Of a stretch of DNA of 64,000 nucleotides, positions 1 to 64,000 are shown one piece after another. The stretch lies in contig JAGCDQ010000012.1 of the NCBI GenBank assembly GCA_017651245.1, forward strand, positions 1 through 64,000. Direction: 5' to 3'. The DNA is from Bacteroidaceae bacterium. GTDB taxonomy: Bacteria; Bacteroidota; Bacteroidia; Bacteroidales; Bacteroidaceae. The notes below the pieces were generated by a model. The model made no database searches and was not told the origin of the DNA. It saw only the letters and a list, made by a program, of their open reading frames with translations. The position numbers were made by a program, and so were the translations under genes. Each line of letters begins with the position of its first letter. Positions within the stretch are counted from its first letter, which is position 1.

Positions 1-162
1 ATAGCCTTTCACTACGGGCTCGTGGTCTTCAACAACATGGATGTTCAGGTTAAAATCACCCGTAGCGGCATCCTTTTCCTGTTTGCCGACACAAGACGTG
101 AAGATTGTCATTCCAAACACATTCAGGCATAATGCCATCAAGATAAAAAATAACTTTTTCAT
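1..162 (-). CDS. Putative lipoprotein, N-terminal part (cut by window edge)
   Basis: The minus-strand frame opens with ATG at 160-162 and stays open to the window edge, giving 54 visible codons. It begins MKKLFFILMAL, continues through a hydrophobic stretch and reaches a cysteine in the context FTSC at about residue 24, which fits a type II (lipoprotein) signal peptide. The mature part starts VGKQEKDAATGDFNLN. The rest lies outside the window, so no function can be given. It is separated from the Crp-like gene by that gene's terminator. Confidence 0.6.
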   Translation of the reverse strand, partial: MKKLFFILMALCLNVFGMTIFTSCVGKQEKDAATGDFNLNIHVVEDHEPVVKGY

Positions 163-232
163 TGTTGTTTTGTTAAATGATTGTTTTGTCTTTATAGGTT
201 TTGCGCCTACAAAGTAACAAACAAATCACAAA

Positions 233-270
233 AAAACAACTCGGCGAAACCCGAAAAAAGGTCGCCGAGT
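233..270 (-). terminator. Intrinsic terminator of the Crp/Fnr gene
   Basis: Arms ACTCGGCGA (239-247) and TCGCCGAGT (262-270) form a perfect 9-bp stem. Read on the minus strand the stem is followed by GTTTTTTTG. It lies 34 nt past the stop codon of the regulator at 304. Confidence 0.8.
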
Positions 271-303
271 ATACAACTCTAAAACTAGTTTTATAAATTC
301 ATT

Positions 304-882
304 TTATTTCTTTCCCCCGAAGGTGATTCCCTTGCGTATTTTGCTCAGATAGATGGGGGTGATGTTGAGGAAAGAGGCAATATCTCGTAAGGAAAGGTGC
401 TCCACGATGCCCGGGCAGCGACGCATCAACAACTCGTAGCGTTCACGAGGGGTCGTGCGATGCAGGTCGAAATAACGGTCACTAAACTGGAAGAGAATAT
501 GCTCTCCGATGGTTGCACGCAACTCCATCGCCTTGATGTCCTGACTGAAAAACTGCAACAGCTTCTCACCTGTGATTCTCCGCACACGACTGGGCGTCAT
601 CGCCTCGATGGTGGCTTGTGCAGGGCGTCCGCTGAGACAAGCAGGATAGCTGCTCACTATCTCACTTTCGAACGAGAACCATGTGATGTGTTCCTTGTCA
701 TCACTACTGTCGTGCGTCACGTACTTGAAGCATCCCTCGGTGACAAACGCAAACCAACGAGCGGGGTCACCCTCCCGTTCCATCTGCTCTCCCTTTCGGT
801 AAGTGACCACCTCACCCTCCCGTTCGCAAAACTCCCGCAACCTCTGCAGGTCTATGCTATTAATCCCAAATTTCTGTTCCAT
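304..882 (-). CDS. Crp/Fnr-family transcriptional regulator
   Basis: The 192-residue protein has the usual family layout: an N-terminal cyclic-nucleotide-binding-like beta barrel (about residues 20-115, including RKGEQMEREGDPARWFAFVTEGCFKY) and a C-terminal winged helix-turn-helix (LSLRDIASFLNITPIYLSKIRKG, about 163-186). The arginine/serine phosphate-binding cassette of true cAMP receptors is not evident (LSGRPAQATIEAM), so cAMP binding is doubtful; many Bacteroidetes members of this family respond to unknown ligands. The start is the ATG at 880-882. It is transcribed alone, between the terminator of the upstream VapBC pair and its own terminator at 233-270. Its target genes cannot be inferred from the context. 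Confidence 0.85.
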   Translation of the reverse strand: MEQKFGINSIDLQRLREFCEREGEVVTYRKGEQMEREGDPARWFAFVTEGCFKYVTHDSSDDKEHITWFSFESEIVSSYPACLSGRPAQATIEAMTPSRVRRITGEKLLQFFSQDIKAMELRATIGEHILFQFSDRYFDLHRTTPRERYELLMRRCPGIVEHLSLRDIASFLNITPIYLSKIRKGITFGGKK

Positions 883-893
883 TCTCTATCAGA

Positions 894-927
894 ATAAAAA
901 ACGGATAGCCCCGTTCTTGTCTATCCG
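894..927 (-). terminator. Terminator of the VapBC-like pair
   Basis: Arms CGGATAG (902-908) and CTATCCG (921-927). On the minus strand the hairpin is followed by TTTTTT. It sits 14 nt after the toxin stop codon. Confidence 0.75.
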
Positions 928-940
928 CTCAATGTCGATA

Positions 941-1336
941 TTATTTCCAATTTTCAATCTCAATACCTTGCATTCGTTCAAAGTGTTTGAGATTGGAAGT
1001 AACAAGCGTTATCTTGTGATGTAAAGCTGTGGCACCAATCAGCAGGTCAAATTGATCCACTCGTTGACCTGTATGTTCAAGTGACTTGCGGATTTCACCG
1101 TATTCCTTGAATGAAGAATAAGCAGGAATGACACGAAAAAGACGCTGCACATTGTGAATGTCATCAAGCTTGCGCTTTTTGTCCTCAGCCTTTGCCAATC
1201 CAAAATAGAGTTCTGCCACAGTGATTTCCGAGATGTAGCAGTTTTTGGTGCCTACACGACGGAGGGTTTCGCGGACGCGACCCTCATTCCGAAACATGGA
1301 AATGCACGTACAAGTGTCAAGCAGATATTTTGCCAT
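941..1336 (-). CDS. vapC: PIN-domain ribonuclease toxin (VapC-like)
   Basis: A 131-residue single PIN domain, the normal VapC length. The acidic residues expected for Mg2+-dependent RNA cleavage are visible: Asp in YLLDTCTCI near the N-terminus, Glu in ITVAELYFGL (about residue 42), and Asp in QFDLLIGATAL (about residue 97), followed by TLVTSNLKHFERMQGIEIENW, the typical C-terminal strand. By family it should cleave RNA unless bound by the antitoxin encoded 6 nt upstream (1343-1591). The pair forms a two-gene operon with its own promoter and terminator. The precise RNA target is unknown. Confidence 0.85.
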   Translation of the reverse strand: MAKYLLDTCTCISMFRNEGRVRETLRRVGTKNCYISEITVAELYFGLAKAEDKKRKLDDIHNVQRLFRVIPAYSSFKEYGEIRKSLEHTGQRVDQFDLLIGATALHHKITLVTSNLKHFERMQGIEIENWK

Positions 1337-1342
1337 CGTCGT

Positions 1343-1591
1343 TTACCAAGTTTCTACAGTTCGTGTACTTTCAATATTCTCACTACGCAACATGTCGGCA
1401 TAGTCCTCTGTGCTCATGTCTCCGCCCCAGTCAGTAGAGAAGCAGGCGAAGATGTCCTTCGTCTCCACCTTGGGCGTGACTGCTTTCTTCATAGACTTGA
1501 CAAGCTTGGAAATCAAGTCAAGCTTATCTTCGCCAGGCAATGTGCCAAGCATGTCCATGTAAACATCGCTTACGTTAAGTGTTCCTACCAT
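1343..1591 (-). CDS. Antitoxin partner of the VapC-like toxin
   Basis: An 82-residue protein beginning MVGTLNVSDVYMDMLG. I chose the ATG at 1589-1591 because it follows the promoter at 1616-1647 by a short leader; a longer reading would start upstream of that promoter. The protein ends 6 nt before the toxin start, the usual antitoxin-toxin order. There is a leucine-rich helical middle (DKLDLISKLVKSMKKAV) and a C-terminal acidic/aromatic part (FSTDWGGDMSTEDYADMLR) that would be expected to occupy the PIN active site. No recognisable AbrB or MazE DNA-binding fold was identified by eye. Function is inferred from position. Confidence 0.65.
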   Translation of the reverse strand: MVGTLNVSDVYMDMLGTLPGEDKLDLISKLVKSMKKAVTPKVETKDIFACFSTDWGGDMSTEDYADMLRSENIESTRTVETW

Positions 1592-1615
1592 ACTTGCAAT
1601 AATGATTATTCGATG

Positions 1616-1647
1616 CAAAGATACTACATTTCTTTCGATATTACCAA
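1616..1647 (-). promoter_or_regulatory. Promoter of the VapBC-like operon
   Basis: On the minus strand TTG (1645-1647), a 21-nt spacer, then TATCTTTG (1616-1623), a match to the Bacteroidetes -33/-7 consensus. It lies about 25 nt upstream of the antitoxin ATG. Confidence 0.6.
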
Positions 1648-1681
1648 ATAAATACAAAGAAAAAAAGTTTGGGAAGGAGTA

Positions 1682-1722
1682 TAAAAACGCCTCCAACTCT
1701 GAAGATTAGGGGAGTGGAGGCG
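1682..1722 (-). terminator. Terminator after orphan antitoxin gene
   Basis: Arms CGCCTCCA (1688-1695) and TGGAGGCG (1715-1722), followed on the minus strand by TTTTTA. It separates the small gene at 1736-1990 from the VapBC-like operon. Confidence 0.75.
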
Positions 1723-1735
1723 TAAGGGGGGATTA

Positions 1736-1990
1736 TTATTGCCATAAAGGCTCATTCTCTATCTCCTTGATGAAGTCGTTCAGACTGTCGTATTTGCAAA
1801 TGCGACCCTGTTCCACATCGAGTCGCGCCTGCTCATAACCAGTGAGTTTCTTGCGACGTGGAACAGAAACCTTAGTGACACCACGAACCATAGAAATGGC
1901 TTTCTTGATGTCACGGAGCATGCTGATGTCCTCGAAATCGACAGTGAGCCTGCCTGGTTGCTGTGGAATTGCCGTGATTGCTGTTGCCAT
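1736..1990 (-). CDS. Orphan type II antitoxin-like protein
   Basis: An 84-residue protein starting MATAITAIPQQPGRLTVDFE. The shape (N-terminal beta segment, helix DISMLRDIKKAISMVRGV, basic turn VPRRKKLTG, then an acidic C-terminal helix) resembles Bacteroidetes antitoxins that precede RelE/ParE-type toxins. No toxin gene follows; a terminator lies 14 nt after its stop. It is either an orphan antitoxin left after loss of its toxin or a stand-alone DNA-binding protein. A good promoter match is at 2021-2049. The family assignment comes from general resemblance only. Confidence 0.5.
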   Translation of the reverse strand: MATAITAIPQQPGRLTVDFEDISMLRDIKKAISMVRGVTKVSVPRRKKLTGYEQARLDVEQGRICKYDSLNDFIKEIENEPLWQ

Positions 1991-2020
1991 AGCTATTTCC
2001 TTTCTTTATTGTTTCCGCTG

Positions 2021-2049
2021 CAAAGATACGATTTATTTTTCACAAACAA
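2021..2049 (-). promoter_or_regulatory. Promoter of orphan antitoxin gene
   Basis: On the minus strand TTG (2047-2049), 18 nt, then TATCTTTG (2021-2028). The spacer is slightly short of the usual 19-21 nt. Confidence 0.45.
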
Positions 2050-2060
2050 ACACTTTGAAC

Positions 2061-2090
2061 AAAAAAAGCAGGAGCCTTGTTTGCTCCTGC
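2061..2090 (-). terminator. Terminator at the end of the aromatic operon
   Basis: Arms GCAGGAGC (2068-2075) and GCTCCTGC (2083-2090), followed on the minus strand by TTTTTTT (2061-2067). It lies 80 nt past the tyrA stop, just after a remnant of another gene to which it may originally have belonged. Confidence 0.85.
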
Positions 2091-2094
2091 TGTC

Positions 2095-2160
2095 TTATTT
2101 CTCCTCTTTCTGATACACCCTCACGTAATCAATCTCGTATTTCATCGGGAAGGCTATGGT
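2095..2160 (-). pseudogene. C-terminal remnant of a GH16-like glycoside hydrolase
   Basis: Between the tyrA stop (2171) and the terminator, the minus strand reads TIAFPMKYEIDYVRVYQKEEK then TAA. The phrase IDYVRVYQ is the characteristic last beta strand of glycoside hydrolase family 16 beta-glucanases. Nothing else of such a gene is present; the upstream sequence goes straight into tyrA. I infer that a deletion or rearrangement fused the tyrA operon to the tail and terminator of a lost GH16 gene. The match is short, so chance cannot be ruled out. Confidence 0.4.
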
Positions 2161-2170
2161 CTTGGATGTA

Positions 2171-2944
2171 TTACTTGATGTTCTTGCGTATCTTTGTCAG
2201 GTACTGCTGCATGTGCTCCTCGTCGCGGGTGTCGATGATCTCGATGATTTCCTTCATCTCCTTGCGGATTTGCTCCACCTGTCCCTTGGTGTAGGGGTTG
2301 AAGAGGATTTCCCTGAGCAGCGTGTCGTCCTCGGAGAGCACGCCCTTGGCTATCTTCATGTGACGCTTGAAGGTGGTGCCGGGCGCATCCTGATGCTTCA
2401 TCACGGCTGCAAAGGCGAACGTGCTGATGAAGGGGATGGAGAGCGAGTATGCCACAGTCTGGTCGTGCTCCTCGAAGGTGTATTCGAAGATGTTGAGACC
2501 CAGACGAGAGTAGAGGTCCTTGAAGAAGCAGCGTCCCATGTAGTCGCCCTCGTTGATGATGATGGCGTTCTCGTCGCTCAGCTTGCCGAGGTTGGCAAAG
2601 GTGGGACCGAACATGGGGTGCGTGCTCACATAGTGGAAGCCGCTTGCCTCGTAGTACTCCTTGAAGCCTGTCTTCACCGACGAGATGTCGGAGAGGATGC
2701 ATGACTTGGGGAGGTGTGGAATCACCTGGTCGAACACTTGCAGAGTGTACTTGAGGCTGACGGCATTGATGACCAGTTCTGGCTCGAAGGCGTCAATCTC
2801 TTCCAACGATGTGAACCGCTGGGTGTTGTACATGAAGCGGAGTCGCTTGGGGTCGATGTCGTACACAGCCACCTCGTGGTCGAACGACAGCAGGTCGGTG
2901 AAGAACGACCCCATCTTGCCTGCGCCTAATATCAGTATCTTCAT
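2171..2944 (-). CDS. tyrA: Prephenate dehydrogenase (tyrosine branch)
   Basis: A 257-residue protein converting prephenate to 4-hydroxyphenylpyruvate with NAD(P)+. The Rossmann motif GAGKMGSFF lies at the very N-terminus, and the family motif HPMFGPTF around residue 110 contributes to the active site. I start at the ATG at 2942-2944 (MKILILGAG) because the alternative TTG 12 nt upstream adds only MKSF. It is the last gene of the pheA - aminotransferase - DAHPS/CM operon, 14 nt after the preceding gene, so tyrosine and phenylalanine branches share one transcript controlled by the leader at 6076-6303. No ACT domain is present, so feedback control by tyrosine at this enzyme is not apparent. Confidence 0.9.
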   Translation of the reverse strand: MKILILGAGKMGSFFTDLLSFDHEVAVYDIDPKRLRFMYNTQRFTSLEEIDAFEPELVINAVSLKYTLQVFDQVIPHLPKSCILSDISSVKTGFKEYYEASGFHYVSTHPMFGPTFANLGKLSDENAIIINEGDYMGRCFFKDLYSRLGLNIFEYTFEEHDQTVAYSLSIPFISTFAFAAVMKHQDAPGTTFKRHMKIAKGVLSEDDTLLREILFNPYTKGQVEQIRKEMKEIIEIIDTRDEEHMQQYLTKIRKNIK

Positions 2945-2958
2945 AAAACTTTTCAATT

Positions 2959-4023
2959 TTATTTATTGATGATTTCAATCTGCTGATGCACACTCTCCTC
3001 GTGGATGCTCTCGAAGACCTTTGCCACGAAGTCGGGGCTCATGCCGCAGAGAGAACCCTGCACGCCACGCTTTGACAGAATCTCGTTGTAGCGCACAGCC
3101 TGAAGCACGGTCATGTTGTGCTCCTTCTTGTAGTGACCAATCTCGCGGCACACTCTCATACGCTTGGCAAGGATGTCCATGAGTTGGTTGTCCAGTTCGT
3201 CAATCTGCTTGCGAAGGCTTGTCAAACCTTCGGTGGTTGTGTGCTCGTCGCGGATGATGAGCAGGGAGAGGATGTAGTCGAGCACCTCAGGAGTGACCTG
3301 CTGCTTGGCATCGCTCCATGCCTTGTCGGGATCGCAATGAGCCTCCACGATGAGTCCGTCGAAACCCAAGTCCATTGACTGCTGACAGAGTGGGGCAATC
3401 AGCTCGCGACGTCCACCGATGTGGGAAGGGTCGCTGATGATGGGGAGGTTTGGAATGCGACGATGCAGCTCGATAGGAATCTGCCACATGGGCGAGTTGC
3501 GGTAAATCTTCTGCTCGTAGCTGGAGAAACCGCGGTGGATGGCACCCATACGCTTCACGCCTGCCTGGTTGATACGCTCCAAAGCACCAATCCACAATTC
3601 GATGTCAGGATTCACAGGGTTCTTCACGAACACTGGCACGTCCACACCTTTCAGCGCATCAGCCAATGCCTGCACCGCGAAGGGGTTGGCAGTCGTGCGG
3701 GCGCCCACCCAGAGGATGTCCATGTCGTATTTCAATGCCAACTCCACGTGCTCAGGCGTTGCCACCTCGGTGGAGATAAGCATGTGCGTCTCTTCCTTCA
3801 CCTGCTTCATCCAAGGCAGCGCCTTCTCTCCGTGACCCTCAAAGCCTCCGGGTTTGGTGCGGGGTTTCCACACACCAGCACGGAAGTTGTGGCAACCTTT
3901 CATCGCCAGTTCACGGGCAGTTTGCATCACTTGCTCCTCAGTCTCAGCGGAGCATGGGCCGGCAATCACGAACGGACGTTCATTGTCGCTCGGCAAATTC
4001 AGGGGTTGTAAATCGAGTTCCAT
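2959..4023 (-). CDS. Bifunctional DAHP synthase / chorismate mutase
   Basis: A 354-residue fusion. The N-terminal part (about 1-260) is a class I DAHP synthase of the AroA-beta/KDO8PS-like type, with GPCSAE near residue 22, KPRTKPGGFEG, and SDPSHIGGRRE; it condenses PEP with erythrose 4-phosphate. The C-terminal part (about 265-350, LTSLRKQIDELDNQLMDILAKR onward) is an AroQ-type chorismate mutase helix bundle with the expected R, K and E residues; in such fusions this domain also acts as the allosteric sensor for prephenate or chorismate. The start ATG at 4021-4023 (MELDLQPL) is preferred over an upstream reading that overlaps the aminotransferase. This one protein feeds carbon into the pathway and commits chorismate to Phe/Tyr, fitting its place between pheA and tyrA. 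Confidence 0.93.
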   Translation of the reverse strand: MELDLQPLNLPSDNERPFVIAGPCSAETEEQVMQTARELAMKGCHNFRAGVWKPRTKPGGFEGHGEKALPWMKQVKEETHMLISTEVATPEHVELALKYDMDILWVGARTTANPFAVQALADALKGVDVPVFVKNPVNPDIELWIGALERINQAGVKRMGAIHRGFSSYEQKIYRNSPMWQIPIELHRRIPNLPIISDPSHIGGRRELIAPLCQQSMDLGFDGLIVEAHCDPDKAWSDAKQQVTPEVLDYILSLLIIRDEHTTTEGLTSLRKQIDELDNQLMDILAKRMRVCREIGHYKKEHNMTVLQAVRYNEILSKRGVQGSLCGMSPDFVAKVFESIHEESVHQQIEIINK

Positions 4024-4048
4024 ATTGTGATCTTGTTTTAGTTCTATA

Positions 4049-5218
4049 TTAGTTCTTGAATACTTCTTTAATTCTCTGCAAAGCCAATTGCATTTTTTCG
4101 TTTTTGGCACAGAGGCTAATGCGAATGTAGCGCTTGCCGTTGCTGCCGAAGATGAAGCCAGGAGTGATGAACACGCGGGCTTCGTGCAGCACCTTCTCCG
4201 TCAGGTCTTCCACATCGGCGATGCTGTCGGGGATGCGTCCCCAGAGGAACATACCTTGCTGTGTGGGGTCGAACGAGCATCCGAGGGTGGTCATGATCTC
4301 TTCGGCAATCTTGCGACGCGAAGCGTAAGTCTCGATGTTGGCGTTTGTGTGCCAAGCCTCCGAGTTCTCGTAAGCTTGTGCGGCAGCCAACTGCAGCGGA
4401 CGGAATGTGCCGGAATCGATGTTGCTCTTGATTTTCAGAATCCATTGCACGAAGGTGCTGTTCGTTGCCAGCATGCCCACACGCCATCCCGGCATGTTGT
4501 GGCTCTTCGACATAGAGTTGAATTCGATGCAGCAGTCTTTCGCTCCTGGCACTTGCAGGATGCTCAGGTGCTCGTCGCGGTTGAGGATGAAAGAGTAGGG
4601 GTTGTCGTTCACCACCACGATGTCGTGCTTCTTGGCGAATGCCACAATCTTCTCATACAACGCACGAGTGGCACGTCCACCAGTCGGCATGTTGGGATAG
4701 TTCGTCCACATGAGTTTCACGCCGCTCAAGTCCATCGCCTCCAACTGTTCGAAGTCGGGCTGCCAACCGTTGTTCTCCATCAGGTCGTAGTTCACAATCT
4801 GCTGACCGAGAATCTTGCTCAGCGATGTGTAGGTGGGATAGCCTGGATTGGGCACCAACACCTTGTCGCCAGGATTGCAAAGTGCCAATGTCACGTGCAG
4901 GATACCCTCCTTGCTGCCGATGAGTGGCTGAATCTCTGTGGCTGGATCGAGTTCCACGCCATACCAACGCTTGTAGAAATTGGCCATTGCCTTTCTCAGT
5001 TCGGGAATGCCGACTGTGGGCTGGTAGCCGTGCGCATCAGGACGGTGAGCGTTCTCACAGAGCACGTCGATGGTTTCAGGACTTGGTGGCATGTCGGGCG
5101 AACCGATGGCGAGCGAGATGATGTCCTTGCCCTCCGCGTTCAGCTTTGCCACCTCCTTGAGTTTTCTTGAAAAGTAGTATTCGCTTACGAGCGATAATCT
5201 GTCTGTTGGTTGTATCAT
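4049..5218 (-). CDS. Class I/II pyridoxal-phosphate aminotransferase
   Basis: A 389-residue fold-type I aminotransferase. The PLP-lysine lies in FNSMSKSHNMPGWRVGM (about residue 235), with WTNYPNMPTGG and VVVNDNPYSF upstream as the usual cofactor- and substrate-contacting loops, and the C-terminal arginine motif GKRYIRISLC. The family includes aspartate, LL-diaminopimelate and aromatic aminotransferases. In this operon the natural role is transamination of phenylpyruvate and 4-hydroxyphenylpyruvate to Phe and Tyr, or of prephenate to arogenate; sequence alone does not fix the substrate. The gene follows pheA by 5 nt. Confidence 0.87.
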   Translation of the reverse strand: MIQPTDRLSLVSEYYFSRKLKEVAKLNAEGKDIISLAIGSPDMPPSPETIDVLCENAHRPDAHGYQPTVGIPELRKAMANFYKRWYGVELDPATEIQPLIGSKEGILHVTLALCNPGDKVLVPNPGYPTYTSLSKILGQQIVNYDLMENNGWQPDFEQLEAMDLSGVKLMWTNYPNMPTGGRATRALYEKIVAFAKKHDIVVVNDNPYSFILNRDEHLSILQVPGAKDCCIEFNSMSKSHNMPGWRVGMLATNSTFVQWILKIKSNIDSGTFRPLQLAAAQAYENSEAWHTNANIETYASRRKIAEEIMTTLGCSFDPTQQGMFLWGRIPDSIADVEDLTEKVLHEARVFITPGFIFGSNGKRYIRISLCAKNEKMQLALQRIKEVFKN

Positions 5219-5223
5219 ATTTT

Positions 5224-6075
5224 TTAATTTTTCTCGATGGTGCTTTTTCCCTCCACATATTCACCCAACACTTTCAGTTGCTTGGTCAGCGGCCGTACGG
5301 CGTCGATGCTCTGACGGTAACGAGTGTAGTCGTCGTACATCACGTCGATGTAGAACATATATTCCCATTCTCGTCCGATGATGGGCAACGACTGAATCTT
5401 TGTGAGGTTGATCTTGTAGAAAGAGAAGATGCTCAATACTTGGGAGAGAGAGCCCTCGCTGTGGGGAAGGCTGAACACGATGCTTGCCTTGTTCGACTTG
5501 CTGGGCACACTCAATTCCTCTGCACGCCAAGGGTCTGCCACAATCAGGAAACGCGTGAAGTTGTGCTTGTTCGTCTCGATGCCCTCCTGCAGAATCTTCA
5601 TGCCGTATAGTGGGGCTGCGTACTTGGAGCAGATAGCGGCATGACCTCTCAGTCCGTTCTCGCTGATGTTCTTGGCAGAACCCGCCGTGTCGTCGGTCTC
5701 CACAATCTTGAACTGAGGATGCTGCTTCAGGAAGTTTCGGCATTGCATCAGCGCCACAGGGTGAGAGTTCACTTCCGTGATGTCCTCCCAATTGTCCTCG
5801 GGCAGACACATGATGCTGTGTGAGATGCGCAGTTTATGTTCGCCCACAATCTGCATGCCGCTGTCGCGCAACAGTTCGTAGTTGTGCAGCAACGAACCCG
5901 CGATGGTGTTCTCAATCGCCACCATGCCAATCACATTCGAGTCTTTCTTCATCTCCTCGAACACCTCTTCGAACGTGTCGCAGCAGATAAGTTCCACCTC
6001 CTCGCCTTCGAAGTAATAGTGGCTTGCCACGTCGTGGTAACTTCCCACCTCTCCTTGTATTGCAACTCTTTTCAT
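5224..6075 (-). CDS. pheA: Prephenate dehydratase with ACT domain
   Basis: A 283-residue monofunctional prephenate dehydratase producing phenylpyruvate. The catalytic region (about 1-180) starts VAIQGEVGSYHDVA and includes VIGMVAIENTIAGSL and the TDDTAGSAKN motif with the essential TRF (HNFTRFLIV). The ACT domain (about 195-270) carries EGSLSQVLSIF and KIQSLPIIGREWEY in place of the usual GAL(F/V) and ESRP Phe-binding motifs. I infer weaker or absent Phe feedback, which would make the transcription attenuator upstream more important. The ATG at 6073-6075 is chosen because the reading upstream of it runs through the attenuator terminator. It is the first structural gene of the operon. Confidence 0.92.
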   Translation of the reverse strand: MKRVAIQGEVGSYHDVASHYYFEGEEVELICCDTFEEVFEEMKKDSNVIGMVAIENTIAGSLLHNYELLRDSGMQIVGEHKLRISHSIMCLPEDNWEDITEVNSHPVALMQCRNFLKQHPQFKIVETDDTAGSAKNISENGLRGHAAICSKYAAPLYGMKILQEGIETNKHNFTRFLIVADPWRAEELSVPSKSNKASIVFSLPHSEGSLSQVLSIFSFYKINLTKIQSLPIIGREWEYMFYIDVMYDDYTRYRQSIDAVRPLTKQLKVLGEYVEGKSTIEKN

Positions 6076-6111
6076 ATTATATATAATGTATATTTGTTTG
6101 TCGTGCTCACT

Positions 6112-6139
6112 AAAAAGCCCCACTCATCTGAGCGGGGCT
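6112..6139 (-). terminator. Attenuator terminator in the pheA leader
   Basis: On the minus strand AGCCCCGCTC (6139-6130), loop AGAT, GAGTGGGGCT (6125-6116) forms a 10-bp stem with one G-T pair, followed directly by TTTT and A. It lies between the leader peptide gene and pheA (start 6075), so it would stop transcription before the operon. Its 5' arm can instead pair with 6190-6196 (see attenuator entry). Confidence 0.85.
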
Positions 6140-6196
6140 ATATTGTTTCACTATTGTTGTCACATTGTCTCAATTTGAACACATAACTACCCGCTC

Positions 6197-6253
6197 TTAC
6201 TCGTTGCCAAAGTAAAAGTAAAAATAGTAATATGTGTTAAACAATGATTTCAT
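6197..6253 (-). CDS. Aromatic leader peptide of the pheA operon
   Basis: A short frame, ATG at 6251-6253 to TAA at 6197-6199, encodes the 18-residue peptide MKSLFNTYYYFYFYFGNE. Five Tyr and four Phe make up half the residues, eight of them in one unbroken run of aromatic codons (residues 8-15). The ATG is preceded by AAGAAAG and lies about 14 nt downstream of the predicted transcription start. The peptide itself probably has no function; the codons act as the sensor of charged tRNA-Tyr and tRNA-Phe for the attenuator. It overlaps no other convincing coding sequence. Confidence 0.88.
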   Translation of the reverse strand: MKSLFNTYYYFYFYFGNE

Positions 6254-6272
6254 CTTTCTTTCAAATTCGCTG

Positions 6273-6303
6273 CAAAAGTACACACTTTTCCCGAAACCAC
6301 CAA
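6273..6303 (-). promoter_or_regulatory. Promoter of the leader/pheA operon
   Basis: On the minus strand TTG (6303-6301), exactly 20 nt, then TACTTTTG (6280-6273): a near-ideal Bacteroidetes sigma-A promoter. The predicted start of transcription falls near 6267, just before the leader ORF. Confidence 0.8.
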
Positions 6304-6350
6304 CACTTTTCAAGAAAAAATGCGATTTTAGAAGAAAAAAGTTGCCGACA

Positions 6351-7706
6351 TCAATCCTTTTCCAACGGACGTCCACGATAAAATTCCAGAATCTTCTGGC
6401 GGAAGAGGAACGTGTAGCGGGATTGTAGGGCTGTGCTTTCCGCTTTCTGGAGAGCCGTCTTGGACTCCTGATATTCCGTGGCTGTAGCCTTGCCGTTCTC
6501 GTATTTCTTCTGCATGAGATTGAAAGCTGTCTGGCTGCTCTCGAGGGCGGCATTGCTGCTGATGCATTGCTTCTGGGCAGCAAGGGCATTGTAGTAGGCC
6601 TGTTGGATTTCCTTGTAGAGTGCCTTCTTGGTCTCCTCGAGCACCATCTGTTGATTGGCTACTTGCAGGCGGGCTTGGCGCACGGCGTTGCGGGTGGCAA
6701 AGCGGTTGAAGATGGGAACGGAGAGGGAAATGCCGAGGGACTGGTTGAAGTTGTCATCCATTTGTTTGCCAAACGAAGCGGCTTGGAAGCCCGAAGTCTT
6801 GTAGTAGTTGCTGCCCATGCCAGCGGAGAAGCGGACGGAAGGGTAGTGTCCAGCCTGTGCGATGCGGACTCCTCTCTCCGCACTCTGCACATTCAGCTTG
6901 CTGGATTGGATTTCCGGCTTGATGTTGAGTGCCTCTGCATAGATGGCATCGGGAACCGTGAGCATGACGGCTGATGGGTCGATGATTTCTGGCTGTTGGA
7001 TGTCGAACTGTTCGGGACTGGGAAGTTCGAGCAACTGAGAGAGGTCGAGCAGGGCAAGCATGCAGGAGTTCTGCTGTTGCGTGAGTGAGAGTTCGTCAGC
7101 TGCCACGTGAGAATTAGCTTCAGCCAGTTCAGTCTCCGACACTTTTCCGTTCTGAAAGAGAATTTCCACACGGCGTGCCTGGGCTTGGCTCAGTTCCCTC
7201 TGTCGTTCTGCCACCGCCACGAGGTCTTTCTGATAGACGGCTTCGAGGTATGCCGACGCCACCTTCATGCTGATGTCCTCCTTCGCTTTCTCGAGGTTGG
7301 CAAGTGCCGCTTCCAGTTCGAGCTTGTTTTGTCGAATCTGATTGGAAATATGTCCGCCCGTGTAAAGAGGCACGTCGGAACCGAGATTGAAGGAAGTGCT
7401 TTGTGTGTTGCGGTTGGCGTAAGTGTTGTTGCTGGTCAATCCGCGTCCGAAGCCCAGACTCTCGCTGGCTGATGCCTGCAAGTTGGGCAGTCGGCTGTTC
7501 TTGGCGGTGCTGAGCGACACCTCCTGGTTCTTCACGCTGATTTCTTGCTTTTTGATGCTGATGTTGTGCTCAATGGCATAGTCGATGCATTCGCGCAAGC
7601 TCCAAGGAGAATGGGAGGATTGAAGTGCTGAAGAATTGAGGTTTTCTTGTGCGTAGGCAAAAGAGACGAAGAAGGCACAAATGATAGAAAAAGAAATCTG
7701 TTTCAT
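6351..7706 (-). CDS. TolC-family outer membrane efflux channel
   Basis: A 451-residue outer-membrane factor with a Sec signal peptide (MKQISFSIICAFFVSFAYAQ, residues 1-20). Two homologous halves of long alpha-helical barrel segments are visible (about 35-230 and 235-440; SLRECIDYAIEHNISIKKQEI and VPDAIYAEALNIKPEIQSSKLNVQSAERGVRIAQA), and the second half contains the transmembrane strand sequence SLGISLSVPIFNRFATRNAVRQA typical of TolC proteins. It should form a trimeric exit duct for the adaptor and MacB-like transporter encoded just upstream; it is the last gene of that operon, 21 nt after the adaptor gene. The substrate is unknown. Confidence 0.9.
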   Translation of the reverse strand: MKQISFSIICAFFVSFAYAQENLNSSALQSSHSPWSLRECIDYAIEHNISIKKQEISVKNQEVSLSTAKNSRLPNLQASASESLGFGRGLTSNNTYANRNTQSTSFNLGSDVPLYTGGHISNQIRQNKLELEAALANLEKAKEDISMKVASAYLEAVYQKDLVAVAERQRELSQAQARRVEILFQNGKVSETELAEANSHVAADELSLTQQQNSCMLALLDLSQLLELPSPEQFDIQQPEIIDPSAVMLTVPDAIYAEALNIKPEIQSSKLNVQSAERGVRIAQAGHYPSVRFSAGMGSNYYKTSGFQAASFGKQMDDNFNQSLGISLSVPIFNRFATRNAVRQARLQVANQQMVLEETKKALYKEIQQAYYNALAAQKQCISSNAALESSQTAFNLMQKKYENGKATATEYQESKTALQKAESTALQSRYTFLFRQKILEFYRGRPLEKD

Positions 7707-7727
7707 TGCAATTTAAATTTCAATTTT

Positions 7728-8840
7728 TCAATCCTCCAATTTTTCAATTCTCTCAATGCCTCTCACCTTATCACCTGCTTTCAGTCCCTTCTTCACTTCG
7801 ATGTTGATTCCATCGCTGGTACCGGTGGTGACGGCACGACGTTCAAACTTCTGGGTGGCGCTGGTGCTGTCGGTAAGCACATAAACGTAAGTGGAATCGC
7901 CGACAAACTCGAGGGATGCTTCGGGCACGCAGATGGTCTTGGTGGCACGTTCGAGCACAATCTCTGCGTTGGCACTATAGCCAGCACGTATCTTCACATC
8001 GCCAGGCAATTGGATTGCTGCCTTGATCTCGAAAAGATTGGCACCATTTTCCTCTACCGCTTTCGGAGCAATATATTCAAGAGTGGCATTGAGCTTCAAG
8101 TCTTGGATGGCTCCCACCGTGATTTCCACAGGCATTCCCGTGATAACTCTGCCCACTTCGGTTTCGTCAATCTTGCCACGGAAGATGAGGTCTTGCATGT
8201 TGGCAACGGTGGCGATGGTGGTACCGTCGTTGAAAGAGTTGCTGAGAATAACGGAATTACCGACCTTCACAGGCACGTCGAGCACGATGCCGTCAATGGT
8301 GGAGCGGATGAGGGTGGTACTCATCTTGGCATTGTTGAGCGAGATACCATCCCTGACGATGTGGAGGGCGTCCTTGGCTGTATTCATCTCCATCTTCGCA
8401 TTCTTCAGCGCCACTTCCGACTTCTCATAGTCTTCGGCACTCACCACTTTTTCTGTGTAGAGATTCTTCATACGGTCGAAATCCGTCTGTGCCTGCTTGA
8501 GCGAAATCTCTGCCAGTTTCACGCGGTTCTCAGCACTACTGAGGCTCGACATGTCGGGGATGACCTTCACTTTGGCAATCACCTCGTCCTTCTTCACCAC
8601 ATCGCCTGCCTCCTTGTAGAGTTCGGTGATGATACCAGAGATTTGTGGCTTGATGTTCACCTCGTCACGTGGCTCAATCTTGCCTGTGATGATGGTGGTC
8701 TTCTCAATGTCGAGCACCTTTACCGTGTTAATTTCGTAAGTGGTCACTTTAGGTACCGACTTTTGGTAAAGGAACACGAAGGTGCCAATGAACACTGCTG
8801 CGATCAGGGCGATTCCAGCCCATTTGAAATACTTTTTCAT
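7728..8840 (-). CDS. HlyD/MacA-type periplasmic adaptor subunit
   Basis: A 370-residue membrane-fusion protein. An N-terminal membrane anchor (WAGIALIAAVFIGTFVFLYQK) is followed by a lipoyl-like half (EPRDEVNIKPQISGIITELYKEAGDVVKKDEVIAKV), an alpha-helical hairpin of about 100 residues (SSLSSAENRVKLAEISLKQ to DALHIVRDG), the second lipoyl half (IDGIVLDVPVKVGNSV), a beta barrel and a membrane-proximal domain. This is the MacA arrangement, linking the inner-membrane permeases encoded upstream to the TolC channel encoded downstream. It sits in the same operon, 52 nt after the permease gene. Confidence 0.9.
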   Translation of the reverse strand: MKKYFKWAGIALIAAVFIGTFVFLYQKSVPKVTTYEINTVKVLDIEKTTIITGKIEPRDEVNIKPQISGIITELYKEAGDVVKKDEVIAKVKVIPDMSSLSSAENRVKLAEISLKQAQTDFDRMKNLYTEKVVSAEDYEKSEVALKNAKMEMNTAKDALHIVRDGISLNNAKMSTTLIRSTIDGIVLDVPVKVGNSVILSNSFNDGTTIATVANMQDLIFRGKIDETEVGRVITGMPVEITVGAIQDLKLNATLEYIAPKAVEENGANLFEIKAAIQLPGDVKIRAGYSANAEIVLERATKTICVPEASLEFVGDSTYVYVLTDSTSATQKFERRAVTTGTSDGINIEVKKGLKAGDKVRGIERIEKLED

Positions 8841-8892
8841 ATTATATATCTTTTAGTTTCTATACTAATCGTTAATCTCTAAACTCTCAACA

Positions 8893-10143
8893 TTATTCTT
8901 CTCTCATCGCATCCACAGGTTTGATTGCCATTGCCCTGATGGTGGGTGCCAATCCTGCCAATACACCTAACAATGCCAGTAAAGTGGCTGCACCCACGGC
9001 GACACCGAAAGAGATTTGGAAGGTGGCACCAGAAGTGTCATCCTGTAAGGCTTTTTCCACCACCTGCAGAACCAATACGGCAAAGGTCATGCCGCTTAGA
9101 CCTGCCACAAGAGTCAGCACGATACTCTCGCTCATAATCATCGTCAAGATGTCGGTTGGGGTGGCTCCAATCGCACGTCGGATGCCGATTTCTGTTGTGC
9201 GTTCCTTCACAGTGACCACCATGATGTTGCTCACGCCGATGGCTCCAGAGAAGAGGGTGCCCAGACCGATGAGCCACACCAAGATGCTCACGCCTTGGAA
9301 GAGGTTATCAATCATCGAGAAGATGGCTTCGGCATTCACCGTCAACACGGCTTGCGTGTCGTCGGGATGGATGGTGTGGATGCGCTTGATCACGCCCTCC
9401 ACCTTCTTTTGAATGTCTGACATCTTGTAGCCTTCACGGGCGGTCAGACATAGAATGTCCACTTTGTTGCCTCGGTTGTAGGTATGCTGCATGGTGGTGT
9501 AGGGAATGTGAACAGTCGTGGTTGCGTTACCGCCAATGCTGACACCACCTTCGCTCTTGCCACTGATACCCACCACTTGATAGTGGATGCCGTCGATAAT
9601 GATGAACTTGCCCAAAGCATTCTCGTCGGTAGTGAAGAGTTCTTCCACGATACGGCTGCCGATGGTGCATACCTTTCGTCTCTTGTTCACATCCACATCA
9701 TTCAGCGCACGACCTTTCCGAATCTTGGGGTCATCTATCTTATCCACGTCAGGATACTCTCCCTTGACTGTCACATTCGATTTGTTGGTTCCGTAAGCGG
9801 CGGTGCCTCGCCAATTAGAGATGGTGGGCGAGACGATTTCCAATTCAGGAACGGAGGAACGGATGAGCTGCACATCACGCGTCTCAATGAACCATCTCCT
9901 TCCTTTCTTGAATCCCTTGTATGCTTCGCTGGTGGGCGCAGCCATCATGAAACCAGAGTTGTTGGCAAAGCCTGCAAAATTGTTGGCAAGCGTGGACTCC
10001 AATCCTCGTCCGCCACCCATCAACAACAGGAGCATAAACACTCCCCAGAAAATACCGAACGCTGTCAGGAACGTTCGGGTCTTATTACGAGAAAGTGCGC
10101 TAAAAATCTCACTCCACTGGTCGCTGTCAAATCTTAGTTTCAT
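8893..10143 (-). CDS. MacB-like ABC transporter permease (second of two)
   Basis: A 416-residue protein with one N-terminal transmembrane helix (TFLTAFGIFWGVFMLLLLMGG), a large periplasmic MacB-PCD domain (about 45-260) and a C-terminal FtsX-type group of three helices (about 280-410) containing SNIMVVTVKERTTEIGIRRAIGATP, the coupling-helix region typical of MacB permeases. Its ATG overlaps the stop of the preceding permease by 4 nt, indicating coupled translation. The two permeases probably form a heterodimer driven by the ATPase at 11508-12176. Confidence 0.9.
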   Translation of the reverse strand: MKLRFDSDQWSEIFSALSRNKTRTFLTAFGIFWGVFMLLLLMGGGRGLESTLANNFAGFANNSGFMMAAPTSEAYKGFKKGRRWFIETRDVQLIRSSVPELEIVSPTISNWRGTAAYGTNKSNVTVKGEYPDVDKIDDPKIRKGRALNDVDVNKRRKVCTIGSRIVEELFTTDENALGKFIIIDGIHYQVVGISGKSEGGVSIGGNATTTVHIPYTTMQHTYNRGNKVDILCLTAREGYKMSDIQKKVEGVIKRIHTIHPDDTQAVLTVNAEAIFSMIDNLFQGVSILVWLIGLGTLFSGAIGVSNIMVVTVKERTTEIGIRRAIGATPTDILTMIMSESIVLTLVAGLSGMTFAVLVLQVVEKALQDDTSGATFQISFGVAVGAATLLALLGVLAGLAPTIRAMAIKPVDAMREE

Positions 10144-11396
10144 CCTCTCAATGCTTCAATGGGTTTTACTTTGGCGGCTTTGCTGGCAGGGAAGAATCCA
10201 GCCAATGCTCCTGCAATAATCATGACAATGGTGGCATGGATGCAGGTGCTGATATCGACGGTAGGGTCCACAAAGATGGAAGATTGGAAGAAGCCCATAT
10301 CCATCGTCTGATTGCCATAATAGGCATCCATGCATTCGCAGAAGATGATGCCTAACAACATGCCGATATAGCCGAAGATGGTGGTGATGACGATGCTTTC
10401 GAGCACCACCATGCTGATAATGTTCCAAGGGGTGGCACCAATTGCCTTGCGGATGCCAAACTCATGAGTGCGCTCCTTCACAGCGATGAGCATGATGTTG
10501 CTCACGCCTACAATGCCGCTCAGCAAAGTCAGCAAGCCGAGTATCCAGAAAGAGGTGTGGAGAATGTTCTTGGCTTTGATCATGTCGGCATTCTCGCTGG
10601 CGGAGTTGCGAATCCAAAGCGCAGAACGGTCGTCGGGCGCAAACTCATGCTTCACTCCCATCACCTTGCGGAAGGCAATTTCAAAGGCATCGTTCTTCTT
10701 TTCGGTGTCGAGGCTCTTCGATTTCAGTTGCAGCTGGTCAATTTCGTACCCCTTTCCATAGATGGTCTTGAGAGTGGTGAAAGGGACATAGAAGTCGTTG
10801 CCACTCATCATGCCGTCATCTTTGTAGATACCCACCACAGTGAAGGTGATGCCGTCGATGCGCACCTGCTGATTGATGGCCCGTTCGCCATGTTTGAAGA
10901 GGTCCTCGCGGTTCTCGTCGCTGATGACAATGACCTTGCGTTGCTCTTGTAGGTCTATCTTATTGATGAAACGTCCCTCCAGCAGTTGGATGGCTTCCAT
11001 CTCTTGGGTGGAGGGTTGTGCGCCTTGCAGGGAGACATTGCTCAGATAGTTCTTGCCGAAGGATGCCGAATTGGCGGTGTGGCTGATTTGTGCAATGGCG
11101 GAACTGAGTTCGTCGGGAAAGTTTTGCATGGTCACCTCGCTATCTGTATCATCCAACTTGATGCGACGCCCTTCCTCAATTCCGTTATAGGGTTTGGATG
11201 TGAAACCAGGGAAAACACGAATGGCATCGAACGAGAAGCCTTCGCTTGCTCGCTCGAAGGTGTGAATGATGCCGTTGCTGGTACCTTGCAGGATAATCAG
11301 CAGAAAGATTCCACACGCCACAGCAAATCCTGTGGCGATGGAACGCAGTTTGTTGCGACTTAACGAACCGAATATTTCCCTGAATGTATCTAACAT
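10140..11396 (-). CDS. MacB-like ABC transporter permease (first of two)
   Basis: A 418-residue paralogue of the adjacent permease with the same layout: N-terminal helix (SIATGFAVACGIFLLIILQGT), periplasmic domain, then three C-terminal helices with SNIMLIAVKERTHEFGIRKAIGATP. The two proteins differ throughout the periplasmic domain, so they are ancient paralogues, not a recent duplication. It lies 111 nt after the ATPase gene, the largest gap in the operon. Confidence 0.9.
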   Translation of the reverse strand: MLDTFREIFGSLSRNKLRSIATGFAVACGIFLLIILQGTSNGIIHTFERASEGFSFDAIRVFPGFTSKPYNGIEEGRRIKLDDTDSEVTMQNFPDELSSAIAQISHTANSASFGKNYLSNVSLQGAQPSTQEMEAIQLLEGRFINKIDLQEQRKVIVISDENREDLFKHGERAINQQVRIDGITFTVVGIYKDDGMMSGNDFYVPFTTLKTIYGKGYEIDQLQLKSKSLDTEKKNDAFEIAFRKVMGVKHEFAPDDRSALWIRNSASENADMIKAKNILHTSFWILGLLTLLSGIVGVSNIMLIAVKERTHEFGIRKAIGATPWNIISMVVLESIVITTIFGYIGMLLGIIFCECMDAYYGNQTMDMGFFQSSIFVDPTVDISTCIHATIVMIIAGALAGFFPASKAAKVKPIEALRG

Positions 11397-11507
11397 GCCT
11401 TTAATTTATTTCCCTTATTCCCCCGATGTCCGTTCGCTTTCTGCTTCAGCTTCGTTCCTTGCCTTGCATAAAGCTACTTCCATCCCCTAACTCGAAGGCA
11501 AAGATAC

Positions 11508-12176
11508 TTAATCTTTTCCTCCAAGTTGTCCATCAACAATGTGTATGGTCCTGTTGGTTTGTGCTGCCACGTCTGCCTCATGTGTGACGACAATGATCGT
11601 GAGTCCTTGCTGATTCAATTCCTTCAGCAGTTCCATTACTTCTATGGTGGTTTTGCTGTCAAGGGCTCCTGTGGGTTCGTCGGCAAGGATGATTTGTGGG
11701 TGTGTAATGAGTGCACGGGCGATAGCGACTCGCTGCTTCTGACCACCAGACATTTCACCAGGCAAGTGACTTGCCCAATCACGTAACCCCACTTTGTCCA
11801 AATACTCCATAGCAATAGCATTGCGTTTGCGTCGGCTCACACCTTGATAGAAAAGCGGTAGGGCGACATTCTCCAATGCGTCCTTGTAGGGAATCAAGTT
11901 GAATGACTGAAAAACGAAGCCAATCATGCGGTTGCGATATCCGGCAGCCTTGGTTTCGCTGAGGTTTTTGATGAGGGTGCCATTGAGCGTGTATTCGCCC
12001 TCATCGTAATCGTCGAGAATGCCGAGGATATTGAGCAAAGTGGATTTGCCAGAACCTGATGCACCCATAATGGCGACGAATTCCCCCTCTTTTATCTCAA
12101 GGTCAATACCTTTCAAGACGTGCAAGGGTTGTGCGCCCTTGTACGTCTTGTGGAGTCCTTTCAGTTGAATCATCAT
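11508..12176 (-). CDS. MacB/LolD-type ABC transporter ATP-binding protein
   Basis: A 222-residue stand-alone nucleotide-binding domain. Walker A is MGASGSGKSTLLNIL (about residue 36), the signature is MSGGQKQRVAIARAL, and Walker B is IILADEPTGALD, with the switch histidine in VVTHEAD. The domain is closest in pattern to LolD/MacB ATPases, which power mechanotransmission by FtsX-type permeases. It lies 6 nt after the GIN-domain gene and precedes the two permease genes that it should serve. Confidence 0.92.
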   Translation of the reverse strand: MMIQLKGLHKTYKGAQPLHVLKGIDLEIKEGEFVAIMGASGSGKSTLLNILGILDDYDEGEYTLNGTLIKNLSETKAAGYRNRMIGFVFQSFNLIPYKDALENVALPLFYQGVSRRKRNAIAMEYLDKVGLRDWASHLPGEMSGGQKQRVAIARALITHPQIILADEPTGALDSKTTIEVMELLKELNQQGLTIIVVTHEADVAAQTNRTIHIVDGQLGGKD

Positions 12177-12182
12177 GTGTGG

Positions 12183-13016
12183 TTACTTGATTTTGATGTC
12201 GCCACTCACCTGAAGCCTGCGAGAGTCAAGGCTTGCCTTACCGAAGCTCTGCTTGGTCAAGTTCTTGCATTTGCCCTTCAACTTGACTTCGCCACTACCA
12301 CCAGCGCTGACATTGAGGTTTTCGCACTTGACATCGAGGTTGGCTTCACCATCGCTGGTCAGTTGCAGGTTGATGTTGTTGGCCTTGAGTTCGGTGCTGA
12401 TGTCACCATTTCCGTCTATCTGGATGGTGACGTCTTCACAGTTGAACTTCTTGGTAACCACATCGCCGTCACCGTTGATGATGATGCGTAGGTTGGCGCA
12501 ATCCACATGGGGAGCCTCAAAGTCGCCATCGCCATTGATTTCGATGTCGAGATCGCCTGTGAAAAAGTCGTCGCCTTTGATTTCAAGGTCGCCGTCACCG
12601 TTCACCTTCACGCTTCGGAGGTCGGGAACGGTGATTTTGAGCTTGATGCTGGGCAGTTCCTTGCGATAGGCGGGATTGGAGATGACACGCAGGGTGTCGT
12701 CACCCTCTTTCTGCGCTTTCTTCACGGTGATGTGGTATGACCCGATGGCTTTCTCGTTGCCTGTTACCTCCACGCTGAAGTCTTCGCCCTGACGCAAGTC
12801 GATGTCGGCATTGTCGTCCATCACGATGTGAGCAAAAGGTTCGAGGTCGAGGGTCTGGGTCACGACCTTGCCCCATTTCTCGCTGTCACGGAAATAGTCT
12901 TTGCCGTTTTTCGACTTAATCATTTGTTGCTTCTCCTCTGTCGTGAAATTGCAGGAGGTGAAGGAGAGCATAGCCCATCCGAGGCAGAGGATGGTGATGA
13001 TCCGCAGTTGTTTCAT
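12183..13016 (-). CDS. GIN-domain (DUF2807) lipoprotein
   Basis: A 277-residue protein with a lipoprotein signal peptide (MKQLRIITILCLGWAMLSFTSC, lipobox FTSC at about residue 22). The mature part is a right-handed beta-helix-like repeat typical of the head-GIN/DUF2807 family, with repeated NGDGD/DGNGD turns (VKVNGDGDLEIKGDD, IEINGDGDFEAP, IIINGDGDVV, IQIDGNGDIS) about every 18-22 residues. The family is common in Bacteroidetes and its role is unproven. I start at the ATG at 13014-13016 because this gives the signal peptide. The gene is 5 nt after the GntR-like regulator and belongs to the same operon, suggesting a cell-envelope accessory role for the exporter. Confidence 0.85.
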   Translation of the reverse strand: MKQLRIITILCLGWAMLSFTSCNFTTEEKQQMIKSKNGKDYFRDSEKWGKVVTQTLDLEPFAHIVMDDNADIDLRQGEDFSVEVTGNEKAIGSYHITVKKAQKEGDDTLRVISNPAYRKELPSIKLKITVPDLRSVKVNGDGDLEIKGDDFFTGDLDIEINGDGDFEAPHVDCANLRIIINGDGDVVTKKFNCEDVTIQIDGNGDISTELKANNINLQLTSDGEANLDVKCENLNVSAGGSGEVKLKGKCKNLTKQSFGKASLDSRRLQVSGDIKIK

Positions 13017-13021
13017 GCTTC

Positions 13022-13387
13022 TTATTGTTTCATTTGATAGTTGATGATACCTTCCGTCAATTCGTTCATGCTGATGTTGAGATTCACCATTTGACGTGCC
13101 ACGTCGGGCAATGTCTCGTTCATGAACTCCTCGCGTTTCATCTTTAGGATGGCGTTCTTGGCTCCTACGGAAACGAAGTAGCCGAGTCCACGCTTCGTGT
13201 AGATGATCTCTTTTCCTTGCATCCAGTCGTAGGCACGAGCACAAGTGTTGGCGTTCACCTCCACTGTGGCGGCGTACTCTCTCACACTGGGGATGCGCTC
13301 GTCTTCGAGCAGCTTTCCTTGCAAGATGTCGTCGCAGATGAGGTCTGCGATTTGCAAATATATAGCTTTATTATCTTTGAATCGCAT
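13022..13387 (-). CDS. GntR-family regulator of the YtrA type
   Basis: A 121-residue protein with an N-terminal winged helix (MRFKDNKAIYLQIADLICDDIL...RIPSVREYAATVEVNANTCARAYDWMQGKEIIYTKRGLGYFV) and only a short helical tail instead of a large ligand domain, which defines the YtrA subfamily. YtrA-type regulators usually repress their own ABC-transporter operon. Here the gene lies in third position, between the ABC-2-like pair and the GIN/MacB genes, not at the front. The ATG at 13385-13387 is taken as start; a GTG at 13394-13396 would add three residues. Confidence 0.85.
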   Translation of the reverse strand: MRFKDNKAIYLQIADLICDDILQGKLLEDERIPSVREYAATVEVNANTCARAYDWMQGKEIIYTKRGLGYFVSVGAKNAILKMKREEFMNETLPDVARQMVNLNISMNELTEGIINYQMKQ

Positions 13388-13397
13388 AATTTTCACA

Positions 13398-14351
13398 TTA
13401 TTTATTAAAAGATGAAGTAATTTGTGCTTTTGTGTAGCGATTATAGCTCCACCAAATGAAGATTGCGGCTGCTACAAGTGAAAGGATTGCCAGCGTCCAA
13501 TAGAAGGCTGTTAGCATGTTGATGGCATCTTCTTCACTGAATGCAACGTCCATGAGGCTTCCAGAAGTGGCACCTAATGCTCCGCTAATGGTGAAGACGA
13601 AACTCAGGATAGTGCCAATCACTTGCAATGCCACGTAGGTGAGGATGATGTTGTACTTGTACTTGAAAGCATTGCCTAAGAAGTAGATGGTGATTTGGCA
13701 GAAAGAAGAACAGAACACGAGGGCGGTGAGGGCTGAGAAGTAAGGTGTTGCTTCTTGAGGCATATTCATACCTTCGGGATTTCTTGCGAACCCACGGAAG
13801 AAGACTGTTTCCAAAATATTTTGAGCTGAACACATTTCGCCAACAGAGGCAGTGAGAGACTTAATACCATTTTCTGTTCCAAAGCTGATGAGGGTAAGTA
13901 GGGCGTTGAATCCGTCAGCCAAAAGTAGGGAGAGGATGCAGAGGATGAATCCACCCACGAGTACAACTAAAGCGTGCCATGTGAATTTCTCCAGATTGGT
14001 GGCAGGCAGGGTGAGTTCCGTGATGCGTCCTTGCTTGTTGCGCAGGTTGTGTGCCCAGCATCCTGCAAAAATCTGCAGCATGATGAGGAGAAATCCCATC
14101 TCTCCGAAAGCCGTGAAGTACATCCAGTTGTAACCCTCAAAGGAATATGCATCGGGTACGAATGAATACTCTGGGCCACTCATGGTGTTATTCACGACAG
14201 AATTGTATATGGCATAGCGCATGATGAAGCCCAGAAGGGCGATGCATACAGCTCCAGCAATGGTGACCAACGCCATGTTGCGATAAAACGACTTGTTGAT
14301 GGTAAGGTCGTAGGTTGCGAAGTTCGCAAATCTTTCTTTATTGAAATTCAT
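13398..14351 (-). CDS. Multi-pass membrane protein, ABC-2-type permease-like
   Basis: A 317-residue integral membrane protein with about six hydrophobic helices (for example ALVTIAGAVCIALLGFIMRY, GFLLIMLQIFAGCWA, LVVLVGGFILCILSLLLADG, and FYWTLAILSLVAAAIFIWW near the C-terminus). It lacks an ATPase domain and lies 4 nt after an ABC ATPase gene, so it is probably that protein's permease. The segment NLRNKQGRITELTLPATNLEKF resembles cytoplasmic loops of ABC-2-type membrane proteins of Bacteroidetes. Substrate unknown. Confidence 0.7.
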   Translation of the reverse strand: MNFNKERFANFATYDLTINKSFYRNMALVTIAGAVCIALLGFIMRYAIYNSVVNNTMSGPEYSFVPDAYSFEGYNWMYFTAFGEMGFLLIMLQIFAGCWAHNLRNKQGRITELTLPATNLEKFTWHALVVLVGGFILCILSLLLADGFNALLTLISFGTENGIKSLTASVGEMCSAQNILETVFFRGFARNPEGMNMPQEATPYFSALTALVFCSSFCQITIYFLGNAFKYKYNIILTYVALQVIGTILSFVFTISGALGATSGSLMDVAFSEEDAINMLTAFYWTLAILSLVAAAIFIWWSYNRYTKAQITSSFNK

Positions 14352-14355
14352 AAGT

Positions 14356-15096
14356 TTATCCTCCTATTTGTGCTTTGGTTAATGTTTGAATGAAGAGTTC
14401 TTCCAGATTGACTGGCTCTTCCATGTTCATTTTCTCGTTGAGCAGCACAGCATTCTGCTCGATGATGGTCACGTGGTCGAGCAAAGTCTCCACGTCGCGT
14501 ACCTGATGGGTGGAAATGACCACAATCTGATCGTCCCTCATACCTTGTGCCACCACCTTGCGGAACTGGCTCTTGCTGGGGATGTCGAGTCCGTTCGTAG
14601 GTTCATCCATCAAGAGGAGCTTGGTGCGTGCTGCAAGAGCGATGCACATATACACCTTCTTCTTCTGACCCATGGAGAGGGCACCAAGGTTGATTTGAGG
14701 AATGCCATTCGCATCGAGAGTGGCACCATTCACGTTGAGCATGTCGAACATTTCGAGGAGTTTCACCATCAGTTGCTCGTCGAAATTGGGATAGAAGGGG
14801 CGAAGTACTTTCAGATAGTCGGGCAGCTGAATGGAAGGAAGGTTATACTCTTCAGGAACGATGAACATTTCCTGAAGGGATTCGGGCAAACGCTTCTGGG
14901 TGTTCGCACCGTTGAGGGTGATTTCTCCCTGCTTGGGTCGCAAGAGTCCCATAATAAGGTAGAGTAGGGTGCTCTTGCCAGTTCCATTCTTGCCTAATAG
15001 GCCATAGATGCCTGGCTCCTCGTATGACAGCGAGAAGTTTTCCAGCACATTGTGCATGGCGTTGTAGCCATAGGTGATGTTCTCAATCTTTAGCAT
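14356..15096 (-). CDS. ABC transporter ATP-binding protein (ABC-2/YtrB type)
   Basis: A 246-residue ATPase with Walker A GLLGKNGTGKSTLLYLI (about residue 34), signature LSMGQKKKVYMCIALA, Walker B LLLMDEPTNGLD and switch histidine VISTHQVRD. The order of motifs and short length fit ATPases of ABC-2-type exporters associated with YtrA regulators. It is the first gene of the nine-gene operon running down to tolC, with a promoter match at 15187-15218. Confidence 0.9.
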   Translation of the reverse strand: MLKIENITYGYNAMHNVLENFSLSYEEPGIYGLLGKNGTGKSTLLYLIMGLLRPKQGEITLNGANTQKRLPESLQEMFIVPEEYNLPSIQLPDYLKVLRPFYPNFDEQLMVKLLEMFDMLNVNGATLDANGIPQINLGALSMGQKKKVYMCIALAARTKLLLMDEPTNGLDIPSKSQFRKVVAQGMRDDQIVVISTHQVRDVETLLDHVTIIEQNAVLLNEKMNMEEPVNLEELFIQTLTKAQIGG

Positions 15097-15186
15097 AATC
15101 TTTTTGGTTTTAATTGATAAGTAAATAGTGTTATATTCGACGCATATTTTACGGCTTTATTAGTGTACTACTTTAATAATACACTG

Positions 15187-15218
15187 CAAAGGTAGAACAT
15201 TTTAATTGTAACTTCCAA
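15187..15218 (-). promoter_or_regulatory. Promoter of the ABC/efflux operon
   Basis: On the minus strand TTG (15218-15216), 21 nt, TACCTTTG (15194-15187), about 90 nt upstream of the first ATPase gene. Divergent from the promoter at 15262-15290. Confidence 0.6.
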
Positions 15219-15261
15219 ATAATTACCAAAGAAATTGCAAACTTTTAACATTCTTTTAACA

Positions 15262-15290
15262 TTGAGTATCGAAATAAAGTCGTACCTTTG
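15262..15290 (+). promoter_or_regulatory. Promoter of the Nif3-like gene
   Basis: TTG (15262-15264), 18 nt, TACCTTTG (15283-15290); the coding start is 36 nt further on. The spacer is slightly short. Confidence 0.5.
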
Positions 15291-15326
15291 CACCCGAAAT
15301 GTGTAAAACCCCACATTTCCAACATC

Positions 15327-16130
15327 ATGAAAATTAAGGATATCTTAGGTGCCCTTGAAGAGTTCGCTCCTCTGGCCCTGCAAGACGGCTACGATAATGC
15401 GGGATTGCAGATTGGATTAGCAGAGGATGCAGAGGCTACAGGGGTATTGTTGTCTTTGGACGTGACTGAAGAAGTAGTGAATGAGGCAGTCCTTCGTGGT
15501 TGCAACCTCATCGTGAGTCACCATCCGTTGATGTTCCACCCCGTGAGTTCTTTTTCGGGAAAGACGCATGTGGAACGTGCCATTTTGAAGGCTATCAAGA
15601 ATGATATTACTGTTTATGCAGCCCACACCAATCTGGATGTGGCTTATGGTGGCGTGAACTTCAAGATTGCCGAGAAGCTTGGGCTTCAGAAAGTAGAACT
15701 GCTCTCTGAGCGTGAAAGCTACACCGTTGGTGGCAAGACGTTCATGGCTGGTGAAGGTGTCATTGCCACGCTTCCCGCTGCCGTTTCAAAGAAGGAGTTC
15801 ATGGAGCAGGTGAAGGAGGTGTTCCGTCTGAAGTCGTTGCGTGTCAACGAAGCTAACCCTAAGAGCATCAAGCGAGTGGCACTTTGTGGCGGTTCTGGCG
15901 CATCGCTCATTCCATTGGCAATAGAGAAGGGCGCAGATGTGTTCATCACGGGCGAAATAGGCTATCATCATTTCTTTGGCTTCGAGAAAGATATCCTCTT
16001 GCTGGAGGTGGGACACTATGAGAGTGAGCAGTACACCGTCGAATTGATGCGTGACATCATCACTCGTTTTGCTCCGTCACTCCATGTGTGCAAAGCTGAA
16101 ACAAACATTAATCCGATCACATATTTATAA
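15327..16130 (+). CDS. Nif3-like dinuclear metal centre hexameric protein
   Basis: A 267-residue protein of the YbgI/Nif3 family (often named GTP cyclohydrolase 1 type 2 homologue). Metal-binding residues are visible in LIVSHHPLMFHP (about residue 67), YAAHTNLDVAYGGVN (about 104) and, near the C-terminus, LEVGHYESEQYTVE. Members form hexameric toroids with two metal ions per active site; the substrate is unresolved. I start at the ATG at 15327 (MKIKDILGALEEFAPL), since the upstream reading overlaps the promoter. The next gene, a zinc-ribbon protein, follows by 16 nt, an arrangement common in Bacteroidetes. Confidence 0.9.
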   Translation: MKIKDILGALEEFAPLALQDGYDNAGLQIGLAEDAEATGVLLSLDVTEEVVNEAVLRGCNLIVSHHPLMFHPVSSFSGKTHVERAILKAIKNDITVYAAHTNLDVAYGGVNFKIAEKLGLQKVELLSERESYTVGGKTFMAGEGVIATLPAAVSKKEFMEQVKEVFRLKSLRVNEANPKSIKRVALCGGSGASLIPLAIEKGADVFITGEIGYHHFFGFEKDILLLEVGHYESEQYTVELMRDIITRFAPSLHVCKAETNINPITYL

Positions 16131-16146
16131 TCATATTTAATAAGTA

Positions 16147-16965
16147 ATGGCAAAGAAAAAAGAGAATCCTTCCGAGATGCCTGTGGAAGATAGACTGAAA
16201 AATCTCTTCCAATTACAGACCATCTTGACGGAGATTGACCGCATTCGTACCTTGCGTGGTGAACTTCCTCTCGAAGTGGAAGACCTTGAAGACACCATTG
16301 AGGGACTGAAGACACGTATTAGCAAGACGGAGGCTGAAATAGCAGACCTTCGTGCGAAAATCAATGAACACAAGGGCAAGATTGAGTTGGCAAACTCGCA
16401 ACTTGCTACCTACAAGGAGCAGATGGACAACGTGCGCAACAACCGCGAGTACGACCTGCTGAACAAGGAAATCGAGTTCCAGACGCTGGAAGTAGAGCTT
16501 TGCAACAAACGTATTCGTGAGGCACAAACTCTGGAGAAGGGTAGAGAAGAAGTCCTCGCCAAGAGTAAGGAAGAGTTGGACGGTCGTGTGCAAGACCTTG
16601 AGGTGAAAAAGAACGAACTTGATGAGATCGTGGCTGAAACAAAGGCCGACGAGGAAAAGCTTCGTGAGAAGGCAAAGAACCTCGAGACGCTCATTGAACC
16701 ACGCCTTTTGCAGAGTTTCAAGCGTATCCGTAAGAACAGCCGTAACGGTCTTGGCATTGTGTATGTGCAGCGTGATGCTTGCGGTGGTTGTTTCGCAAAG
16801 ATTCCACCACAGCGTCAACTTGATGTGCGCATGCGTAAGAAGGTGATTGTATGTGAATATTGTGGACGTATCCTGATTGACCCCGAATTGGCAGGTGTGA
16901 AAACCGATGCTCCAACGGAGGAAAAGCCAAAGCGTCGTTCACGTCGCAAGAAAGAAGAAGAGTAA
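16147..16965 (+). CDS. Coiled-coil protein with C4-type zinc ribbon
   Basis: A 272-residue protein. Residues 10-190 are a long charged coiled coil (LEDTIEGLKTRISKTEAEIADLRAKI and similar). The C-terminal part carries the zinc ribbon ACGGC...CEYCGR (about 215-245), followed by a basic tail (KPKRRSRRKKEEE). This is the CT398/CsdA-like architecture, proposed to bind nucleic acids or protein partners; function is unproven. It is cotranscribed with the Nif3-like gene. A hairpin terminator lies inside the 3' end of the convergent gene (17016-17056). Confidence 0.85.
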   Translation: MAKKKENPSEMPVEDRLKNLFQLQTILTEIDRIRTLRGELPLEVEDLEDTIEGLKTRISKTEAEIADLRAKINEHKGKIELANSQLATYKEQMDNVRNNREYDLLNKEIEFQTLEVELCNKRIREAQTLEKGREEVLAKSKEELDGRVQDLEVKKNELDEIVAETKADEEKLREKAKNLETLIEPRLLQSFKRIRKNSRNGLGIVYVQRDACGGCFAKIPPQRQLDVRMRKKVIVCEYCGRILIDPELAGVKTDAPTEEKPKRRSRRKKEEE

Positions 16966-16997
16966 GCTTGTTGTGGGCGATGCATTCGCTCCCAACC

Positions 16998-17453
16998 TTA
17001 CAAGATTTCCTCATACGAGGGTATGTCTTCCACGAAGGCATACCCTCCATTTTTTATGTCCACCTTGCAACAGTAGTGCTTCATTCCGTTGCTCACTACC
17101 AACCATTCCACTTCCAGCACCATGTTGTATCGGCATATCTGCTCAAACACCTTTTGTGTGATTTCCACATCAGGACGCTTGTATTCCACAATCATTCGTG
17201 GCTTCATTCCTTCCTGCCGATACACCACCGTGTCACATCTTCGGCTCATTCCGTTCAGCGTCACAGCCACTTCATTTGCCATGAGTGTCTTAGGAAACCC
17301 TTTCTGCTCCATTAGGAAATGTACAAAATGTTGTCGCACCCACTCTTCAGGAGTGAGTGCCACAAACTTTTGGCGAAGAACATCCAATATCTTCACCATT
17401 CCGTCTATCTTCTTGATGTTTGCCTGAAATGTCGGCAAATTCAATGGCTGCAT
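16998..17453 (-). CDS. Orphan type I restriction HsdR N-terminal-like nuclease domain
   Basis: A 151-residue protein matching the N-terminal endonuclease domain of type I restriction enzymes (HSDR_N-like), without the helicase part. A PD-(D/E)xK-like core is visible: CDTVVYRQ (Asp) and MIVEYKRPDVEITQK (ExK), preceded by PEEWVRQHFVHFLMEQKGFPKTLMANE. Stand-alone copies are widespread in Bacteroidetes and not tied to hsdMS genes; their role is unknown. The start is the ATG at 17451-17453; a GTG just before it would add one residue. It follows the hypothetical gene at 17458-17808 with almost no gap, so the two are probably cotranscribed. Confidence 0.7.
   Translation of the reverse strand: MQPLNLPTFQANIKKIDGMVKILDVLRQKFVALTPEEWVRQHFVHFLMEQKGFPKTLMANEVAVTLNGMSRRCDTVVYRQEGMKPRMIVEYKRPDVEITQKVFEQICRYNMVLEVEWLVVSNGMKHYCCKVDIKNGGYAFVEDIPSYEEIL
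17016..17056 (+). terminator. Terminator of the Nif3/zinc-ribbon operon
   Basis: GGGTATG (17019-17025) pairs with CATACCC (17039-17045), with an inner CTTC/GAAG pairing, followed by TCCATTTTTT. It lies within the last codons of the convergent gene at 16998-17453. Confidence 0.6.
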
Positions 17454-17457
17454 CACC

Positions 17458-17808
17458 TTACCATTGGATTTTGAAGCCAGAGAATTTCTCGGGATAGCGT
17501 GTATAAATCATGTTGATAAGGGCAGCGGTAAGATGCAGTTTGGTTTGGCGACCAGGGGTGTAGCCCTCTCGCCAAATCTGCTTCAAACAGACATTTGCAC
17601 CAGATTCATGGATATAGAACTTGATGCGCTTGTTGTCTTCGGTGACATCTTTTTCGGTATAATGGTAAATACATGAGCTTTCGGTACCTTTGACGGGTCT
17701 CAGACAATGGTACCAATCTTCCACTTTCTTTCCGCTGACGTCATCGAGAATCTCGTTTGTCAAATCAATCGCAGCCTGTTCGCTCTCTGTTTCTATTAAA
17801 AGTTTCAT
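17458..17808 (-). CDS. Conserved hypothetical protein
   Basis: A 116-residue soluble protein starting MKLLIETESEQAAIDLTNEILDD. I do not recognise the family. It appears mixed alpha/beta without signal peptide or membrane segments, with YHYTEKDVTEDNKRIKFYIHES and NVCLKQIWREGYTPGRQTKLHLT in the middle. The start is the ATG at 17806-17808. It lies immediately upstream of the HsdR_N-like gene on the same strand, which is the only functional hint. The tRNA-Gln gene and its terminator lie upstream. Confidence 0.6.
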   Translation of the reverse strand: MKLLIETESEQAAIDLTNEILDDVSGKKVEDWYHCLRPVKGTESSCIYHYTEKDVTEDNKRIKFYIHESGANVCLKQIWREGYTPGRQTKLHLTAALINMIYTRYPEKFSGFKIQW

Positions 17809-17892
17809 GGACTATATAGGTTTTTAGTGGTTGCAAATATACGGTTTTTCTGTAATAAAAAAAGAAAAATAGTGAAATTTTTTTCAGGGAAA

Positions 17893-17927
17893 TATAAAAA
17901 AAGGCTCTTGAATGTCTCAAAAGCCTT
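17893..17927 (-). terminator. Terminator of tRNA-Gln
   Basis: Arms AAGGCTCTTGA (17901-17911) and TCAAAAGCCTT (17917-17927) pair with one G-T; on the minus strand the stem is followed by TTTTTTT. It starts 13 nt after the tRNA 3' end. Confidence 0.8.
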
Positions 17928-17939
17928 CTTTCTGCTAGT

Positions 17940-18010
17940 TGGGATACCCGGGCTCGAACCAGGAATAACAGGACCAGAATCTGTTGTGTTGCCAATTACA
18001 CCATATCCCA
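17940..18010 (-). tRNA. tRNA-Gln (anticodon CTG)
   Basis: On the minus strand a 71-nt cloverleaf runs from TGGGATA to TATCCCA, a perfect 7-bp acceptor stem. The T loop is GGTTCGAGC, and the anticodon loop TTCTGGT gives anticodon CTG, reading CAG glutamine codons. The anticodon stem ACAGA/CCTGT has an A-C mismatch at its loop end (31-39). CCA is not encoded. Confidence 0.9.
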
Positions 18011-18191
18011 ATTTTCTTTCAGCAATGTCTGGAAAAGTACCCCCCTTCCTGAATTGCGATGCAAAGGTAGTGCTTTTCTTGAAACTGACAAAGGGTTTGG
18101 GACTTTTTTTTCTCAGAAAGAACATTTTTCTCTTTTTAGAGGAGAAAAGCCGATGGAAATGTGTACCTTTGTGGGCAGAAAACTGAAGAAA

Positions 18192-18977
18192 ATGGATAAA
18201 CTTATATTTATTAGCAATGATGATGGCTATGATGCGGAAGGCATCAAGCAGTTGGCGGAGATGGCGAGGGAATTCGGCGATGTGTTTGTGGTGGCACCTG
18301 ATGGAGGAAGGAGTGGTTCAAGCATGAGTATTAGCAGCCATAGTCCTGTGAGGAATACATTCATTTGTCATGAGGAGGGGAGTGAGACGAGGGGAAGTTT
18401 GACGGTGTGGGCGTGTACGGGTACGCCGAACGACTGCACGAAGATGGCGTTTGAGAAGTTGCTGCCGAGGCATCCCGACTTGGTGCTGGGTGGCATCAAT
18501 CATGGTGACAACTGTGCGGTGAATGCACATTATTCGGGCACGATGTCCATTGCGCTGGAAGGGTGCATCAAGCATGTTCCGTCGATAGCCTTTTCGAGTG
18601 GTAGGACGGCAGATGATGCGGACTTCAGTTATATGAAGGAGACGGTGCAGAAGATTGTGAAGATGGTGCTGGAAGACGGTTTGCCATTGGAGGTGTGCCT
18701 GAATGTGAATGTACCAGATGTGGAGCCCTTGAAGGGCGTGAGGATTTGCAAGATGGGGTTGGGTGACTGGCATGAGGAATGGGAGGAGAGAGACCATCCG
18801 AGAGGGGGAAAGTATTATTGGATTGCAGGCTACTATGCCCCGCATGATGAGCATGACGAGGAGAGTGACACGTGGGCGTTTGAGCATGGTTATGTGGCGG
18901 TGACTCCGTTGCAGTTGGACATGACGGCGTATGGATTCAGGGAGAAGATGAAGGCTCAGCTGGGAATTAAGGAATAG
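18192..18977 (+). CDS. surE: 5'/3'-nucleotidase SurE
   Basis: A 261-residue SurE phosphatase acting on nucleoside monophosphates. The metal-binding motif FISNDDGYDAEGI lies at the N-terminus, followed by VVAPDGGRSGSSMSIS (phosphate and metal-binding Ser) and GGINHGDNCAVNAHYSGTM with the catalytic Asn. The start ATG at 18192 (MDKLIF) is chosen because family members begin directly before this motif; a TACCTTTG -7 element lies at 18164-18171. The lpxB gene follows 2 nt after the stop, so the two are cotranscribed. Confidence 0.93.
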   Translation: MDKLIFISNDDGYDAEGIKQLAEMAREFGDVFVVAPDGGRSGSSMSISSHSPVRNTFICHEEGSETRGSLTVWACTGTPNDCTKMAFEKLLPRHPDLVLGGINHGDNCAVNAHYSGTMSIALEGCIKHVPSIAFSSGRTADDADFSYMKETVQKIVKMVLEDGLPLEVCLNVNVPDVEPLKGVRICKMGLGDWHEEWEERDHPRGGKYYWIAGYYAPHDEHDEESDTWAFEHGYVAVTPLQLDMTAYGFREKMKAQLGIKE

Positions 18978-18979
18978 GA

Positions 18980-20092
18980 ATGAAGTATTACTTGATAGCA
19001 GGAGAGGCTTCGGGCGACTTGCACGCTTCGAATCTGATGGCGGAACTGAAACAGCAGGATGTGGAGGCTGAGTTTCGCTTCTATGGTGGTGACAAGATGG
19101 CTGCCGTGGGGGGTGTCTTGGTGAAGCATTACCGTGAGCTTGCCTATATGGGTTTCATTCCTGTGCTGGTGCATTTGCCTCAGATTCTGCGGAATATGCG
19201 ACAATGCAAGGCGGATATTGAGGCGTGGAGACCCGATGTGGTGATACTGGTGGATTATCCTGGCTTCAATCTCGACATTGCGAAGTATGTGCACCAGAAA
19301 GGCATCTGCAAGGTGTTCTACTATATCAGCCCGAAGATCTGGGCTTGGAAAGAGTATCGCATCAAGAACATCAAGCGGGATGTGGATGCGTTGTTCTCCA
19401 TTCTGCCTTTCGAGGTGAAGTGGTTTGAGGAGAGAGCGTACAAGGTGCATTATGTGGGTAATCCTTGCGTGGATGCGGTGGAGAATTGGAAAGCCACCCT
19501 ATCTTCGAAAGGGGAGGAGGTCCGTAAGCAGATTGCGATATTGGCAGGAAGCCGAAAGCAAGAAATCAAGGATAATTTGCGGATGATGCTGGAGTGTGCG
19601 GCGACGTTTGAGGGGTACAAGTTGGTGATTGCTGGTGCGCCCAACATGGATGAGGCTTATTATCGGAAGTATATCCCCAAGGGAATGGAGGTGGAGATAC
19701 GGTTCGGACAGACCTATCAGGTGTTGAGTGAATCGGCGGCGGCGTTGGTCACTTCGGGTACAGCCACGCTGGAAACAGCCATTCTACGAGTGCCTCAGGT
19801 GGTGTGCTATGCCACGCCTGTGGGAAAATTCATCTCATGGTTGAGGAGCAAGGTGCTGAAGGTGAAGTACATCTCGCTGGTGAATCTCATCGTGGATCGG
19901 GAGATTGTGCAGGAGCTGGTGGCTGACCGCATGACGAGGGAAAACATCATCCAATGTCTGGGCGACATCCTGCCTGGAGGTAGTGCCCGTCAGCAGATGT
20001 TGGACGATTATGAGGAGATGAACCGCATCTTGGGTGGTGCTGGTGCGAGCAGAAGGGCTGCTGAGGGAATGGTGAGGGAGTTGAAAATTTAA
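18980..20092 (+). CDS. lpxB: Lipid-A-disaccharide synthase
   Basis: A 370-residue GT19 glycosyltransferase that joins UDP-2,3-diacylglucosamine and lipid X to make lipid A disaccharide at the inner face of the inner membrane. The N-terminus MKYYLIAGEASGDLHASNLM is the family signature, and RFYGGDKMAAVGG, VDYPGFNLDIAKY, YYISPKIWAWKEYRIKNIK and LVTSGTATLETAIL are all conserved LpxB motifs. The start ATG is 2 nt after surE. The pairing with surE is common in Bacteroidetes. Confidence 0.95.
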   Translation: MKYYLIAGEASGDLHASNLMAELKQQDVEAEFRFYGGDKMAAVGGVLVKHYRELAYMGFIPVLVHLPQILRNMRQCKADIEAWRPDVVILVDYPGFNLDIAKYVHQKGICKVFYYISPKIWAWKEYRIKNIKRDVDALFSILPFEVKWFEERAYKVHYVGNPCVDAVENWKATLSSKGEEVRKQIAILAGSRKQEIKDNLRMMLECAATFEGYKLVIAGAPNMDEAYYRKYIPKGMEVEIRFGQTYQVLSESAAALVTSGTATLETAILRVPQVVCYATPVGKFISWLRSKVLKVKYISLVNLIVDREIVQELVADRMTRENIIQCLGDILPGGSARQQMLDDYEEMNRILGGAGASRRAAEGMVRELKI

Positions 20093-20102
20093 ATCATATC
20101 AT

Positions 20103-20354
20103 ATGGAATACAAGCCGACATACACGAAAGAAGAGATTAATGAACTGGTGAATTGGTTCACCTCTCACACGTTTGAGAAGGAGATGGACATGGGTCATGG
20201 TGTCTATCTCAATGATGTGGAGCAGGCGATAGGGCCGCTGATGCACATGGCTCGGACGCAATACGAGAACAGGAATTACTCAGGTGCAATTCATTTCCTG
20301 GCGTTGATACAGGATGAATTGATCAGGCAGAACAAAGTGACAGGCGAGAAGTGA
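20103..20354 (+). CDS. Small conserved hypothetical protein
   Basis: An 83-residue soluble protein (MEYKPTYTKEEINELVNWF onward) with predicted helices and many acidic/aromatic residues; I do not recognise the family by name. It starts 10 nt after lpxB and is followed by a terminator, so it is the last gene of the surE-lpxB transcript. No motif suggests an enzymatic role. Confidence 0.7.
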   Translation: MEYKPTYTKEEINELVNWFTSHTFEKEMDMGHGVYLNDVEQAIGPLMHMARTQYENRNYSGAIHFLALIQDELIRQNKVTGEK

Positions 20355-20376
20355 TGTGCTTCCCGCCTGTTTCTTT
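20341..20376 (+). terminator. Terminator of surE-lpxB operon
   Basis: Arms CAGGCGAGAAG (20341-20351) and CTTCCCGCCTG (20359-20369), with one mismatch, followed by TTTCTTT. It lies between convergent genes. Confidence 0.7.
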
Positions 20377-20381
20377 CTATT

Positions 20382-21182
20382 TCAGTTGCTTGATGATTGT
20401 CGGTTGAGTTCTGCCTCCACTCGGTTGGTCAGGTCGATGTAGTCCTGCACGGAGAGTTGTTCGGGGCGTTTGGTGAAGAGTGGGTCGGCAAGCATGGGGG
20501 AGTCCTTCCCGAGGATTTGCTTCATGCCGTTGCGCATCATCTTGCGGCGCATGGTGAAGACAGTCTTGACGATGCGGCGGAACAGCTGTTCGTCACACCC
20601 GAGGCTCTGTTTGTCGTTGCGGGTGAGGCGGATGACGGCGCTCTTCACTTTCGGAGGAGGGTTGAACACGTTCTCGTGCACGGTGAAGAGGTATTCCACA
20701 TCGTACCACGCCTGAATGAGCACGCTCAGCACGCCGTAGGTCTTGCCGCCAGGGGATGCCGCCATGCGTTCTGCCACTTCCTTCTGAATCATGCCAGTGC
20801 AGCAAGGGATGAGGTTGCGGTTCTCCACCATCTTGAAGAAGATTTGGGAGGAGATGTTGTAGGGATAGTTGCCTGTGAGCACGAAGGGCTTTCCGTCGAA
20901 CACCGTCTGCAAGTCCATCTTCAGGAAATCGCCCTCGATGATGTTGTCGCCCAGTTGGGGGAAATGTTCATGGAGGTAGGGCACGGAGTCGAAGTCGATT
21001 TCGACCACTTTGAAGGGGCGTTGTTTGGGGATGATGTATTGGGTGAGCACGCCCATGCCGGGACCCACTTCGAGGACGGGGATGTCGGGGCAGGCATCAA
21101 CGGTGTCTGCTATCCGTTGTGCTACACTGAGGTCGGTGAGGAAATGTTGACCCAAGAATTTCTTCGGTTTTATGCTGTCCAT
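20382..21182 (-). CDS. rsmA: 16S rRNA (adenine-N6,N6)-dimethyltransferase
   Basis: A 266-residue KsgA/RsmA enzyme that dimethylates A1518 and A1519 of 16S rRNA late in 30S assembly. Motifs: KPKKFLGQHFLTD at the N-terminus, VLEVGPGMGVLT (SAM motif I, about residue 36), LTGNYPYNISSQIFFK (motif IV, NxPY) and a C-terminal helical domain (about 190-260). The start is the ATG at 21180-21182. Its promoter (21273-21303) overlaps the start of the divergent flippase-like gene. Confidence 0.95.
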   Translation of the reverse strand: MDSIKPKKFLGQHFLTDLSVAQRIADTVDACPDIPVLEVGPGMGVLTQYIIPKQRPFKVVEIDFDSVPYLHEHFPQLGDNIIEGDFLKMDLQTVFDGKPFVLTGNYPYNISSQIFFKMVENRNLIPCCTGMIQKEVAERMAASPGGKTYGVLSVLIQAWYDVEYLFTVHENVFNPPPKVKSAVIRLTRNDKQSLGCDEQLFRRIVKTVFTMRRKMMRNGMKQILGKDSPMLADPLFTKRPEQLSVQDYIDLTNRVEAELNRQSSSN

Positions 21183-21226
21183 GAAAAAAAATCTTGCTGA
21201 TGGATGATGAATTATGAATTATTTTG

Positions 21227-21234
21227 TAACTTTG
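21227..21234 (+). promoter_or_regulatory. Possible -7 element of the flippase-like gene
   Basis: TAACTTTG at 21227-21234 lies 58 nt before the coding start; no TTG is found at the expected distance. Confidence 0.3.
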
Positions 21235-21272
21235 TCCTTGAAATTGAATTTAGAGTGGAACACTTTGTGCTG

Positions 21273-21303
21273 CAAAGTTACAAATTTTCTTGATGAACAG
21301 CAA
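21273..21303 (-). promoter_or_regulatory. Promoter of rsmA
   Basis: On the minus strand TTG (21303-21301), 20 nt, TAACTTTG (21280-21273). The -33 element lies within the first codons of the divergent gene at 21293, so the two genes may interfere transcriptionally. Confidence 0.6.
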
Positions 21304-22294
21304 CAAAACGGTAAAAAAGGCTATCAATATTGCCTTGCCCTTCGTGTTGGGAGGTGGCATTCTGTGGTGGATGTATCGTGACACGGACTTCAAGGCGATG
21401 GAACAGACGCTCCTGCATGAGATGGATTGGGGGTGGATGTTGTTTTCTTTGGTGTTTGGTGTGACGGCACAGTTGTTTCGGGGCATTCGGTGGAAGCAGA
21501 CCCTGGAACCGCTTGGCGAACATCCTCGCATGATGGATTGCATCCATGCCGTGTTCCTCTCCTATGCCTCCAGCCTCGTGATTCCGCGTAGTGGCGAGCT
21601 GAGCCGTTGCGGCGTGTTGGCGAGATACGATGGTACTTCGTTCCTGAAGTCTCTGGGCACGGTGGTGACGGAGCGGGTGATAGACTCCTTGCTCATCCTG
21701 TTCATCACCTTGGTGGTCATCCTGTCGCAGGTGACAATTTTCTCGTCGTTCTTCGACCAGACGGGCACCAACCTCGGCGACATCTTGCGGGGATTCACCA
21801 CGACGGGTTATGTCGTGACGGCGATCTGTCTGGTGATTACGGTGGCTTTCCTCTGGCTGCTCATGCGTCGGTTCACGTTCATGGCGAAGCTCAAGGACAT
21901 GGCAAACAAGCTGAAGGACGGAATCCTCTCATTGAGTGGGGTGAAGCACAAGGGGCTGTTCGGGTTCTACACGTTGGCGATATGGGTCAGTTATTTCCTG
22001 CACTACTGGATTACCTTCCAGTGCTTCGACTTCACTGCCCACCTCGGTTTTACGGTCGCCATCGTCAGTTTCATCGTGGGGAGCATCTCCGTCATTGTGC
22101 CCACTCCCAACGGGGCAGGTCCTTGGCACTTTGCCGTGAAGACCATCCTGATTCTCTACGGATTGGCAGACACTGATGCCGTCACGTTCGTGCTGATAGT
22201 CCACACCATCCAGACCGCACTCGTGCCGCTTCTGGGCATCTTCTCGCTCGTTGCGCTGAGTTTCCGCACTCCTCACACTCAGAAGACTCTTTAA
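21293..22294 (+). CDS. Lysylphosphatidylglycerol-synthase-TM/YbhN-like flippase family protein
   Basis: A 333-residue integral membrane protein with about eight helices, including INIALPFVLGGGILWWMY, LLHEMDWGWMLFSLVFGVTAQLF, VFLSYASSLVIPRSGELSRC, LLILFITLVVILSQV and IVSFIVGSISVIVPTPNGAGPWHF. The patterns RGIRWKQTLEPLG, PRSGELSRCGVLAR and PTPNGAGPWHFAVK are typical of the LPG_synthase_TM/UPF0104 family, which includes lipid flippases. The substrate here is unknown. The ATG at 21293 (MNSNKTVKKA) is chosen over a TTG one codon upstream. Confidence 0.8.
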   Translation: MNSNKTVKKAINIALPFVLGGGILWWMYRDTDFKAMEQTLLHEMDWGWMLFSLVFGVTAQLFRGIRWKQTLEPLGEHPRMMDCIHAVFLSYASSLVIPRSGELSRCGVLARYDGTSFLKSLGTVVTERVIDSLLILFITLVVILSQVTIFSSFFDQTGTNLGDILRGFTTTGYVVTAICLVITVAFLWLLMRRFTFMAKLKDMANKLKDGILSLSGVKHKGLFGFYTLAIWVSYFLHYWITFQCFDFTAHLGFTVAIVSFIVGSISVIVPTPNGAGPWHFAVKTILILYGLADTDAVTFVLIVHTIQTALVPLLGIFSLVALSFRTPHTQKTL

Positions 22295-22315
22295 ACATTA
22301 TATATAATATAGACT

Positions 22316-23782
22316 ATGAATCCAATTGAAGAACTCTCTCCCAAGGTTGTATGGAAGAATTTCTATGCACTCACCCAGATACCCCGTCCGTCGGGGCACA
22401 CCGAGCAGGTGGCGCAGTTTCTGGTGGACTTCGCCAAGCAGCATGGCGCTGAAGCCTACATCGATGAGGCTGGCAACGTGGTGATGAAGAAGGGTGCCAT
22501 GCCTGGCTACGAAGACCGTGCAGTCACCGTGTTGCAGGCTCACATGGACATGGTTCCGCAGAAGACCAAGGGGTGTGCCCACAACTTCGAGACCGATCCC
22601 CTGGATGTGTATATCGATGGCGAATGGGTCACTGCCCGCGACACCACCTTGGGTGCCGACGACGGCATGGGTGTGGCGGCTGCCATGGCGATCATCGAGG
22701 ATGACAGCGTGGAGCACGGACCTATCGAGGTGCTCATCACCCGCGATGAAGAGACGGGCATGAACGGTGCCTTCGGTCTCAAGGCTGACGAGCTGACGGG
22801 AAAGTACCTCTTGAATCTGGATTCAGAGACAGAAGGCGAAATCACCATCGGCTGCGCTGGTGGCGTGGACATCCTCTGCCACATGGAGTATCAGGAGATG
22901 AACGTGGAGCCAGAGGGCATGCTCTGCTACGACATCGTCATCAAGGGACTCCTCGGCGGACACTCTGGCATCGAGATCCACAAGGGTCGTGCCAATGCCA
23001 ACAAACTCATGGCGCGCCTCCTCTTTGCTGTGGTCAACACCGGCATGGCTTGGCTCTGCTCCTGGCACGGCGGCAACATGCGCAACGCCGTTCCCCGTGA
23101 GTGCGAGGCAAAGGTGCTCGTGCCCCAGGCGATGAAGGAAGAGTTCCTCGCCATGGTGGAGAAGTGCAAGCAGACCTTCACCGAAGAATACAAGGACATT
23201 GAGACCAAGGGCTTCCAGCTCACAGCCGTGCCTGTGGAGGAGATGCCAGCCAAGGCGATTCCTGAGGATATTCAGGAGAACCTCATCAATGCCGTCCTCG
23301 CCGCTCACGACGGCGTGCTGCGCTACACTCCTTCGATGCCCGAGCTGGTGGAGACCTCCTGCAATCTCGCCATCATCGACATTGCCGACGGCAAGGCAGA
23401 AATCATCACCCTCGCCCGCTCTTCGCAGGACAGCATGAAGCAGTATCTCTGCAACCAGTACATCGCCTGCTTCTCCATGGCTGGCATGGACGTGAAGCTC
23501 GAAGGCGGCTACAGCGGCTGGCAACCCAACCCCAAGAGCCCGCTCGTGGCGATGATGTCCGACATCTACCAGAAGATGTACGGCACCAGCCCCGTCGTAT
23601 GCGCCTGCCACGCTGGCTTGGAGTGCGGCATCATCGGCGTGAACTATCCCGACATGGACATGGCAAGCTACGGACCCACCCTTGTGAGTCCTCACACCCC
23701 CAACGAAGCCTGCCACATCCCCACCGTCGAGCGCTTCTACAACTTCACCCTCGAAATATTGAAGAACATCCCAAAACTATAG
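22316..23782 (+). CDS. pepD: Aminoacyl-histidine dipeptidase (M20 family)
   Basis: A 488-residue zinc dipeptidase of the PepD type hydrolysing dipeptides such as Xaa-His. Metal ligands are visible in LQAHMDMVPQK (about residue 80), TLGADDGMGVAAAM (about 115), TRDEETGMNGAFGL (catalytic Glu and ligand, about 145) and NLDSETEGE. A lid/dimerisation domain lies in the middle (GLLGGHSGIEIHKGRANA), and the C-terminal LECGIIGVNYPDMDMASYGPT carries the last ligand region. The start follows the flippase-like gene by 21 nt. The protein is cytoplasmic, with no signal peptide. Confidence 0.93.
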   Translation: MNPIEELSPKVVWKNFYALTQIPRPSGHTEQVAQFLVDFAKQHGAEAYIDEAGNVVMKKGAMPGYEDRAVTVLQAHMDMVPQKTKGCAHNFETDPLDVYIDGEWVTARDTTLGADDGMGVAAAMAIIEDDSVEHGPIEVLITRDEETGMNGAFGLKADELTGKYLLNLDSETEGEITIGCAGGVDILCHMEYQEMNVEPEGMLCYDIVIKGLLGGHSGIEIHKGRANANKLMARLLFAVVNTGMAWLCSWHGGNMRNAVPRECEAKVLVPQAMKEEFLAMVEKCKQTFTEEYKDIETKGFQLTAVPVEEMPAKAIPEDIQENLINAVLAAHDGVLRYTPSMPELVETSCNLAIIDIADGKAEIITLARSSQDSMKQYLCNQYIACFSMAGMDVKLEGGYSGWQPNPKSPLVAMMSDIYQKMYGTSPVVCACHAGLECGIIGVNYPDMDMASYGPTLVSPHTPNEACHIPTVERFYNFTLEILKNIPKL

Positions 23783-23786
23783 AATT

Positions 23787-24137
23787 ATGGCACTGAACAA
23801 GAACAAAGACCTGAAACTCTACTACAGCATCAGCGAAGTAGCCAAGATGTTTAACGTATCCGAAACCCTCCTCCGTTTCTGGGAGAAGGAGTTCCCCAAC
23901 ATCAAGCCGCAGAAGGCAAGCCGCGGCATCCGCCAGTACACCAAGGCCGACATCGAGCAGGTGCGCCTCGTCTATCACCTCGTCAAGGAGCGCGGCATGA
24001 CCCTTCAGGGTGCTCGCGACACCATCCGTCGCGACAAGAGCAAGACCGTGAACCGCAACATCGAGGTCATCGAGAAGCTCACCGCCATCCGCAACGAACT
24101 CCAAGCCATTGGCAGAGACATGAACGGGCTGGTGTAG
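23787..24137 (+). CDS. MerR-family transcriptional regulator
   Basis: A 116-residue protein with a MerR-type winged helix (LYYSISEVAKMFNVSETLLRFWEKEFPNIKPQKASRGIRQYTKADIEQVRLVYHLVKERGMTLQ divided over residues 7-75), then a short helix. It lacks an effector-binding domain, as is common in the small Bacteroidetes MerR proteins. The start is 5 nt after pepD, so the two are cotranscribed. Its targets are unknown. Confidence 0.88.
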   Translation: MALNKNKDLKLYYSISEVAKMFNVSETLLRFWEKEFPNIKPQKASRGIRQYTKADIEQVRLVYHLVKERGMTLQGARDTIRRDKSKTVNRNIEVIEKLTAIRNELQAIGRDMNGLV

Positions 24138-24171
24138 GGGAGACTTTTAACCTTTACAAAATTGTAAACAT

Positions 24172-24882
24172 ATGAAGGAAAAGATTGTATTTGTGACAGG
24201 TGCCAATAAGGGCATTGGATTTGGAATCACCAAACATCTTGGCAAGAGTGGTTGGCAGGTGATTATTGGTGCACGCGACGAGCAGCGTGCCGAGAACGCC
24301 ATCAGCGAATTGAAGTCGGCTGGCGTCAACGTGCTGGGATGGGTGAACATCGAACTGCGCAACCTTGCCAATATCGAACAGGCAGCCAAGGATATTCAAG
24401 AGAAATATGCAGGTTTGACGTTGTTGGTGAACAATGCCGGCATCCCTGGCGATATGAGCGTCAACAGCGAGCACACAGAACTGAGTGACATCAAGGAAAC
24501 ACTCGATGTGAACTTCATCGGCACCTTCGCCCTCACCAAAGCCCTGATGCCGTTGCTCACCAAGAACGAAGGCCGTATTGTCAACGTCACCGTTCCTTCA
24601 GAGATCAGTCCCTACTGGCACCCTCTGGCTTACGTTGCCAGCAAGGCTGCACAGAATGCCATGATGGGTGTGATGGCCATCGAACTGCAACAGGCAGGCA
24701 CTCCATTGGAGGTGTTCTCCGTTCACCCTGGTCCCACAACTACCGATCTGAACGGCAACATGGCACTGCCCGGATTCCATGACATTGAGACCGTAGGCAA
24801 AAAGATGGCAGAACTCATCAACGACGGTCAGAACCATCAAGGCGAGTTTATCGAGCTTTATCCCATCGTCAAGGAGGATTAG
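24172..24882 (+). CDS. Short-chain dehydrogenase/reductase
   Basis: A 236-residue classical SDR. The cofactor motif TGANKGIGFGI (TGxxxGxG) lies at about residue 9, NNAG at about 87, and the catalytic Tyr and Lys in LAYVASKAAQNAM (YxxxK) at about 150; the catalytic Ser is probably in VTVPSEISPY. Such enzymes are NADP(H)-dependent carbonyl reductases; the substrate cannot be assigned. The start ATG is 35 nt after the MerR gene. A gene fragment follows directly. Confidence 0.88.
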   Translation: MKEKIVFVTGANKGIGFGITKHLGKSGWQVIIGARDEQRAENAISELKSAGVNVLGWVNIELRNLANIEQAAKDIQEKYAGLTLLVNNAGIPGDMSVNSEHTELSDIKETLDVNFIGTFALTKALMPLLTKNEGRIVNVTVPSEISPYWHPLAYVASKAAQNAMMGVMAIELQQAGTPLEVFSVHPGPTTTDLNGNMALPGFHDIETVGKKMAELINDGQNHQGEFIELYPIVKED

Positions 24883-24883
24883 C

Positions 24884-25117
24884 AGAATAAAGTGGCAATG
24901 TTATCGTTTCGAGCTTGAAGAATTGGCGGAAGATCTCGGCACAACGAATATCAATGGTGTGGACTATTGGACTTTCAAGGGCAATGCAAACATGATTTTC
25001 TTTGTGGCTAACACTCTTTCCGACAACAAAGTGGTTATCGCCTCAATCCCTGCATACGGATACGAAAAGAACTATGAGTATCTGATGAAGACCATAGAAT
25101 CTTTGAAGCTGAAGTAA
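24884..25117 (+). pseudogene. C-terminal fragment of an unknown gene
   Basis: From 24884 to the TAA at 25115-25117 a frame with good coding character reads RIKWQCYRFELEELAEDLG then TNINGVDYWTFKGNAN and ends EKNYEYLMKTIESLKLK. There is no ATG near its beginning; the frame emerges from the SDR stop region in a different phase. It looks like the 3' end of a small protein gene whose 5' part has been lost, joined just after the SDR gene. I do not recognise the family. Confidence 0.4.
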
Positions 25118-25137
25118 TCCAAACAACCATCACAACA

Positions 25138-25168
25138 GAGACTCTCACTCACATCGAGTGGGAGTCTC
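25138..25168 (+). terminator. Hairpin terminator after the SDR/fragment
   Basis: Arms GAGACTCTCACTC (25138-25150) and GAGTGGGAGTCTC (25156-25168) with a 5-nt loop. The following sequence is TC-rich, not a clean T-run. Confidence 0.55.
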
Positions 25169-25230
25169 TCATTCTCTTACTTCTTACATCAGCCCTCACA
25201 TAGGCCTCAGATGTTGGGGTGGGGAAGATA

Positions 25231-25308
25231 TAGAAGAGAGCCTGTGCAGCAATCATGTTGCACAGGCTTCTTTTTTTGATGGGACAATAATATTCAATAA
25301 TGCCCAAT
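25231..25308 (+). repeat. Dispersed hairpin element, copy A (extended form)
   Basis: Arms GAGCCTGTGCA (25238-25248) and TGCACAGGCTT (25259-25269), then CTTTTTTTG and the tail GGGACAATAAT...TCAATAATGCCCA. The whole of 25231-25308 is nearly identical to 32197-32270. The T-run marks it as a plus-strand terminator in form. Confidence 0.75.
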
Positions 25309-25522
25309 TCCATCACGTCACGACTATACACCGGTGATTTATCTTCTTTTCCCATATTTGAGTGCAAAGGTTGTGAAAGCCGAACACAATACAAAATAAA
25401 ACAGTTTATATTTTATTGTTGAGGCGAATCCTGCCTTCGACGTAGTCAACGTTACGACTAAATGAGCACTAAACCTAGAAAATATATTTTTTATGGGATA
25501 ACTATGCTTAATTATTCATAAA

Positions 25523-25560
25523 GCCAAAGCGAAGAAAGCAGCAGCTCTCTTCGCTTTGGC
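25523..25560 (-). terminator. Hairpin after the small MKKAYIQP gene
   Basis: Arms GCCAAAGCGAAGA (25523-25535) and TCTTCGCTTTGGC (25548-25560) are perfectly complementary over 13 bp. On the minus strand TTTATG follows. It probably ends the 29876-25583 transcript. Confidence 0.6.
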
Positions 25561-25582
25561 AAAGGATGGGAGTATAGATCTT

Positions 25583-25735
25583 TTATCGGTCGTCTTCATC
25601 CATTTCATTTTCATAGATAAAATGGGTGCCCGTGTGGTATTTAATTTGTTTAACTGATCTGTCACTATTACAAATCATCTGAGTTTTTCTTATGGTCACC
25701 ATTTTGATGGCGGGTTGAATATATGCTTTTTTCAT
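25583..25735 (-). CDS. Small MKKAYIQP-family peptide, copy 1
   Basis: A 50-residue frame from ATG (25733-25735) to TAA (25583-25585). It begins MKKAYIQPAIKMVTIRKTQM, has one Cys (MICNSD) and ends with the acidic tail YENEMDEDDR. An unusually strong Shine-Dalgarno sequence, AAGGAGGA, overlaps the stop of the upstream secreted-protein gene and sits 7 nt before the ATG, which supports translation. The N-terminus is nearly identical to the 52-residue peptide at 55523-55681, which also follows a secreted protein with the same C-terminal tail. Function unknown; there is no signal peptide. Confidence 0.75.
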   Translation of the reverse strand: MKKAYIQPAIKMVTIRKTQMICNSDRSVKQIKYHTGTHFIYENEMDEDDR

Positions 25736-25748
25736 TGTTCTTTCCTCC

Positions 25749-28700
25749 TTATTTTATGATGACCTTTCGGCCATTGTTGATATATATTCCCTTTGTGGTA
25801 GGCTGACCGTCAAGTTTTCTACCATCCAGCGTGTACCATATCTCATCCGTAACATCCGAGAATTCCACGGTTGTCACTCCCGTCGTCTCCTCTTCTTCAT
25901 TATAGTTCACAGTGATGGAGCGGATGTTGGCGTGAGCGGGATTGTTGACTGGCATATTGAAGTGGGCACAGAAAGCACGCAGCGTCCTTGCGTTCTTCGA
26001 ATAGCCAATCTTGTTGTTGGAACCGATATACAGAATCTCGTTCAGGTCTCCATCATACGTGCCAGTGCTTGTATCTCCGATGCTGAAGGGTGAGTATTGT
26101 CCCACGAATGAACCACCCGTGAATTCCACCTCCCCTGGTGCTGCGCCATTGATGGTGACGCTGTTGAAGGTCGGATTAACGATGTTATCTCCAGGGTCCC
26201 ACTTAATAATGAATGGTGTACCAGCAGGAATGGTTGTCGACTCATCGAAGTCAAGCGTCAGTTCCCCCTCATTGTCCAGACTTGTGTTGTCGGCATCCAG
26301 CACCATAGCTGTTGCACCAGCCAAAGGACTATCTGCAATCGTTACATCAAACGGCAGGCACAGCGTGTTCCAGTAGCCGTCCTTGTAAAGGGTGCGGCCG
26401 CTGAGAGTCACGTTACCATTCATACCATGTTCTGCTTGGATAACGGCATTGTTGTTTGCCGTATTCTCCAAATATAGAGGAGCATCTACGTTTGAACTTA
26501 ATGTTGCGAAAGAAGTCAGAGCCGTTTCTGTATCCACTACGCCACTCTTCAAACCAATGAGTTTAAGGTCGTAGTCAGTATTAAGAGCAAGACCTGTGAG
26601 TACTGCAGACTTTTCCGTCGTAGAGACAGTTTGCCAAGCACCTGCAGGAACTCCATTGTAAATGATAATATTATCAATATAGAAGCCTGCTAAGAAATTC
26701 AAACTAGTTGATTGGATTGCGACATACTTAACGCCTGCAGGCAACTCATATTCATATAGACTGTAATCTTTTCCAAGGTTATATACGTCACTCCATGTGA
26801 ATGCTTGTGTATCATTTGTCGTGGTCGAATAACCAACTTTGTATAGACGGCCAGTTCCTAACATTTTTGCATAGAAAGTCCACACAGCACCATCGACAAT
26901 GCCGCTCAATTCTGGAGAAATGAGATAATTAGTTTGCTTGTAGATGCGGAAGGCATGTCCTCCACCGACACCCTCTCCGGCTTCAACTGTACCGCCTGTA
27001 GTCGTCCAAGGCGCGTATGCACCATTTTCGAAGTCTTGTGATAAAACTACAGATCTCTTAGCTGATTTTCTGTATTTCACTTGATAGCTATCGATATCGC
27101 TTTCGCTCGTCCAGTTGATGGCTGCCGAGGTATGTGCCGGTATGGTAGATTCCACATAAACAGAAGTGGCTTCGAAGCTGAAGTCGTCAAAGTAGAGATA
27201 ATTCTGGTTGTTAGAAGTACATTTGATAGCAATATAGTAGGTCCCTTTAGGGAAATTCTCCTCGTACATTGTCCATTGCGTGTTTCTGGCCATAACCTCT
27301 TCTCCCCACGTGAAGGCATCAATGTCCTTTGTCGTAGTTGAATAGCCCACTTGGAAGGTCTCAGGGTAATATTGTTGGCTATTTTTATACCAGAATGAAA
27401 GTTTCATGGCCATATTGCCCTCAAGCGCAGGAGAAATCAAGTATTGTGGTGGAGTAGTGGTTTTGACAAATCTAAAGCCTTTTTCTCCTGTATGATATAC
27501 ATCTATGACACCTGTTGAACTCTCTGCAGAAGTCTTACAATCCACTAAAGTCCAACCGTTTAGACCACTTTCGAATCCTTCCGCATAAGGCAAAAGCACT
27601 GCATCACGAGGCGTGGAGAAAGTAATGGCAGTCCATCCGCTCTCTGCATCACTATATATTGCTTTCACGCGGAAGTCATAGGCTGTATTATCCGTCAGTC
27701 CATTAATGGTTACTGATGTTGTCGTCAACGATGTTTCAGCACTCCACGCATCGTCACTTGCATTTTTATACTGGAAGATATAGCTATTGACACCACTTGC
27801 TGATGCCGTCCAACTCAGGGTTGCACTATTGATCGTCATATTGGATGTACACAGACTCCTGGGACGTGCATGGGAAGAGTGTTCAATATAGAAATCGTCT
27901 ACAAACAAACGATAATGAGTTTTCGTGTTGTATTTGTATTTAATGGCGATATATTTGGTTCCTGCGGGGCAAACACCATCATACATCATCCATTGGTCGC
28001 CACTGGCGGTAATCTCTTCGCCCCAAGTAAAGGCTGTGGGGTCTTTTGTCGTGGTTGAGTAGCCAACATGAAATGTTTCCGTATAATAAGTTTCATCGGG
28101 TATGTACCAGAAGGAAACATTCATGGCCATGCTTCCATCAAGTACAGGGGAAATCAGATACTGTGGGGGATCGCTTTCATGAAATCGAAAACTATAGTGA
28201 CCTTCATGTCTTTTATTACCTATTTTCGTATACTCATGGCAATCCACGAGTGTCCAGGAATCAATTCCTTCTTCAAAGCCTTCCATAAACGGCATGGGTA
28301 CTGGTGTCCTGAAGTCGATGGTGGCTAAAGGACTCTCACATTCACCATTATCATTGTATTTTGTTTTCACGCGGAAGTTATAGTCGGTATTGACTATCAG
28401 CCCGCTGAGAGTGACAGAAGTGGCCGTTGTGGAGGCTTCTGCACTCCACGCCTCGTCTGTAGCCTTCTTATACTGATAGACGTAGCCGGTGACATCGCCC
28501 GAAGGAGCCGTCCAACTGATGGTAGCACTATTACTGGTAATACTGTTCACCGACAAATTGCCAGGTTTCATGGATGGTGTAACGCTGAAGTCGTCCAAAT
28601 ATAAGGCGACCTTATAATTGGAGTTATACCTGACAGCAACGTATTTTGTCCCCGCAGGGAACTCCCCACGATAGCGTGTCCACACCTGATCGTTGTTGGC

Positions 28701-29876
28701 CGTTATCTCTTCGTCCCAAGTGAAGGCACTGGGACTTTTGGTTGTTGTCGAATATCCCACTTGGAAAGTTTCTGGGAACCCGGTAGTGGAATTATGGTAC
28801 CAAAATGAAACTGCAACACCCGAACTACAGATTAGTTCAGGAGAAATCAGATACTGAGGTGGGTTTGAATTCTGATAGAACATGAAACTATAGCTTCCCC
28901 CATGCTTAATACTATTGTCAACCCGAGTACCAGCAGCGCAATTTGAAAGTGTCCAACAAGTGGTGCCACTTTCGAATCCTTCACTAAAAGGCAGGCTCTT
29001 TGCTGCACAGTCGGTAGTAAAGTTAAGGGTGGTGTAATCACTATCGCCGCCATTGTAACGGGCTTTTACGCGGAAGTTATAAGCAGTGTTGGCTGAAAGC
29101 CCGCTGAGGGTGACTGACGTCGTGGTCACGTTTGTTTCTGCGCTCCACGAACTGTCACTGGCCTTTTTGTACTGATAGGTATATCCCGTGGCACCAACAG
29201 AAGGGACCGGCCAACTTATCGTAGCACTATTGGCAGTAATGTCGGGCATAGTTAAACCAGAGGGCTTGGCATAATATGTACCAACCGTATAAGTAAAGGT
29301 TGTCTTGGGGATAAAGTCGCATGGATAATCATGATAATTGGAATCAAAAGTACTGTAATAATTCTCCCTACCAGCCCCTGTAACTTCTTGACCATAAAAA
29401 TCATGGCTTGTTGAATTGTTGGCTGTAGTCGTATTCTCCATACCGATGAGCAGATTTCCACCCATATATTGGAATGAAGTATTGAGCGTAATGGAGAGTT
29501 CACCAACACTCCCGACCCTTATAATACTAAGTGTTCCCTGATAAACAGTGGTAGCGTTGTCCTTCGATTCCAAAGCCGTCATAGTTGTATACCCCACTTC
29601 TTTCATATATACATCGAAAGAGCAGTTGGGGGTATAGTTTGGTTCATCATTGGTGGTATAGAACTTTAAGCCAGTTATTGTACTACCGCTCATAGCTGTT
29701 AAGGCTGCAGCAGGGATGACAAACTGACCTTTAGTGGGGACATGCCCTAAACCAGAAGTACGTATAGGTAAACCAGAATTGGTTCCCGTACCATCATACA
29801 CCGTAAGCTCATTGGCTCTTACCGCGCCTGATAATACAAATATGGATATCCACAATAATAGTATTTTCTTTATCAT
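25749..29876 (-). CDS. Large secreted FnIII/cleaved-adhesin protein with C-terminal sorting-like tail
   Basis: A 1375-residue protein with a signal peptide (MIKKILLLWISIFVLSGAVRA). After an N-terminal beta domain (about 25-200), fibronectin type III domains alternate with cleaved-adhesin/choice-of-anchor-J domains. The FnIII units share SATISW...YQYKKA.D..WSAET..TTSVTLSGL; the J domains share PPQYLISPEL, FQVGYSTTTK and a DDF-type end (LYLDDFSV, LFVDDFYIE, LYFDDFSFE, FYIDNIIIY), giving four such units. A final domain (about 1140-1330, TLYKDGYWNTLCLPFDV) is paralogous to that of the GLUG protein at 53889-55526. The C-terminus WYTLDGRKLDGQPTTKGIYI... ends NGRKVIIK, a tail shared by three other secreted proteins here and reminiscent of type IX secretion sorting signals. 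Probably cell-surface binding or adhesion. Confidence 0.85.
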   Translation of the reverse strand: MIKKILLLWISIFVLSGAVRANELTVYDGTGTNSGLPIRTSGLGHVPTKGQFVIPAAALTAMSGSTITGLKFYTTNDEPNYTPNCSFDVYMKEVGYTTMTALESKDNATTVYQGTLSIIRVGSVGELSITLNTSFQYMGGNLLIGMENTTTANNSTSHDFYGQEVTGAGRENYYSTFDSNYHDYPCDFIPKTTFTYTVGTYYAKPSGLTMPDITANSATISWPVPSVGATGYTYQYKKASDSSWSAETNVTTTSVTLSGLSANTAYNFRVKARYNGGDSDYTTLNFTTDCAAKSLPFSEGFESGTTCWTLSNCAAGTRVDNSIKHGGSYSFMFYQNSNPPQYLISPELICSSGVAVSFWYHNSTTGFPETFQVGYSTTTKSPSAFTWDEEITANNDQVWTRYRGEFPAGTKYVAVRYNSNYKVALYLDDFSVTPSMKPGNLSVNSITSNSATISWTAPSGDVTGYVYQYKKATDEAWSAEASTTATSVTLSGLIVNTDYNFRVKTKYNDNGECESPLATIDFRTPVPMPFMEGFEEGIDSWTLVDCHEYTKIGNKRHEGHYSFRFHESDPPQYLISPVLDGSMAMNVSFWYIPDETYYTETFHVGYSTTTKDPTAFTWGEEITASGDQWMMYDGVCPAGTKYIAIKYKYNTKTHYRLFVDDFYIEHSSHARPRSLCTSNMTINSATLSWTASASGVNSYIFQYKNASDDAWSAETSLTTTSVTINGLTDNTAYDFRVKAIYSDAESGWTAITFSTPRDAVLLPYAEGFESGLNGWTLVDCKTSAESSTGVIDVYHTGEKGFRFVKTTTPPQYLISPALEGNMAMKLSFWYKNSQQYYPETFQVGYSTTTKDIDAFTWGEEVMARNTQWTMYEENFPKGTYYIAIKCTSNNQNYLYFDDFSFEATSVYVESTIPAHTSAAINWTSESDIDSYQVKYRKSAKRSVVLSQDFENGAYAPWTTTGGTVEAGEGVGGGHAFRIYKQTNYLISPELSGIVDGAVWTFYAKMLGTGRLYKVGYSTTTNDTQAFTWSDVYNLGKDYSLYEYELPAGVKYVAIQSTSLNFLAGFYIDNIIIYNGVPAGAWQTVSTTEKSAVLTGLALNTDYDLKLIGLKSGVVDTETALTSFATLSSNVDAPLYLENTANNNAVIQAEHGMNGNVTLSGRTLYKDGYWNTLCLPFDVTIADSPLAGATAMVLDADNTSLDNEGELTLDFDESTTIPAGTPFIIKWDPGDNIVNPTFNSVTINGAAPGEVEFTGGSFVGQYSPFSIGDTSTGTYDGDLNEILYIGSNNKIGYSKNARTLRAFCAHFNMPVNNPAHANIRSITVNYNEEEETTGVTTVEFSDVTDEIWYTLDGRKLDGQPTTKGIYINNGRKVIIK

Positions 29877-30092
29877 AACTGTATTGGATTTGGATGGTGA
29901 ATTAATTATAGATATTTTGTCAAATTTCGGTTGTTGGCGACAAATATACCATAAAAGTTGTAAATTTCACCCCCCCCTAATCGTTAAAAAACATTAAACA
30001 GCATGAATTTCCCTAACAGAACAGTTATTTACTTCCTCTTTTTAATTATTCCCCTATTATTTCACGAGTTATTTCTTGTAAAAAATATAATT
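29877..30092. other. Intergenic region with an 8-C tract
   Basis: AT-rich region upstream of the large secreted protein. It contains TATATTTG (minus strand, 29948-29941), a possible -7 element without a well-placed TTG, and a run of eight C (29970-29977). Apart from the integrase remnant that follows I see no gene. Confidence 0.5.
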
Positions 30093-30161
30093 ATGAAAAC
30101 AGTATCAATGAAACCCGTAGTTCAAAACCCTCGAAAAGATGGTTTTTGGACAGACACGTAA
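30093..30161 (+). pseudogene. N-terminal remnant of a tyrosine recombinase (integrase)
   Basis: ATG at 30093 to TAA at 30159-30161 encodes 22 residues beginning MKTVSMKPVVQNPRKDGFW. This is the way Bacteroidetes phage/conjugative-element integrases with an Arm DNA-binding domain start. The frame then stops, and no catalytic domain is found downstream. I read it as a remnant marking a former integrative element. Confidence 0.45.
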
Positions 30162-30188
30162 ACATTGGTACGATTGACCTTCACGGAA

Positions 30189-30220
30189 GCCCTGAAACCC
30201 TTATTTGAGGGATTCAGGGC
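30189..30220. terminator. Nested hairpin between integrase remnant and acetyltransferase
   Basis: GCCCTGAA (30189-30196) pairs with TTCAGGGC (30213-30220), with an inner CCCT/AGGG pairing. No clear T-run on either side, so strand and function are open. Confidence 0.4.
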
Positions 30221-30272
30221 ATCTGTTTAAGAAACGAAGCATAATCAAACCATTGTTTCTTGCCTTTTAAGT

Positions 30273-30842
30273 TCATTCTTCCACGTCATTTTCTAGTTTT
30301 CGTATCAGTCTGGCAGGTACTCCACCAACCAGGCTGTTGTCTGGAACGTCTTTGGTAACGACTGCACCAGCAGCAATCACCACATTATTGCCAATGGTGA
30401 TGCCTGGAAGAATGGTCACGTTGCCACCAATCCAAACATCATTGCCAATTCTGACGGGCTTTGCAAAAGCGCCATAATTACGTCGTGACTTAGGGGACAG
30501 GGGATGACCGACGGTCGTAATCAGGGTGTTCGGGCCAATCATCACATGGTTCCCAATATAGACCTCTCGAATGTCGAGGATGGTCAAGTTGAAATTACCT
30601 GTGAAGTCATTGCCGATGTAGATGTTTTTGCCGCAGTCACAATTGAAGGTCTTGGCAATCCACACGCGTTCGCCTACACCACCTAACATCTTCTGCAGAT
30701 GGGCGTACTGTGCATCAAAATCCGTTCCGTCAATGGCATCATACTCTTCACACCAACGAATCGCCCGGCATTTACGTGCTCTCAGTTCATCATCCGCATA
30801 AGTGTATTCCAGCCCTGCGTTGCATTTTTCCTGTTCGGTCAT
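30273..30842 (-). CDS. Sugar O-acetyltransferase (hexapeptide-repeat, maltose/galactoside type)
   Basis: A 189-residue left-handed beta-helix acetyltransferase. The N-terminal MTEQEKCNAGLEYTYADDELRARK is the Mac domain of maltose/galactoside acetyltransferases. Hexapeptide repeats run from about 75 to 180 (IYIGNDFTGNFNLTILD, VYIGNHVMIGPNTLI, VRIGNDVWIGGNVTILPGITIGNNVVIAAGAVVTKDVPDNSL), with the catalytic His in TTVGHPLSPKSR. It transfers acetyl from acetyl-CoA to sugars, often as detoxification. The start ATG lies 11 nt after the end of the broken FKBP gene. Confidence 0.9.
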   Translation of the reverse strand: MTEQEKCNAGLEYTYADDELRARKCRAIRWCEEYDAIDGTDFDAQYAHLQKMLGGVGERVWIAKTFNCDCGKNIYIGNDFTGNFNLTILDIREVYIGNHVMIGPNTLITTVGHPLSPKSRRNYGAFAKPVRIGNDVWIGGNVTILPGITIGNNVVIAAGAVVTKDVPDNSLVGGVPARLIRKLENDVEE

Positions 30843-30853
30843 ACGCCTGTAAT

Positions 30854-31234
30854 TTATGCTATTCCAAGAAGTTCTATTTCAAAGATAAGTGTTGAGCCAG
30901 CGGGAATACCAGGTTGGGAAAACTTGCCATAGCCCATTTCAGCAGGGATGTATAGTTCCCACTTGTCACCGATATGCATCTGCTACATGGCAATAATCCA
31001 GCCCTCAATGAGGTCACATAGCCTACAGGCCAGAGGCACACCGCTACGGCTGCTGTCAAACTGCTTGCCGTCGATGGTCTTGCCTGTGTAGTGAGCAGTG
31101 ATGATACTGCGCACCGTCGGCTGGGCATTCGAAGCGTCACCCTCTGCCAGCACCTTATAATAGATTCCCTTAGGAAGAGCCTTAACCCCATCCCGAACCG
31201 ATGGCAAAGGTAGAGAAAACTTTGGGAACCACAA
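30854..31234 (-). pseudogene. Broken FKBP-type peptidyl-prolyl isomerase
   Basis: The minus-strand frame encodes KALPKGIYYKVLAEGDAS, TVRSIITAHYTGKTIDGKQF, then LCDLIEGWIIAM, followed by an in-frame TAG (30983-30985), after which the same frame continues [38 protein letters not shown] and the true stop TAA (30854-30856). These are the conserved FKBP segments (HYTGKxxDGKxFDSS, VIx[12 protein letters not shown]). The N-terminal part is also missing: the frame runs into a promoter-like sequence at 31205-31234 and has no signal peptide or start. The gene is therefore a pseudogene with at least two lesions. Confidence 0.8.
31205..31234 (-). promoter_or_regulatory. Promoter-like copy shared with the RM leader
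   Basis: On the minus strand TTG (31234-31232), 19 nt, TACCTTTG (31212-31205). The 21-nt core of this segment is identical to that at 36487-36507. It abuts the truncated FKBP gene. Confidence 0.5.
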
Positions 31235-31263
31235 AATTTTTTTGAAAAAATACTGAAAAATAT

Positions 31264-31294
31264 TTGGATAATGTTTACTAATTAGTTACCTTTG
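31264..31294 (+). promoter_or_regulatory. Promoter of higBA
   Basis: TTG (31264-31266), 20 nt, TACCTTTG (31287-31294); the toxin ATG is 18 nt downstream. Confidence 0.75.
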
Positions 31295-31311
31295 CGGAAA
31301 ATTTTTCAGAG

Positions 31312-31665
31312 ATGGCTAAAAAGGAATACATCAGGCAGTTTGTGGCTTACAAAGATTACTTTAAGGATTTTAAGAAGACCCTGCCACTACGGGCGTTGAA
31401 GAAGATGTATCAGATATTTCTCTATATTATGACGTTGGAGGTCATTCCGAGCAATTATCTGAAATCCATTAAAAATGTGGCTGGTCTGTATGAGATACGT
31501 ATAGAGGATGAGGGGAACATTTACCGTGTTTTCTGCTGTTTCGATGAAGGAAATTTGGTCATCCTGTTCAGTGGATTCCAAAAGAAAACTCAGAAGACGC
31601 CGCAAGGAGAGATAGAGAAGGCAAAACGAATCATGAATGAATATTTTGAAGAAAAGAAAGGGTAA
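31312..31665 (+). CDS. higB: HigB-like toxin (Gp49/RelE superfamily)
   Basis: A 117-residue protein of the phage-derived Gp49-like/HigB family. The core GLYEIRIEDEGNIYRVFCCFDEGNLVILFSGFQKKTQKTPQGEIEKAKRI, divided over residues 58-107, has the expected strands and the basic K-K-T-Q-K-T-P-Q motif followed by an EIEKA helix. Such toxins cleave mRNA on the ribosome. The gene precedes its antitoxin, the inverted order typical of higBA. It has its own promoter at 31264-31294. Confidence 0.88.
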   Translation: MAKKEYIRQFVAYKDYFKDFKKTLPLRALKKMYQIFLYIMTLEVIPSNYLKSIKNVAGLYEIRIEDEGNIYRVFCCFDEGNLVILFSGFQKKTQKTPQGEIEKAKRIMNEYFEEKKG

Positions 31666-31669
31666 AGAT

Positions 31670-31978
31670 ATGACAAAGGAAGAAATGAAAAAAATGAATC
31701 TCACGCCAATCGAAGAATTGATTGCTGAGGACTTTGGGGCACAGGGAACTGCCGAGAGGATGGAGTTCGATGCCGAATGTGATGCCTTTATCTTGGGAGA
31801 ACGGCTGAAAGAGGAACGGCTCAAGGTGGGTCTCACTCAGGAACAGCTTGCCAAGAAGATTGGCACGAAGAAGAGCTACATCTCTCGCGTGGAGAACGGT
31901 CACACAGATCTTCAGGTTTCCACCCTTTTTAAGATTTTCCAAGGACTGGGTCGAAGGGTGAGTCTGAGGGTGCTGTAA
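31670..31978 (+). CDS. higA: HigA-like antitoxin (XRE helix-turn-helix)
   Basis: A 102-residue protein with a C-terminal XRE-type HTH (about 45-95: LGERLKEERLKVGLTQEQLA, KKSYISRVENGHTDLQVSTLFKIF). The N-terminal part (MTKEEMKKMNLTPIEELIAEDFG) is acidic and should bind the toxin. I start at the ATG at 31670, 4 nt after the toxin stop; an in-frame ATG further upstream would overlap the toxin gene by 29 nt. It neutralises HigB and represses the operon. Confidence 0.88.
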   Translation: MTKEEMKKMNLTPIEELIAEDFGAQGTAERMEFDAECDAFILGERLKEERLKVGLTQEQLAKKIGTKKSYISRVENGHTDLQVSTLFKIFQGLGRRVSLRVL

Positions 31979-32033
31979 TTGAAAAACAGAATTAAGGGAG
32001 GTATAGTCTGATTTAGACCCTACTAACGTAAAA

Positions 32034-32061
32034 GAGCCTGTGCAGATTGTTGCACGGGCTC
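32034..32061 (+). repeat. Dispersed hairpin element, copy B; terminator of higBA
   Basis: Arms GAGCCTGTGCA (32034-32044) and TGCACGGGCTC (32051-32061), followed by CTTTTTTG. It lies 55 nt after the HigA stop. Confidence 0.75.
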
Positions 32062-32196
32062 CTTTTTTGTTTGTGTTGTGGCATTCTTTGTTTCATCCAT
32101 TGTTTTCGCACGACATTTTGCGGAAGTGGAAATATTGGACATTGTTCCTCCTGATGGTGCCACGTTTCTTGTCTGTGATCAATTCTTTTGGAATAA

Positions 32197-32270
32197 AGAA
32201 GAGAGCCTGTGCAGCAATCATGTTGCACAGGCTCTTTTTAATGGGACAATAATCATCAATAATGCCCAAT
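32197..32270 (+). repeat. Dispersed hairpin element, copy C (extended form)
   Basis: Arms GAGCCTGTGCA (32203-32213) and TGCACAGGCTC (32224-32234), a T-run, then the same GGGACAATAAT...TCAATAATGCCCA tail as copy A. No gene directly precedes it. Confidence 0.75.
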
Positions 32271-32286
32271 AATTTTCAAAAAAAAT

Positions 32287-32317
32287 TTGGAGGAGAGGAA
32301 AATTTGCTGTATCTTTG
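32287..32317 (+). promoter_or_regulatory. Promoter of the transglutaminase gene
   Basis: TTG (32287-32289), 20 nt, TATCTTTG (32310-32317); the ATG is about 50 nt downstream. Confidence 0.7.
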
Positions 32318-32366
32318 CAAATGTTATTTCAAAGAAAAACATTGAAACCCTGTAAAATCTGTCATT

Positions 32367-33422
32367 ATGAAAAAAAATCCAGCAAATCCTTTACTTCATG
32401 TTGTTTTTCTATTGTTAGTCTCAATGTCTGTTCATGCACAGAGTGAGATAAGTTTCACAAATAAAGTATCTTTCTCAAAAACAGGAAATATGGGTGGAAC
32501 AAAATTGACGACTTTTATTCCTGCACCTGTTACGAACGAGTATCAAGAAATCACGGAATTACAGTCTAATTGTGGATACTTCACCGATGGCAATTCGACA
32601 AATAAAATCTTGCTCTATGATGGTCCATTCGATGGCGAGGCATTGGATGTGTACGAATCTTTCCTGTACAAGACAAAGAAGGTGAAGATAGATTTCAACA
32701 ACAAATCAAACCAGAATATAGTTGCAGGGTGCAACCCTCAGGATTATCTTGGAACTGGAGGTGACTATATAAATACAAAAAACAAGACCATCAAGCAAAT
32801 AGGTGATCAACTATGGAATGAATCCAGTGACATGCTCGACTATGCCAAACGCTGTTATGAGTATGTGGCATCACATTATCAGTATATTGCCGGGAGTTGG
32901 CGCACGCTGGCAGAAATCATACAACAAGGAGGAGGTGAATGTGGCGATTTCACAACCCTGTTTGTGAATCTGATGAGATACAAAGGCATTCCTGCGCGTC
33001 ATAACATCGGGGTGTGGGTGAATGGTGGCTATCATGTATGGCCAGACTTCTACCATGAGGATTATGGATGGATACCCGTGGACCCGACTTTCAAGAACTC
33101 CAATCCTAGCGGTGACTACTTTGGCAGATATGATGGAAATTTAATTATCCTCAGCCAAGACATGACAACATTCTCTGGAGCTGGTTTCAGCATGAAAAAC
33201 GAGCCATTACAGACATTTTACTTTTGGTTCTCGTACGATACAGGTTCAGGGGATGTCCAAGGAACTCACAAAACAAGCAAGGATTACCAAGTGACCCATA
33301 TTCAAGAGGTTAAAACAACTGCAGGTGAAGCTAGTCCAACATTCAGTCTTATAGGAATCCCGTGGAACAAGTCTCTGCGTGGTATTTACATCGCGAAAGG
33401 GAAAAGGGTATTCATGAAATAG
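32367..33422 (+). CDS. Secreted transglutaminase-like protein
   Basis: A 351-residue protein with a signal peptide (MKKNPANPLLHVVFLLLVSMSVHA). The transglutaminase-like core is complete: Cys in GGGECGDFTTLFVNLMRYKG (about residue 192), His in GGYHVWPDFY (about 222) and Asp in GWIPVDPTF (about 238). The family includes peptidases and cross-linking enzymes; the substrate is unknown. The C-terminus, SLRGIYIAKGKRVFMK, is a shortened version of the GxYIxNGxKVxxK tail on the other large secreted proteins of this window, so it may be exported by the same route. It stands alone between promoter 32287-32317 and hairpin copy D. Confidence 0.87.
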   Translation: MKKNPANPLLHVVFLLLVSMSVHAQSEISFTNKVSFSKTGNMGGTKLTTFIPAPVTNEYQEITELQSNCGYFTDGNSTNKILLYDGPFDGEALDVYESFLYKTKKVKIDFNNKSNQNIVAGCNPQDYLGTGGDYINTKNKTIKQIGDQLWNESSDMLDYAKRCYEYVASHYQYIAGSWRTLAEIIQQGGGECGDFTTLFVNLMRYKGIPARHNIGVWVNGGYHVWPDFYHEDYGWIPVDPTFKNSNPSGDYFGRYDGNLIILSQDMTTFSGAGFSMKNEPLQTFYFWFSYDTGSGDVQGTHKTSKDYQVTHIQEVKTTAGEASPTFSLIGIPWNKSLRGIYIAKGKRVFMK

Positions 33423-33475
33423 CTATATTCCGATGCTTATGGAATAAGAAAGAAACAATCAGTAAGATAGAAAAA

Positions 33476-33500
33476 GAGCCTGTGCAATTGCACGGGCTCT
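33476..33500 (+). repeat. Dispersed hairpin element, copy D; terminator of the transglutaminase gene
   Basis: Arms GAGCCTGTGCA (33476-33486) and TGCACGGGCTC (33489-33499), followed by TTGTGG; the T-run is poor. It lies 54 nt after the transglutaminase stop. Confidence 0.7.
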
Positions 33501-33568
33501 TGTGGTATGAGATGATGATGGAAAAATGAAATCAATAATCAATATCTCAATATGGATATAAAATGCGC

Positions 33569-33847
33569 TTATCTTTTGATTTCTTTCTTTTGTAATGTCA
33601 GAACCATCATCTCCAAGTCGCTGTCCCATGAACAATTAAAAATCTCTTCTGTGTCTTTATAGATTTCATATGCACAACCCGTTTCTTTTCGTAGCTCCAA
33701 CTCCTCCTCGCGCCATATTCTAAACAGATTCGTTGCCTCATCTTTTTCACTAAACACCTCGCAATCAGAATGAGCATTGGAATGATAATCTGAGGCAGAA
33801 ATGTAAAAGCGGGTTACGAGATATACTTTTTCACTATAAGTATCCAT
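33569..33847 (-). CDS. Hypothetical protein next to the RM system
   Basis: A 92-residue protein starting MDTYSEKVYLVTRFYISASD, with many acidic and aromatic residues and no signal peptide or membrane segment. I do not recognise the family. It begins 28 nt after the restriction endonuclease gene on the same strand and may belong to the restriction-modification transcript. Confidence 0.6.
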   Translation of the reverse strand: MDTYSEKVYLVTRFYISASDYHSNAHSDCEVFSEKDEATNLFRIWREEELELRKETGCAYEIYKDTEEIFNCSWDSDLEMMVLTLQKKEIKR

Positions 33848-33875
33848 ATAATCAAGAATTTGAAAAAATTATGTA

Positions 33876-34796
33876 TTATGATTTTGCTGAAAAGATTTCA
33901 TTCAATATTTCATCGATGTCTTCTTCAATATTGCCATTATAATTTGTGTAAGGAATATTAAATTTGTCAAGCGCTATTTTAAATCGCCTGTATCCATTAT
34001 GGTCGCGGCATGCAACCCAACAAATACCCAATTGGTCACATTGATTTTTGTTTTGTTGAGAGAGTGTGTCAGCAACAAACAAACTGCTGCCTCTGGCGAT
34101 AATTGCATCAGCGCTTTCAGGATTGCCTTGTCCCATCAGTTTTACTTCACATTTATACTCTGCCTTTTCATTTTTTAGGTAGAAATCGATTTCTCTATCA
34201 ACATCAAGCATTCTGTTCTTCACAAAATGTTCAGCATTATAGTATTGGGGTGCCACCTTATATAATTTACATAATGCGAGCATTATGACCTTCTCTGCTC
34301 GTTTACCTGCTGTACTCCACAAACCACCTCGCAACGCAGCTCGTTTGACTGCTAACGTGTTAATGACAATGAGACTTTCGCTAACATTCAAATCTACGCT
34401 AACACTTTGAAATTTTATTGTCAATATCAAATCCACTTCGTGTTCATTCTCAACTAATGCTTGAATGCTGTTATAGAGTGATTCAAAATGTTCATTAGAG
34501 GCTTCAATAACTATCTGTTTGGTGGCTGAGCGATACATGTTGCTGATGGTCTTTTTATTTAGGCCAGAATTTATTGCAATCTCATCTGAGGGTAAATCTT
34601 CATTCATGAACGCACTCTTATACCAATCAATGGTTATCGTTTCAGAGTTAAGTTTTGCAGCAACAATTCTCTTGAAGAAATCAACTGCGAATTGCAGAAA
34701 CTCCGCATTTATCAGATTAACTATCTCAATACGATAATCTTGTGACTTGATAACACGCTTGGCAATTTCTTTAATTACATGGTCCTTTAGTGTCAT
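33876..34796 (-). CDS. CfrBI-like type II restriction endonuclease
   Basis: A 306-residue protein. The region AALRGGLWSTAGKRAEKVIM followed by VDREIDFYLKNEKAEYKCEVKLMGQGNPESADA (given here in pieces, about residues 165-230) contains a PD-(D/E)xK nuclease core: Asp in REIDFYL (about 201) and ExK in CEVKLM (about 216). The pattern matches the CfrBI family, whose founding member cuts CCWWGG; specificity here is not established. The ATG overlaps the methyltransferase stop by 4 nt, indicating coupled translation after the methylase, the safe order for an RM system. Confidence 0.75.
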   Translation of the reverse strand: MTLKDHVIKEIAKRVIKSQDYRIEIVNLINAEFLQFAVDFFKRIVAAKLNSETITIDWYKSAFMNEDLPSDEIAINSGLNKKTISNMYRSATKQIVIEASNEHFESLYNSIQALVENEHEVDLILTIKFQSVSVDLNVSESLIVINTLAVKRAALRGGLWSTAGKRAEKVIMLALCKLYKVAPQYYNAEHFVKNRMLDVDREIDFYLKNEKAEYKCEVKLMGQGNPESADAIIARGSSLFVADTLSQQNKNQCDQLGICWVACRDHNGYRRFKIALDKFNIPYTNYNGNIEEDIDEILNEIFSAKS

Positions 34797-36193
34797 AATA
34801 TAGTAGATTTAAATTGATTCAACGTTAAAAAGTGAGTGGGTGTGCCCTCAAAGATGTTCTCCCTCTGAAACGACTTCATGTATTCAAAATATACGGGGTC
34901 TTTCTCTGCAAGGAAGAATCGACGATTTAATTTCTTGGCGGTACGTCCAACCGTTCCGCTTCCCCCAAACGGGTCAAAAATCAAATCTCCAACGAAAGAG
35001 TAATATTCTATAACACGTTTGCATAAATCGTAGGGAAATATAGCCGAATGCACTTTGTCTGATTTGGGGCAAATCTGCCACACATTTGTGGTTTCGAAAT
35101 TGTCGGGCACTTTGCTTTCTTCAATAATTTTGTCGCTGTATTGATGGATGTTCCAATCAATCAACCGGGTTGTTTGCTTACGATATACCATAAGATATTC
35201 TGTTACAGTATTTGGCTTGTATGCCAAAGGTCTACGATGTTGTTGGAATCCGCCAATCCTGTTTTTGACGCTATATTCAGGCTTCATCCAAATAATATCG
35301 TCAATGAATTCCCATCCCATTTTTATCAAATCATGGTGGATGTCAAATGGAATTGGGTATCGTTTGCTGGAATGTGCTCGACTTATCCTAGGAACAATTA
35401 CAGGGGATGTGTTTACTATTAGGAATCGCCCCTCTTTTGTGATTCGATACACTTCAGAGAAAACATCCGCCAGAAACTTCAAGTATGCTTCATAACTTGG
35501 ATATATCGAATAATCCCTGGCATTGTAATATGGAGGAGAGGTAAACGTGAGATGAACACTTTGGTCTGGAACGTAGTGCATTATATCTCTCACGTCTCCC
35601 TTGACAACTGTGTTTACAAGAAAAGGATATGTCTCATAATGTGGCAATATGTCCTTTTTTGTGCTTTCATTCCCAAAGTATTCCTTCTTAATCACAGATA
35701 CAACCATCTCGTTCTCATGGTCTTTGAGAGCTTTTAGCTTTGTATCGACTTCTTTACATCCCTTAAACACCAATAAACCTCTAATTGCTTGACAAACAAT
35801 TTTGGGATCGGAATCTTTTAATATTGATATTAATGAGGGAATAGCTTCAGTTCTTCGCATACGTCCAATAGAGGAGACTGCTTCTCTTTTTACTGATGTG
35901 TTAGATTCTGTATTAATTATATGCATGAAAACAGGCAAAAGTTCAATCGATTTGAGCTTCCCTAAATTCTTTATTGCCCAGAATCTAACATCCTTATTCT
36001 CATATTCTATTAAACTTAGAAAACAATCAGCACCGAATGATAATGGAATACTGCCTATGTTTTCTAATATAAACACCAATTCTCCACTATTTCGTGCAGA
36101 TTGAATAAGACGCTTTAATTCGTCCTGACCTTTTGTTTTTGCAGTCAGGACTTCTTCTCGCGTGATAGAAAGGTCTTTGTAGTTGTCTGTCAT
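34793..36193 (-). CDS. DNA (cytosine-N4/adenine-N6) methyltransferase with N-terminal HEAT repeats
   Basis: A 466-residue fusion. The N-terminal about 180 residues are HEAT/PBS-lyase-like alpha repeats (FLSLIEYENKDVRFWAIKNL, FMHIINTESNTSVKREAVSS, LISILKDSDPKIVCQAIRGL). The rest is a beta-class methyltransferase: TFTSPPYYNARDYS (motif IV, TSPPY, about residue 216) precedes the SAM-binding IFDPFGGSGTVGRTAKKL (about 405). TSPPY is most often found in N4-cytosine enzymes, as for CfrBI. It should protect the sites cut by the endonuclease encoded immediately downstream. HEAT repeats are unusual on a type II methylase. A structured 290-nt leader precedes the gene. Confidence 0.85.
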   Translation of the reverse strand: MTDNYKDLSITREEVLTAKTKGQDELKRLIQSARNSGELVFILENIGSIPLSFGADCFLSLIEYENKDVRFWAIKNLGKLKSIELLPVFMHIINTESNTSVKREAVSSIGRMRRTEAIPSLISILKDSDPKIVCQAIRGLLVFKGCKEVDTKLKALKDHENEMVVSVIKKEYFGNESTKKDILPHYETYPFLVNTVVKGDVRDIMHYVPDQSVHLTFTSPPYYNARDYSIYPSYEAYLKFLADVFSEVYRITKEGRFLIVNTSPVIVPRISRAHSSKRYPIPFDIHHDLIKMGWEFIDDIIWMKPEYSVKNRIGGFQQHRRPLAYKPNTVTEYLMVYRKQTTRLIDWNIHQYSDKIIEESKVPDNFETTNVWQICPKSDKVHSAIFPYDLCKRVIEYYSFVGDLIFDPFGGSGTVGRTAKKLNRRFFLAEKDPVYFEYMKSFQRENIFEGTPTHFLTLNQFKSTIL

Positions 36194-36480
36194 GTACGCT
36201 ATGCTTTGTGCGTATTGCTTATCTTCGGAATGTAGGCATAGCGATAGAGCATAAAGAAAGCATGAACGATATTCTCATCCATGCCTCACAGGCTCTACCA
36301 CAAGCCCACAAAATCCAGATAAGTCACGCCCATGCTTAACGCACAGACGCTTGCAACTTATTCTTCGGATCTTGTTCTATTCGAATGTGGTAGATTCGTA
36401 AGGCTTTTCCGAATAACAGCAAACGCTTGTTATATTTCTATATGTCACACCAGCACCTCCGCTGAGGCTTTTGCCAGTGA
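36194..36480 (-). ncRNA. Structured leader or small RNA upstream of the methyltransferase
   Basis: The 287 nt between a good promoter (36488-36517) and the methyltransferase ATG are rich in possible helices on the minus strand: CCTC-AGCG-GAGG; ATAT-AGAA-ATAT; AAC-a-AGC-GTTT-GCT-GTT; TTATTCGGA with TCCGAAgAATAA enclosing CGAAT-CTACCAC-ATTCG; and GGTAGAGC with GCTCTATC enclosing GCATG...CATGC. Two short frames lie within: one of 12 codons beginning MGVTYLDFVG and one of 27 codons beginning MDENIVHAFFMLYRYAYIPK. I do not recognise a known RNA family. It may regulate the RM genes or be an independent RNA. Confidence 0.5.
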
Positions 36481-36487
36481 TTAGTTG

Positions 36488-36517
36488 CAAAGGTAGAGAA
36501 AACTTTGTGAACAACAA
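36488..36517 (-). promoter_or_regulatory. Promoter of the RM leader
   Basis: On the minus strand TTG (36517-36515), 19 nt, TACCTTTG (36495-36488). The core is identical to 31205-31234. Confidence 0.65.
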
Positions 36518-36549
36518 AGCTTTTTCTCATTAAATCTCAAAAAAAGTTT

Positions 36550-36579
36550 TTGCGGTGTGGAAAAAAGTGCGTATCTTTG
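36550..36579 (+). promoter_or_regulatory. Promoter of the antitoxin at 36609
   Basis: TTG (36550-36552), 19 nt, TATCTTTG (36572-36579), divergent from the RM promoter. Confidence 0.65.
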
Positions 36580-36608
36580 CATCCATCATTTAATAAACAA
36601 AGAAGAAT

Positions 36609-36830
36609 ATGGAAGCTATAACTTTTAGCCCAGCACAGGTGCATGTGTTCAATTTGGTGTCGCACATCAAGACCGCTATGGGCTTGGAGCTGCTGAGAAA
36701 ACAGCTTGCAGCATTCTACGCCAAGCAGGTTGACGAGGAGATGGATCAACTTTGGGAAAGCGGACAATTTGACCAGAAGAAACTCGACGAATTGCGCGGC
36801 TCTCACTTCCGCACTCCTTATAACAAGTAA
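36609..36830 (+). CDS. Antitoxin of a broken PIN-type TA pair
   Basis: A 73-residue protein, MEAITFSPAQVHVFNLVSHI onward, ending LRGSHFRTPYNK. It is of the type that precedes Bacteroidetes PIN toxins: a strand followed by long helices with VDEEMDQLWESGQFDQKKLDEL. The partner toxin gene starts 3 nt later but is truncated (36834). The antitoxin gene itself looks intact. Confidence 0.7.
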   Translation: MEAITFSPAQVHVFNLVSHIKTAMGLELLRKQLAAFYAKQVDEEMDQLWESGQFDQKKLDELRGSHFRTPYNK

Positions 36831-36833
36831 GCG

Positions 36834-36890
36834 ATGTCTCCTGTTGTTATAGACACGAACTGCCTGTTGCAAATTAACTATTTTTCCAAC
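36834..36890 (+). pseudogene. Truncated PIN-domain toxin, N-terminal remnant
   Basis: ATG at 36834 opens MSPVVIDTNCLLQINYF, the standard start of a PIN domain with its first catalytic Asp in IDTN. After about 17 residues similarity to PIN domains ends, and the rest of the frame has no helix pattern or further acidic motifs. The hairpin at 36901-36930 follows directly, so a deletion has joined the toxin start to unrelated downstream sequence. Confidence 0.6.
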
Positions 36891-36900
36891 CAGAGATATG

Positions 36901-36930
36901 AAGCCGAGACATCATTTGATGCTTCGGCTT
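36901..36930 (+). terminator. Hairpin terminator after the broken TA pair
   Basis: AAGCCGA (36901-36907) pairs with TCGGCTT (36924-36930), with an inner CATCA/TGATG stem; ATTTGTTG follows. Confidence 0.6.
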
Positions 36931-37109
36931 ATTTGTTGTATAAATGCCAAAATGTCAGCAAGTGCCGTTTACGACGAATCGGCGATAATCAATGGCAAAG
37001 TACGAAGATTCTTTCTTACAACAAAGGGTTTTGTAAAAGAAAATCAAAAAAGATATGAGAATTGGAAAGAAAAGTGTAACTTTGCATCAAGGATAAATAA
37101 GAACAGCAT

Positions 37110-38498
37110 ATGGAAACGAATAACAAGATTTTCTTACCCCAGTACACTCTGGATCAGTTGTCAGAACAAGTGTGTTTAAAACTTTCGTATTTTAACAACA
37201 GCACGTGGGAAGGCGTGCCTGAACTATGTAAGGAAATAGAGCAGGAACCGAGAGCTGTTGATACAGTGATTATGAAAGTAAAAAGAAATTATTCTAGTGG
37301 GGTGGCACAAGGCATTTACAAATATCATCAGGTTCTGACTCGTATATATATGTTACTTTACTATCGTCATCGTGACGATAAGATTTTTCAGTCTATTGTA
37401 TTTCCCGAATTGGTAAAGAATATGAGGGACTACGCTAACAATGTCTTGAAGAACATCATTCAACCAGGAATCAATAGAATCATCGAATTGGATCAGATGG
37501 TGGAAAAAGCTAAGGAGAAAGAGAAAAAAGATGTTCAACCCATGTTTGTTTTCATAGAGCATTCTAAAGGAATGATTGACAGGCTATATACAGAATACTG
37601 TAACGAGTCTTTGTTCCATTTCATGTTACGTTTTATCTATGACATCTCCAATGAATATGTTATTTCTCTTGATGAAGCAACAGTGTGGTATCATGCAAAG
37701 GAAGTCGTTCATGTGCTGAGGGATGTCAATCATCCAGAGATGATGATTCGTCGTGTTTCTCTTGGATTCAAAGGGTGTGATTCTCGTTCGTGGGGCGAAT
37801 GTGCTGAACTCTTTTTGCTTTGTGCTTATGCGATGGTGTGTTCCTCAAAGGATAATGCGCATTTTTTGCCATTCATCAAAGAAATGGAAAAACTCCAATT
37901 CCAAAATACCTGTTATGAAGTCATAAAACGATATGTTGGAGATATAAAGGCTCGTATGGATGCAGACCAGCCATTCGACGGCTACGATTATATTGGTGAA
38001 CAACCCAGCCAAGACACCTTTACAAGGGCTGACATGGAAAGATATGTTTCAGATTATAAAGCAAAGCTGGAGTCGCTGGAGAAAGATAAGGATGAGGAAA
38101 TCGCCAATCTTAGAAATGAAATCGAAAAGAGAGATAAAGAACTGAAAGAAATGAATAGGCGAATTGGTTCGCTAAAACAAGAGAGCAAATATTCTGATGA
38201 AGAGGTGGAGGAGATGAAAGCCGAATTAGAAGATTATCGTCAACACGCAAAAGGACTCAACCCTCGACAGACAGCGATATTAGGATATAAATTGGCAGAT
38301 TATTTAAAAGTGTTGCCTACAGATAAGCAAAAACTTGCCCGTCCACTTAGTAAGATTAGTGGTTGGGGAAAACGCTCTTTGGAGCAAAAGATATGTGGTT
38401 ATTTCAGCGAAGAGGAAGAGTTGGAAATAGCAAATATATTTGGTGAAGAATTCCCTGAAATCTCCAAAATCATCAGCAAGAAATGGAGAAGCACCTAG
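37110..38498 (+). CDS. Unknown coiled-coil protein
   Basis: A 462-residue cytoplasmic protein that I do not recognise. Residues 1-300 are predicted mainly alpha-helical and begin METNNKIFLPQYTLDQLSEQ. Residues about 308-385 form a highly charged coiled coil (KLESLEKDKDEEIANLRNEI, EKRDKELKEMNRRIGSLKQE, EEVEEMKAELEDYRQHAKGL). The C-terminal about 70 residues (NPRQTAILGYKLADYLKVLP onward, ending SKIISKKWRST) look like a separate helical domain, possibly DNA-binding. TAACTTTG at 37077-37084 could be its -7 element. It lies between the broken TA pair and the P4-type replication genes, pointing to a mobile-element origin. Confidence 0.65.
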   Translation: METNNKIFLPQYTLDQLSEQVCLKLSYFNNSTWEGVPELCKEIEQEPRAVDTVIMKVKRNYSSGVAQGIYKYHQVLTRIYMLLYYRHRDDKIFQSIVFPELVKNMRDYANNVLKNIIQPGINRIIELDQMVEKAKEKEKKDVQPMFVFIEHSKGMIDRLYTEYCNESLFHFMLRFIYDISNEYVISLDEATVWYHAKEVVHVLRDVNHPEMMIRRVSLGFKGCDSRSWGECAELFLLCAYAMVCSSKDNAHFLPFIKEMEKLQFQNTCYEVIKRYVGDIKARMDADQPFDGYDYIGEQPSQDTFTRADMERYVSDYKAKLESLEKDKDEEIANLRNEIEKRDKELKEMNRRIGSLKQESKYSDEEVEEMKAELEDYRQHAKGLNPRQTAILGYKLADYLKVLPTDKQKLARPLSKISGWGKRSLEQKICGYFSEEEELEIANIFGEEFPEISKIISKKWRST

Positions 38499-38549
38499 GT
38501 GTCATGAATTATAGCACCCCATAGCACCCTGCCATAAACTACTTTGCCC

Positions 38550-38580
38550 TTGACTCATATTTTATCAAGTGGTACCTTTG
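38550..38580 (+). promoter_or_regulatory. Promoter of the helicase/primase module
   Basis: TTG (38550-38552), 20 nt, TACCTTTG (38573-38580). The transcript has a leader of about 100-140 nt containing a short ORF. Confidence 0.7.
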
Positions 38581-38620
38581 CAGTGAATTCAAACTCTGGA
38601 TTCGCTGCTTTTCATTATAT

Positions 38621-38692
38621 ATGATTGCAACGAAAAAACGGAACACGGTCCAGAGGTCGGAAATGAATAACAAGGTCTATGTTATCCGATAG
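38621..38692 (+). CDS. Possible 23-residue leader ORF of the helicase gene
   Basis: ATG at 38621 to TAG at 38690-38692 encodes 23 residues beginning MIATKKRNTVQRSEMNNKVY. The stop overlaps a GTG (38692-38694) that opens the helicase frame as TAGTG, an arrangement suited to coupled translation. Evidence is positional only; the peptide matches nothing I know. Confidence 0.35.
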   Translation: MIATKKRNTVQRSEMNNKVYVIR

Positions 38693-38724
38693 TGTCAGAC
38701 CTTACATTAATTCTTTATATACAA

Positions 38725-40200
38725 ATGAAAGAATTAGAAAATCATGTTCTCGACCCACTAAACGAGGACATCAAAACAAACCTCGACATCCTCAAGCAGA
38801 ACAATGAGGAGCGGGAACAGACAATCGACCGCATCGTGCTGAATGCGAAAGCGGGCGAAGTGAAGGACTTGTCGGCTGAGATCACAGAGATGATGAAAAA
38901 CCTGAAGTCATGGAAGCGTCAGGTTGTAGACCTCATCGCTGGTGAGATTGTCCGTGTGGCTGACGGAGATCTTGCTTGTTTCAGTTATGAACCGCGCTCC
39001 AAAGCCGAGCAGCAGGTGCATCTTTACCAAGGCACACATTGGGTACATCTCGAACAGCCGGTGTTCTTTGGGTTCGTTGATACTTGCTGTGCCCACATCG
39101 GTGTGGAAGAACTGGAGCTTCATGACCCAAGTTTCATGAGCCTGATTTATGAATGGGTGGCGTTCCGTGTCAAGTGCTGTTTGCCTGTACGCCACAGCAA
39201 GAAAGTGGCATACATCAATCTGGCGAATGGCACGCTTGAGGTGCACAAGGAAGGCGACATCAAGTTCCGTGAACACTGCCGTGAAGACTATTTCTTCTAT
39301 GTGCTTCATTTTGCCTACGACCCACAGGCCGTCAGTCATCTGTGGCACAAGTTCCTGGATGAGGTGCTGCCCGATGAAAGCACCCAAACCCTGTTGGGAC
39401 AGTACATTGGTTACTGCTTCATCATGGGGCTTCAACTGGAGAAGATGCTGGTGTTTTATGGTGGAGGCAGTAACGGAAAGAGTGTCATCCTCTCCATCAT
39501 AGAGGCACTGCTGGGTTCGGAGAACGTGAGCAATGTCAGCCTTTCTGCCTTGACGCAAAAGGATGAGAAGCGTGCCATGCTGGAGAACAAACTGGCGAAC
39601 ATTTCGCACGAAAGTGATTTTGAACTGGATGCTTCTGTGCTGAAACAGCTTGTTTCCAACGAACCTGTTGATGTGCGTGAATTGTACCATTCCAGTCGCA
39701 TCATCCGTGACTATGCACGCCTGATCACATCGTTCAACCGACTGCCGAGAGCAGAGATGACACACGGTTTTTTCCGCCGTTGGCTGCTCATCCCCTTTCT
39801 GCGCACCATTGAGGATGCAGAACAAGACCCTCGCCTGACAGAAAAACTGAAAGGTGAACTTGCCGGCATCTTCATCTGGGTGCTCGACAACTTGAAAAAG
39901 CTGATGCAGGAGGGACATTTCGTCGAAAGTGCCCCTTGCAGACAGGCGCTTGAACGCTATAAGCTGAGATCAGACAGTGTGCGACTCTTTGTGTGTGAAA
40001 TGTGCGATGAAGACAATACCTTCGTCACTACAGGCAAAGACCTGTTTGCCAAGTACAAAGGCTACTGCTTTGAAGATCAGATGCATCCTGTCGGGAAGCA
40101 ACTCTTCTTTGAACGCCTGGAGGCACTTGGCTATAAGCGCCAGGACTATCGTCGCCAGCCCATGTTTAACTTAAAACTCCGCACGAATGAACCCTTCTAA
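38725..40200 (+). CDS. Phage/plasmid P4-type (D5-like) primase C-terminal helicase
   Basis: A 491-residue superfamily 3 helicase of the D5/P4 type. After a helical N-terminal region (about 1-150), the ATPase core has Walker A FYGGGSNGKSVILSIIEALL (about residue 243-262), the D5 motif KLANISHESDFELD with the downstream EPVDVRELYHSSRII, and ARLITSFNRLPRAEMTHGFFRRWLLIPF (in two pieces), the sensor/arginine-finger region. Such proteins unwind DNA at origins of satellite phages and plasmids. I place the start at the ATG at 38725; a GTG at 38692 would add 11 residues. The downstream primase gene overlaps it by 14 nt. Confidence 0.88.
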   Translation: MKELENHVLDPLNEDIKTNLDILKQNNEEREQTIDRIVLNAKAGEVKDLSAEITEMMKNLKSWKRQVVDLIAGEIVRVADGDLACFSYEPRSKAEQQVHLYQGTHWVHLEQPVFFGFVDTCCAHIGVEELELHDPSFMSLIYEWVAFRVKCCLPVRHSKKVAYINLANGTLEVHKEGDIKFREHCREDYFFYVLHFAYDPQAVSHLWHKFLDEVLPDESTQTLLGQYIGYCFIMGLQLEKMLVFYGGGSNGKSVILSIIEALLGSENVSNVSLSALTQKDEKRAMLENKLANISHESDFELDASVLKQLVSNEPVDVRELYHSSRIIRDYARLITSFNRLPRAEMTHGFFRRWLLIPFLRTIEDAEQDPRLTEKLKGELAGIFIWVLDNLKKLMQEGHFVESAPCRQALERYKLRSDSVRLFVCEMCDEDNTFVTTGKDLFAKYKGYCFEDQMHPVGKQLFFERLEALGYKRQDYRRQPMFNLKLRTNEPF

Positions 40201-41236
40201 TCAGCACTTCGATGTGGCACGGCTCAATGCCGTGCCCATCACTCAACTGGCGGAGCGTTATGGCACCGTCCGAAAAGTGGGCAAGACTTCATTCACCTGC
40301 TGTCCATGGCATGAAGATTATCATCCCTCGCTTGCACTCTATGATGGTGAAAGTATGAAAGCGAGCCACTGCAAATGCTACAGTTGCAACGTTCGACATT
40401 CACCCATAGATTTCGTGATTCAGCAGGAACACTGCACCTTTCTGGAGGCATGTGACATCATCGGCCGTATGTTTGGCATTCTGCCAGATGACCACGCGTC
40501 TGCACGATACAGGAGAAAGCCGAGGGAAAAACCTGTGGAAAAAGCCCCTGTGACGTTCACCTACATCCCGATGGAATGGGTGGAGCGTCAGATGTCAACA
40601 GACAATTCCTTTAGCCAGTGCCTCATGCGTCATTTCAATCCCTACCATGTGCAACAAGTGACAGAGGACTATCTGCTCGGAGTTTACGACAACGGCCATC
40701 AAAGTGACTGCGTGCTGTTCCCGAGCGTAGACGAACAGGGTAGGGTGCATAATGTGAAGGTGCAACACTACAGCACAGATTTGGGGTCTCCTGAATTCTT
40801 TCACCGGACTCCTGATGTCTGTTACTGGCTCGGCAAGCGTTTGGCAGATCAGGGCGTTGTACCCAAGGATGCCGTGTTTGACAATAACTGCCTGTTTGGT
40901 GCTCACCTTCTGGCACGCTATCCGTCTGCGCCTGTCATTCTGGTTGAATCACCCAAGAATGCCGTCATCGGAGCTGCCGCTTTCCCACAATTTCTGTGGT
41001 TGGCGGCTGGTAGCGAGAACATGCTCTCACGTCAGGCGCTTCAATGTCTCAAGGGCAGGTTGACACTGGTTTATCCCGATCGTGATGCCATCTCCAACTG
41101 GACGACGGAACTCCGGAAGATGGAAGACATCACCCACTTCCAGGTTTCAAATCTCTGCGAGAGGGTGGCACCCGCTGACCAACCCAAGTACGACGTTGCT
41201 GACTATATTCTGCAGCACCTTCGTCCCATCATTTGA
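40187..41236 (+). CDS. CHC2 zinc-finger primase-like protein
   Basis: A 349-residue protein. The N-terminal CHC2 zinc finger is visible (C39-P-W-H42 and C64-Y-S-C67), as in DnaG primases. A middle region (PVTFTYIPMEWVERQMSTDN, then VLFPSVDEQGRVHNVKVQHY) and a C-terminal Toprim-like part (VILVESPKNAVIGAAAFPQF, then LTLVYPDRDAISNW with acidic residues) follow. It probably primes replication together with the helicase encoded upstream, whose gene overlaps it by 14 nt. Together they make a split primase-helicase module, as in mobile elements. Confidence 0.82.
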   Translation: MNPSNQHFDVARLNAVPITQLAERYGTVRKVGKTSFTCCPWHEDYHPSLALYDGESMKASHCKCYSCNVRHSPIDFVIQQEHCTFLEACDIIGRMFGILPDDHASARYRRKPREKPVEKAPVTFTYIPMEWVERQMSTDNSFSQCLMRHFNPYHVQQVTEDYLLGVYDNGHQSDCVLFPSVDEQGRVHNVKVQHYSTDLGSPEFFHRTPDVCYWLGKRLADQGVVPKDAVFDNNCLFGAHLLARYPSAPVILVESPKNAVIGAAAFPQFLWLAAGSENMLSRQALQCLKGRLTLVYPDRDAISNWTTELRKMEDITHFQVSNLCERVAPADQPKYDVADYILQHLRPII

Positions 41237-41259
41237 TGTGTGATTTTTGGTGCATTTTT

Positions 41260-41309
41260 GAGGGTATCTGTAGATTGTCTTATTTGTTGACATCCAAACA
41301 GATACCCTC
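41260..41309 (+). terminator. Hairpin after the primase gene
   Basis: GAGGGTATCTG (41260-41270) pairs perfectly with CAGATACCCTC (41299-41309), with a 28-nt loop; TGTTTTGTG follows. The large loop makes it an atypical terminator and it adjoins the first 13-bp repeat. Confidence 0.55.
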
Positions 41310-41312
41310 TGT

Positions 41313-41482
41313 TTTGTGAATTTTGCATGCTTTTTCCCGAATAAATAATATAAGAATAAAAGTATATACAAAGTTATGTGGCTTTATAAGCACAAAATTC
41401 ACAAATTCCTTTATAAATAATTTGAAATTAGACACTTGGCATGGTTGAAATATCGTTGAAAAATGCACCCAAAATTCACAAA
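41313..41482. repeat. Three identical 13-bp repeats (iteron-like), possible replication origin
   Basis: CAAAATTCACAAA occurs three times without mismatch: inverted at 41313-41325, direct at 41393-41405 and direct at 41470-41482, spaced about 80 nt apart in AT-rich DNA. Two copies extend to CAAAATTCACAAAAC. They lie just downstream of the P4-type helicase and primase genes and upstream of an HU-like gene. Such repeats near replication genes often bind an initiator; that role is inferred. Confidence 0.55.
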
Positions 41483-41604
41483 ACCATTCCGCCTTTTCAT
41501 CTCCAAAGTGTAGCGTTTTTTGAAGCTCTCACAACCTGTTTTAGATGGTGCTTTCTTGGTCTTTAAAATTCTTTCAATTTCTTGAAAAATAATTACTTAT
41601 ATGC

Positions 41605-41635
41605 TTGCATATATCATAAATATTTCGTAACTTTG
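41605..41635 (+). promoter_or_regulatory. Promoter of the HU-like gene
   Basis: TTG (41605-41607), 20 nt, TAACTTTG (41628-41635); a 145-nt leader follows. Confidence 0.7.
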
Positions 41636-41643
41636 TAGTGTTG

Positions 41644-41718
41644 ATGAGGAGGAGTTTTTGCAGCAGCGCGGTGGAAAAATTGTTGGAGCGCGCAGCAACA
41701 AATTCTGCAGCACGGTGA
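41644..41718 (+). CDS. Possible 24-residue leader ORF in the HU gene leader
   Basis: ATG at 41644 to TGA at 41716-41718 encodes 24 residues beginning MRRSFCSSAVEKLLERAATN. The ATG is almost at the predicted transcription start. The ORF contains two near-identical segments at DNA level (41663-41680 and 41707-41725). Support is weak and positional. Confidence 0.25.
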   Translation: MRRSFCSSAVEKLLERAATNSAAR

Positions 41719-41786
41719 AAAAAATGAAGCCTCAGAGACAAAAGAGTTAGGTAACAAATTTTTCAACTAAAAAACAGAGTTAGTTT

Positions 41787-42416
41787 ATGGCAATCAAGAT
41801 TAAAGCAATCGAGCGTCTGCAGAAGATTGGCAAGTATGCAGACACGTACCGCTACCAGATGCAGCCTGACCTCTACTCGTCTCTTGCACAGGACAAGGTG
41901 ATCCGCGAAGCGGCTCTCCGTTCTGGTGTGAGCGAGGGAGTGATGCACGCATGCTGGGATGCGGCAGGCGAAGTGATCAAGGCATGGGCGACGGAAGGTC
42001 ACAGTGTGGCACTCCCCGGACTCGGCACCATGCGTTTCGGTCTTTCAGCCCAGACCGTGGCGGATGTGAACGACGTGAAGGCGAACCTCATCAAGACTCG
42101 CCGCATCATCTTCTATCCTGCCGTCGAGCTGAAGGAGGAGCTGAAGAACACCAGCGTGATCATCACCTGCTACGACCGCAACGGAGAGATCGTGAAGCGC
42201 GTGACCAGTTCCGACGATGGCACCGTGGAGGATCCAGAGGGTGAGACCAACGGTTCAAGCGGTTCCAATGGTTCAGGCGGTTCAAGTGAGAACCAGGGCG
42301 GCGGCACCACTGGCGGCAACGGCGGCTCCAACACTGGTGGTGGCACCAACACTGGTGGCGGCTCCAACACTGGCGGCGATGGCGGTGGTGACGACCAGGG
42401 CGACGGAACGATTTAA
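41787..42416 (+). CDS. HU-like DNA-binding protein with Gly-rich tail
   Basis: A 209-residue protein. Residues 1-130 are an HU-family fold of the HU-HIG type (MAIKIKAIERLQKIGKYADT, LAQDKVIREAALRSGVSEGV, EVIKAWATEGHSVALPGLGT, KTRRIIFYPAVELKEELKNT). The tail from about 150 is low-complexity Gly/Ser/Asn/Thr (GGSSENQGGGTTGGNGG). HU-like proteins of this kind often accompany P4-type primases in Bacteroidetes and may organise DNA near an origin. The start ATG lies at the end of a 145-nt leader. Confidence 0.85.
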   Translation: MAIKIKAIERLQKIGKYADTYRYQMQPDLYSSLAQDKVIREAALRSGVSEGVMHACWDAAGEVIKAWATEGHSVALPGLGTMRFGLSAQTVADVNDVKANLIKTRRIIFYPAVELKEELKNTSVIITCYDRNGEIVKRVTSSDDGTVEDPEGETNGSSGSNGSGGSSENQGGGTTGGNGGSNTGGGTNTGGGSNTGGDGGGDDQGDGTI

Positions 42417-42440
42417 CGGTTAACGGTTAAAGACAAGGGA

Positions 42441-42470
42441 GAGGCTCCGGAAATCGGACGCCTCTTCTTT
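42441..42470 (+). terminator. Terminator of the HU-like gene
   Basis: GAGGCTCCG (42441-42449) pairs with CGGA-CGCCTC (42455-42464) around a single bulge, followed by TTCTTT. Confidence 0.65.
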
Positions 42471-42536
42471 GTTGATGTAATATGAGGTTCTGAGTGGCAA
42501 AAAAAGAGGATTTTATGTAAAAAAACGGAAAAATGT

Positions 42537-42568
42537 TTGGAAGAAATGAAAAATTTGCTGTATATTTG
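42537..42568 (+). promoter_or_regulatory. Promoter of the giant secreted-protein operon
   Basis: TTG (42537-42539), 21 nt, TATATTTG (42561-42568); the coding start is at 42631. Confidence 0.65.
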
Positions 42569-42630
42569 TGGGCGAATCGCAGAGTTTTTTTAACAGACAA
42601 GCTAAAATAATTGATAAAAACCAAAACAAT

Positions 42631-45600
42631 ATGTATATGAAAAACTGTTTATCCATCATTTTGAGAGGTGGGAGAATGAGTTCCTTCCTCATGACAACTA
42701 TGCTGTCGCTGCTGATGCTGCTCTCGGCTCAGCGGGCAAGTGCCTACGATTTCATGTGGGACGAGAGCAAGTATCTGTTCATTGGCATGGGTACGAGCGT
42801 GAGCATCGAGTTGCCAATCTACGACAAAGATGGCCGTGATATGTGGGTCATCGACGGTTATGTGTATGTGCAAGCCGCTGGCAAACAGAAGGTGACGCTG
42901 CTGCACTACAAGTCGCAGGGCGACATCTCGGGTGGTGCCACGACCAACGATGCAAAGTTTGACACGAGCATCGGCGGTGTGCTGAAAATCAAGGACACCA
43001 GTGGCAGATGGGTGCGTCTGAACGAAAGCCAGCAGACCGTGAAGATCTACAGCAGTGGTGACCACTTCACGGCTGCGCTGGAATGGGAAGCCCCCTACGA
43101 GTGGCGCGGCATGGACTTGGAATTCACCATCAAGGTGCATGGTGACCAGAATTTCTGGAAGGAATGGAACAGGACCTATACGAAGAAGGTCTCAGCCCTG
43201 ACTCCTCCGCCCAATAAAATTGAACCCGCCATCATGACGTCAATGCTGACCAATGAGTCGGGATATACGAAGAGCACCAGCGTGATGTGGCAGATAGCAG
43301 CCAGCCAGGTGACCAGCGCCACAGCCTATTACACGGCCAATGGTGTCAGCAAGAGCACCCAGTTGCCCAATGAGACTTTCGGTACCATCTATGTGCCTTC
43401 CGACCAGCTTATCGATAATCTCTATGTGAAAGTGAACTACAAGGATAGCGAGAACCACGACGTGACTGGGGTCGAGTCGGGGCGCTATGACGTGCCTTTC
43501 TTCCATCAGGCCAAAAATGTGCAGACCAAGTTGCTCACCAATGGAAACCTGGAATTGGCTTGGGAGGTGGACAATCCTCAGCGGACGGATGTTCAGTCGG
43601 CGGACTACTGGCTCATTCAACGCAACGTGACAGGCTCAATGAAAGACGATGACGATGGATGGATCACGATAGGACAGCTCAAATTCCAGCAGAATGAAAC
43701 GAATTACAAATTCACCGACGAGACGCTGACCAATGTCTATGAGGGCAAGACGGTCTATTACCGTGTGCAGCGTGCATCGGTAGCTGACAGTTGGGGCTAT
43801 GGCACCTTGAGCGGCGCTGGCAAGGGTGTGCTGGCACAGAAGCTGGTGTTGCCCGACGTGCTGTCGTTCACCGCCACCAAGGGGGATGACTGGGGAAAGA
43901 ACGAGAAGCACGATGTGCTGCTCAACTGGACATCCGACATCAGCATGCAGGAGGCAGAGGGCAGCACGATGTATCTGCAGAACCGCAGCGATTGGGAAGA
44001 GTTGTGCCTGCTGGTGAGCAGAGGCTTCACCACCATTAATGCCGTGATGCTCAACAATATCAATATCAGCGACAGCGAACTGATGCTGGGTGAGGAAGAT
44101 AATCCCTATATGGGTACGTTCGACGGACGCGGCTTCACGCTGACCGTCGATTATAACACGACCGAACAATATAGCGCCCCGTTCCGCTATGCGGGCGAAG
44201 GTGCCGTCATCAAGAACCTGCACACGGCTGGAACTGTCAAGACTTCTGCGAAGTTTGCTGGTGGTATTGTTGCAAGGGTAAGTGGTTCGGTTACTATTGA
44301 TCAGTGCTGGTCATCGGTTGAAATCAATTCATCGGTCAATGGTGATGGTACACACGGCGGAATCGTGGCTCACGCCATAACTTCCAACTTAAAGATTTAC
44401 GACTGCTTGTTCGACGCTAAGTTGACCGGCAATCAAACGCACAGTTGCGGAGGTATTCTGGGATGGCGTGAAAAAGACAATAACACCGTTATGAAAAATG
44501 TGCTGTTCAATGCACCGGAAATAACCATGAACCAACATAATTGTTGCACCTTTACCCGCAATATGGACGATTCTTTCGTACAACTTGACAACTGCTGGTA
44601 CTCACAGACCCTCGGTGCTAGACAGGGCAACCAAATAGGGTGGACGGCTCAAGCCCAGAAGTCATCAATGGGTGATAACTGGACGGTGCTGGATGACAAG
44701 TGTGTGCCAATCATGGATGGTTACCATTACCACATCAGGAGTGCTCAGGATTGGGAAGCTTTCGCCAAACAGGTCAATGATGGCAGCACCCAGTTGAATG
44801 CCGTACTCGAGGCCGATGTGGACATCAGCAGCAGTCAGGTGATGGTAGGTACGGAGACCAATCCTTACAGGGGTACGTTCAACGGATATGGTCATACGCT
44901 GACGGTGAAATATGAGACTAACGAGGAATTTACAGCTCCGTTCAGGTATGTAGGTGTCGCAACCTTCAAGAACTTGCATGTGGCAGGTAGCGTGAAGGGA
45001 GCCTTGCATACTGCAGGACTCATCGGCAGAGGTGTAGGCGAAGGAAAAATCACCATTGCGAGCTGCCGTGTGTCTGCTGATATCACCTTCGGTATCTCAG
45101 GTAGCACAATGCCTCATGGCGGCGGCTTTGTTGGTCATGGTAACGATATGTATTTCCGAATCCAGAACTGTCTCTTTGACGGAAGTCTCACTGCCACCAC
45201 CCAATCAGACTCTTATGGAGGCGTTTTCGTGGGATGGGAACACACCGATAAAAGCTCTCTGGAGAACAACTTAGAGTGTGGCACCTATAACAAGGTTGCC
45301 CACGCAGGTTTCTGCTACCGCTATGCTGGCAAACCGATTGTTTATGGAAATGGTGGCAACAACAAGAACAACTGTTCGTTCCATGAATGGGGTGAGATGG
45401 GTAGCGACTATGCCAATCTCAAAGACTTGTCAGCAGCAGAGTTGGCAGCCAAATTAGGAAATGGCTGGATGGTGCAGGATGACAAGTGTGTGCCTGTGAC
45501 CCAAGAACAGCATAAGACTTACATCTGGGACAATCAGGCCGAGATGAAACTCTACATAGACAAGTATGTGAAGGGTGAACTTCGCTATACCGACGAGAGA

Positions 45601-48600
45601 GTCATCACGGAAAGTGAAAGGAAGGCTGGTGAGCTGAAGATGGAACTGATGTCACCCTGCGTTGATTATGGTTTCCGCCTCACGGTGAATCGAAATAAAT
45701 CGATGTTCCCCATCGGTGACAGGGAGGCAGACGTGATGAGCTCCACAAAGGAGATTCCTATGACGGAGTCCCTCTTCTACTTTGACAACAACGTGAAGCT
45801 GGATTCTGTGAAGGTCTTCCAGCTGCACTCCTCCGTACAGCTGAAGTGGTACACCAATGGCGGCAACGCTGACTATTTCGAGGTGTATCGTCGTGACCTG
45901 TCAGAGAAGAAGGACTTCGAACTGCTCAATGGAGAGGTGCAGAATCACATCTACAACGACCTGACAGTCAAGGCTCATCATGAGTATGAATACATGGTGA
46001 AGGCCATCGTGCAATGTGAGGGCGTGCATATCGACTCCGTCACCTGCAAAGGTCAATGCGACAACTTTGGTCGGGTGAGTGGTTTCGTGAGAATGCCTAA
46101 CGGCACAGGTATCGGTGGGGTAGAGGTGAAAGCAACTCCCGACCCATCACTCAGCGGAGTGGGAGTGGAACGCATCGTGACGACTGACGAAACGGGTTAC
46201 TTCCTCATCGACTCGCTCTACTATGTGCCCAACAATGGTCTTTACACCATTCAGGTGCAAGTGACAGGCGACGGTCCTGAATACACCAATGCCCTGTGCA
46301 ACTTCTCGGTGGACAAAAACGAGTTCACCAACACGGTGCTGGCTCTGCGTGAATATTACGTCTTCACAGGTAAGGTGCTTTACGACGGCACCAGCATCCC
46401 TGTGCCAGGCGCGCAGTTCCGTCTTGATGGCCAACCGCTTTACAATTACCAGCAGAAGCGAGTGGAGACCGACAACCAAGGTGCCTTCACCATCAACATC
46501 CCTGCTGGTCCACACAAGATACAGGTGGAAAAGGAAGGACACGTCTTTGAAAACGACGGCTATTACATTGATAAAGATAACACGAAAGATCCTACAGAGC
46601 ACAACTGGCAACGCAACATTGCTGACATCTATCTCTGGGACCAGACCCGTGTGACTCTGCGCGGACGTATGGTGGGTGGCGAGATTCAAGGCTCGAAGCC
46701 TCTGGGTCAGTCACTCTCCACCAACAACCTGGGTCGCCACCTGAAGATGGTGTTCCAGTTGGAGGGCGACAACACCTCGTGGATCGTACGCGACCCATTG
46801 AACCTCTCCATCACGGAACGTGACGATTCGCTCCGTCATGGTGCCCTTGACCCTGCAACGATGAAGCCAAAGGATATCACGCGATGGCACATGACACGTC
46901 ACATGATTGAGGTGTATCCCGATGAAAAGTCGGGTGAGTTTGAAATCAAACTTCCTCCTGTGAAGTATAAGATTACGGAGCAATCTTGTACGGGTTACCC
47001 AACTCTGTTCCAAGAGGGCAAGGTGGGCGAGACGCTCAATCTGACTCATGTGGGCAAGGACGACATCGCTGAATACAAGTGTGTTTACCATACACCAGTG
47101 AAGCTGGCTGTGACTCAGTTCAACCTCGGCGGCGACACGTACTTTGGTGAAGAGTTCTACCTGGCACAGGATATAGACAATAGTGTGGATACGGTGAAAA
47201 TCTGGACTCCTGCAACCGGCAAGACTCCAGAACGCTATGCGCTCGGAAATCCTGTATTTATGAGTGGTGCCTCTTACCTGTTCAATCTGCAGGCTCAGGA
47301 GGAATATCCGTTTGAGAATCGCGTTGACACTGTGGCTGACATCGTGCCGCTGCACAAAGGTACGGTTTATTTCCACAACGACTTGGTGGGCAATAATGTG
47401 ACCGATAGCGTGAAGCTTGATTCTATTGGACGAGCCACTTATCAGTTCACTCCTAAGAACACCACCTTCCTGGGCAACGACGAGAGTTCGCTGCGTACGC
47501 TCGACATCAACCTGTTCTACGACGGCGTTTACTATGACGTGAAACCGTTCAATGGTAAAAAATTGCGTGCCTACGTAATGGGTGCCGTACCTTCTGCTAA
47601 TGGACGGCAGGTTGTTTCTAAGGGTGGAACTCACCTCATCGACATTCTGCGCGACCCACCAGGTGGCGGCAGCTCTGCCTATATAGAGAAAGGTTCAAAG
47701 CTTAAGTATGCCTACACTCTGAATATGGACGGCAAACTTGGCTTCACCATGGAGAGAGTTTCGGGTTCTGGTACGAATTACTATCAGGGTCTTTGGGCGG
47801 GTTCGCCTCCAGGAGGTACTCTCGGTGGTACGATAACCAATGCCAAGACCACCTCTGAGGCTACAGTCAGCTTTGCCATGAGGGGTGGCGGTTCGTGGGT
47901 GTATAGCTACGAGATGACCACCACTGAGCGCATTCAGACTTCGTCGAATAGCAAATGGGTAGGTCCCAAGGCTGACATCTACATCGGAATGACCGATGAC
48001 ATCATCGTCGGTGATGCTGTAGCTGTGCGCATGATTCCAGAAACCCAGTTTGAAAAGATGAAATTGCGCACCAAAGGCAAGATACAGCTTAACGGACATA
48101 AGTACGACATCAAGGATGGTACGGTGCAGGTGCTGGCCGAAGGTGTAGGTGCTGACGGCAAGAAGGTATATCTCATCAGTGACGAGGTATATAGCTACTA
48201 CCCACAGTTCAAATCTGACTTTATCCATACAGGTGCCTATATCGAGACAGAACTGATTCCGAATCTGTTAAAGATGCGCAATGAGCGTCTGTTGCCAAAG
48301 GGTAGCGACGAGACGGAGGCACAGAAGATGGCCGATAACGACAAACGCAACGTATATATCAGCCTGGTTGATGTGTCAGATCCCGAGTTTGGCTATCATG
48401 CAGAAATCGCATCGGATGGGAAGAATAAGTACAAGATCATACGTCCTACGGGGGTTGCCTCCAGTGTTGACGAGGTGGCACAATATAATAATGAAGTGTT
48501 TACCTGGGCTGGCTTCATAGAAAGAAATGAGAAAGAGAAGATACAGGCACCCTATACTGCCCAGTTGGTGAAGAACATAGATTTCGACGGAGCAGCCAAT

Positions 48601-51600
48601 GTGCAGTACAGCGAGTCGTACACTACTGCTGACGACTACTCACGCTACTTACGCTTTGAGCCATTCTCCTTATCGCTCAACAATTTGCCAGACCAAATTT
48701 TGTCTAACACTTTTGAGGAAGCATCGACCTTGGCAAGACCAGCAGGTAATAATGATTTTGAGATTGTAGTGGATCCTGGATCGGGTGCTGTTGTCAAGGT
48801 GAAATTTAAGCCTGTAATCACTTTCGACACGGATGACAAGAACAGCAAGTCAGAGTCGTGGTCTAAGAAGACCGGCTTCACACTGAGTGCTGCCAACAAG
48901 GCCAATCTGAGTGTCAGCGTCTATCGTTCGAAGGTCAACAAGCGTGAGATTGAAGAGGATGTCAAGAGGGGGGATGCCGACGTATTCCTGCAGTATTCCA
49001 ACAACACCCTCGACCACGTGCGTGGCGGTGCCACAGGTTTGGGAGTCGGACTTAACTGGACGACCTACGCAAGTAGTGATGAACAGATGTATGGCAACTT
49101 CATCTTCGTAACCAATGGTGGCGCTACCGTTGCACCTTGGGAGGATGAGCGCCGTACGAAGTTCTACATTCCTGGTTCTGTTCATGACCAGAAGACCATC
49201 AAGATTGACCAGTTGCGTATCTGGGCAGAGCAGAGCATTGTGTCGAACGTGCCTTACGGCGAGCCTGCCCGCTTCACCATCTATTTGTGCAACGAGAGTC
49301 CTACACCCGACAAGGCTTCGCCGATCTTTACGATAGCAGCTCCTGATGATATGAATCAACACGGCGCACGCATCATGTACGGAGGCAATGTACTGAATGG
49401 TTCGGGTTACAACATCTCCCTCTCACCAGGTGTGGTGGTAGCCAAAGAAATTGAGGTGTATGCCGGTGCTGACTTCGATTATGAGGATTTGGGCATTCAA
49501 CTTTACGATGCCAACGATATACCGCAGGCTGTCACCGTGAAGCTCTCTGCCCACTTCGTTCCATCGGCTGGAAACATTGCCATTTCGACTCCTGGCGACA
49601 AGTGGGTGATGAACACGGAGTCACCTTACGACAAGAAGGAATATGGATATTATATGCCTGTGCGCATTGACGGTTTCAATGTGAACCAACGTAATTTCGA
49701 CCACATCGAGTTACAGTACAAGCTCTCGACGCAGGGCGACAAGGATTGGGTGAACATCTGTTCTTACTATAAGAGTGACTCGCTCATGGCTTTGGCAAGC
49801 GGCACTTGCAAGCTCATTGAGAACGACGGTTACATCATTGCAAGCTTCTTCGGCGAGAAAGACCCCGTGGAGCAGTACTACGACTTGAGGGCTGTGGTGT
49901 ATTGCCGCAACGGAAACGGTTTCCTCACGGCTTCATCACCTATCCTGGCCGGTGTGAAGGACACCCGCCGTCCTCAGCTCTTCGGTACTCCGAAGCCTGT
50001 GAATGGTGTGCTGGGCATTGGCGACGACATCACCATTTCCTTCTCTGAACCGATTGCGGGCAACTATCTCTCGGAGGTGAACAACTTCGAGGTGCTGGGT
50101 CTGACCAACTCTGCCAACATCACACAAGGCACTTGCCTGCGCTTCAATGGCGGTGTGGGTGCTGAGACTCAGTCCAACCGCAACCTCTCTGCAAGAAGCT
50201 TCACACTGGACGTGATGATCGAACCTGATGAGCATACCAAGCCCATGGGCATCTTTAAGCATGGCACGGTGAGAAAGAACCTGCAGGCAGGTCTGAGTGC
50301 CGAAAATCATCTGATGGTTGTCATCAACAAACAGGTGTTCGTCAGTGACATTCCTGTGAAGTTCTCAAGTCTGCACCAGGTGAGCTATGTGTTCCAGGCT
50401 GACATAGAGAAGCAGAATACGACCATCAGCTTCTATGATGGCAACACAAAGATTGGATCCGGTTTGTATGAAGGACTCTATGAAGGTGTGACTCCCATTG
50501 TTTTAGGTGATCGGTTCTATGCGGAATATGCTGAGGGCGAACTATTCGACTCGGAGGAATATAGCGGCAAGATGTTGGAGTTCCGCCTTTGGAACAAGGC
50601 ACTCTCGGAGAATGAAATTCAACAATATGCAAAGAAGCGTCTGACAGGCTATGAATCGGGATTGCTCGACAACTATGCTCTCAACGAAGGTCAGGGCAAG
50701 AACTGCTACAACAAGGCAGTGGGTGGCACAGACCTCTTGCTCCGTTCTGCCACTTGGAGTGTTCCTGCAGGCTTGAGCGTCAAGCTTGACGGCGAGAAGG
50801 GTGTCGTGCTGAACGACAGTGCCTTTGTCCGTACGGATTCGCAAGACTACACGCTGATGTTCTGGTTCCGCACGTCACAAAGCGATGGAACGCTGCTTTC
50901 GAATGGACCTGCCTTAGAAGAACCACAGTGGAAGAACCACTTCAACATCGGTTTGAAAGAGGGTAAGGTTTACTACCGCAGTGGAAAGTTCGAGGTGAAG
51001 AACACCGGTTCGCAGCGCTTCAACGACGGTGCTTGGCACCATCTGGCTGTGACCATGAACCGTTCCCGCAACGTGGGTAACCTCTATGTTGACAATAATC
51101 TCATGCAGTCCTTCGCTGTTGACACATTGGGTGGCATACTGGGCGGAACATTGGCTGCAGGCATCACATACGAGGACGCCTACACCACCTCGGGTGCCCT
51201 TGCCGGCAACATCGACGAGATTGCTCTCTACGAGATGACCTTGCCTCTGAACGTCATCAAGGACTATGCTTCCACCACACCAACCGGACGCGAGATGGGT
51301 ACATTGGTTTATCTGCCATTCAGTCGCTCGGAGCAACAGAAGGATCACACACAGCGTATGGTGGCATCAGGAGAAAGCATCAAGCAGACCCGCGACAACC
51401 AGGGCAATTACTCCACTCGTCAGGATGTCATCATCCCAGACAGCGAACTGGAGCCTGTGTCCGATCGAGAAAACTATGCTCCTATCGACAATACGGGACA
51501 GCGTGAGAACCTGAACTACAGCTATGTTGCTGACAAGCAGAACCTGCTCATCAACATCGACGAGCCTGCCCAGAACCTGGAGAAGACTCACGTCTATATC

Positions 51601-53376
51601 ACCGTGCGTGATGTGGCTGACGTCAATGGCAATCTCATGGAGAACCCTGTGATGATGGATCTCTACGTCTATCGTAATCCTTTGCGCTGGTCGGAGAAAC
51701 GTCTGTACATCGAAACAGACTATGGTTTCGAAGCCGCTGTGACTGTGAACATCCAAAACCAGAGTGGAAAGACGCATTCTTACTATCTGGACAACCAGCC
51801 ACTTTGGATTACTCCATCGAAGACCAGCGGCACCATCGCTGCCACCGATGAGGAAACCATCACGTTGACCGTCTCGCCATACGTCAATATCGGTGACTTC
51901 GACGAGGTGATCAGCCTCGTGACTGAAGAGGGACTGAGTGAGGTGCTGCCTATCCACATCAAGGTGCGTGGAGAGCGTCCCGATTGGGCTATCAGCGAAT
52001 CTCTGAAGAAGAAGAACATCACGATGAATATGGTGGCACGCGTGAAGATCGACGGCATTGTGACAGACGATCCTGATGACATCATCGGTGTGTTTGGCAA
52101 CAGCCATGAACCGCTGGGTGTGGCACGTCTGAGCGTTGACAACACTGCCAATGCCAATGAGCCACTGGCCTTCATCACGGTTTACAACAACACCACAGCA
52201 CAGCAACCTCTGCGCTTCGAATACTACGACAATTCAACAGGACACATCAGCGTGCTGAAACGTGAGGATGGTGAAGAACTGGTGTTCCTCGCTGACAGCC
52301 TCTTGGGTAGCACCAGCAACCCAATCATGTTGGTGAACAGCGGCGAAGAGGTGCAGATGTTGCAACTGAAGAAGGGCTGGAACTGGGTGTCATTCTACAT
52401 GAAACCTGAAAAGAACACCATCAGCAACCTGCTCAACCGTTCCACGAAGTGGGAAGTAGGCGATGCCTTGGAGGTGCAGGGTACCAACGGCTTCTACGAA
52501 ATCAGCTACAAGGGCATTCCTAATCCTGACAACCCCACTCGCATCAATTACTTCTGGGATAATGGCAACGACAGCATCGAACTGGATGCCACCAAGATGT
52601 ACCGCTTCTATTCTTGTGACGAAAAGACTGCCTATCTTGCAGGTAGTAATCACTATGAATACATCCTAGTGCACCAAGGATGGAACCGCATTGCTTACCT
52701 CTCGCACCTGAACTTGCCAATTGCCACAGCTTTGGCTGACTACACAGCGAATGCAAGCGTGGGCGATATCATCAAGTCGCAGAATGAATTCTCCATGCTC
52801 GTGGAAGACACGCAGGGCAACCGCATGTGGAAGGGTACGCTGACGCATCTGACATCTGGTCAGGGTTACATGCTCAAGCATTTAGGTTCCAATGGAGTGC
52901 TGTTCTACTATCCTTCTTATGAGGGAATTTCACGCTATGGCAACGTGAAGAACCAGAACCGTGCCGCAAGGTACGAGAACACCACGGGCAGCTCTATGAA
53001 TATCGTGGCTCGCACCGCTGGCGTTGACCTGCAAGAGGGTGACTGTCTGGTGGCATACAACGGAGCAGAACTGTGTGGCATGGCTGAAAAGACCGACGAC
53101 GACCTGTTCTTCCTCTCTGTCGCTAATTATGGCAACGACGGCCTGAGCTTCGCCATCCAACGTGGTGAGGAACTGATTGCCCTGAGCAGCAGCCAGATGA
53201 CCTATCAGACTGATGCCGTGATTGGAACGGTGAATGAACCAACGGTGATTGACTTCGCAGAAGTGAGTCGCCAGGCTGAAGGTGAGTGGTACGACTTGCA
53301 GGGTCGCAAGCTCGACAAGCGTCCGCAGCAGCCAGGCATCTATATCTTTAACGGACAAAAAATACTGATCAAATAA
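42631..53376 (+). CDS. Giant multidomain secreted protein with sorting-like C-terminus
   Basis: A 3581-residue protein (about 390 kDa) with a signal peptide after a short extension (SSFLMTTMLSLLMLLSAQRASA). Visible modules: FnIII-like region (about 280-400); two tandem GLUG-type repeat blocks of about 245 residues (450-690 and 700-955, each with DWE.....VN.G....NAVL and YRGTFNGYGHTL motifs); two carboxypeptidase-regulatory-like domains (about 1145-1320, GRVSGFVRMPNGTGIGGVEV and FTGKVLYDGTSIPVPGAQF); two LamG-like domains (about 2500-2670 and 2715-2870); a BACON-like segment (about 3020-3120); and the C-terminal tail WYDLQGRKLDKRPQQPGIYI, ending NGQKILIK. The tail matches the other secreted proteins here. 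It is probably a surface-attached adhesion or scaffold protein. The lipoprotein gene overlaps its stop by 1 nt. Confidence 0.85.
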   Translation: MYMKNCLSIILRGGRMSSFLMTTMLSLLMLLSAQRASAYDFMWDESKYLFIGMGTSVSIELPIYDKDGRDMWVIDGYVYVQAAGKQKVTLLHYKSQGDISGGATTNDAKFDTSIGGVLKIKDTSGRWVRLNESQQTVKIYSSGDHFTAALEWEAPYEWRGMDLEFTIKVHGDQNFWKEWNRTYTKKVSALTPPPNKIEPAIMTSMLTNESGYTKSTSVMWQIAASQVTSATAYYTANGVSKSTQLPNETFGTIYVPSDQLIDNLYVKVNYKDSENHDVTGVESGRYDVPFFHQAKNVQTKLLTNGNLELAWEVDNPQRTDVQSADYWLIQRNVTGSMKDDDDGWITIGQLKFQQNETNYKFTDETLTNVYEGKTVYYRVQRASVADSWGYGTLSGAGKGVLAQKLVLPDVLSFTATKGDDWGKNEKHDVLLNWTSDISMQEAEGSTMYLQNRSDWEELCLLVSRGFTTINAVMLNNINISDSELMLGEEDNPYMGTFDGRGFTLTVDYNTTEQYSAPFRYAGEGAVIKNLHTAGTVKTSAKFAGGIVARVSGSVTIDQCWSSVEINSSVNGDGTHGGIVAHAITSNLKIYDCLFDAKLTGNQTHSCGGILGWREKDNNTVMKNVLFNAPEITMNQHNCCTFTRNMDDSFVQLDNCWYSQTLGARQGNQIGWTAQAQKSSMGDNWTVLDDKCVPIMDGYHYHIRSAQDWEAFAKQVNDGSTQLNAVLEADVDISSSQVMVGTETNPYRGTFNGYGHTLTVKYETNEEFTAPFRYVGVATFKNLHVAGSVKGALHTAGLIGRGVGEGKITIASCRVSADITFGISGSTMPHGGGFVGHGNDMYFRIQNCLFDGSLTATTQSDSYGGVFVGWEHTDKSSLENNLECGTYNKVAHAGFCYRYAGKPIVYGNGGNNKNNCSFHEWGEMGSDYANLKDLSAAELAAKLGNGWMVQDDKCVPVTQEQHKTYIWDNQAEMKLYIDKYVKGELRYTDERVITESERKAGELKMELMSPCVDYGFRLTVNRNKSMFPIGDREADVMSSTKEIPMTESLFYFDNNVKLDSVKVFQLHSSVQLKWYTNGGNADYFEVYRRDLSEKKDFELLNGEVQNHIYNDLTVKAHHEYEYMVKAIVQCEGVHIDSVTCKGQCDNFGRVSGFVRMPNGTGIGGVEVKATPDPSLSGVGVERIVTTDETGYFLIDSLYYVPNNGLYTIQVQVTGDGPEYTNALCNFSVDKNEFTNTVLALREYYVFTGKVLYDGTSIPVPGAQFRLDGQPLYNYQQKRVETDNQGAFTINIPAGPHKIQVEKEGHVFENDGYYIDKDNTKDPTEHNWQRNIADIYLWDQTRVTLRGRMVGGEIQGSKPLGQSLSTNNLGRHLKMVFQLEGDNTSWIVRDPLNLSITERDDSLRHGALDPATMKPKDITRWHMTRHMIEVYPDEKSGEFEIKLPPVKYKITEQSCTGYPTLFQEGKVGETLNLTHVGKDDIAEYKCVYHTPVKLAVTQFNLGGDTYFGEEFYLAQDIDNSVDTVKIWTPATGKTPERYALGNPVFMSGASYLFNLQAQEEYPFENRVDTVADIVPLHKGTVYFHNDLVGNNVTDSVKLDSIGRATYQFTPKNTTFLGNDESSLRTLDINLFYDGVYYDVKPFNGKKLRAYVMGAVPSANGRQVVSKGGTHLIDILRDPPGGGSSAYIEKGSKLKYAYTLNMDGKLGFTMERVSGSGTNYYQGLWAGSPPGGTLGGTITNAKTTSEATVSFAMRGGGSWVYSYEMTTTERIQTSSNSKWVGPKADIYIGMTDDIIVGDAVAVRMIPETQFEKMKLRTKGKIQLNGHKYDIKDGTVQVLAEGVGADGKKVYLISDEVYSYYPQFKSDFIHTGAYIETELIPNLLKMRNERLLPKGSDETEAQKMADNDKRNVYISLVDVSDPEFGYHAEIASDGKNKYKIIRPTGVASSVDEVAQYNNEVFTWAGFIERNEKEKIQAPYTAQLVKNIDFDGAANVQYSESYTTADDYSRYLRFEPFSLSLNNLPDQILSNTFEEASTLARPAGNNDFEIVVDPGSGAVVKVKFKPVITFDTDDKNSKSESWSKKTGFTLSAANKANLSVSVYRSKVNKREIEEDVKRGDADVFLQYSNNTLDHVRGGATGLGVGLNWTTYASSDEQMYGNFIFVTNGGATVAPWEDERRTKFYIPGSVHDQKTIKIDQLRIWAEQSIVSNVPYGEPARFTIYLCNESPTPDKASPIFTIAAPDDMNQHGARIMYGGNVLNGSGYNISLSPGVVVAKEIEVYAGADFDYEDLGIQLYDANDIPQAVTVKLSAHFVPSAGNIAISTPGDKWVMNTESPYDKKEYGYYMPVRIDGFNVNQRNFDHIELQYKLSTQGDKDWVNICSYYKSDSLMALASGTCKLIENDGYIIASFFGEKDPVEQYYDLRAVVYCRNGNGFLTASSPILAGVKDTRRPQLFGTPKPVNGVLGIGDDITISFSEPIAGNYLSEVNNFEVLGLTNSANITQGTCLRFNGGVGAETQSNRNLSARSFTLDVMIEPDEHTKPMGIFKHGTVRKNLQAGLSAENHLMVVINKQVFVSDIPVKFSSLHQVSYVFQADIEKQNTTISFYDGNTKIGSGLYEGLYEGVTPIVLGDRFYAEYAEGELFDSEEYSGKMLEFRLWNKALSENEIQQYAKKRLTGYESGLLDNYALNEGQGKNCYNKAVGGTDLLLRSATWSVPAGLSVKLDGEKGVVLNDSAFVRTDSQDYTLMFWFRTSQSDGTLLSNGPALEEPQWKNHFNIGLKEGKVYYRSGKFEVKNTGSQRFNDGAWHHLAVTMNRSRNVGNLYVDNNLMQSFAVDTLGGILGGTLAAGITYEDAYTTSGALAGNIDEIALYEMTLPLNVIKDYASTTPTGREMGTLVYLPFSRSEQQKDHTQRMVASGESIKQTRDNQGNYSTRQDVIIPDSELEPVSDRENYAPIDNTGQRENLNYSYVADKQNLLINIDEPAQNLEKTHVYITVRDVADVNGNLMENPVMMDLYVYRNPLRWSEKRLYIETDYGFEAAVTVNIQNQSGKTHSYYLDNQPLWITPSKTSGTIAATDEETITLTVSPYVNIGDFDEVISLVTEEGLSEVLPIHIKVRGERPDWAISESLKKKNITMNMVARVKIDGIVTDDPDDIIGVFGNSHEPLGVARLSVDNTANANEPLAFITVYNNTTAQQPLRFEYYDNSTGHISVLKREDGEELVFLADSLLGSTSNPIMLVNSGEEVQMLQLKKGWNWVSFYMKPEKNTISNLLNRSTKWEVGDALEVQGTNGFYEISYKGIPNPDNPTRINYFWDNGNDSIELDATKMYRFYSCDEKTAYLAGSNHYEYILVHQGWNRIAYLSHLNLPIATALADYTANASVGDIIKSQNEFSMLVEDTQGNRMWKGTLTHLTSGQGYMLKHLGSNGVLFYYPSYEGISRYGNVKNQNRAARYENTTGSSMNIVARTAGVDLQEGDCLVAYNGAELCGMAEKTDDDLFFLSVANYGNDGLSFAIQRGEELIALSSSQMTYQTDAVIGTVNEPTVIDFAEVSRQAEGEWYDLQGRKLDKRPQQPGIYIFNGQKILIK

Positions 53377-53864
53377 TGAAGAAACTATTGTATCTCGCAG
53401 GTGTGGCACTGGTTGCCACCCTGCTCTTGGGAGCTTGCAGCTCGTCAGATGACGATGAGTCAAATGAGAAGAATGAGACCAGCATGACACCGAAGGAAGG
53501 TACGGATGCACGTCCTTCGTGGGTGGTTTCGTCCGATGCCAGTTTACAGGACGATTGGCCGATGTCTGTACAGATTGGCGTTCAATCCGAATTGCTGCCT
53601 TATGTGTCTAATGCAGACCTGATGTGCGCGATGCTGAAGGATGAAGTACGTGCCGTGAGTGACTTGAAAGAGACAGGTGGACAGTTCTATTTCATGTTGC
53701 CCATTCTTGGAGATAGCGGCGAGGGTAATGTCACCCTGAAGTACTATTGCGACAAGCTGCATCGCATCTTCACCGTCAGCGACTGGAAGGAGTTCGACTC
53801 CACTATCCAACCTACCGACCAGGGAACACCTTATGAGGTGCAGTTCTTTACGGGCGATGAATAA
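53376..53864 (+). CDS. Lipoprotein of the giant-protein operon
   Basis: A 162-residue lipoprotein: MKKLLYLAGVALVATLLLGA followed by Cys (lipobox LLGAC, about residue 21) and a Ser/Asp-rich linker (SSSDDDESNEKNE), typical for surface-exposed Bacteroidetes lipoproteins. The rest shows no known domain. Its ATG overlaps the giant gene's stop as TAATG, indicating coupled translation, so the two proteins probably act together; anchoring or a chaperone role is inference. Confidence 0.8.
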   Translation: MKKLLYLAGVALVATLLLGACSSSDDDESNEKNETSMTPKEGTDARPSWVVSSDASLQDDWPMSVQIGVQSELLPYVSNADLMCAMLKDEVRAVSDLKETGGQFYFMLPILGDSGEGNVTLKYYCDKLHRIFTVSDWKEFDSTIQPTDQGTPYEVQFFTGDE

Positions 53865-53888
53865 GTGTAACAGAAAAACTATAGAATC

Positions 53889-55526
53889 GTGAAAAGAGTT
53901 TTATCTATACTGATATCATTATGCGCTATCGTTTCAGCGTATGCAGATGTGGAAATTTGGACAAAAGATCAGCTTGAAACATTTAGAGATGACGTGAATA
54001 ACGGAAATACTTATTTAAATCAGACCGTGAAGTTGATGACAGACCTTGATTTAGGTGGTACTAGTGAATCCCCGATTAGTTGGGAACCCATTGGTAAGTC
54101 TGAGACACGTTGGGATGAAGATAAACAAGAATCTGTTAAAGATGATACTCGTGTGTTCAAGGGAATATTCAAGGGACAGGGTCACACTATTTCAATGTAT
54201 GTAGAAGACAATAGAGCTGTTGCTGGGTTATTCGGCTATCTATATGGTACCGTTCAGCAACTGAAGGTTGTAGGGGCTATATCCAATTCTTACAAGATTG
54301 GGAATGTTACTTATACATCCAGTACAGCTGGTATTGCAGCCTATAACAGAGGAACCATTAGTGAATGTGCCAATTTTGCCTCTATCGTGGGTGTGTATGC
54401 TGGTGGTATTGCAGGCGAGAATCACGGAATAATCACCAACTGCTACAACCGAGGTGCTATTGGCGCTGATGCAACCTTTACTGGAGAGAAATACTTGGGT
54501 GGTATTGCTGGGTCTAATGATGGAATGGGCGCAACAATTTCATACGTATATGCATCCTGTTCGATAGACAATGTGAGTTCTACTGGTGGTATTACAGGAA
54601 ACAATATATCTGATGGAACCGTATTATATTGTTATATGGCTAGTGGAATGTATAATAATGGACATGGAACAACATCTGAACTGACAGGAACCACTCTTAA
54701 TGGACAACTGAACACAACAGATGATTATACTAATTGGACGTTTACTGATGGTGAACTGCCTGAATTGACATGCTTCAAGAACAAGATTGTACGACTCGTC
54801 GATAACTACGACAATACAGCAGCACTTTCTTGTAATAATGGTCAGATGTGCACCGTAGAACTGACCAATCGTACTCTATATAAAGATGCGGCGTGGAATA
54901 CCCTCTGCTTGCCCTTCGACATTGACCTGACAAATACAGCCAATCCTCTCTATGGTGACGGTGTTGTGGCAAAGGTTCTCGATGGAGCAAAAACTTCGCT
55001 CAACGCTGCTGGCTTGCTTTCTCTCAGCTTTAATGATGCTCCTGCAACCATTCCAGCTGGTACTCCTTTCATTATCAAATGGAATAATACGGGAGAGCCC
55101 CTCTCCAATGTTCAGTTCAGCACTGTAACGATCAGCAACACGGCTCCTAAAGCTGTAGAATTCAATAACTATTTCGGAAATAAAGGTCAGTTCGTGGGTA
55201 CTTATTCGCCGTTCACTATTGATGAAAGCAACATAGACGAGATAGTGTTGCTGTCAGGTGACAATACATTGGGCTACTCAAAGAACACTCGTACTCTGCG
55301 TTCCTGCCGTGCCCATTTTATGATTCCTACGACTACTTCTCAGATTCGTGCTATGGTTGATTTCGAGATTGATTTCGATGGAACTTCGGGAATCATCTCG
55401 ATGGAAGATGGTAGCAGTAAGATGGAAGATTGCGAGTGGTACACGTTGGATGGACGTAAAATGGATGGCGAACCGACCCAGCCAGGTGTGTATATCGTGA
55501 ATGGGAAAAAAGTAATCGTTAAATGA
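53889..55526 (+). CDS. Secreted GLUG-repeat protein with sorting-like tail
   Basis: A 545-residue protein with a signal peptide (MKRVLSILISLCAIVSAYA) starting at a GTG. Residues about 80-260 form GLUG-type beta-solenoid repeats (GIAAYNRGTISECANFASIV, YAGGIAGENHGIITNCYNRG, LGGIAGSNDGMGATISYVYA). Residues about 310-500 repeat the domain seen at the C-terminus of the 1375-residue protein (RTLYKDAAWNTLCLPFDIDL; IPAGTPFIIKW; GYSKNTRTLR). The tail WYTLDGRKMDGEPTQPGVYI, ending NGKKVIVK, is the same as in the other secreted proteins. The start codon is GTG because no ATG lies in frame upstream. Confidence 0.82.
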   Translation: MKRVLSILISLCAIVSAYADVEIWTKDQLETFRDDVNNGNTYLNQTVKLMTDLDLGGTSESPISWEPIGKSETRWDEDKQESVKDDTRVFKGIFKGQGHTISMYVEDNRAVAGLFGYLYGTVQQLKVVGAISNSYKIGNVTYTSSTAGIAAYNRGTISECANFASIVGVYAGGIAGENHGIITNCYNRGAIGADATFTGEKYLGGIAGSNDGMGATISYVYASCSIDNVSSTGGITGNNISDGTVLYCYMASGMYNNGHGTTSELTGTTLNGQLNTTDDYTNWTFTDGELPELTCFKNKIVRLVDNYDNTAALSCNNGQMCTVELTNRTLYKDAAWNTLCLPFDIDLTNTANPLYGDGVVAKVLDGAKTSLNAAGLLSLSFNDAPATIPAGTPFIIKWNNTGEPLSNVQFSTVTISNTAPKAVEFNNYFGNKGQFVGTYSPFTIDESNIDEIVLLSGDNTLGYSKNTRTLRSCRAHFMIPTTTSQIRAMVDFEIDFDGTSGIISMEDGSSKMEDCEWYTLDGRKMDGEPTQPGVYIVNGKKVIVK

Positions 55527-55681
55527 ACATGGTCATGAAGAAAGCATATATTCAACCCACAATGAGGTGTGTTTGTCTGCATCACAAACCACATCTGGTT
55601 GTCACTTCTGCTGAGTCTAAAACAGGCGAACAAATCAAATGGAAAAGAGGTGGATTTGAAGATTCTGAGTGGGATAGATAG
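55523..55681 (+). CDS. Small MKKAYIQP-family peptide, copy 2
   Basis: ATG at 55523 to TAG at 55679-55681 gives 52 residues; the likely start may be the third in-frame ATG (55535), giving 48. The core begins MKKAYIQPTMRCVCLHHKPH and the peptide ends GGFEDSEWDR, acidic like copy 1. Its first ATG overlaps the stop of the GLUG gene (ATGA). It shares the N-terminus and position (directly after a tail-bearing secreted protein) with the peptide at 25583-25735. Function unknown; there is no signal peptide. Confidence 0.75.
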   Translation: MNMVMKKAYIQPTMRCVCLHHKPHLVVTSAESKTGEQIKWKRGGFEDSEWDR

Positions 55682-55789
55682 AAGAATCGGTCTCTAAGTT
55701 TACGACCTTCTTAGGTCACTTCTCTATTTCACTTTTATATTTATGCAAATTGATTCATACGATTTATGAACATAGTAACAAATAAAAAT

Positions 55790-57065
55790 ATGAATAAGTA
55801 TTTCTTTACTTGTCTCTGCGCGCTGTTGGTGGCTTCCATCGATCGGTAGGGCACAGGTGGATGCAGAGACAAACAACTTGTTTCAGAAAGCCAAATCTCT
55901 TGCTGAGAGAACGATGGTGCATGGGGTGGACACCAACTATGTCAAGACACCCAAGCATCCTTGGCAAGTCAGCCTCAAGAGTCGTGTGTCGCAGACAGAC
56001 TTGCAGATGCACTCTGTCGTTGATGGAGCAGAACTCTTCGACGGAGAGGGAATGATGCCTTTCATCAAGGGTATGGACGACATGGCGACCGACCCTCGTT
56101 TCATCACCAGGGTGTCCACTTCACTCGGTGTGAAAGTGGGCTATAAGGGCTTGAGTGCCAGTTACTCCTTCCCGATAGGGGGAGACAAGAGCCAGAACAT
56201 CTCGTTGAAGAGCACGGGCAACTGGTATGCCGTGAACTTGCGCTGGCACAAGTACAAGACGAAGACGGCGAGGACGCACTATGCAGGAGCTGTCATCGGC
56301 AGAGAAATAGTTGACTATGACGAGGAAGCAGACAAAATCATTTTCAATGAGGTGGGTGATCCCTATGCATGGGATGAGACGGAAAAGGAAGAGTTACCTT
56401 CGCCCATTTCCATCAAGACATTGATTTTCGACGGTTTCTACATCTTCAATCACAAGAAATTCTCCTATGCTGCCGCCTACAACCAAAAGACCGTTCAGGC
56501 TCGTTCGGCAGGCTCACCCATCGTCGGATTGATGGGCTACTATGCAGATTTCGACTACGACGACCAGCGCAATGCAGAGCTTATCTACTGGATGGATGGT
56601 ATTGGCCGTCTGCGCCAATATCAACTGAGCCTGGGTGCTGGCTATGCCTACAACTTTGTGCCTGCCAAGGGATGGCTCATCAGTGCGATGGCGATGCCGA
56701 TGGTGACGGTGGTGAACCGCACCCGCATCAACACTTACGACAGCAATTTTAAGGATGTGGCGAATGCACACCTTCTGGAATTAGCGCTCCAGGAAATGCT
56801 TTCGGAGGAAGGATTGATTGACATATCTGAAGATGACATCAATGACGACCTCTCAGACGTGTACGAGATACAAAGCACAGGGGTGCACTCACGCAACAAC
56901 CGCATTGCGCTGAACTTCACCACGCGCCTCTCCGTCACCTACAACTGGAGCCGCTACTTCGTCAATGCCAATGGCCAGTTCAACAACTTCAACTACAAGC
57001 ATAAAGCTATGCATGGTCATCTGAACGACTGGTACATCAACGCATCGGTGGGCGTGAGATTCTGA
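55790..57065 (+). pseudogene. DUF4421-family outer-membrane protein with frameshifted signal peptide
   Basis: From ATG 55790 the frame reads MNKYFFTCLCALLVASIDR and hits TAG (55847-55849). From about 55839 the next frame continues SIGRAQVDAETNNLFQKAKS and runs 400 codons to TGA at 57063-57065. The continuing part has beta-barrel features and motifs of the DUF4421 family (GYKGLSASYSFPIGGDKSQN, LRWHKYKTKTARTHYAGAVI; C-terminus ends VGVRF, an aromatic final residue). The two frames meet at ATCGATCG (55838-55845), a 4-bp tandem duplication; with one copy the signal peptide reads through as ALLVASIGRAQVDAE. Either the gene is inactivated or phase-variable, or the base count is an assembly error. 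A GTG at 55857 would give an unexported protein. Confidence 0.75.
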
Positions 57066-57130
57066 TGAAAGGCTCCCTCTGTCAGACTCGTCTGAACCAT
57101 GCCGAACGTGAGTATCTTCGGCGAAGCCAA

Positions 57131-57170
57131 AAAGAAACGAATGAGTCACTCCCGACTCATTCGTTTCTTT
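57131..57170. terminator. Bidirectional terminator between convergent genes
   Basis: AAAGAAACGAATGAGTC (57131-57147) and GACTCATTCGTTTCTTT (57154-57170) are perfect 17-bp complements around a 6-nt loop. Both flanks suit termination of the plus-strand DUF4421 gene and the minus-strand DUF349 operon. Confidence 0.85.
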
Positions 57171-57214
57171 CGTGATATTTGCCACTTGTGGCGATGTTTC
57201 AATAAATTCCTGTT

Positions 57215-59107
57215 TTATTCGTCGAGTGCTTTCAGCTTTGCCTTAACTTCCTCTTTGTCTGCCTTGAGCTTCTCCATCTTGCGGTTCAGCTCCTCGATGA
57301 GGGCGTTGCCTTGCTTGGACTTGCTGCTGAGGGTGAGGAAACCGAGGTTGTTCTCGTAGGTCTTGATTTCGTTGTTGAGGATGTCGAGCTGACGGGTGAG
57401 GCGTGAACGCACGTCGTTGCCGTTGCCACCCTTGATGCTCTCCTTGAAGCGGTCGATGCGGCGCTTGGCTGCATGCTCGTTGGCATAGCCGTAGAGGCGG
57501 TCCATCTGCTCGCGGAGGAGCTTGTAGAGCTTGTCCTTGTCCTTGAAAGGCACGTGACCAATCTCGTTCCACTCTTCCTGTGCCTCACGGAGCTTGGAGC
57601 GGAGGTCGCCTTCAAACTCCTCGGGCACGATGGCTGCGAGGGCGTCGATGATGGCGCGCTTCTTCTCGAGGTTGGCTGCCTGCTCGCTGTGGGCATCCTT
57701 GTTCGCCTCTTTCTTGGCTGCGAAGAAGGTGTCGCAGGCGGTGTTGAAGCGCTCCCAGATTTGGTCGCTGTATTTCTTGGGCACGGTGCCGATTTCCTTC
57801 CACTTCTTCTGCAACTCGACGAGCTTGTCGCTGGTTGCCTTCCAGTCGGTGCTGTCCTTGAGCGCCTCTGCCTGCTCGACGAGTTCGAGCTTGAGGGCGT
57901 AGTTCTGGTTGAGGTTCTCGCGCACGCTCTGGAAGTATTCGTTCTTGCGGGTGAAGAAGGCGTCGCATGCGCCACGGAAACGCTCGAAGATCTTGGTGTT
58001 CATCTTCTGTGGGGCGTAGCCGATGGTCTTCCACTCTGCCTGCAAGGCGATGATTTTCTCTGAGAGGGCGTTCCACTCGGCGAAGGTCTTCAGCCCTTCG
58101 AGGTCGAAGGCTTCGATGGTCTCGCAGATGGCGGTCTTCTTGGCGAGGTTCTCCTCTTCCTTCTCCTTGCGTGCCTCGAAGAACTCCTGATGACGCTTGT
58201 TGATGACGGTGGATGCCTCCTTGAAGCGGTTCCAGATGCCTTCGCGAAGGTCGCTTGCCACGGGTCCTGTCTCGCGGAAGTCCTGGTGGAGCTGCTGCAA
58301 CTTGCGGAATGCGACGATGACGTCGGTCTCGTCTGCCAGTTTCTCAGCGGCTTCGCAGAGGGCTGTCTTGCGCTCGAGGTTCTTCTTGAAGTCGTAGGCG
58401 CGCAGCTCGTTGCTGAGCTTCAGGGTGTCGTAGAATTCTTCCACTGCCTGCTGGTAGGTCTTCCAGAGGTTGGTCGCCTTCTCAGCTGGCACTTCCTTGA
58501 TGTCGTTCCACTGCTGCTGCAACTCCTTGAAGTCGTTGTAGCCACGGTTGATCTCGTCGGGATTCTCCGTGATGGCCTTTATCTTGTCGATGATTTCGAG
58601 TTTCTTCTGATAGTTCGCCTCGCGCTCCTGCTCGAGTGCTGCCGCTGCGGCTGCACGCTTCTCGCGGATGACAGCCATCAATTCCTTGAAGGCGTTCTCC
58701 TCGGGGTCGGGCTCTGGGGCGTACTCCTCGGCAGCGCCTCCTTCTTCGATGAACTTCTTGTAGGCGGCATCGGCTTCGGCGCGGTGGATGCGGTAGAAGT
58801 TGCTCTTGAGGCTGTCGAGTTCTTGGCGAGTGACCTCTTCGTCGCTTTCCGAAATATCCTTGAGTCGGTTGATGACTTCGGTCTCGGTCTCGTAAGCGGC
58901 GAAAGAAGTGGTTGAGGTTTCTGCCTGAGGCTCTTCGACAGCTTCTTCGACTACTGGCTCGGCAGCTTCGTCGGCTACTGGCTCAGCGGTTTCTTCGGTT
59001 GCAGCTGCTGCAACGGGTGCTGTTTCTTCTGCTGCAACAGGCTCTGCTGCAGGTTCTACTGTAGGTTCAACTACAGGTTCCTCAGTGGGGTTCTGAATTT
59101 CAGTCAT
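57215..59107 (-). CDS. DUF349-repeat protein
   Basis: A 630-residue protein. Residues 1-75 are low-complexity Glu/Pro/Ala/Val. From about 145 on there are repeated DUF349 units of about 70-80 residues with W-x-x-I/W-K/E-x-I/V (for example LQQQWNDIKEVPAEKATNLW, LQAEWKTIGYAPQKMNTKIF, LQKKWKEIGTVPKKYSDQIW, AQEEWNEIGHVPFKDKDKLY), then a coiled coil (about 575-630). DUF349 proteins are universal in Bacteroidetes; their function is unclear. It is the last gene of the lptB-rsfS-ftsH-cdsA operon, 6 nt after cdsA. It is cytoplasmic, without a signal peptide. Confidence 0.88.
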   Translation of the reverse strand: MTEIQNPTEEPVVEPTVEPAAEPVAAEETAPVAAAATEETAEPVADEAAEPVVEEAVEEPQAETSTTSFAAYETETEVINRLKDISESDEEVTRQELDSLKSNFYRIHRAEADAAYKKFIEEGGAAEEYAPEPDPEENAFKELMAVIREKRAAAAAALEQEREANYQKKLEIIDKIKAITENPDEINRGYNDFKELQQQWNDIKEVPAEKATNLWKTYQQAVEEFYDTLKLSNELRAYDFKKNLERKTALCEAAEKLADETDVIVAFRKLQQLHQDFRETGPVASDLREGIWNRFKEASTVINKRHQEFFEARKEKEEENLAKKTAICETIEAFDLEGLKTFAEWNALSEKIIALQAEWKTIGYAPQKMNTKIFERFRGACDAFFTRKNEYFQSVRENLNQNYALKLELVEQAEALKDSTDWKATSDKLVELQKKWKEIGTVPKKYSDQIWERFNTACDTFFAAKKEANKDAHSEQAANLEKKRAIIDALAAIVPEEFEGDLRSKLREAQEEWNEIGHVPFKDKDKLYKLLREQMDRLYGYANEHAAKRRIDRFKESIKGGNGNDVRSRLTRQLDILNNEIKTYENNLGFLTLSSKSKQGNALIEELNRKMEKLKADKEEVKAKLKALDE

Positions 59108-59113
59108 AGTTGT

Positions 59114-59974
59114 TTAGTGTATTATATTAAGCATGATTGTATAGACATAGACGACTGCCGCCGGAATGGCAAGCAGTGAACTATCAAAGCGATCGAGCAT
59201 GCCGCCATGCCCCGGAAGGATGTTGCCAGAGTCCTTGATGCCCACGCGGCGCTTGAGCAACGACTCCACAAGGTCGCCCCAGGTGCCGAAGAGGACGGTG
59301 AGCACGGCAAGACCTGCCCAGAGAATGCGGGAGGTGATGTCGGGAAGCGTCTCGGCAAAGGGAACGAAACTGGCAATGACTTGTGACGCCACGACTGCTG
59401 TGAGCCCACCACCGATGCTGCCTTCCCACGACTTGTGGGGAGAGATGCGCGGGAAGAGGTGGTGCTTGCCCAGCCATGAACCGAAAAGATAGGCGCCCGT
59501 GTCGCTTGCCCACAGGAAGATGAACAAGGAGAGGGCGTACCAGTAGTAGTAAGTCACCCCTGCCGGAGTGCTGATGAAGCACAGGGTGTTCAGGGATGCG
59601 AATGGCAGAGCAATGTAGAGCTGTGCCATGAAGGTCATGCCCCAGTTCTGGATGTTGTCGGGGCGGTCGAAGTATAGTTCAGATACCAGCAGGTAAATGA
59701 TGGAAATGAGGTAGGGGATGAACACCTCTGCCCCCATGATGTTGGTGTTGAATGCCCACACCGCCACAAACAGGTAGGCTGCCGCAACGGTGGTGATGAA
59801 ACGGTTGACATGCAAGTGCATGTGACGATTGGCAATCGTAGTGAACTCCCACACCGTCAAGGCTGTGATGACCGTGAACAGGAGCAAGAGAGAGTAGGGG
59901 TTGAACACGATTCCGCCCACAAGGACGATAACGAACAGTGCACCCGTGATGGCACGTATGATCAAATTCTTCAC
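59114..59974 (-). CDS. cdsA: Phosphatidate cytidylyltransferase
   Basis: A 286-residue membrane enzyme making CDP-diacylglycerol from CTP and phosphatidate. About eight hydrophobic segments are visible, and the C-terminal signature KRRVGIKDSGNILPGHGGML followed by DRFDS is the defining CdsA motif with its metal-binding Asp. The frame starts at a GTG (59972-59974) 11 nt after ftsH; a better start is not found. Confidence 0.93.
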   Translation of the reverse strand: MKNLIIRAITGALFVIVLVGGIVFNPYSLLLLFTVITALTVWEFTTIANRHMHLHVNRFITTVAAAYLFVAVWAFNTNIMGAEVFIPYLISIIYLLVSELYFDRPDNIQNWGMTFMAQLYIALPFASLNTLCFISTPAGVTYYYWYALSLFIFLWASDTGAYLFGSWLGKHHLFPRISPHKSWEGSIGGGLTAVVASQVIASFVPFAETLPDITSRILWAGLAVLTVLFGTWGDLVESLLKRRVGIKDSGNILPGHGGMLDRFDSSLLAIPAAVVYVYTIMLNIIH

Positions 59975-59985
59975 GTTTCTTTTCT

Positions 59986-62091
59986 TTAGGTTTTGTCTGT
60001 TTCAGGTGATGGTTCTGGGGAAGGATTCTCAACAGCCTGTCCCGCTTCTTTTGCTTTCTCAGCCTTCTCTAAGACTGCCTGCACGATCTTCTGACGGATG
60101 ATTTCCTCGTTCTCCTTCTTGTGGTCGGTGGCGTCAGTGGGCTGTTCCTCCTCGCCGTCCTTGTTCTCGGCATTGGCAGCCAGGATTTCATCGGTGCGTG
60201 AAGTCCATGGACGCTTGCCAAAGATTTCTTCGAGGTCCTCGGCAAAGATGACTTCCTTCTCGATGAGTCGCTGAGCGAGCTGTGCATGACCGTCCTTGTG
60301 CTCCAGAAGCACTTTCTTGGCACGCTCGTACTCGCTGGCGATGAGGCGACGCACCTCCTCGTCGATGGTCTCGGCAGTCTTGTCGCTGTAGGGCTTGCTG
60401 AATTGATATTCCTGATTGTCGTAGTAGCAGAGGTTAGGAAGCTTCTCGCCCATACCGGCATAGGCAATCATGCCGTAAGCCCGTTTGGTCACCTTCTCCA
60501 AGTCGTTCATGGCTCCCGTGGAGATGCGTCCCGTGAACAATTCCTCGGCGGCACGTCCACCCAATGTGGCGCAAATCTCGTCGAGTATCTCCTCTTTGGT
60601 GGAAATCTGACGTTCCTCAGGCATGTACCAGGCAGCACCGAGGGCTTGACCACGTGGTACGATGGTGACTTTCACCAATGGGTTGGCATATTCGAGGAAC
60701 CACGAAATGGTGGCATGACCTGCCTCGTGAAGGGCAATGGTGCGCTTCTCATTGGCTGTGAGCAGCTTGGTCTTCTTCTCCAAACCGCCGATGATACGGT
60801 CAACGGCATCGAGGAAGCATTGCTTGTCCACCCACTCCTTGTTGTTGCGGGCAGCGATGAGGGCAGCCTCGTTGCAGACATTGGCGATGTCGGCACCCGA
60901 GAAGCCCGGTGTCTGACGTGCCAACTGAGCCACCTCCACGGTCTCATCAATCTTGAGTGGTTTCAGATGCACCATGAAAATCTCCTTGCGCTCGTTCAGG
61001 TCGGGGAGATCCACGTGTATCTGGCGGTCGAAACGTCCTGCACGGAGCAATGCCTTGTCGAGGATGTCGGCGCGGTTGGTGGCTGCCATGATGATGATAC
61101 CGCTGTTAGTACCGAAGCCGTCCATCTCGGTCAGCAACTGGTTGAGGGTGCTTTCACGCTCGTCGTTGCCACCCATGGCTGCGGTCTTGCTGCGGGCACG
61201 ACCGATGGCGTCAATCTCATCGATGAAGATGATGCATGGTGCCTTTGCCTTTGCCTGCTGGAACAGGTCGCGAACACGGCTGGCTCCCACACCCACGAAC
61301 ATCTCGACGAACTCGGAACCTGACAAAGAGAAGAAGGGCACGCCAGCCTCTCCTGCCACCGCTTTTGCCAACAAGGTCTTACCCGTTCCCGGAGGACCCA
61401 CGAGGAGTGCTCCCTTCGGAATCTTACCACCGAGGTTAGTGTACTTCTCAGGCTTTTTCAGGAAATCGACAATCTCCTGCACCTCCTGCTTGGCACCCGC
61501 CTGACCAGCCACATCCTTGAAGGTGATCTGGGGTGAGTTTTTGTCGTCTTTCTCAAAGAGCTGGGCTTTGGACTTGCCTACGGAGAAGATGCCGCCAGCA
61601 CCGCCCATGAAGCCTCCGCCTCCGATTCCCCTCATGATGAAAATCCAGATGAGGATGATGATGACGAGTGGAGCGAAGTTCCATAAGAGGTTGGAAATGA
61701 AGTCATTGTCACGTTCATATGAAACCTTTCCTGTAAAGTTTCCCTCTTTGTTCTGCTCGTCAAGGTAGCTCTCCAAATTGTCGATGGAACCAAACTCCAC
61801 CTTGATGCGGGCAGGCTTCTTGTTCTTGTTGACAGCACCATACACTTGCTTCTCATACTTGGAGTTGATGGCAAGCGTGAGGGTGTTGTTGTCTTTGTTG
61901 ACGGTCACGTCAGCCACATAGCCCTTGGTCACAAAATCCTTAAAAGTGGTGTAATCCACGCTGCGTGAAGCAGAGGTGTCGTGTCGTGTGAAAATCATGA
62001 ATGCCAATCCTGCAATGAGCAAGATGTAGAGCCACGTGAAGTTGAAGCGTGGCTTTTGCATTCTGTTGTTGCTGTTATTGTTTGTATTCAT
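59986..62091 (-). CDS. ftsH: ATP-dependent zinc metalloprotease FtsH
   Basis: A 701-residue AAA+ membrane protease degrading membrane and regulatory proteins. Two transmembrane helices (about 15-35, [16 protein letters not shown], and about 130-150, [14 protein letters not shown]) flank a periplasmic domain. The AAA module has Walker A GPPGTGKT (about 230), Walker [12 protein letters not shown] and the pore motif; the protease domain has HEAGH (about 455) and the third zinc ligand region further on. The C-terminus is long and charged, ending with a Pro/Glu tail. It starts 6 nt after rsfS. Confidence 0.95.
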
Positions 62092-62097
62092 GTCTCG

Positions 62098-62457
62098 TTA
62101 GTCAATGTCTGGAATGTCTGTGATTTCGGCATCTTCCCAAAGGTTGTCCACATCGTAGAACTCGCGTGCATCGGGCACGAAGATGTGCACGACCACGTCG
62201 ATGTAGTCGATGGCAACCCAGAGATTGTTTCTTGTGCCGTCCACTGCCGATGGACGTGCTTTCTGTTCCTTGCGGGCAAAATCTCGCACGGATTCTGTGA
62301 TGGCTGCCACTTGACTGGGCGAATTACCTTCGCCGATGACCAGATATTTAGTGATGGTGTCGTCAATGCCTTCGAGGTTGACTACACGGATTTTCTTTCC
62401 CTTCTTCTCTTGAATGCCTGCAATGCAGGACTTTACCAACTTTTCGGTTTCTGTCAT
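62098..62457 (-). CDS. rsfS: Ribosomal silencing factor RsfS
   Basis: A 119-residue RsfS/Iojap protein that binds L14 of the 50S subunit and blocks subunit joining under starvation. The pattern VVNLEGIDDTITKYLVIGEG, then VWVAIDYIDVVVHIFVPDAR (NLWVAIDYIDVVVHIF) and EFYDVDNLWEDAE matches the family. It lies 17 nt after lptB and 6 nt before ftsH. Confidence 0.93.
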   Translation of the reverse strand: MTETEKLVKSCIAGIQEKKGKKIRVVNLEGIDDTITKYLVIGEGNSPSQVAAITESVRDFARKEQKARPSAVDGTRNNLWVAIDYIDVVVHIFVPDAREFYDVDNLWEDAEITDIPDID

Positions 62458-62474
62458 TTATTATAATATGTGTG

Positions 62475-63323
62475 TTAATTTTCTTCTAATTCGCGTTTCT
62501 TTTTCTCTTCAATCATCTGGAAGTCTTTGGGGCGCAATACGAAGTTGCTGCCGAGGTACTTCTCCTTGACAATGACGTTGCTTGCCAGTTCGGGAGGCGT
62601 TCCCTTGAAGAGGATGCGACCCTCAAAGAGCAGATAGGCACGGTCTGTGATGCAAAGCGTCTCCTGCACGTTGTGGTCGGTGATGAGGATGCCGATGTTG
62701 CGGTCTTTCAGCTTCCACACCACATACTGGATGTCCTCCACAGCGATGGGATCGACACCGGCAAAAGGTTCGTCGAGCATGATGAACTTCGGGTCGATGG
62801 CCAAGCAGCGTGCAATCTCGCAACGTCTTCTTTCACCTCCTGAGAGCTGGTTTCCTCGGTTCTTCCTCACTTTCTGCAAGTTGAACTCATCAAGCAGCCT
62901 CTCCAAATGCTCCCGTTGCTCCTCTGTCGATTTGTATTTCATCTCCAACACCGTCATGATGTTGTCCTCCACGCTCATGGTGCGGAATACGCTTGCTTCC
63001 TGTGCCAGATAACCTACACCCTTCTTTGCACGCGTCGAAACGGGGTCTTTGGTGATTTCCTGATCGTTGATGAACACCTGACCACTGTTGGGCACCACCA
63101 ATCCTGTCGTCATGTAGAATGACGTGGTCTTTCCTGCTCCGTTAGGTCCTAACAACCCGACGATTTCTCCTTGTCGCACACTAATGGACACGTTGTTTGC
63201 CACTGTGCGCTTTCCGTATGTCTTGACCAGGTTACGAGTGTAGAGCGTGTTCCGTTCTTCGGAAAACTCTGGTATGTTCTCGTCGCCTGCGTTCGTGGTT
63301 GCAGATATGTTTTTTAACTCCAT
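62475..63323 (-). CDS. lptB: LPS export ABC transporter ATP-binding protein
   Basis: A 282-residue ATPase that powers LptFG extraction of lipopolysaccharide. Walker A is GLLGPNGAGKTTSFYM, the signature LSGGERRRCEIARCLA and Walker B FIMLDEPFAGVDPIAV, the last being the specific LptB form. The N-terminus has about 27 extra residues (MELKNISATTNAGDENIPEF) compared with standard LptB, and the C-terminus ends in a basic/acidic helix (QMIEEKKKRELEEN). It is the first gene of the operon; TACTTTTG at 63342-63349 (minus) could be the -7 element of its promoter. Confidence 0.93.
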   Translation of the reverse strand: MELKNISATTNAGDENIPEFSEERNTLYTRNLVKTYGKRTVANNVSISVRQGEIVGLLGPNGAGKTTSFYMTTGLVVPNSGQVFINDQEITKDPVSTRAKKGVGYLAQEASVFRTMSVEDNIMTVLEMKYKSTEEQREHLERLLDEFNLQKVRKNRGNQLSGGERRRCEIARCLAIDPKFIMLDEPFAGVDPIAVEDIQYVVWKLKDRNIGILITDHNVQETLCITDRAYLLFEGRILFKGTPPELASNVIVKEKYLGSNFVLRPKDFQMIEEKKKRELEEN

Positions 63324-63473
63324 AAGTTGTCAAATTAGTTACAAAAGTACGAATTGTTTGTTGATTAGGCGCTTTCCGAAAGGAAAAACTATGTTAAAAG
63401 CCGTTCTTTTGAACAAAAATGACTAATTTTGCCAAGATTTTGCTATTTATAAATCATTAAAGTAATAATAGAA

Positions 63474-64000
63474 GTGCTATCAATCAAGAGTGGATTAACC
63501 CATTTGGGTAGGTATGTATTGTTGATGGGTCGTGTGCTTACACAACCCGACAGGTGGAGAATGTTCTTGAAGCAATATGTGACTGAGATGTATCAATTGG
63601 GATACAATTCCATCGGCATTGTGCTTATCATCTCCTTCTTCATCGGAGCCGTCATTTGTCTTCAGATCAAACTGAACATTCAGAGTCCGTGGATGCCCCG
63701 CATGGTGGTGGGCTACACGACGCGTGAAATCATGTTGCTGGAGTTCTCGTCGAGTATTATGTGTTTGATTCTTGCTGGTAAGGTGGGTTCGAACATCGCT
63801 TCGGAGATTGGCACCATGCGCATCACGCAACAGATAGATGCGCTTGACATTATGGGCGTCAACTCTGCCAATTACCTTATTCTACCGAAAATCATGGGAC
63901 TCATGACCATCATGCCTATTCTGGTTACGTTGAGTGTGGCAGCAGGCATTATGGGTGCATACGCCACCTCGCTGATGGGAACGACCACCGTGCCAGAACT
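63474..64000 (+). CDS. MlaE-family ABC transporter permease (5' part)
   Basis: A plus-strand frame from GTG 63474 runs to the window edge with 175 full codons. It contains MGRVLTQPDRWRMFLKQYVT, SIGIVLIISFFIGAVICLQI, REIMLLEFSSSIMCLILAGK, VGSNIASEIGTMRITQQIDA and LDIMGVNSANYLILPKIMGL, all typical of the MlaE permease of phospholipid-trafficking ABC systems (EQUG/VGSNIASELGTMRVTEQIDAL type). No ATG lies nearby, so the GTG start is tentative; upstream in-frame stop is at 63450-63452. Divergent from lptB. The remainder and the partner ATPase/MlaD genes lie beyond the window. Confidence 0.85.
   Translation, partial: MLSIKSGLTHLGRYVLLMGRVLTQPDRWRMFLKQYVTEMYQLGYNSIGIVLIISFFIGAVICLQIKLNIQSPWMPRMVVGYTTREIMLLEFSSSIMCLILAGKVGSNIASEIGTMRITQQIDALDIMGVNSANYLILPKIMGLMTIMPILVTLSVAAGIMGAYATSLMGTTTVPE

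Follow-up and report, generated by a model that had tools for sequence, protein, structure and literature searches.

The DNA in front of pheA in the window (the whole 64-kb stretch analysed here) very probably encodes a ribosome-mediated leader-peptide transcription attenuator, which reads charged tRNA-Phe and tRNA-Tyr together and stands before a four-gene operon (Table 1). Judged by its sequence, the putative attenuator is complete, with an aromatic-rich short open reading frame (ORF), a terminator before the first gene and a conserved antiterminator mutually exclusive with it. An earlier note on this DNA had described the promoter, the leader, the GAGCGGG segment and the terminator, and each was recovered where it had been placed.

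In the proposed mechanism, plentiful charged tRNAs for both Phe and Tyr would allow the ribosome to arrive at the leader stop and cover GAGCGGG (region 2), whereupon 6139-6130 would pair with 6125-6116 to form the terminator and RNA polymerase would stop before pheA. Under shortage of either Phe or Tyr, the ribosome would stall at one of the nine aromatic codons, occupying region 1 and leaving region 2 free to capture the terminator 5' arm before RNA polymerase has made its 3' counterpart; the four genes of the operon would then be transcribed.

Table 1. Positions of the predicted attenuator elements and the operon genes in the window.
Feature	Position	Strand	Basis or remark
Promoter, -33-type TTG	6301..6303	-	sequence
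Promoter, -7-type TACTTTTG (TANNTTTG)	6273..6280	-	sequence
Leader ORF MKSLFNTYYYFYFYFGNE, ATG 6253 to TAA stop	6197..6253	-	sequence; conservation in 105/106 family upstream regions
Region 1, Tyr/Phe codons, predicted pairing with region 2	6210..6228	-	fold
Region 2, antiterminator 5' strand GAGCGGG, directly 3' of leader stop	6190..6196	-	sequence; covariation
Region 3, terminator 5' arm (CCCGCTC 6136-6130 pairs with region 2)	6130..6139	-	sequence; covariation
Region 4, terminator 3' arm and T-run	6112..6125	-	sequence; covariation
pheA, prephenate dehydratase; C-terminal part aligns to ACT domains	5224..6075	-	ATG at 6075
Class I/II aminotransferase	4049..5218	-	
DAHP synthase (DAHPS)/chorismate mutase (CM) fusion	2959..4023	-	start at internal ATG inferred
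tyrA, prephenate dehydrogenase	2171..2944	-	start at internal ATG inferred

Elements and RNA structure of the leader

Bacteroidetes promoters follow a consensus of the -33/-7 type, and translation initiation in these bacteria is generally regarded as independent of Shine-Dalgarno sequences. In the window, 20 nt separate the TTG at 6303-6301 from TACTTTTG at 6280-6273; among the family leaders, TTG-N17-24-TANNTTTG lies entirely inside the 60 nt 5' of the leader ATG in 81/105, and TANNTTTG occurs at most 60 nt upstream of that ATG in 95/105. The leader MKSLFNTYYYFYFYFGNE has 18 codons, half of them aromatic (5 Tyr and 4 Phe, 9/18); no other ATG ORF of 6-60 codons on either strand of the 64-kb window reaches 8 Phe/Tyr in any 12 residues. 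The terminator hairpin, AGCCCCGCTC-AGAT-GAGTGGGGCT (6139-6116), runs into T 6116-6112, which comprises only 5 T, and ends 40 nt before the pheA ATG (6075). The complementarity claimed in the earlier note between GAGCGGG and part of the terminator 5' arm is borne out, CCCGCTC at 6136-6130 being the exact complement of GAGCGGG at 6196-6190. Furthermore, the leader RNA folds at -44.5 kcal/mol, compared with -26.9 kcal/mol for dinucleotide shuffles (z -6.0; 0/200 as good). Upstream on this strand lies a TolC-type gene (6351-7706) whose end is about 50 nt from the promoter, and read-through from it into the leader is possible.

Covariation and state folds were computed on an alignment of 85 family leaders. 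In the antiterminator (2:3), 94.9% of cells are paired, a value reached by 0/500 shuffles and falling to at most 52.1% when the strands are slid; both-sided changes occur at 5/8 pairs (0/500 shuffles as high), although a single pair accounts for 27/31 of the changed cells, and this helix has no more pair types than the shuffles (500/500 as high). In the terminator (3:4), the corresponding values are 95.4% of cells paired (0/500 shuffles as high) and both-sided changes at 6/10 pairs (1/500 shuffles). Columns 70/157/172, which are common to both helices, read G-C-G in 39/85 and A-U-A in 20/85 leaders, and both pairs are standard in 68/85; compensations confined to single lineages were seen as GAGCAGGA/TCCTGCTT (L026) and GTGAAACGGG/CCCGTTTCAC (L109). 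The predicted terminator and antiterminator are mutually exclusive, and both covary. A 1:2 helix is predicted in 85/85 aligned leaders (at least 5 of 7 region-2 bases; mean z -2.3) and displays no covariation beyond shuffles in this alignment.

If region 1 is masked before region 4 exists, 2:3 forms in 85/85 folds, while masking of region 2 yields the terminator in 84/85. When the leader is fully free before region 4, static folds give 1:2 in 40 and 2:3 in 45 of the 85; the window leader folds into 1:2 when free and into 2:3, at -20.2 kcal/mol, when region 1 is masked. The aligned leaders fall into two layouts, with 44 stopping at region 2 (the window type) and 41 reading through it to a stop 20-45 nt past the region 2 start (for example, L036, L043, L044, L065, L069 and L091), region 2 often being translated as VKRE or VERE. 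Since the read-through leaders stop past region 2, their released state must differ from that of the window: a stop-bound ribosome may leave region 2 uncovered, and a re-formed 1:2 helix would have to cover it. The mean 1:2 energy is equal in the two groups (-10.7 each).

At least 5 T in 7 were found at the called end of 85/105 family hairpins, and the remaining 20 include some miscalled ends. The hairpin search picked an incorrect hairpin for L083 and set some ends beyond the T-run. In eight genus members (L014, L017 and L056-L061), the hairpin is kept 16-19 nt before the pheA start and the T-run is replaced by TTATACA-like DNA; control in these members may work differently.

Distribution of the leader and its operon

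pheA is present in 43/45 genus genomes, from which 42 upstream regions were read (one pheA match being partial). In a sample of 251 family genomes, 220 have a PheA match, and 65 further upstream regions were drawn from this set (17 returned as loci and 48 hand-picked down the ranked list). One of the resulting 107 genus and family regions ends 37 nt upstream of pheA, leaving 106 usable, and a leader was found in 105 of these, every one with both Phe and Tyr; L106 is the sole region without it. Among named genomes, the best 80 loci among the matches listed were taken, of which 78 have at least 230 nt upstream; 77 of the 78 carry the leader, including Phocaeicola vulgatus ATCC 8482, Bacteroides xylanisolvens XB1A and Paraprevotella clara, the sole exception (L161) being a linked operon. 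The four-gene operon proposed earlier behind the leader is well conserved, with the order pheA-aminotransferase-DAHPS/CM-tyrA kept in 62/62 named loci (those with more than 4.6 kb after pheA).

Outside the family, 96 upstream regions were assembled. Of these, 67 came from the 85 order-level genomes in which a match was found and 29 from the best-matching of 127 phylum-level genomes; 93 were callable for context (L216, L221 and L231 were not). In these other families of the order, the class and the phylum, a leader with at least 6 Phe/Tyr per 12 residues precedes pheA in 88/93 callable loci. The five callable loci without a leader comprise three linked operons (L205, L279 and L285) and two lone pheA genes (L209 and L212). 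Related genomes thereby provide the support that had been anticipated for an attenuator: the aromatic leader ORF is kept, and the GAGCGGG/CCCGCTC pairing is both kept and covarying.

A covariance model was derived from 85 of the 105 family leaders. In the genome to which the window belongs, it recovers a single real copy (131 bits); a second match there (C25, 25.5 bits) was rejected as an aromatic leader. At E ≤0.01, the model matches 103/121 family genomes, a count that includes its own source genomes and some weakest matches that are not leaders. Weak second matches in G053, G160 and G146, together with a match in G088, were likewise rejected as aromatic leaders. In 18 genomes with a divergent PheA, no leader scoring at least 7 was found within 500 nt upstream of that gene, with the starts in L366, L368, L372 and L382 doubtful or belonging to another gene and the searched stretches possibly misplaced. 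In most of these genomes the divergent PheA is apparently a chorismate mutase-prephenate dehydratase fusion, and no aminotransferase was detected in the 18 at E 1e-60 by a search run without a positive control.

The PheA of the window is identical to that of the MAG RUG11335. The suggestion that its ACT domain has degenerate Phe-binding motifs holds in part: at the ESRP motif, PheA reads QSLP, invariant in 11/11 aligned family members, whereas its GSLS differs little from the GSLF of the solved enzyme 2qmx.

Leader codons, operon content and competing explanations

For comparison of codons with operon content, a locus was called linked if at least one other operon gene was found downstream of pheA (many loci being seen for only about 1.5 kb), and a pheA was called lone if none of the other operon genes lay within at least 5 kb. 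All 84 linked leaders outside the family have at least one Tyr in their best 12 residues, and 83 have at least two; the single leader with one Tyr (L255) is accompanied by a second leader with two. The 4/4 lone-pheA leaders, from four different families, read 7F/0Y, 9F/0Y, 6F/1Y and 6F/0Y. The difference in Tyr between linked and lone leaders has a Fisher p of 2e-6, not corrected for kinship. On the PheA tree, with the addition of G149 (a family member that came from the covariance model search, outside the unbiased sample), the predicted direction was obtained in a mean of 4.9 of 5 independent pairs and the opposite never; the sign test gave a median p of 0.0625 (range 0.0625-0.125 over random pairings), five pairs being too few to reach 0.05.

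In 5/6 lone-pheA genomes (G292, G302, G404, G366 and G375), a split aminotransferase-DAHPS-tyrA or similar operon has its own leader, with 3-4 Phe and 4-6 Tyr (manual count) and a hairpin with T-run after each; the sixth, G312, gave no DAHPS/CM match at E 1e-50. In G149, MYNTSASFFSNFFFVFTWRR precedes pheA and MQQLNAYVYSYYYFTLTR, with five Tyr and one Phe, precedes aminotransferase-DAHPS-tyrA about 7 kb away, both on AAGCGGGA / TCCCGCTT scaffolds. The leader before the split aminotransferase-DAHPS operon of G095 is mixed, not Tyr-only. A GAGCGGG/AAGCGGG-type region 2 and a terminator accompany the Tyr-free lone-pheA leader of L199 and likewise the pheA leader of G149. In the lone-pheA leaders L207 and L241, only 5-nt antiterminator matches were found; in L207, manual reading points to an ACGGGG stretch within the ORF as a possible partner of the terminator arm.

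Leaders also occur before other operons. In three genomes of genus g24 (L414-L416), all with a PheA of the divergent type, a Phe/Tyr/Trp leader (MKAINAYYFYFWFTRQYAG and kin), weakly matched by the model, precedes a DAHPS-type operon, which in the one read gene by gene begins with DAHPS and a prephenate-dehydrogenase-like gene, continues with aroB and an aroA-like gene and ends in a CM-prephenate dehydratase fusion (the aroA-like gene and the fusion named by manual reading). Separately, the leader at L417 (G157 C114:30570-30437), MKFNVTSYYYYYYRT, is Tyr-only and has a terminator as well as GTGGGGC/GCCCCAC pairing. It is followed by phenylacetate-CoA-ligase-like, small, transporter-like and indolepyruvate-ferredoxin-oxidoreductase-like genes, all below curated cut-offs or named by manual reading, and may control the making of Tyr from aryl acids.

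Two ORFs with at least 7 Phe/Tyr per 12 were found in 12/96 regions outside the family. One of these, L266, was set aside, its second ORF being far upstream and looking like chance, which leaves 11 tandem leaders (L194, L197, L198, L202, L214, L216, L242, L252, L253, L255 and L257); as 40/96 regions are shorter than 550 nt, further tandem copies may be missed. Manual reading of five tandem regions in full revealed, in four, a CGGG-type region 2 in leader 1 and a GGTGG-type in leader 2, a difference that should limit cross-pairing between the two. The hairpins called for the second leaders of L298 and L299 are weak (-3.9 and -0.1), with a longer bulged stem and T-run visible in the sequence, and the first tandem leader of L351 has only a weak antiterminator match.

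Taken across these loci, leader codons tend to track operon content, with Phe and Tyr where the operon is linked and Phe only, or nearly so, where pheA is alone, and this match supports dual Phe/Tyr sensing over Tyr codons kept for RNA pairing. Running against this trend are the mixed leader of G095 and the leaderless linked operons L205, L279, L285 and L161. The dual sensing put forward in the earlier note gains comparative support from the lone-pheA leaders. We lean towards a wider reading, in which a phylum-wide, evolvable leader code operates: the leader would act as an OR gate for uncharged tRNA-Phe/tRNA-Tyr, and wherever the genes have been separated or rearranged, exchange of codons on a mostly unaltered scaffold would set the gate anew (Phe before a lone pheA; Tyr-rich before aminotransferase-DAHPS-tyrA; Phe, Tyr and Trp before a shikimate-pathway operon; Tyr before an operon with an indolepyruvate-oxidoreductase-like gene), with two gates stacked in some lineages.

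An attenuator that senses only tRNA-Phe, with Tyr codons kept because TAC/TAT suits RNA pairing or as neutral aromatic filler, is favoured by the predicted 1:2 helix, in which aromatic codons are region 2's partners, and it has a precedent in Corynebacterium AroR, which reads Phe-Tyr-Phe and for which Tyr availability is irrelevant according to the available part of a review (PMC11802643). We nevertheless regard it as unlikely: the lone-pheA leaders of L199 and G149 drop Tyr yet keep region 2 and the terminator, so the RNA scaffold needs no Tyr codons, and the sister leader of G149 is dominated by Tyr. Joint reading of tRNA-Phe and tRNA-Tyr is preferred; for the window, leader translation, stalling, termination and relief by Tyr shortage alone are predictions from sequence and comparison, and in view of the Corynebacterium leader reported to ignore Tyr, sensing of Tyr is likewise putative.

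Action of the hairpin and leader at translation or via Rho, instead of by intrinsic termination, would suit the eight genus members whose hairpin stands close to pheA without a T-run, as well as the short T-run of the window, but is highly unlikely in view of the T-runs at most family hairpins (85/105) and of the 40 nt between the window hairpin and the pheA ATG. Finally, the arrangement could be the product of chance, with a T-rich intergenic stretch translating into Phe/Tyr (T-rich DNA does favour these codons) beside an unrelated terminator of the upstream TolC-type gene, which ends at 6351 on the same strand. Conservation in the phylum sample, covariation and the uniqueness of the leader in 64 kb contradict this explanation and make it scarcely credible.

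Comparison with known systems

Leader attenuation of pheA is classical in enteric bacteria, where the attenuator employs mutually exclusive hairpins, and the Bacteroid-trp RNA has a role in trp attenuation. As far as the accessible part of a 2010 survey goes, leader-peptide systems were known only from Proteobacteria and Actinobacteria (ermC aside), with Firmicutes then added (PMC2965389), and the available text of a B. thetaiotaomicron transcriptome study mentions leader-like small ORFs in general (PMC7366714). In the open-licence literature, no description of a Phe/Tyr leader before a Bacteroidetes pheA was recognised, bar the structured 5' element of PMC9723704, and the leader's range, codon re-tuning and tandem copies were likewise not found described. 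Bacteroidetes, common gut commensals included, gain here a specific and conserved candidate RNA switch for Phe/Tyr synthesis that no Rfam family matched in this analysis. As it occurs naturally in Phe-only, Tyr-rich and mixed forms whose RNA scaffolds are similar, the ability of a single leader peptide to sense two tRNAs can be put to a clean test.

The nearest parallel is the enteric pheL attenuator (Rfam Phe_leader RF01859), likewise a leader peptide upstream of pheA, which is read by Phe-tRNA availability (PMC11802643, as seen in part). The window leader scores 22.4 bits against that model, well below the gathering threshold of 55, and differs from pheL in mixing Phe and Tyr, in phylum and in sequence, while its operon also holds the aminotransferase, DAHPS/CM and tyrA. 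Bacteroid-trp RNA (RF01692), a candidate cis-regulatory RNA of Bacteroidetes in the accessible part of its source (PMC2864571), is absent among the 10 Rfam matches of the window leader up to E 10, and no T-box or riboswitch is among its Rfam matches (E up to 10, gathering threshold). Closer in phylogeny, excerpts of a Flavobacterium psychrophilum study report that pheA is preceded by a structured 5' element, which recurs in further Flavobacteriaceae genera and has no Rfam hits, and mention clues for leader-peptide attenuation of amino-acid operons (PMC9723704). That element is perhaps the same as the one in the window, but the excerpts describe it without a leader sequence, Phe/Tyr reading or a wider survey (PMC9723704).

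Mixed and serial leaders also have counterparts elsewhere. The Salmonella mgtCBR tandem attenuators have two short ORFs in one leader region (PMC3641672, available in part); the operon is a different one, and in some Bacteroidetes relatives it is two aromatic leaders that stand in series. In Corynebacterium glutamicum, aroR is likewise a mixed Phe/Tyr leader upstream of a DAHPS operon, with Phe-Tyr-Phe before aroF and a reported response to Phe and not to Tyr (PMC11802643, a review); in the part available, three aromatic residues are named there, whereas the leader in the window, from a different phylum, has nine.
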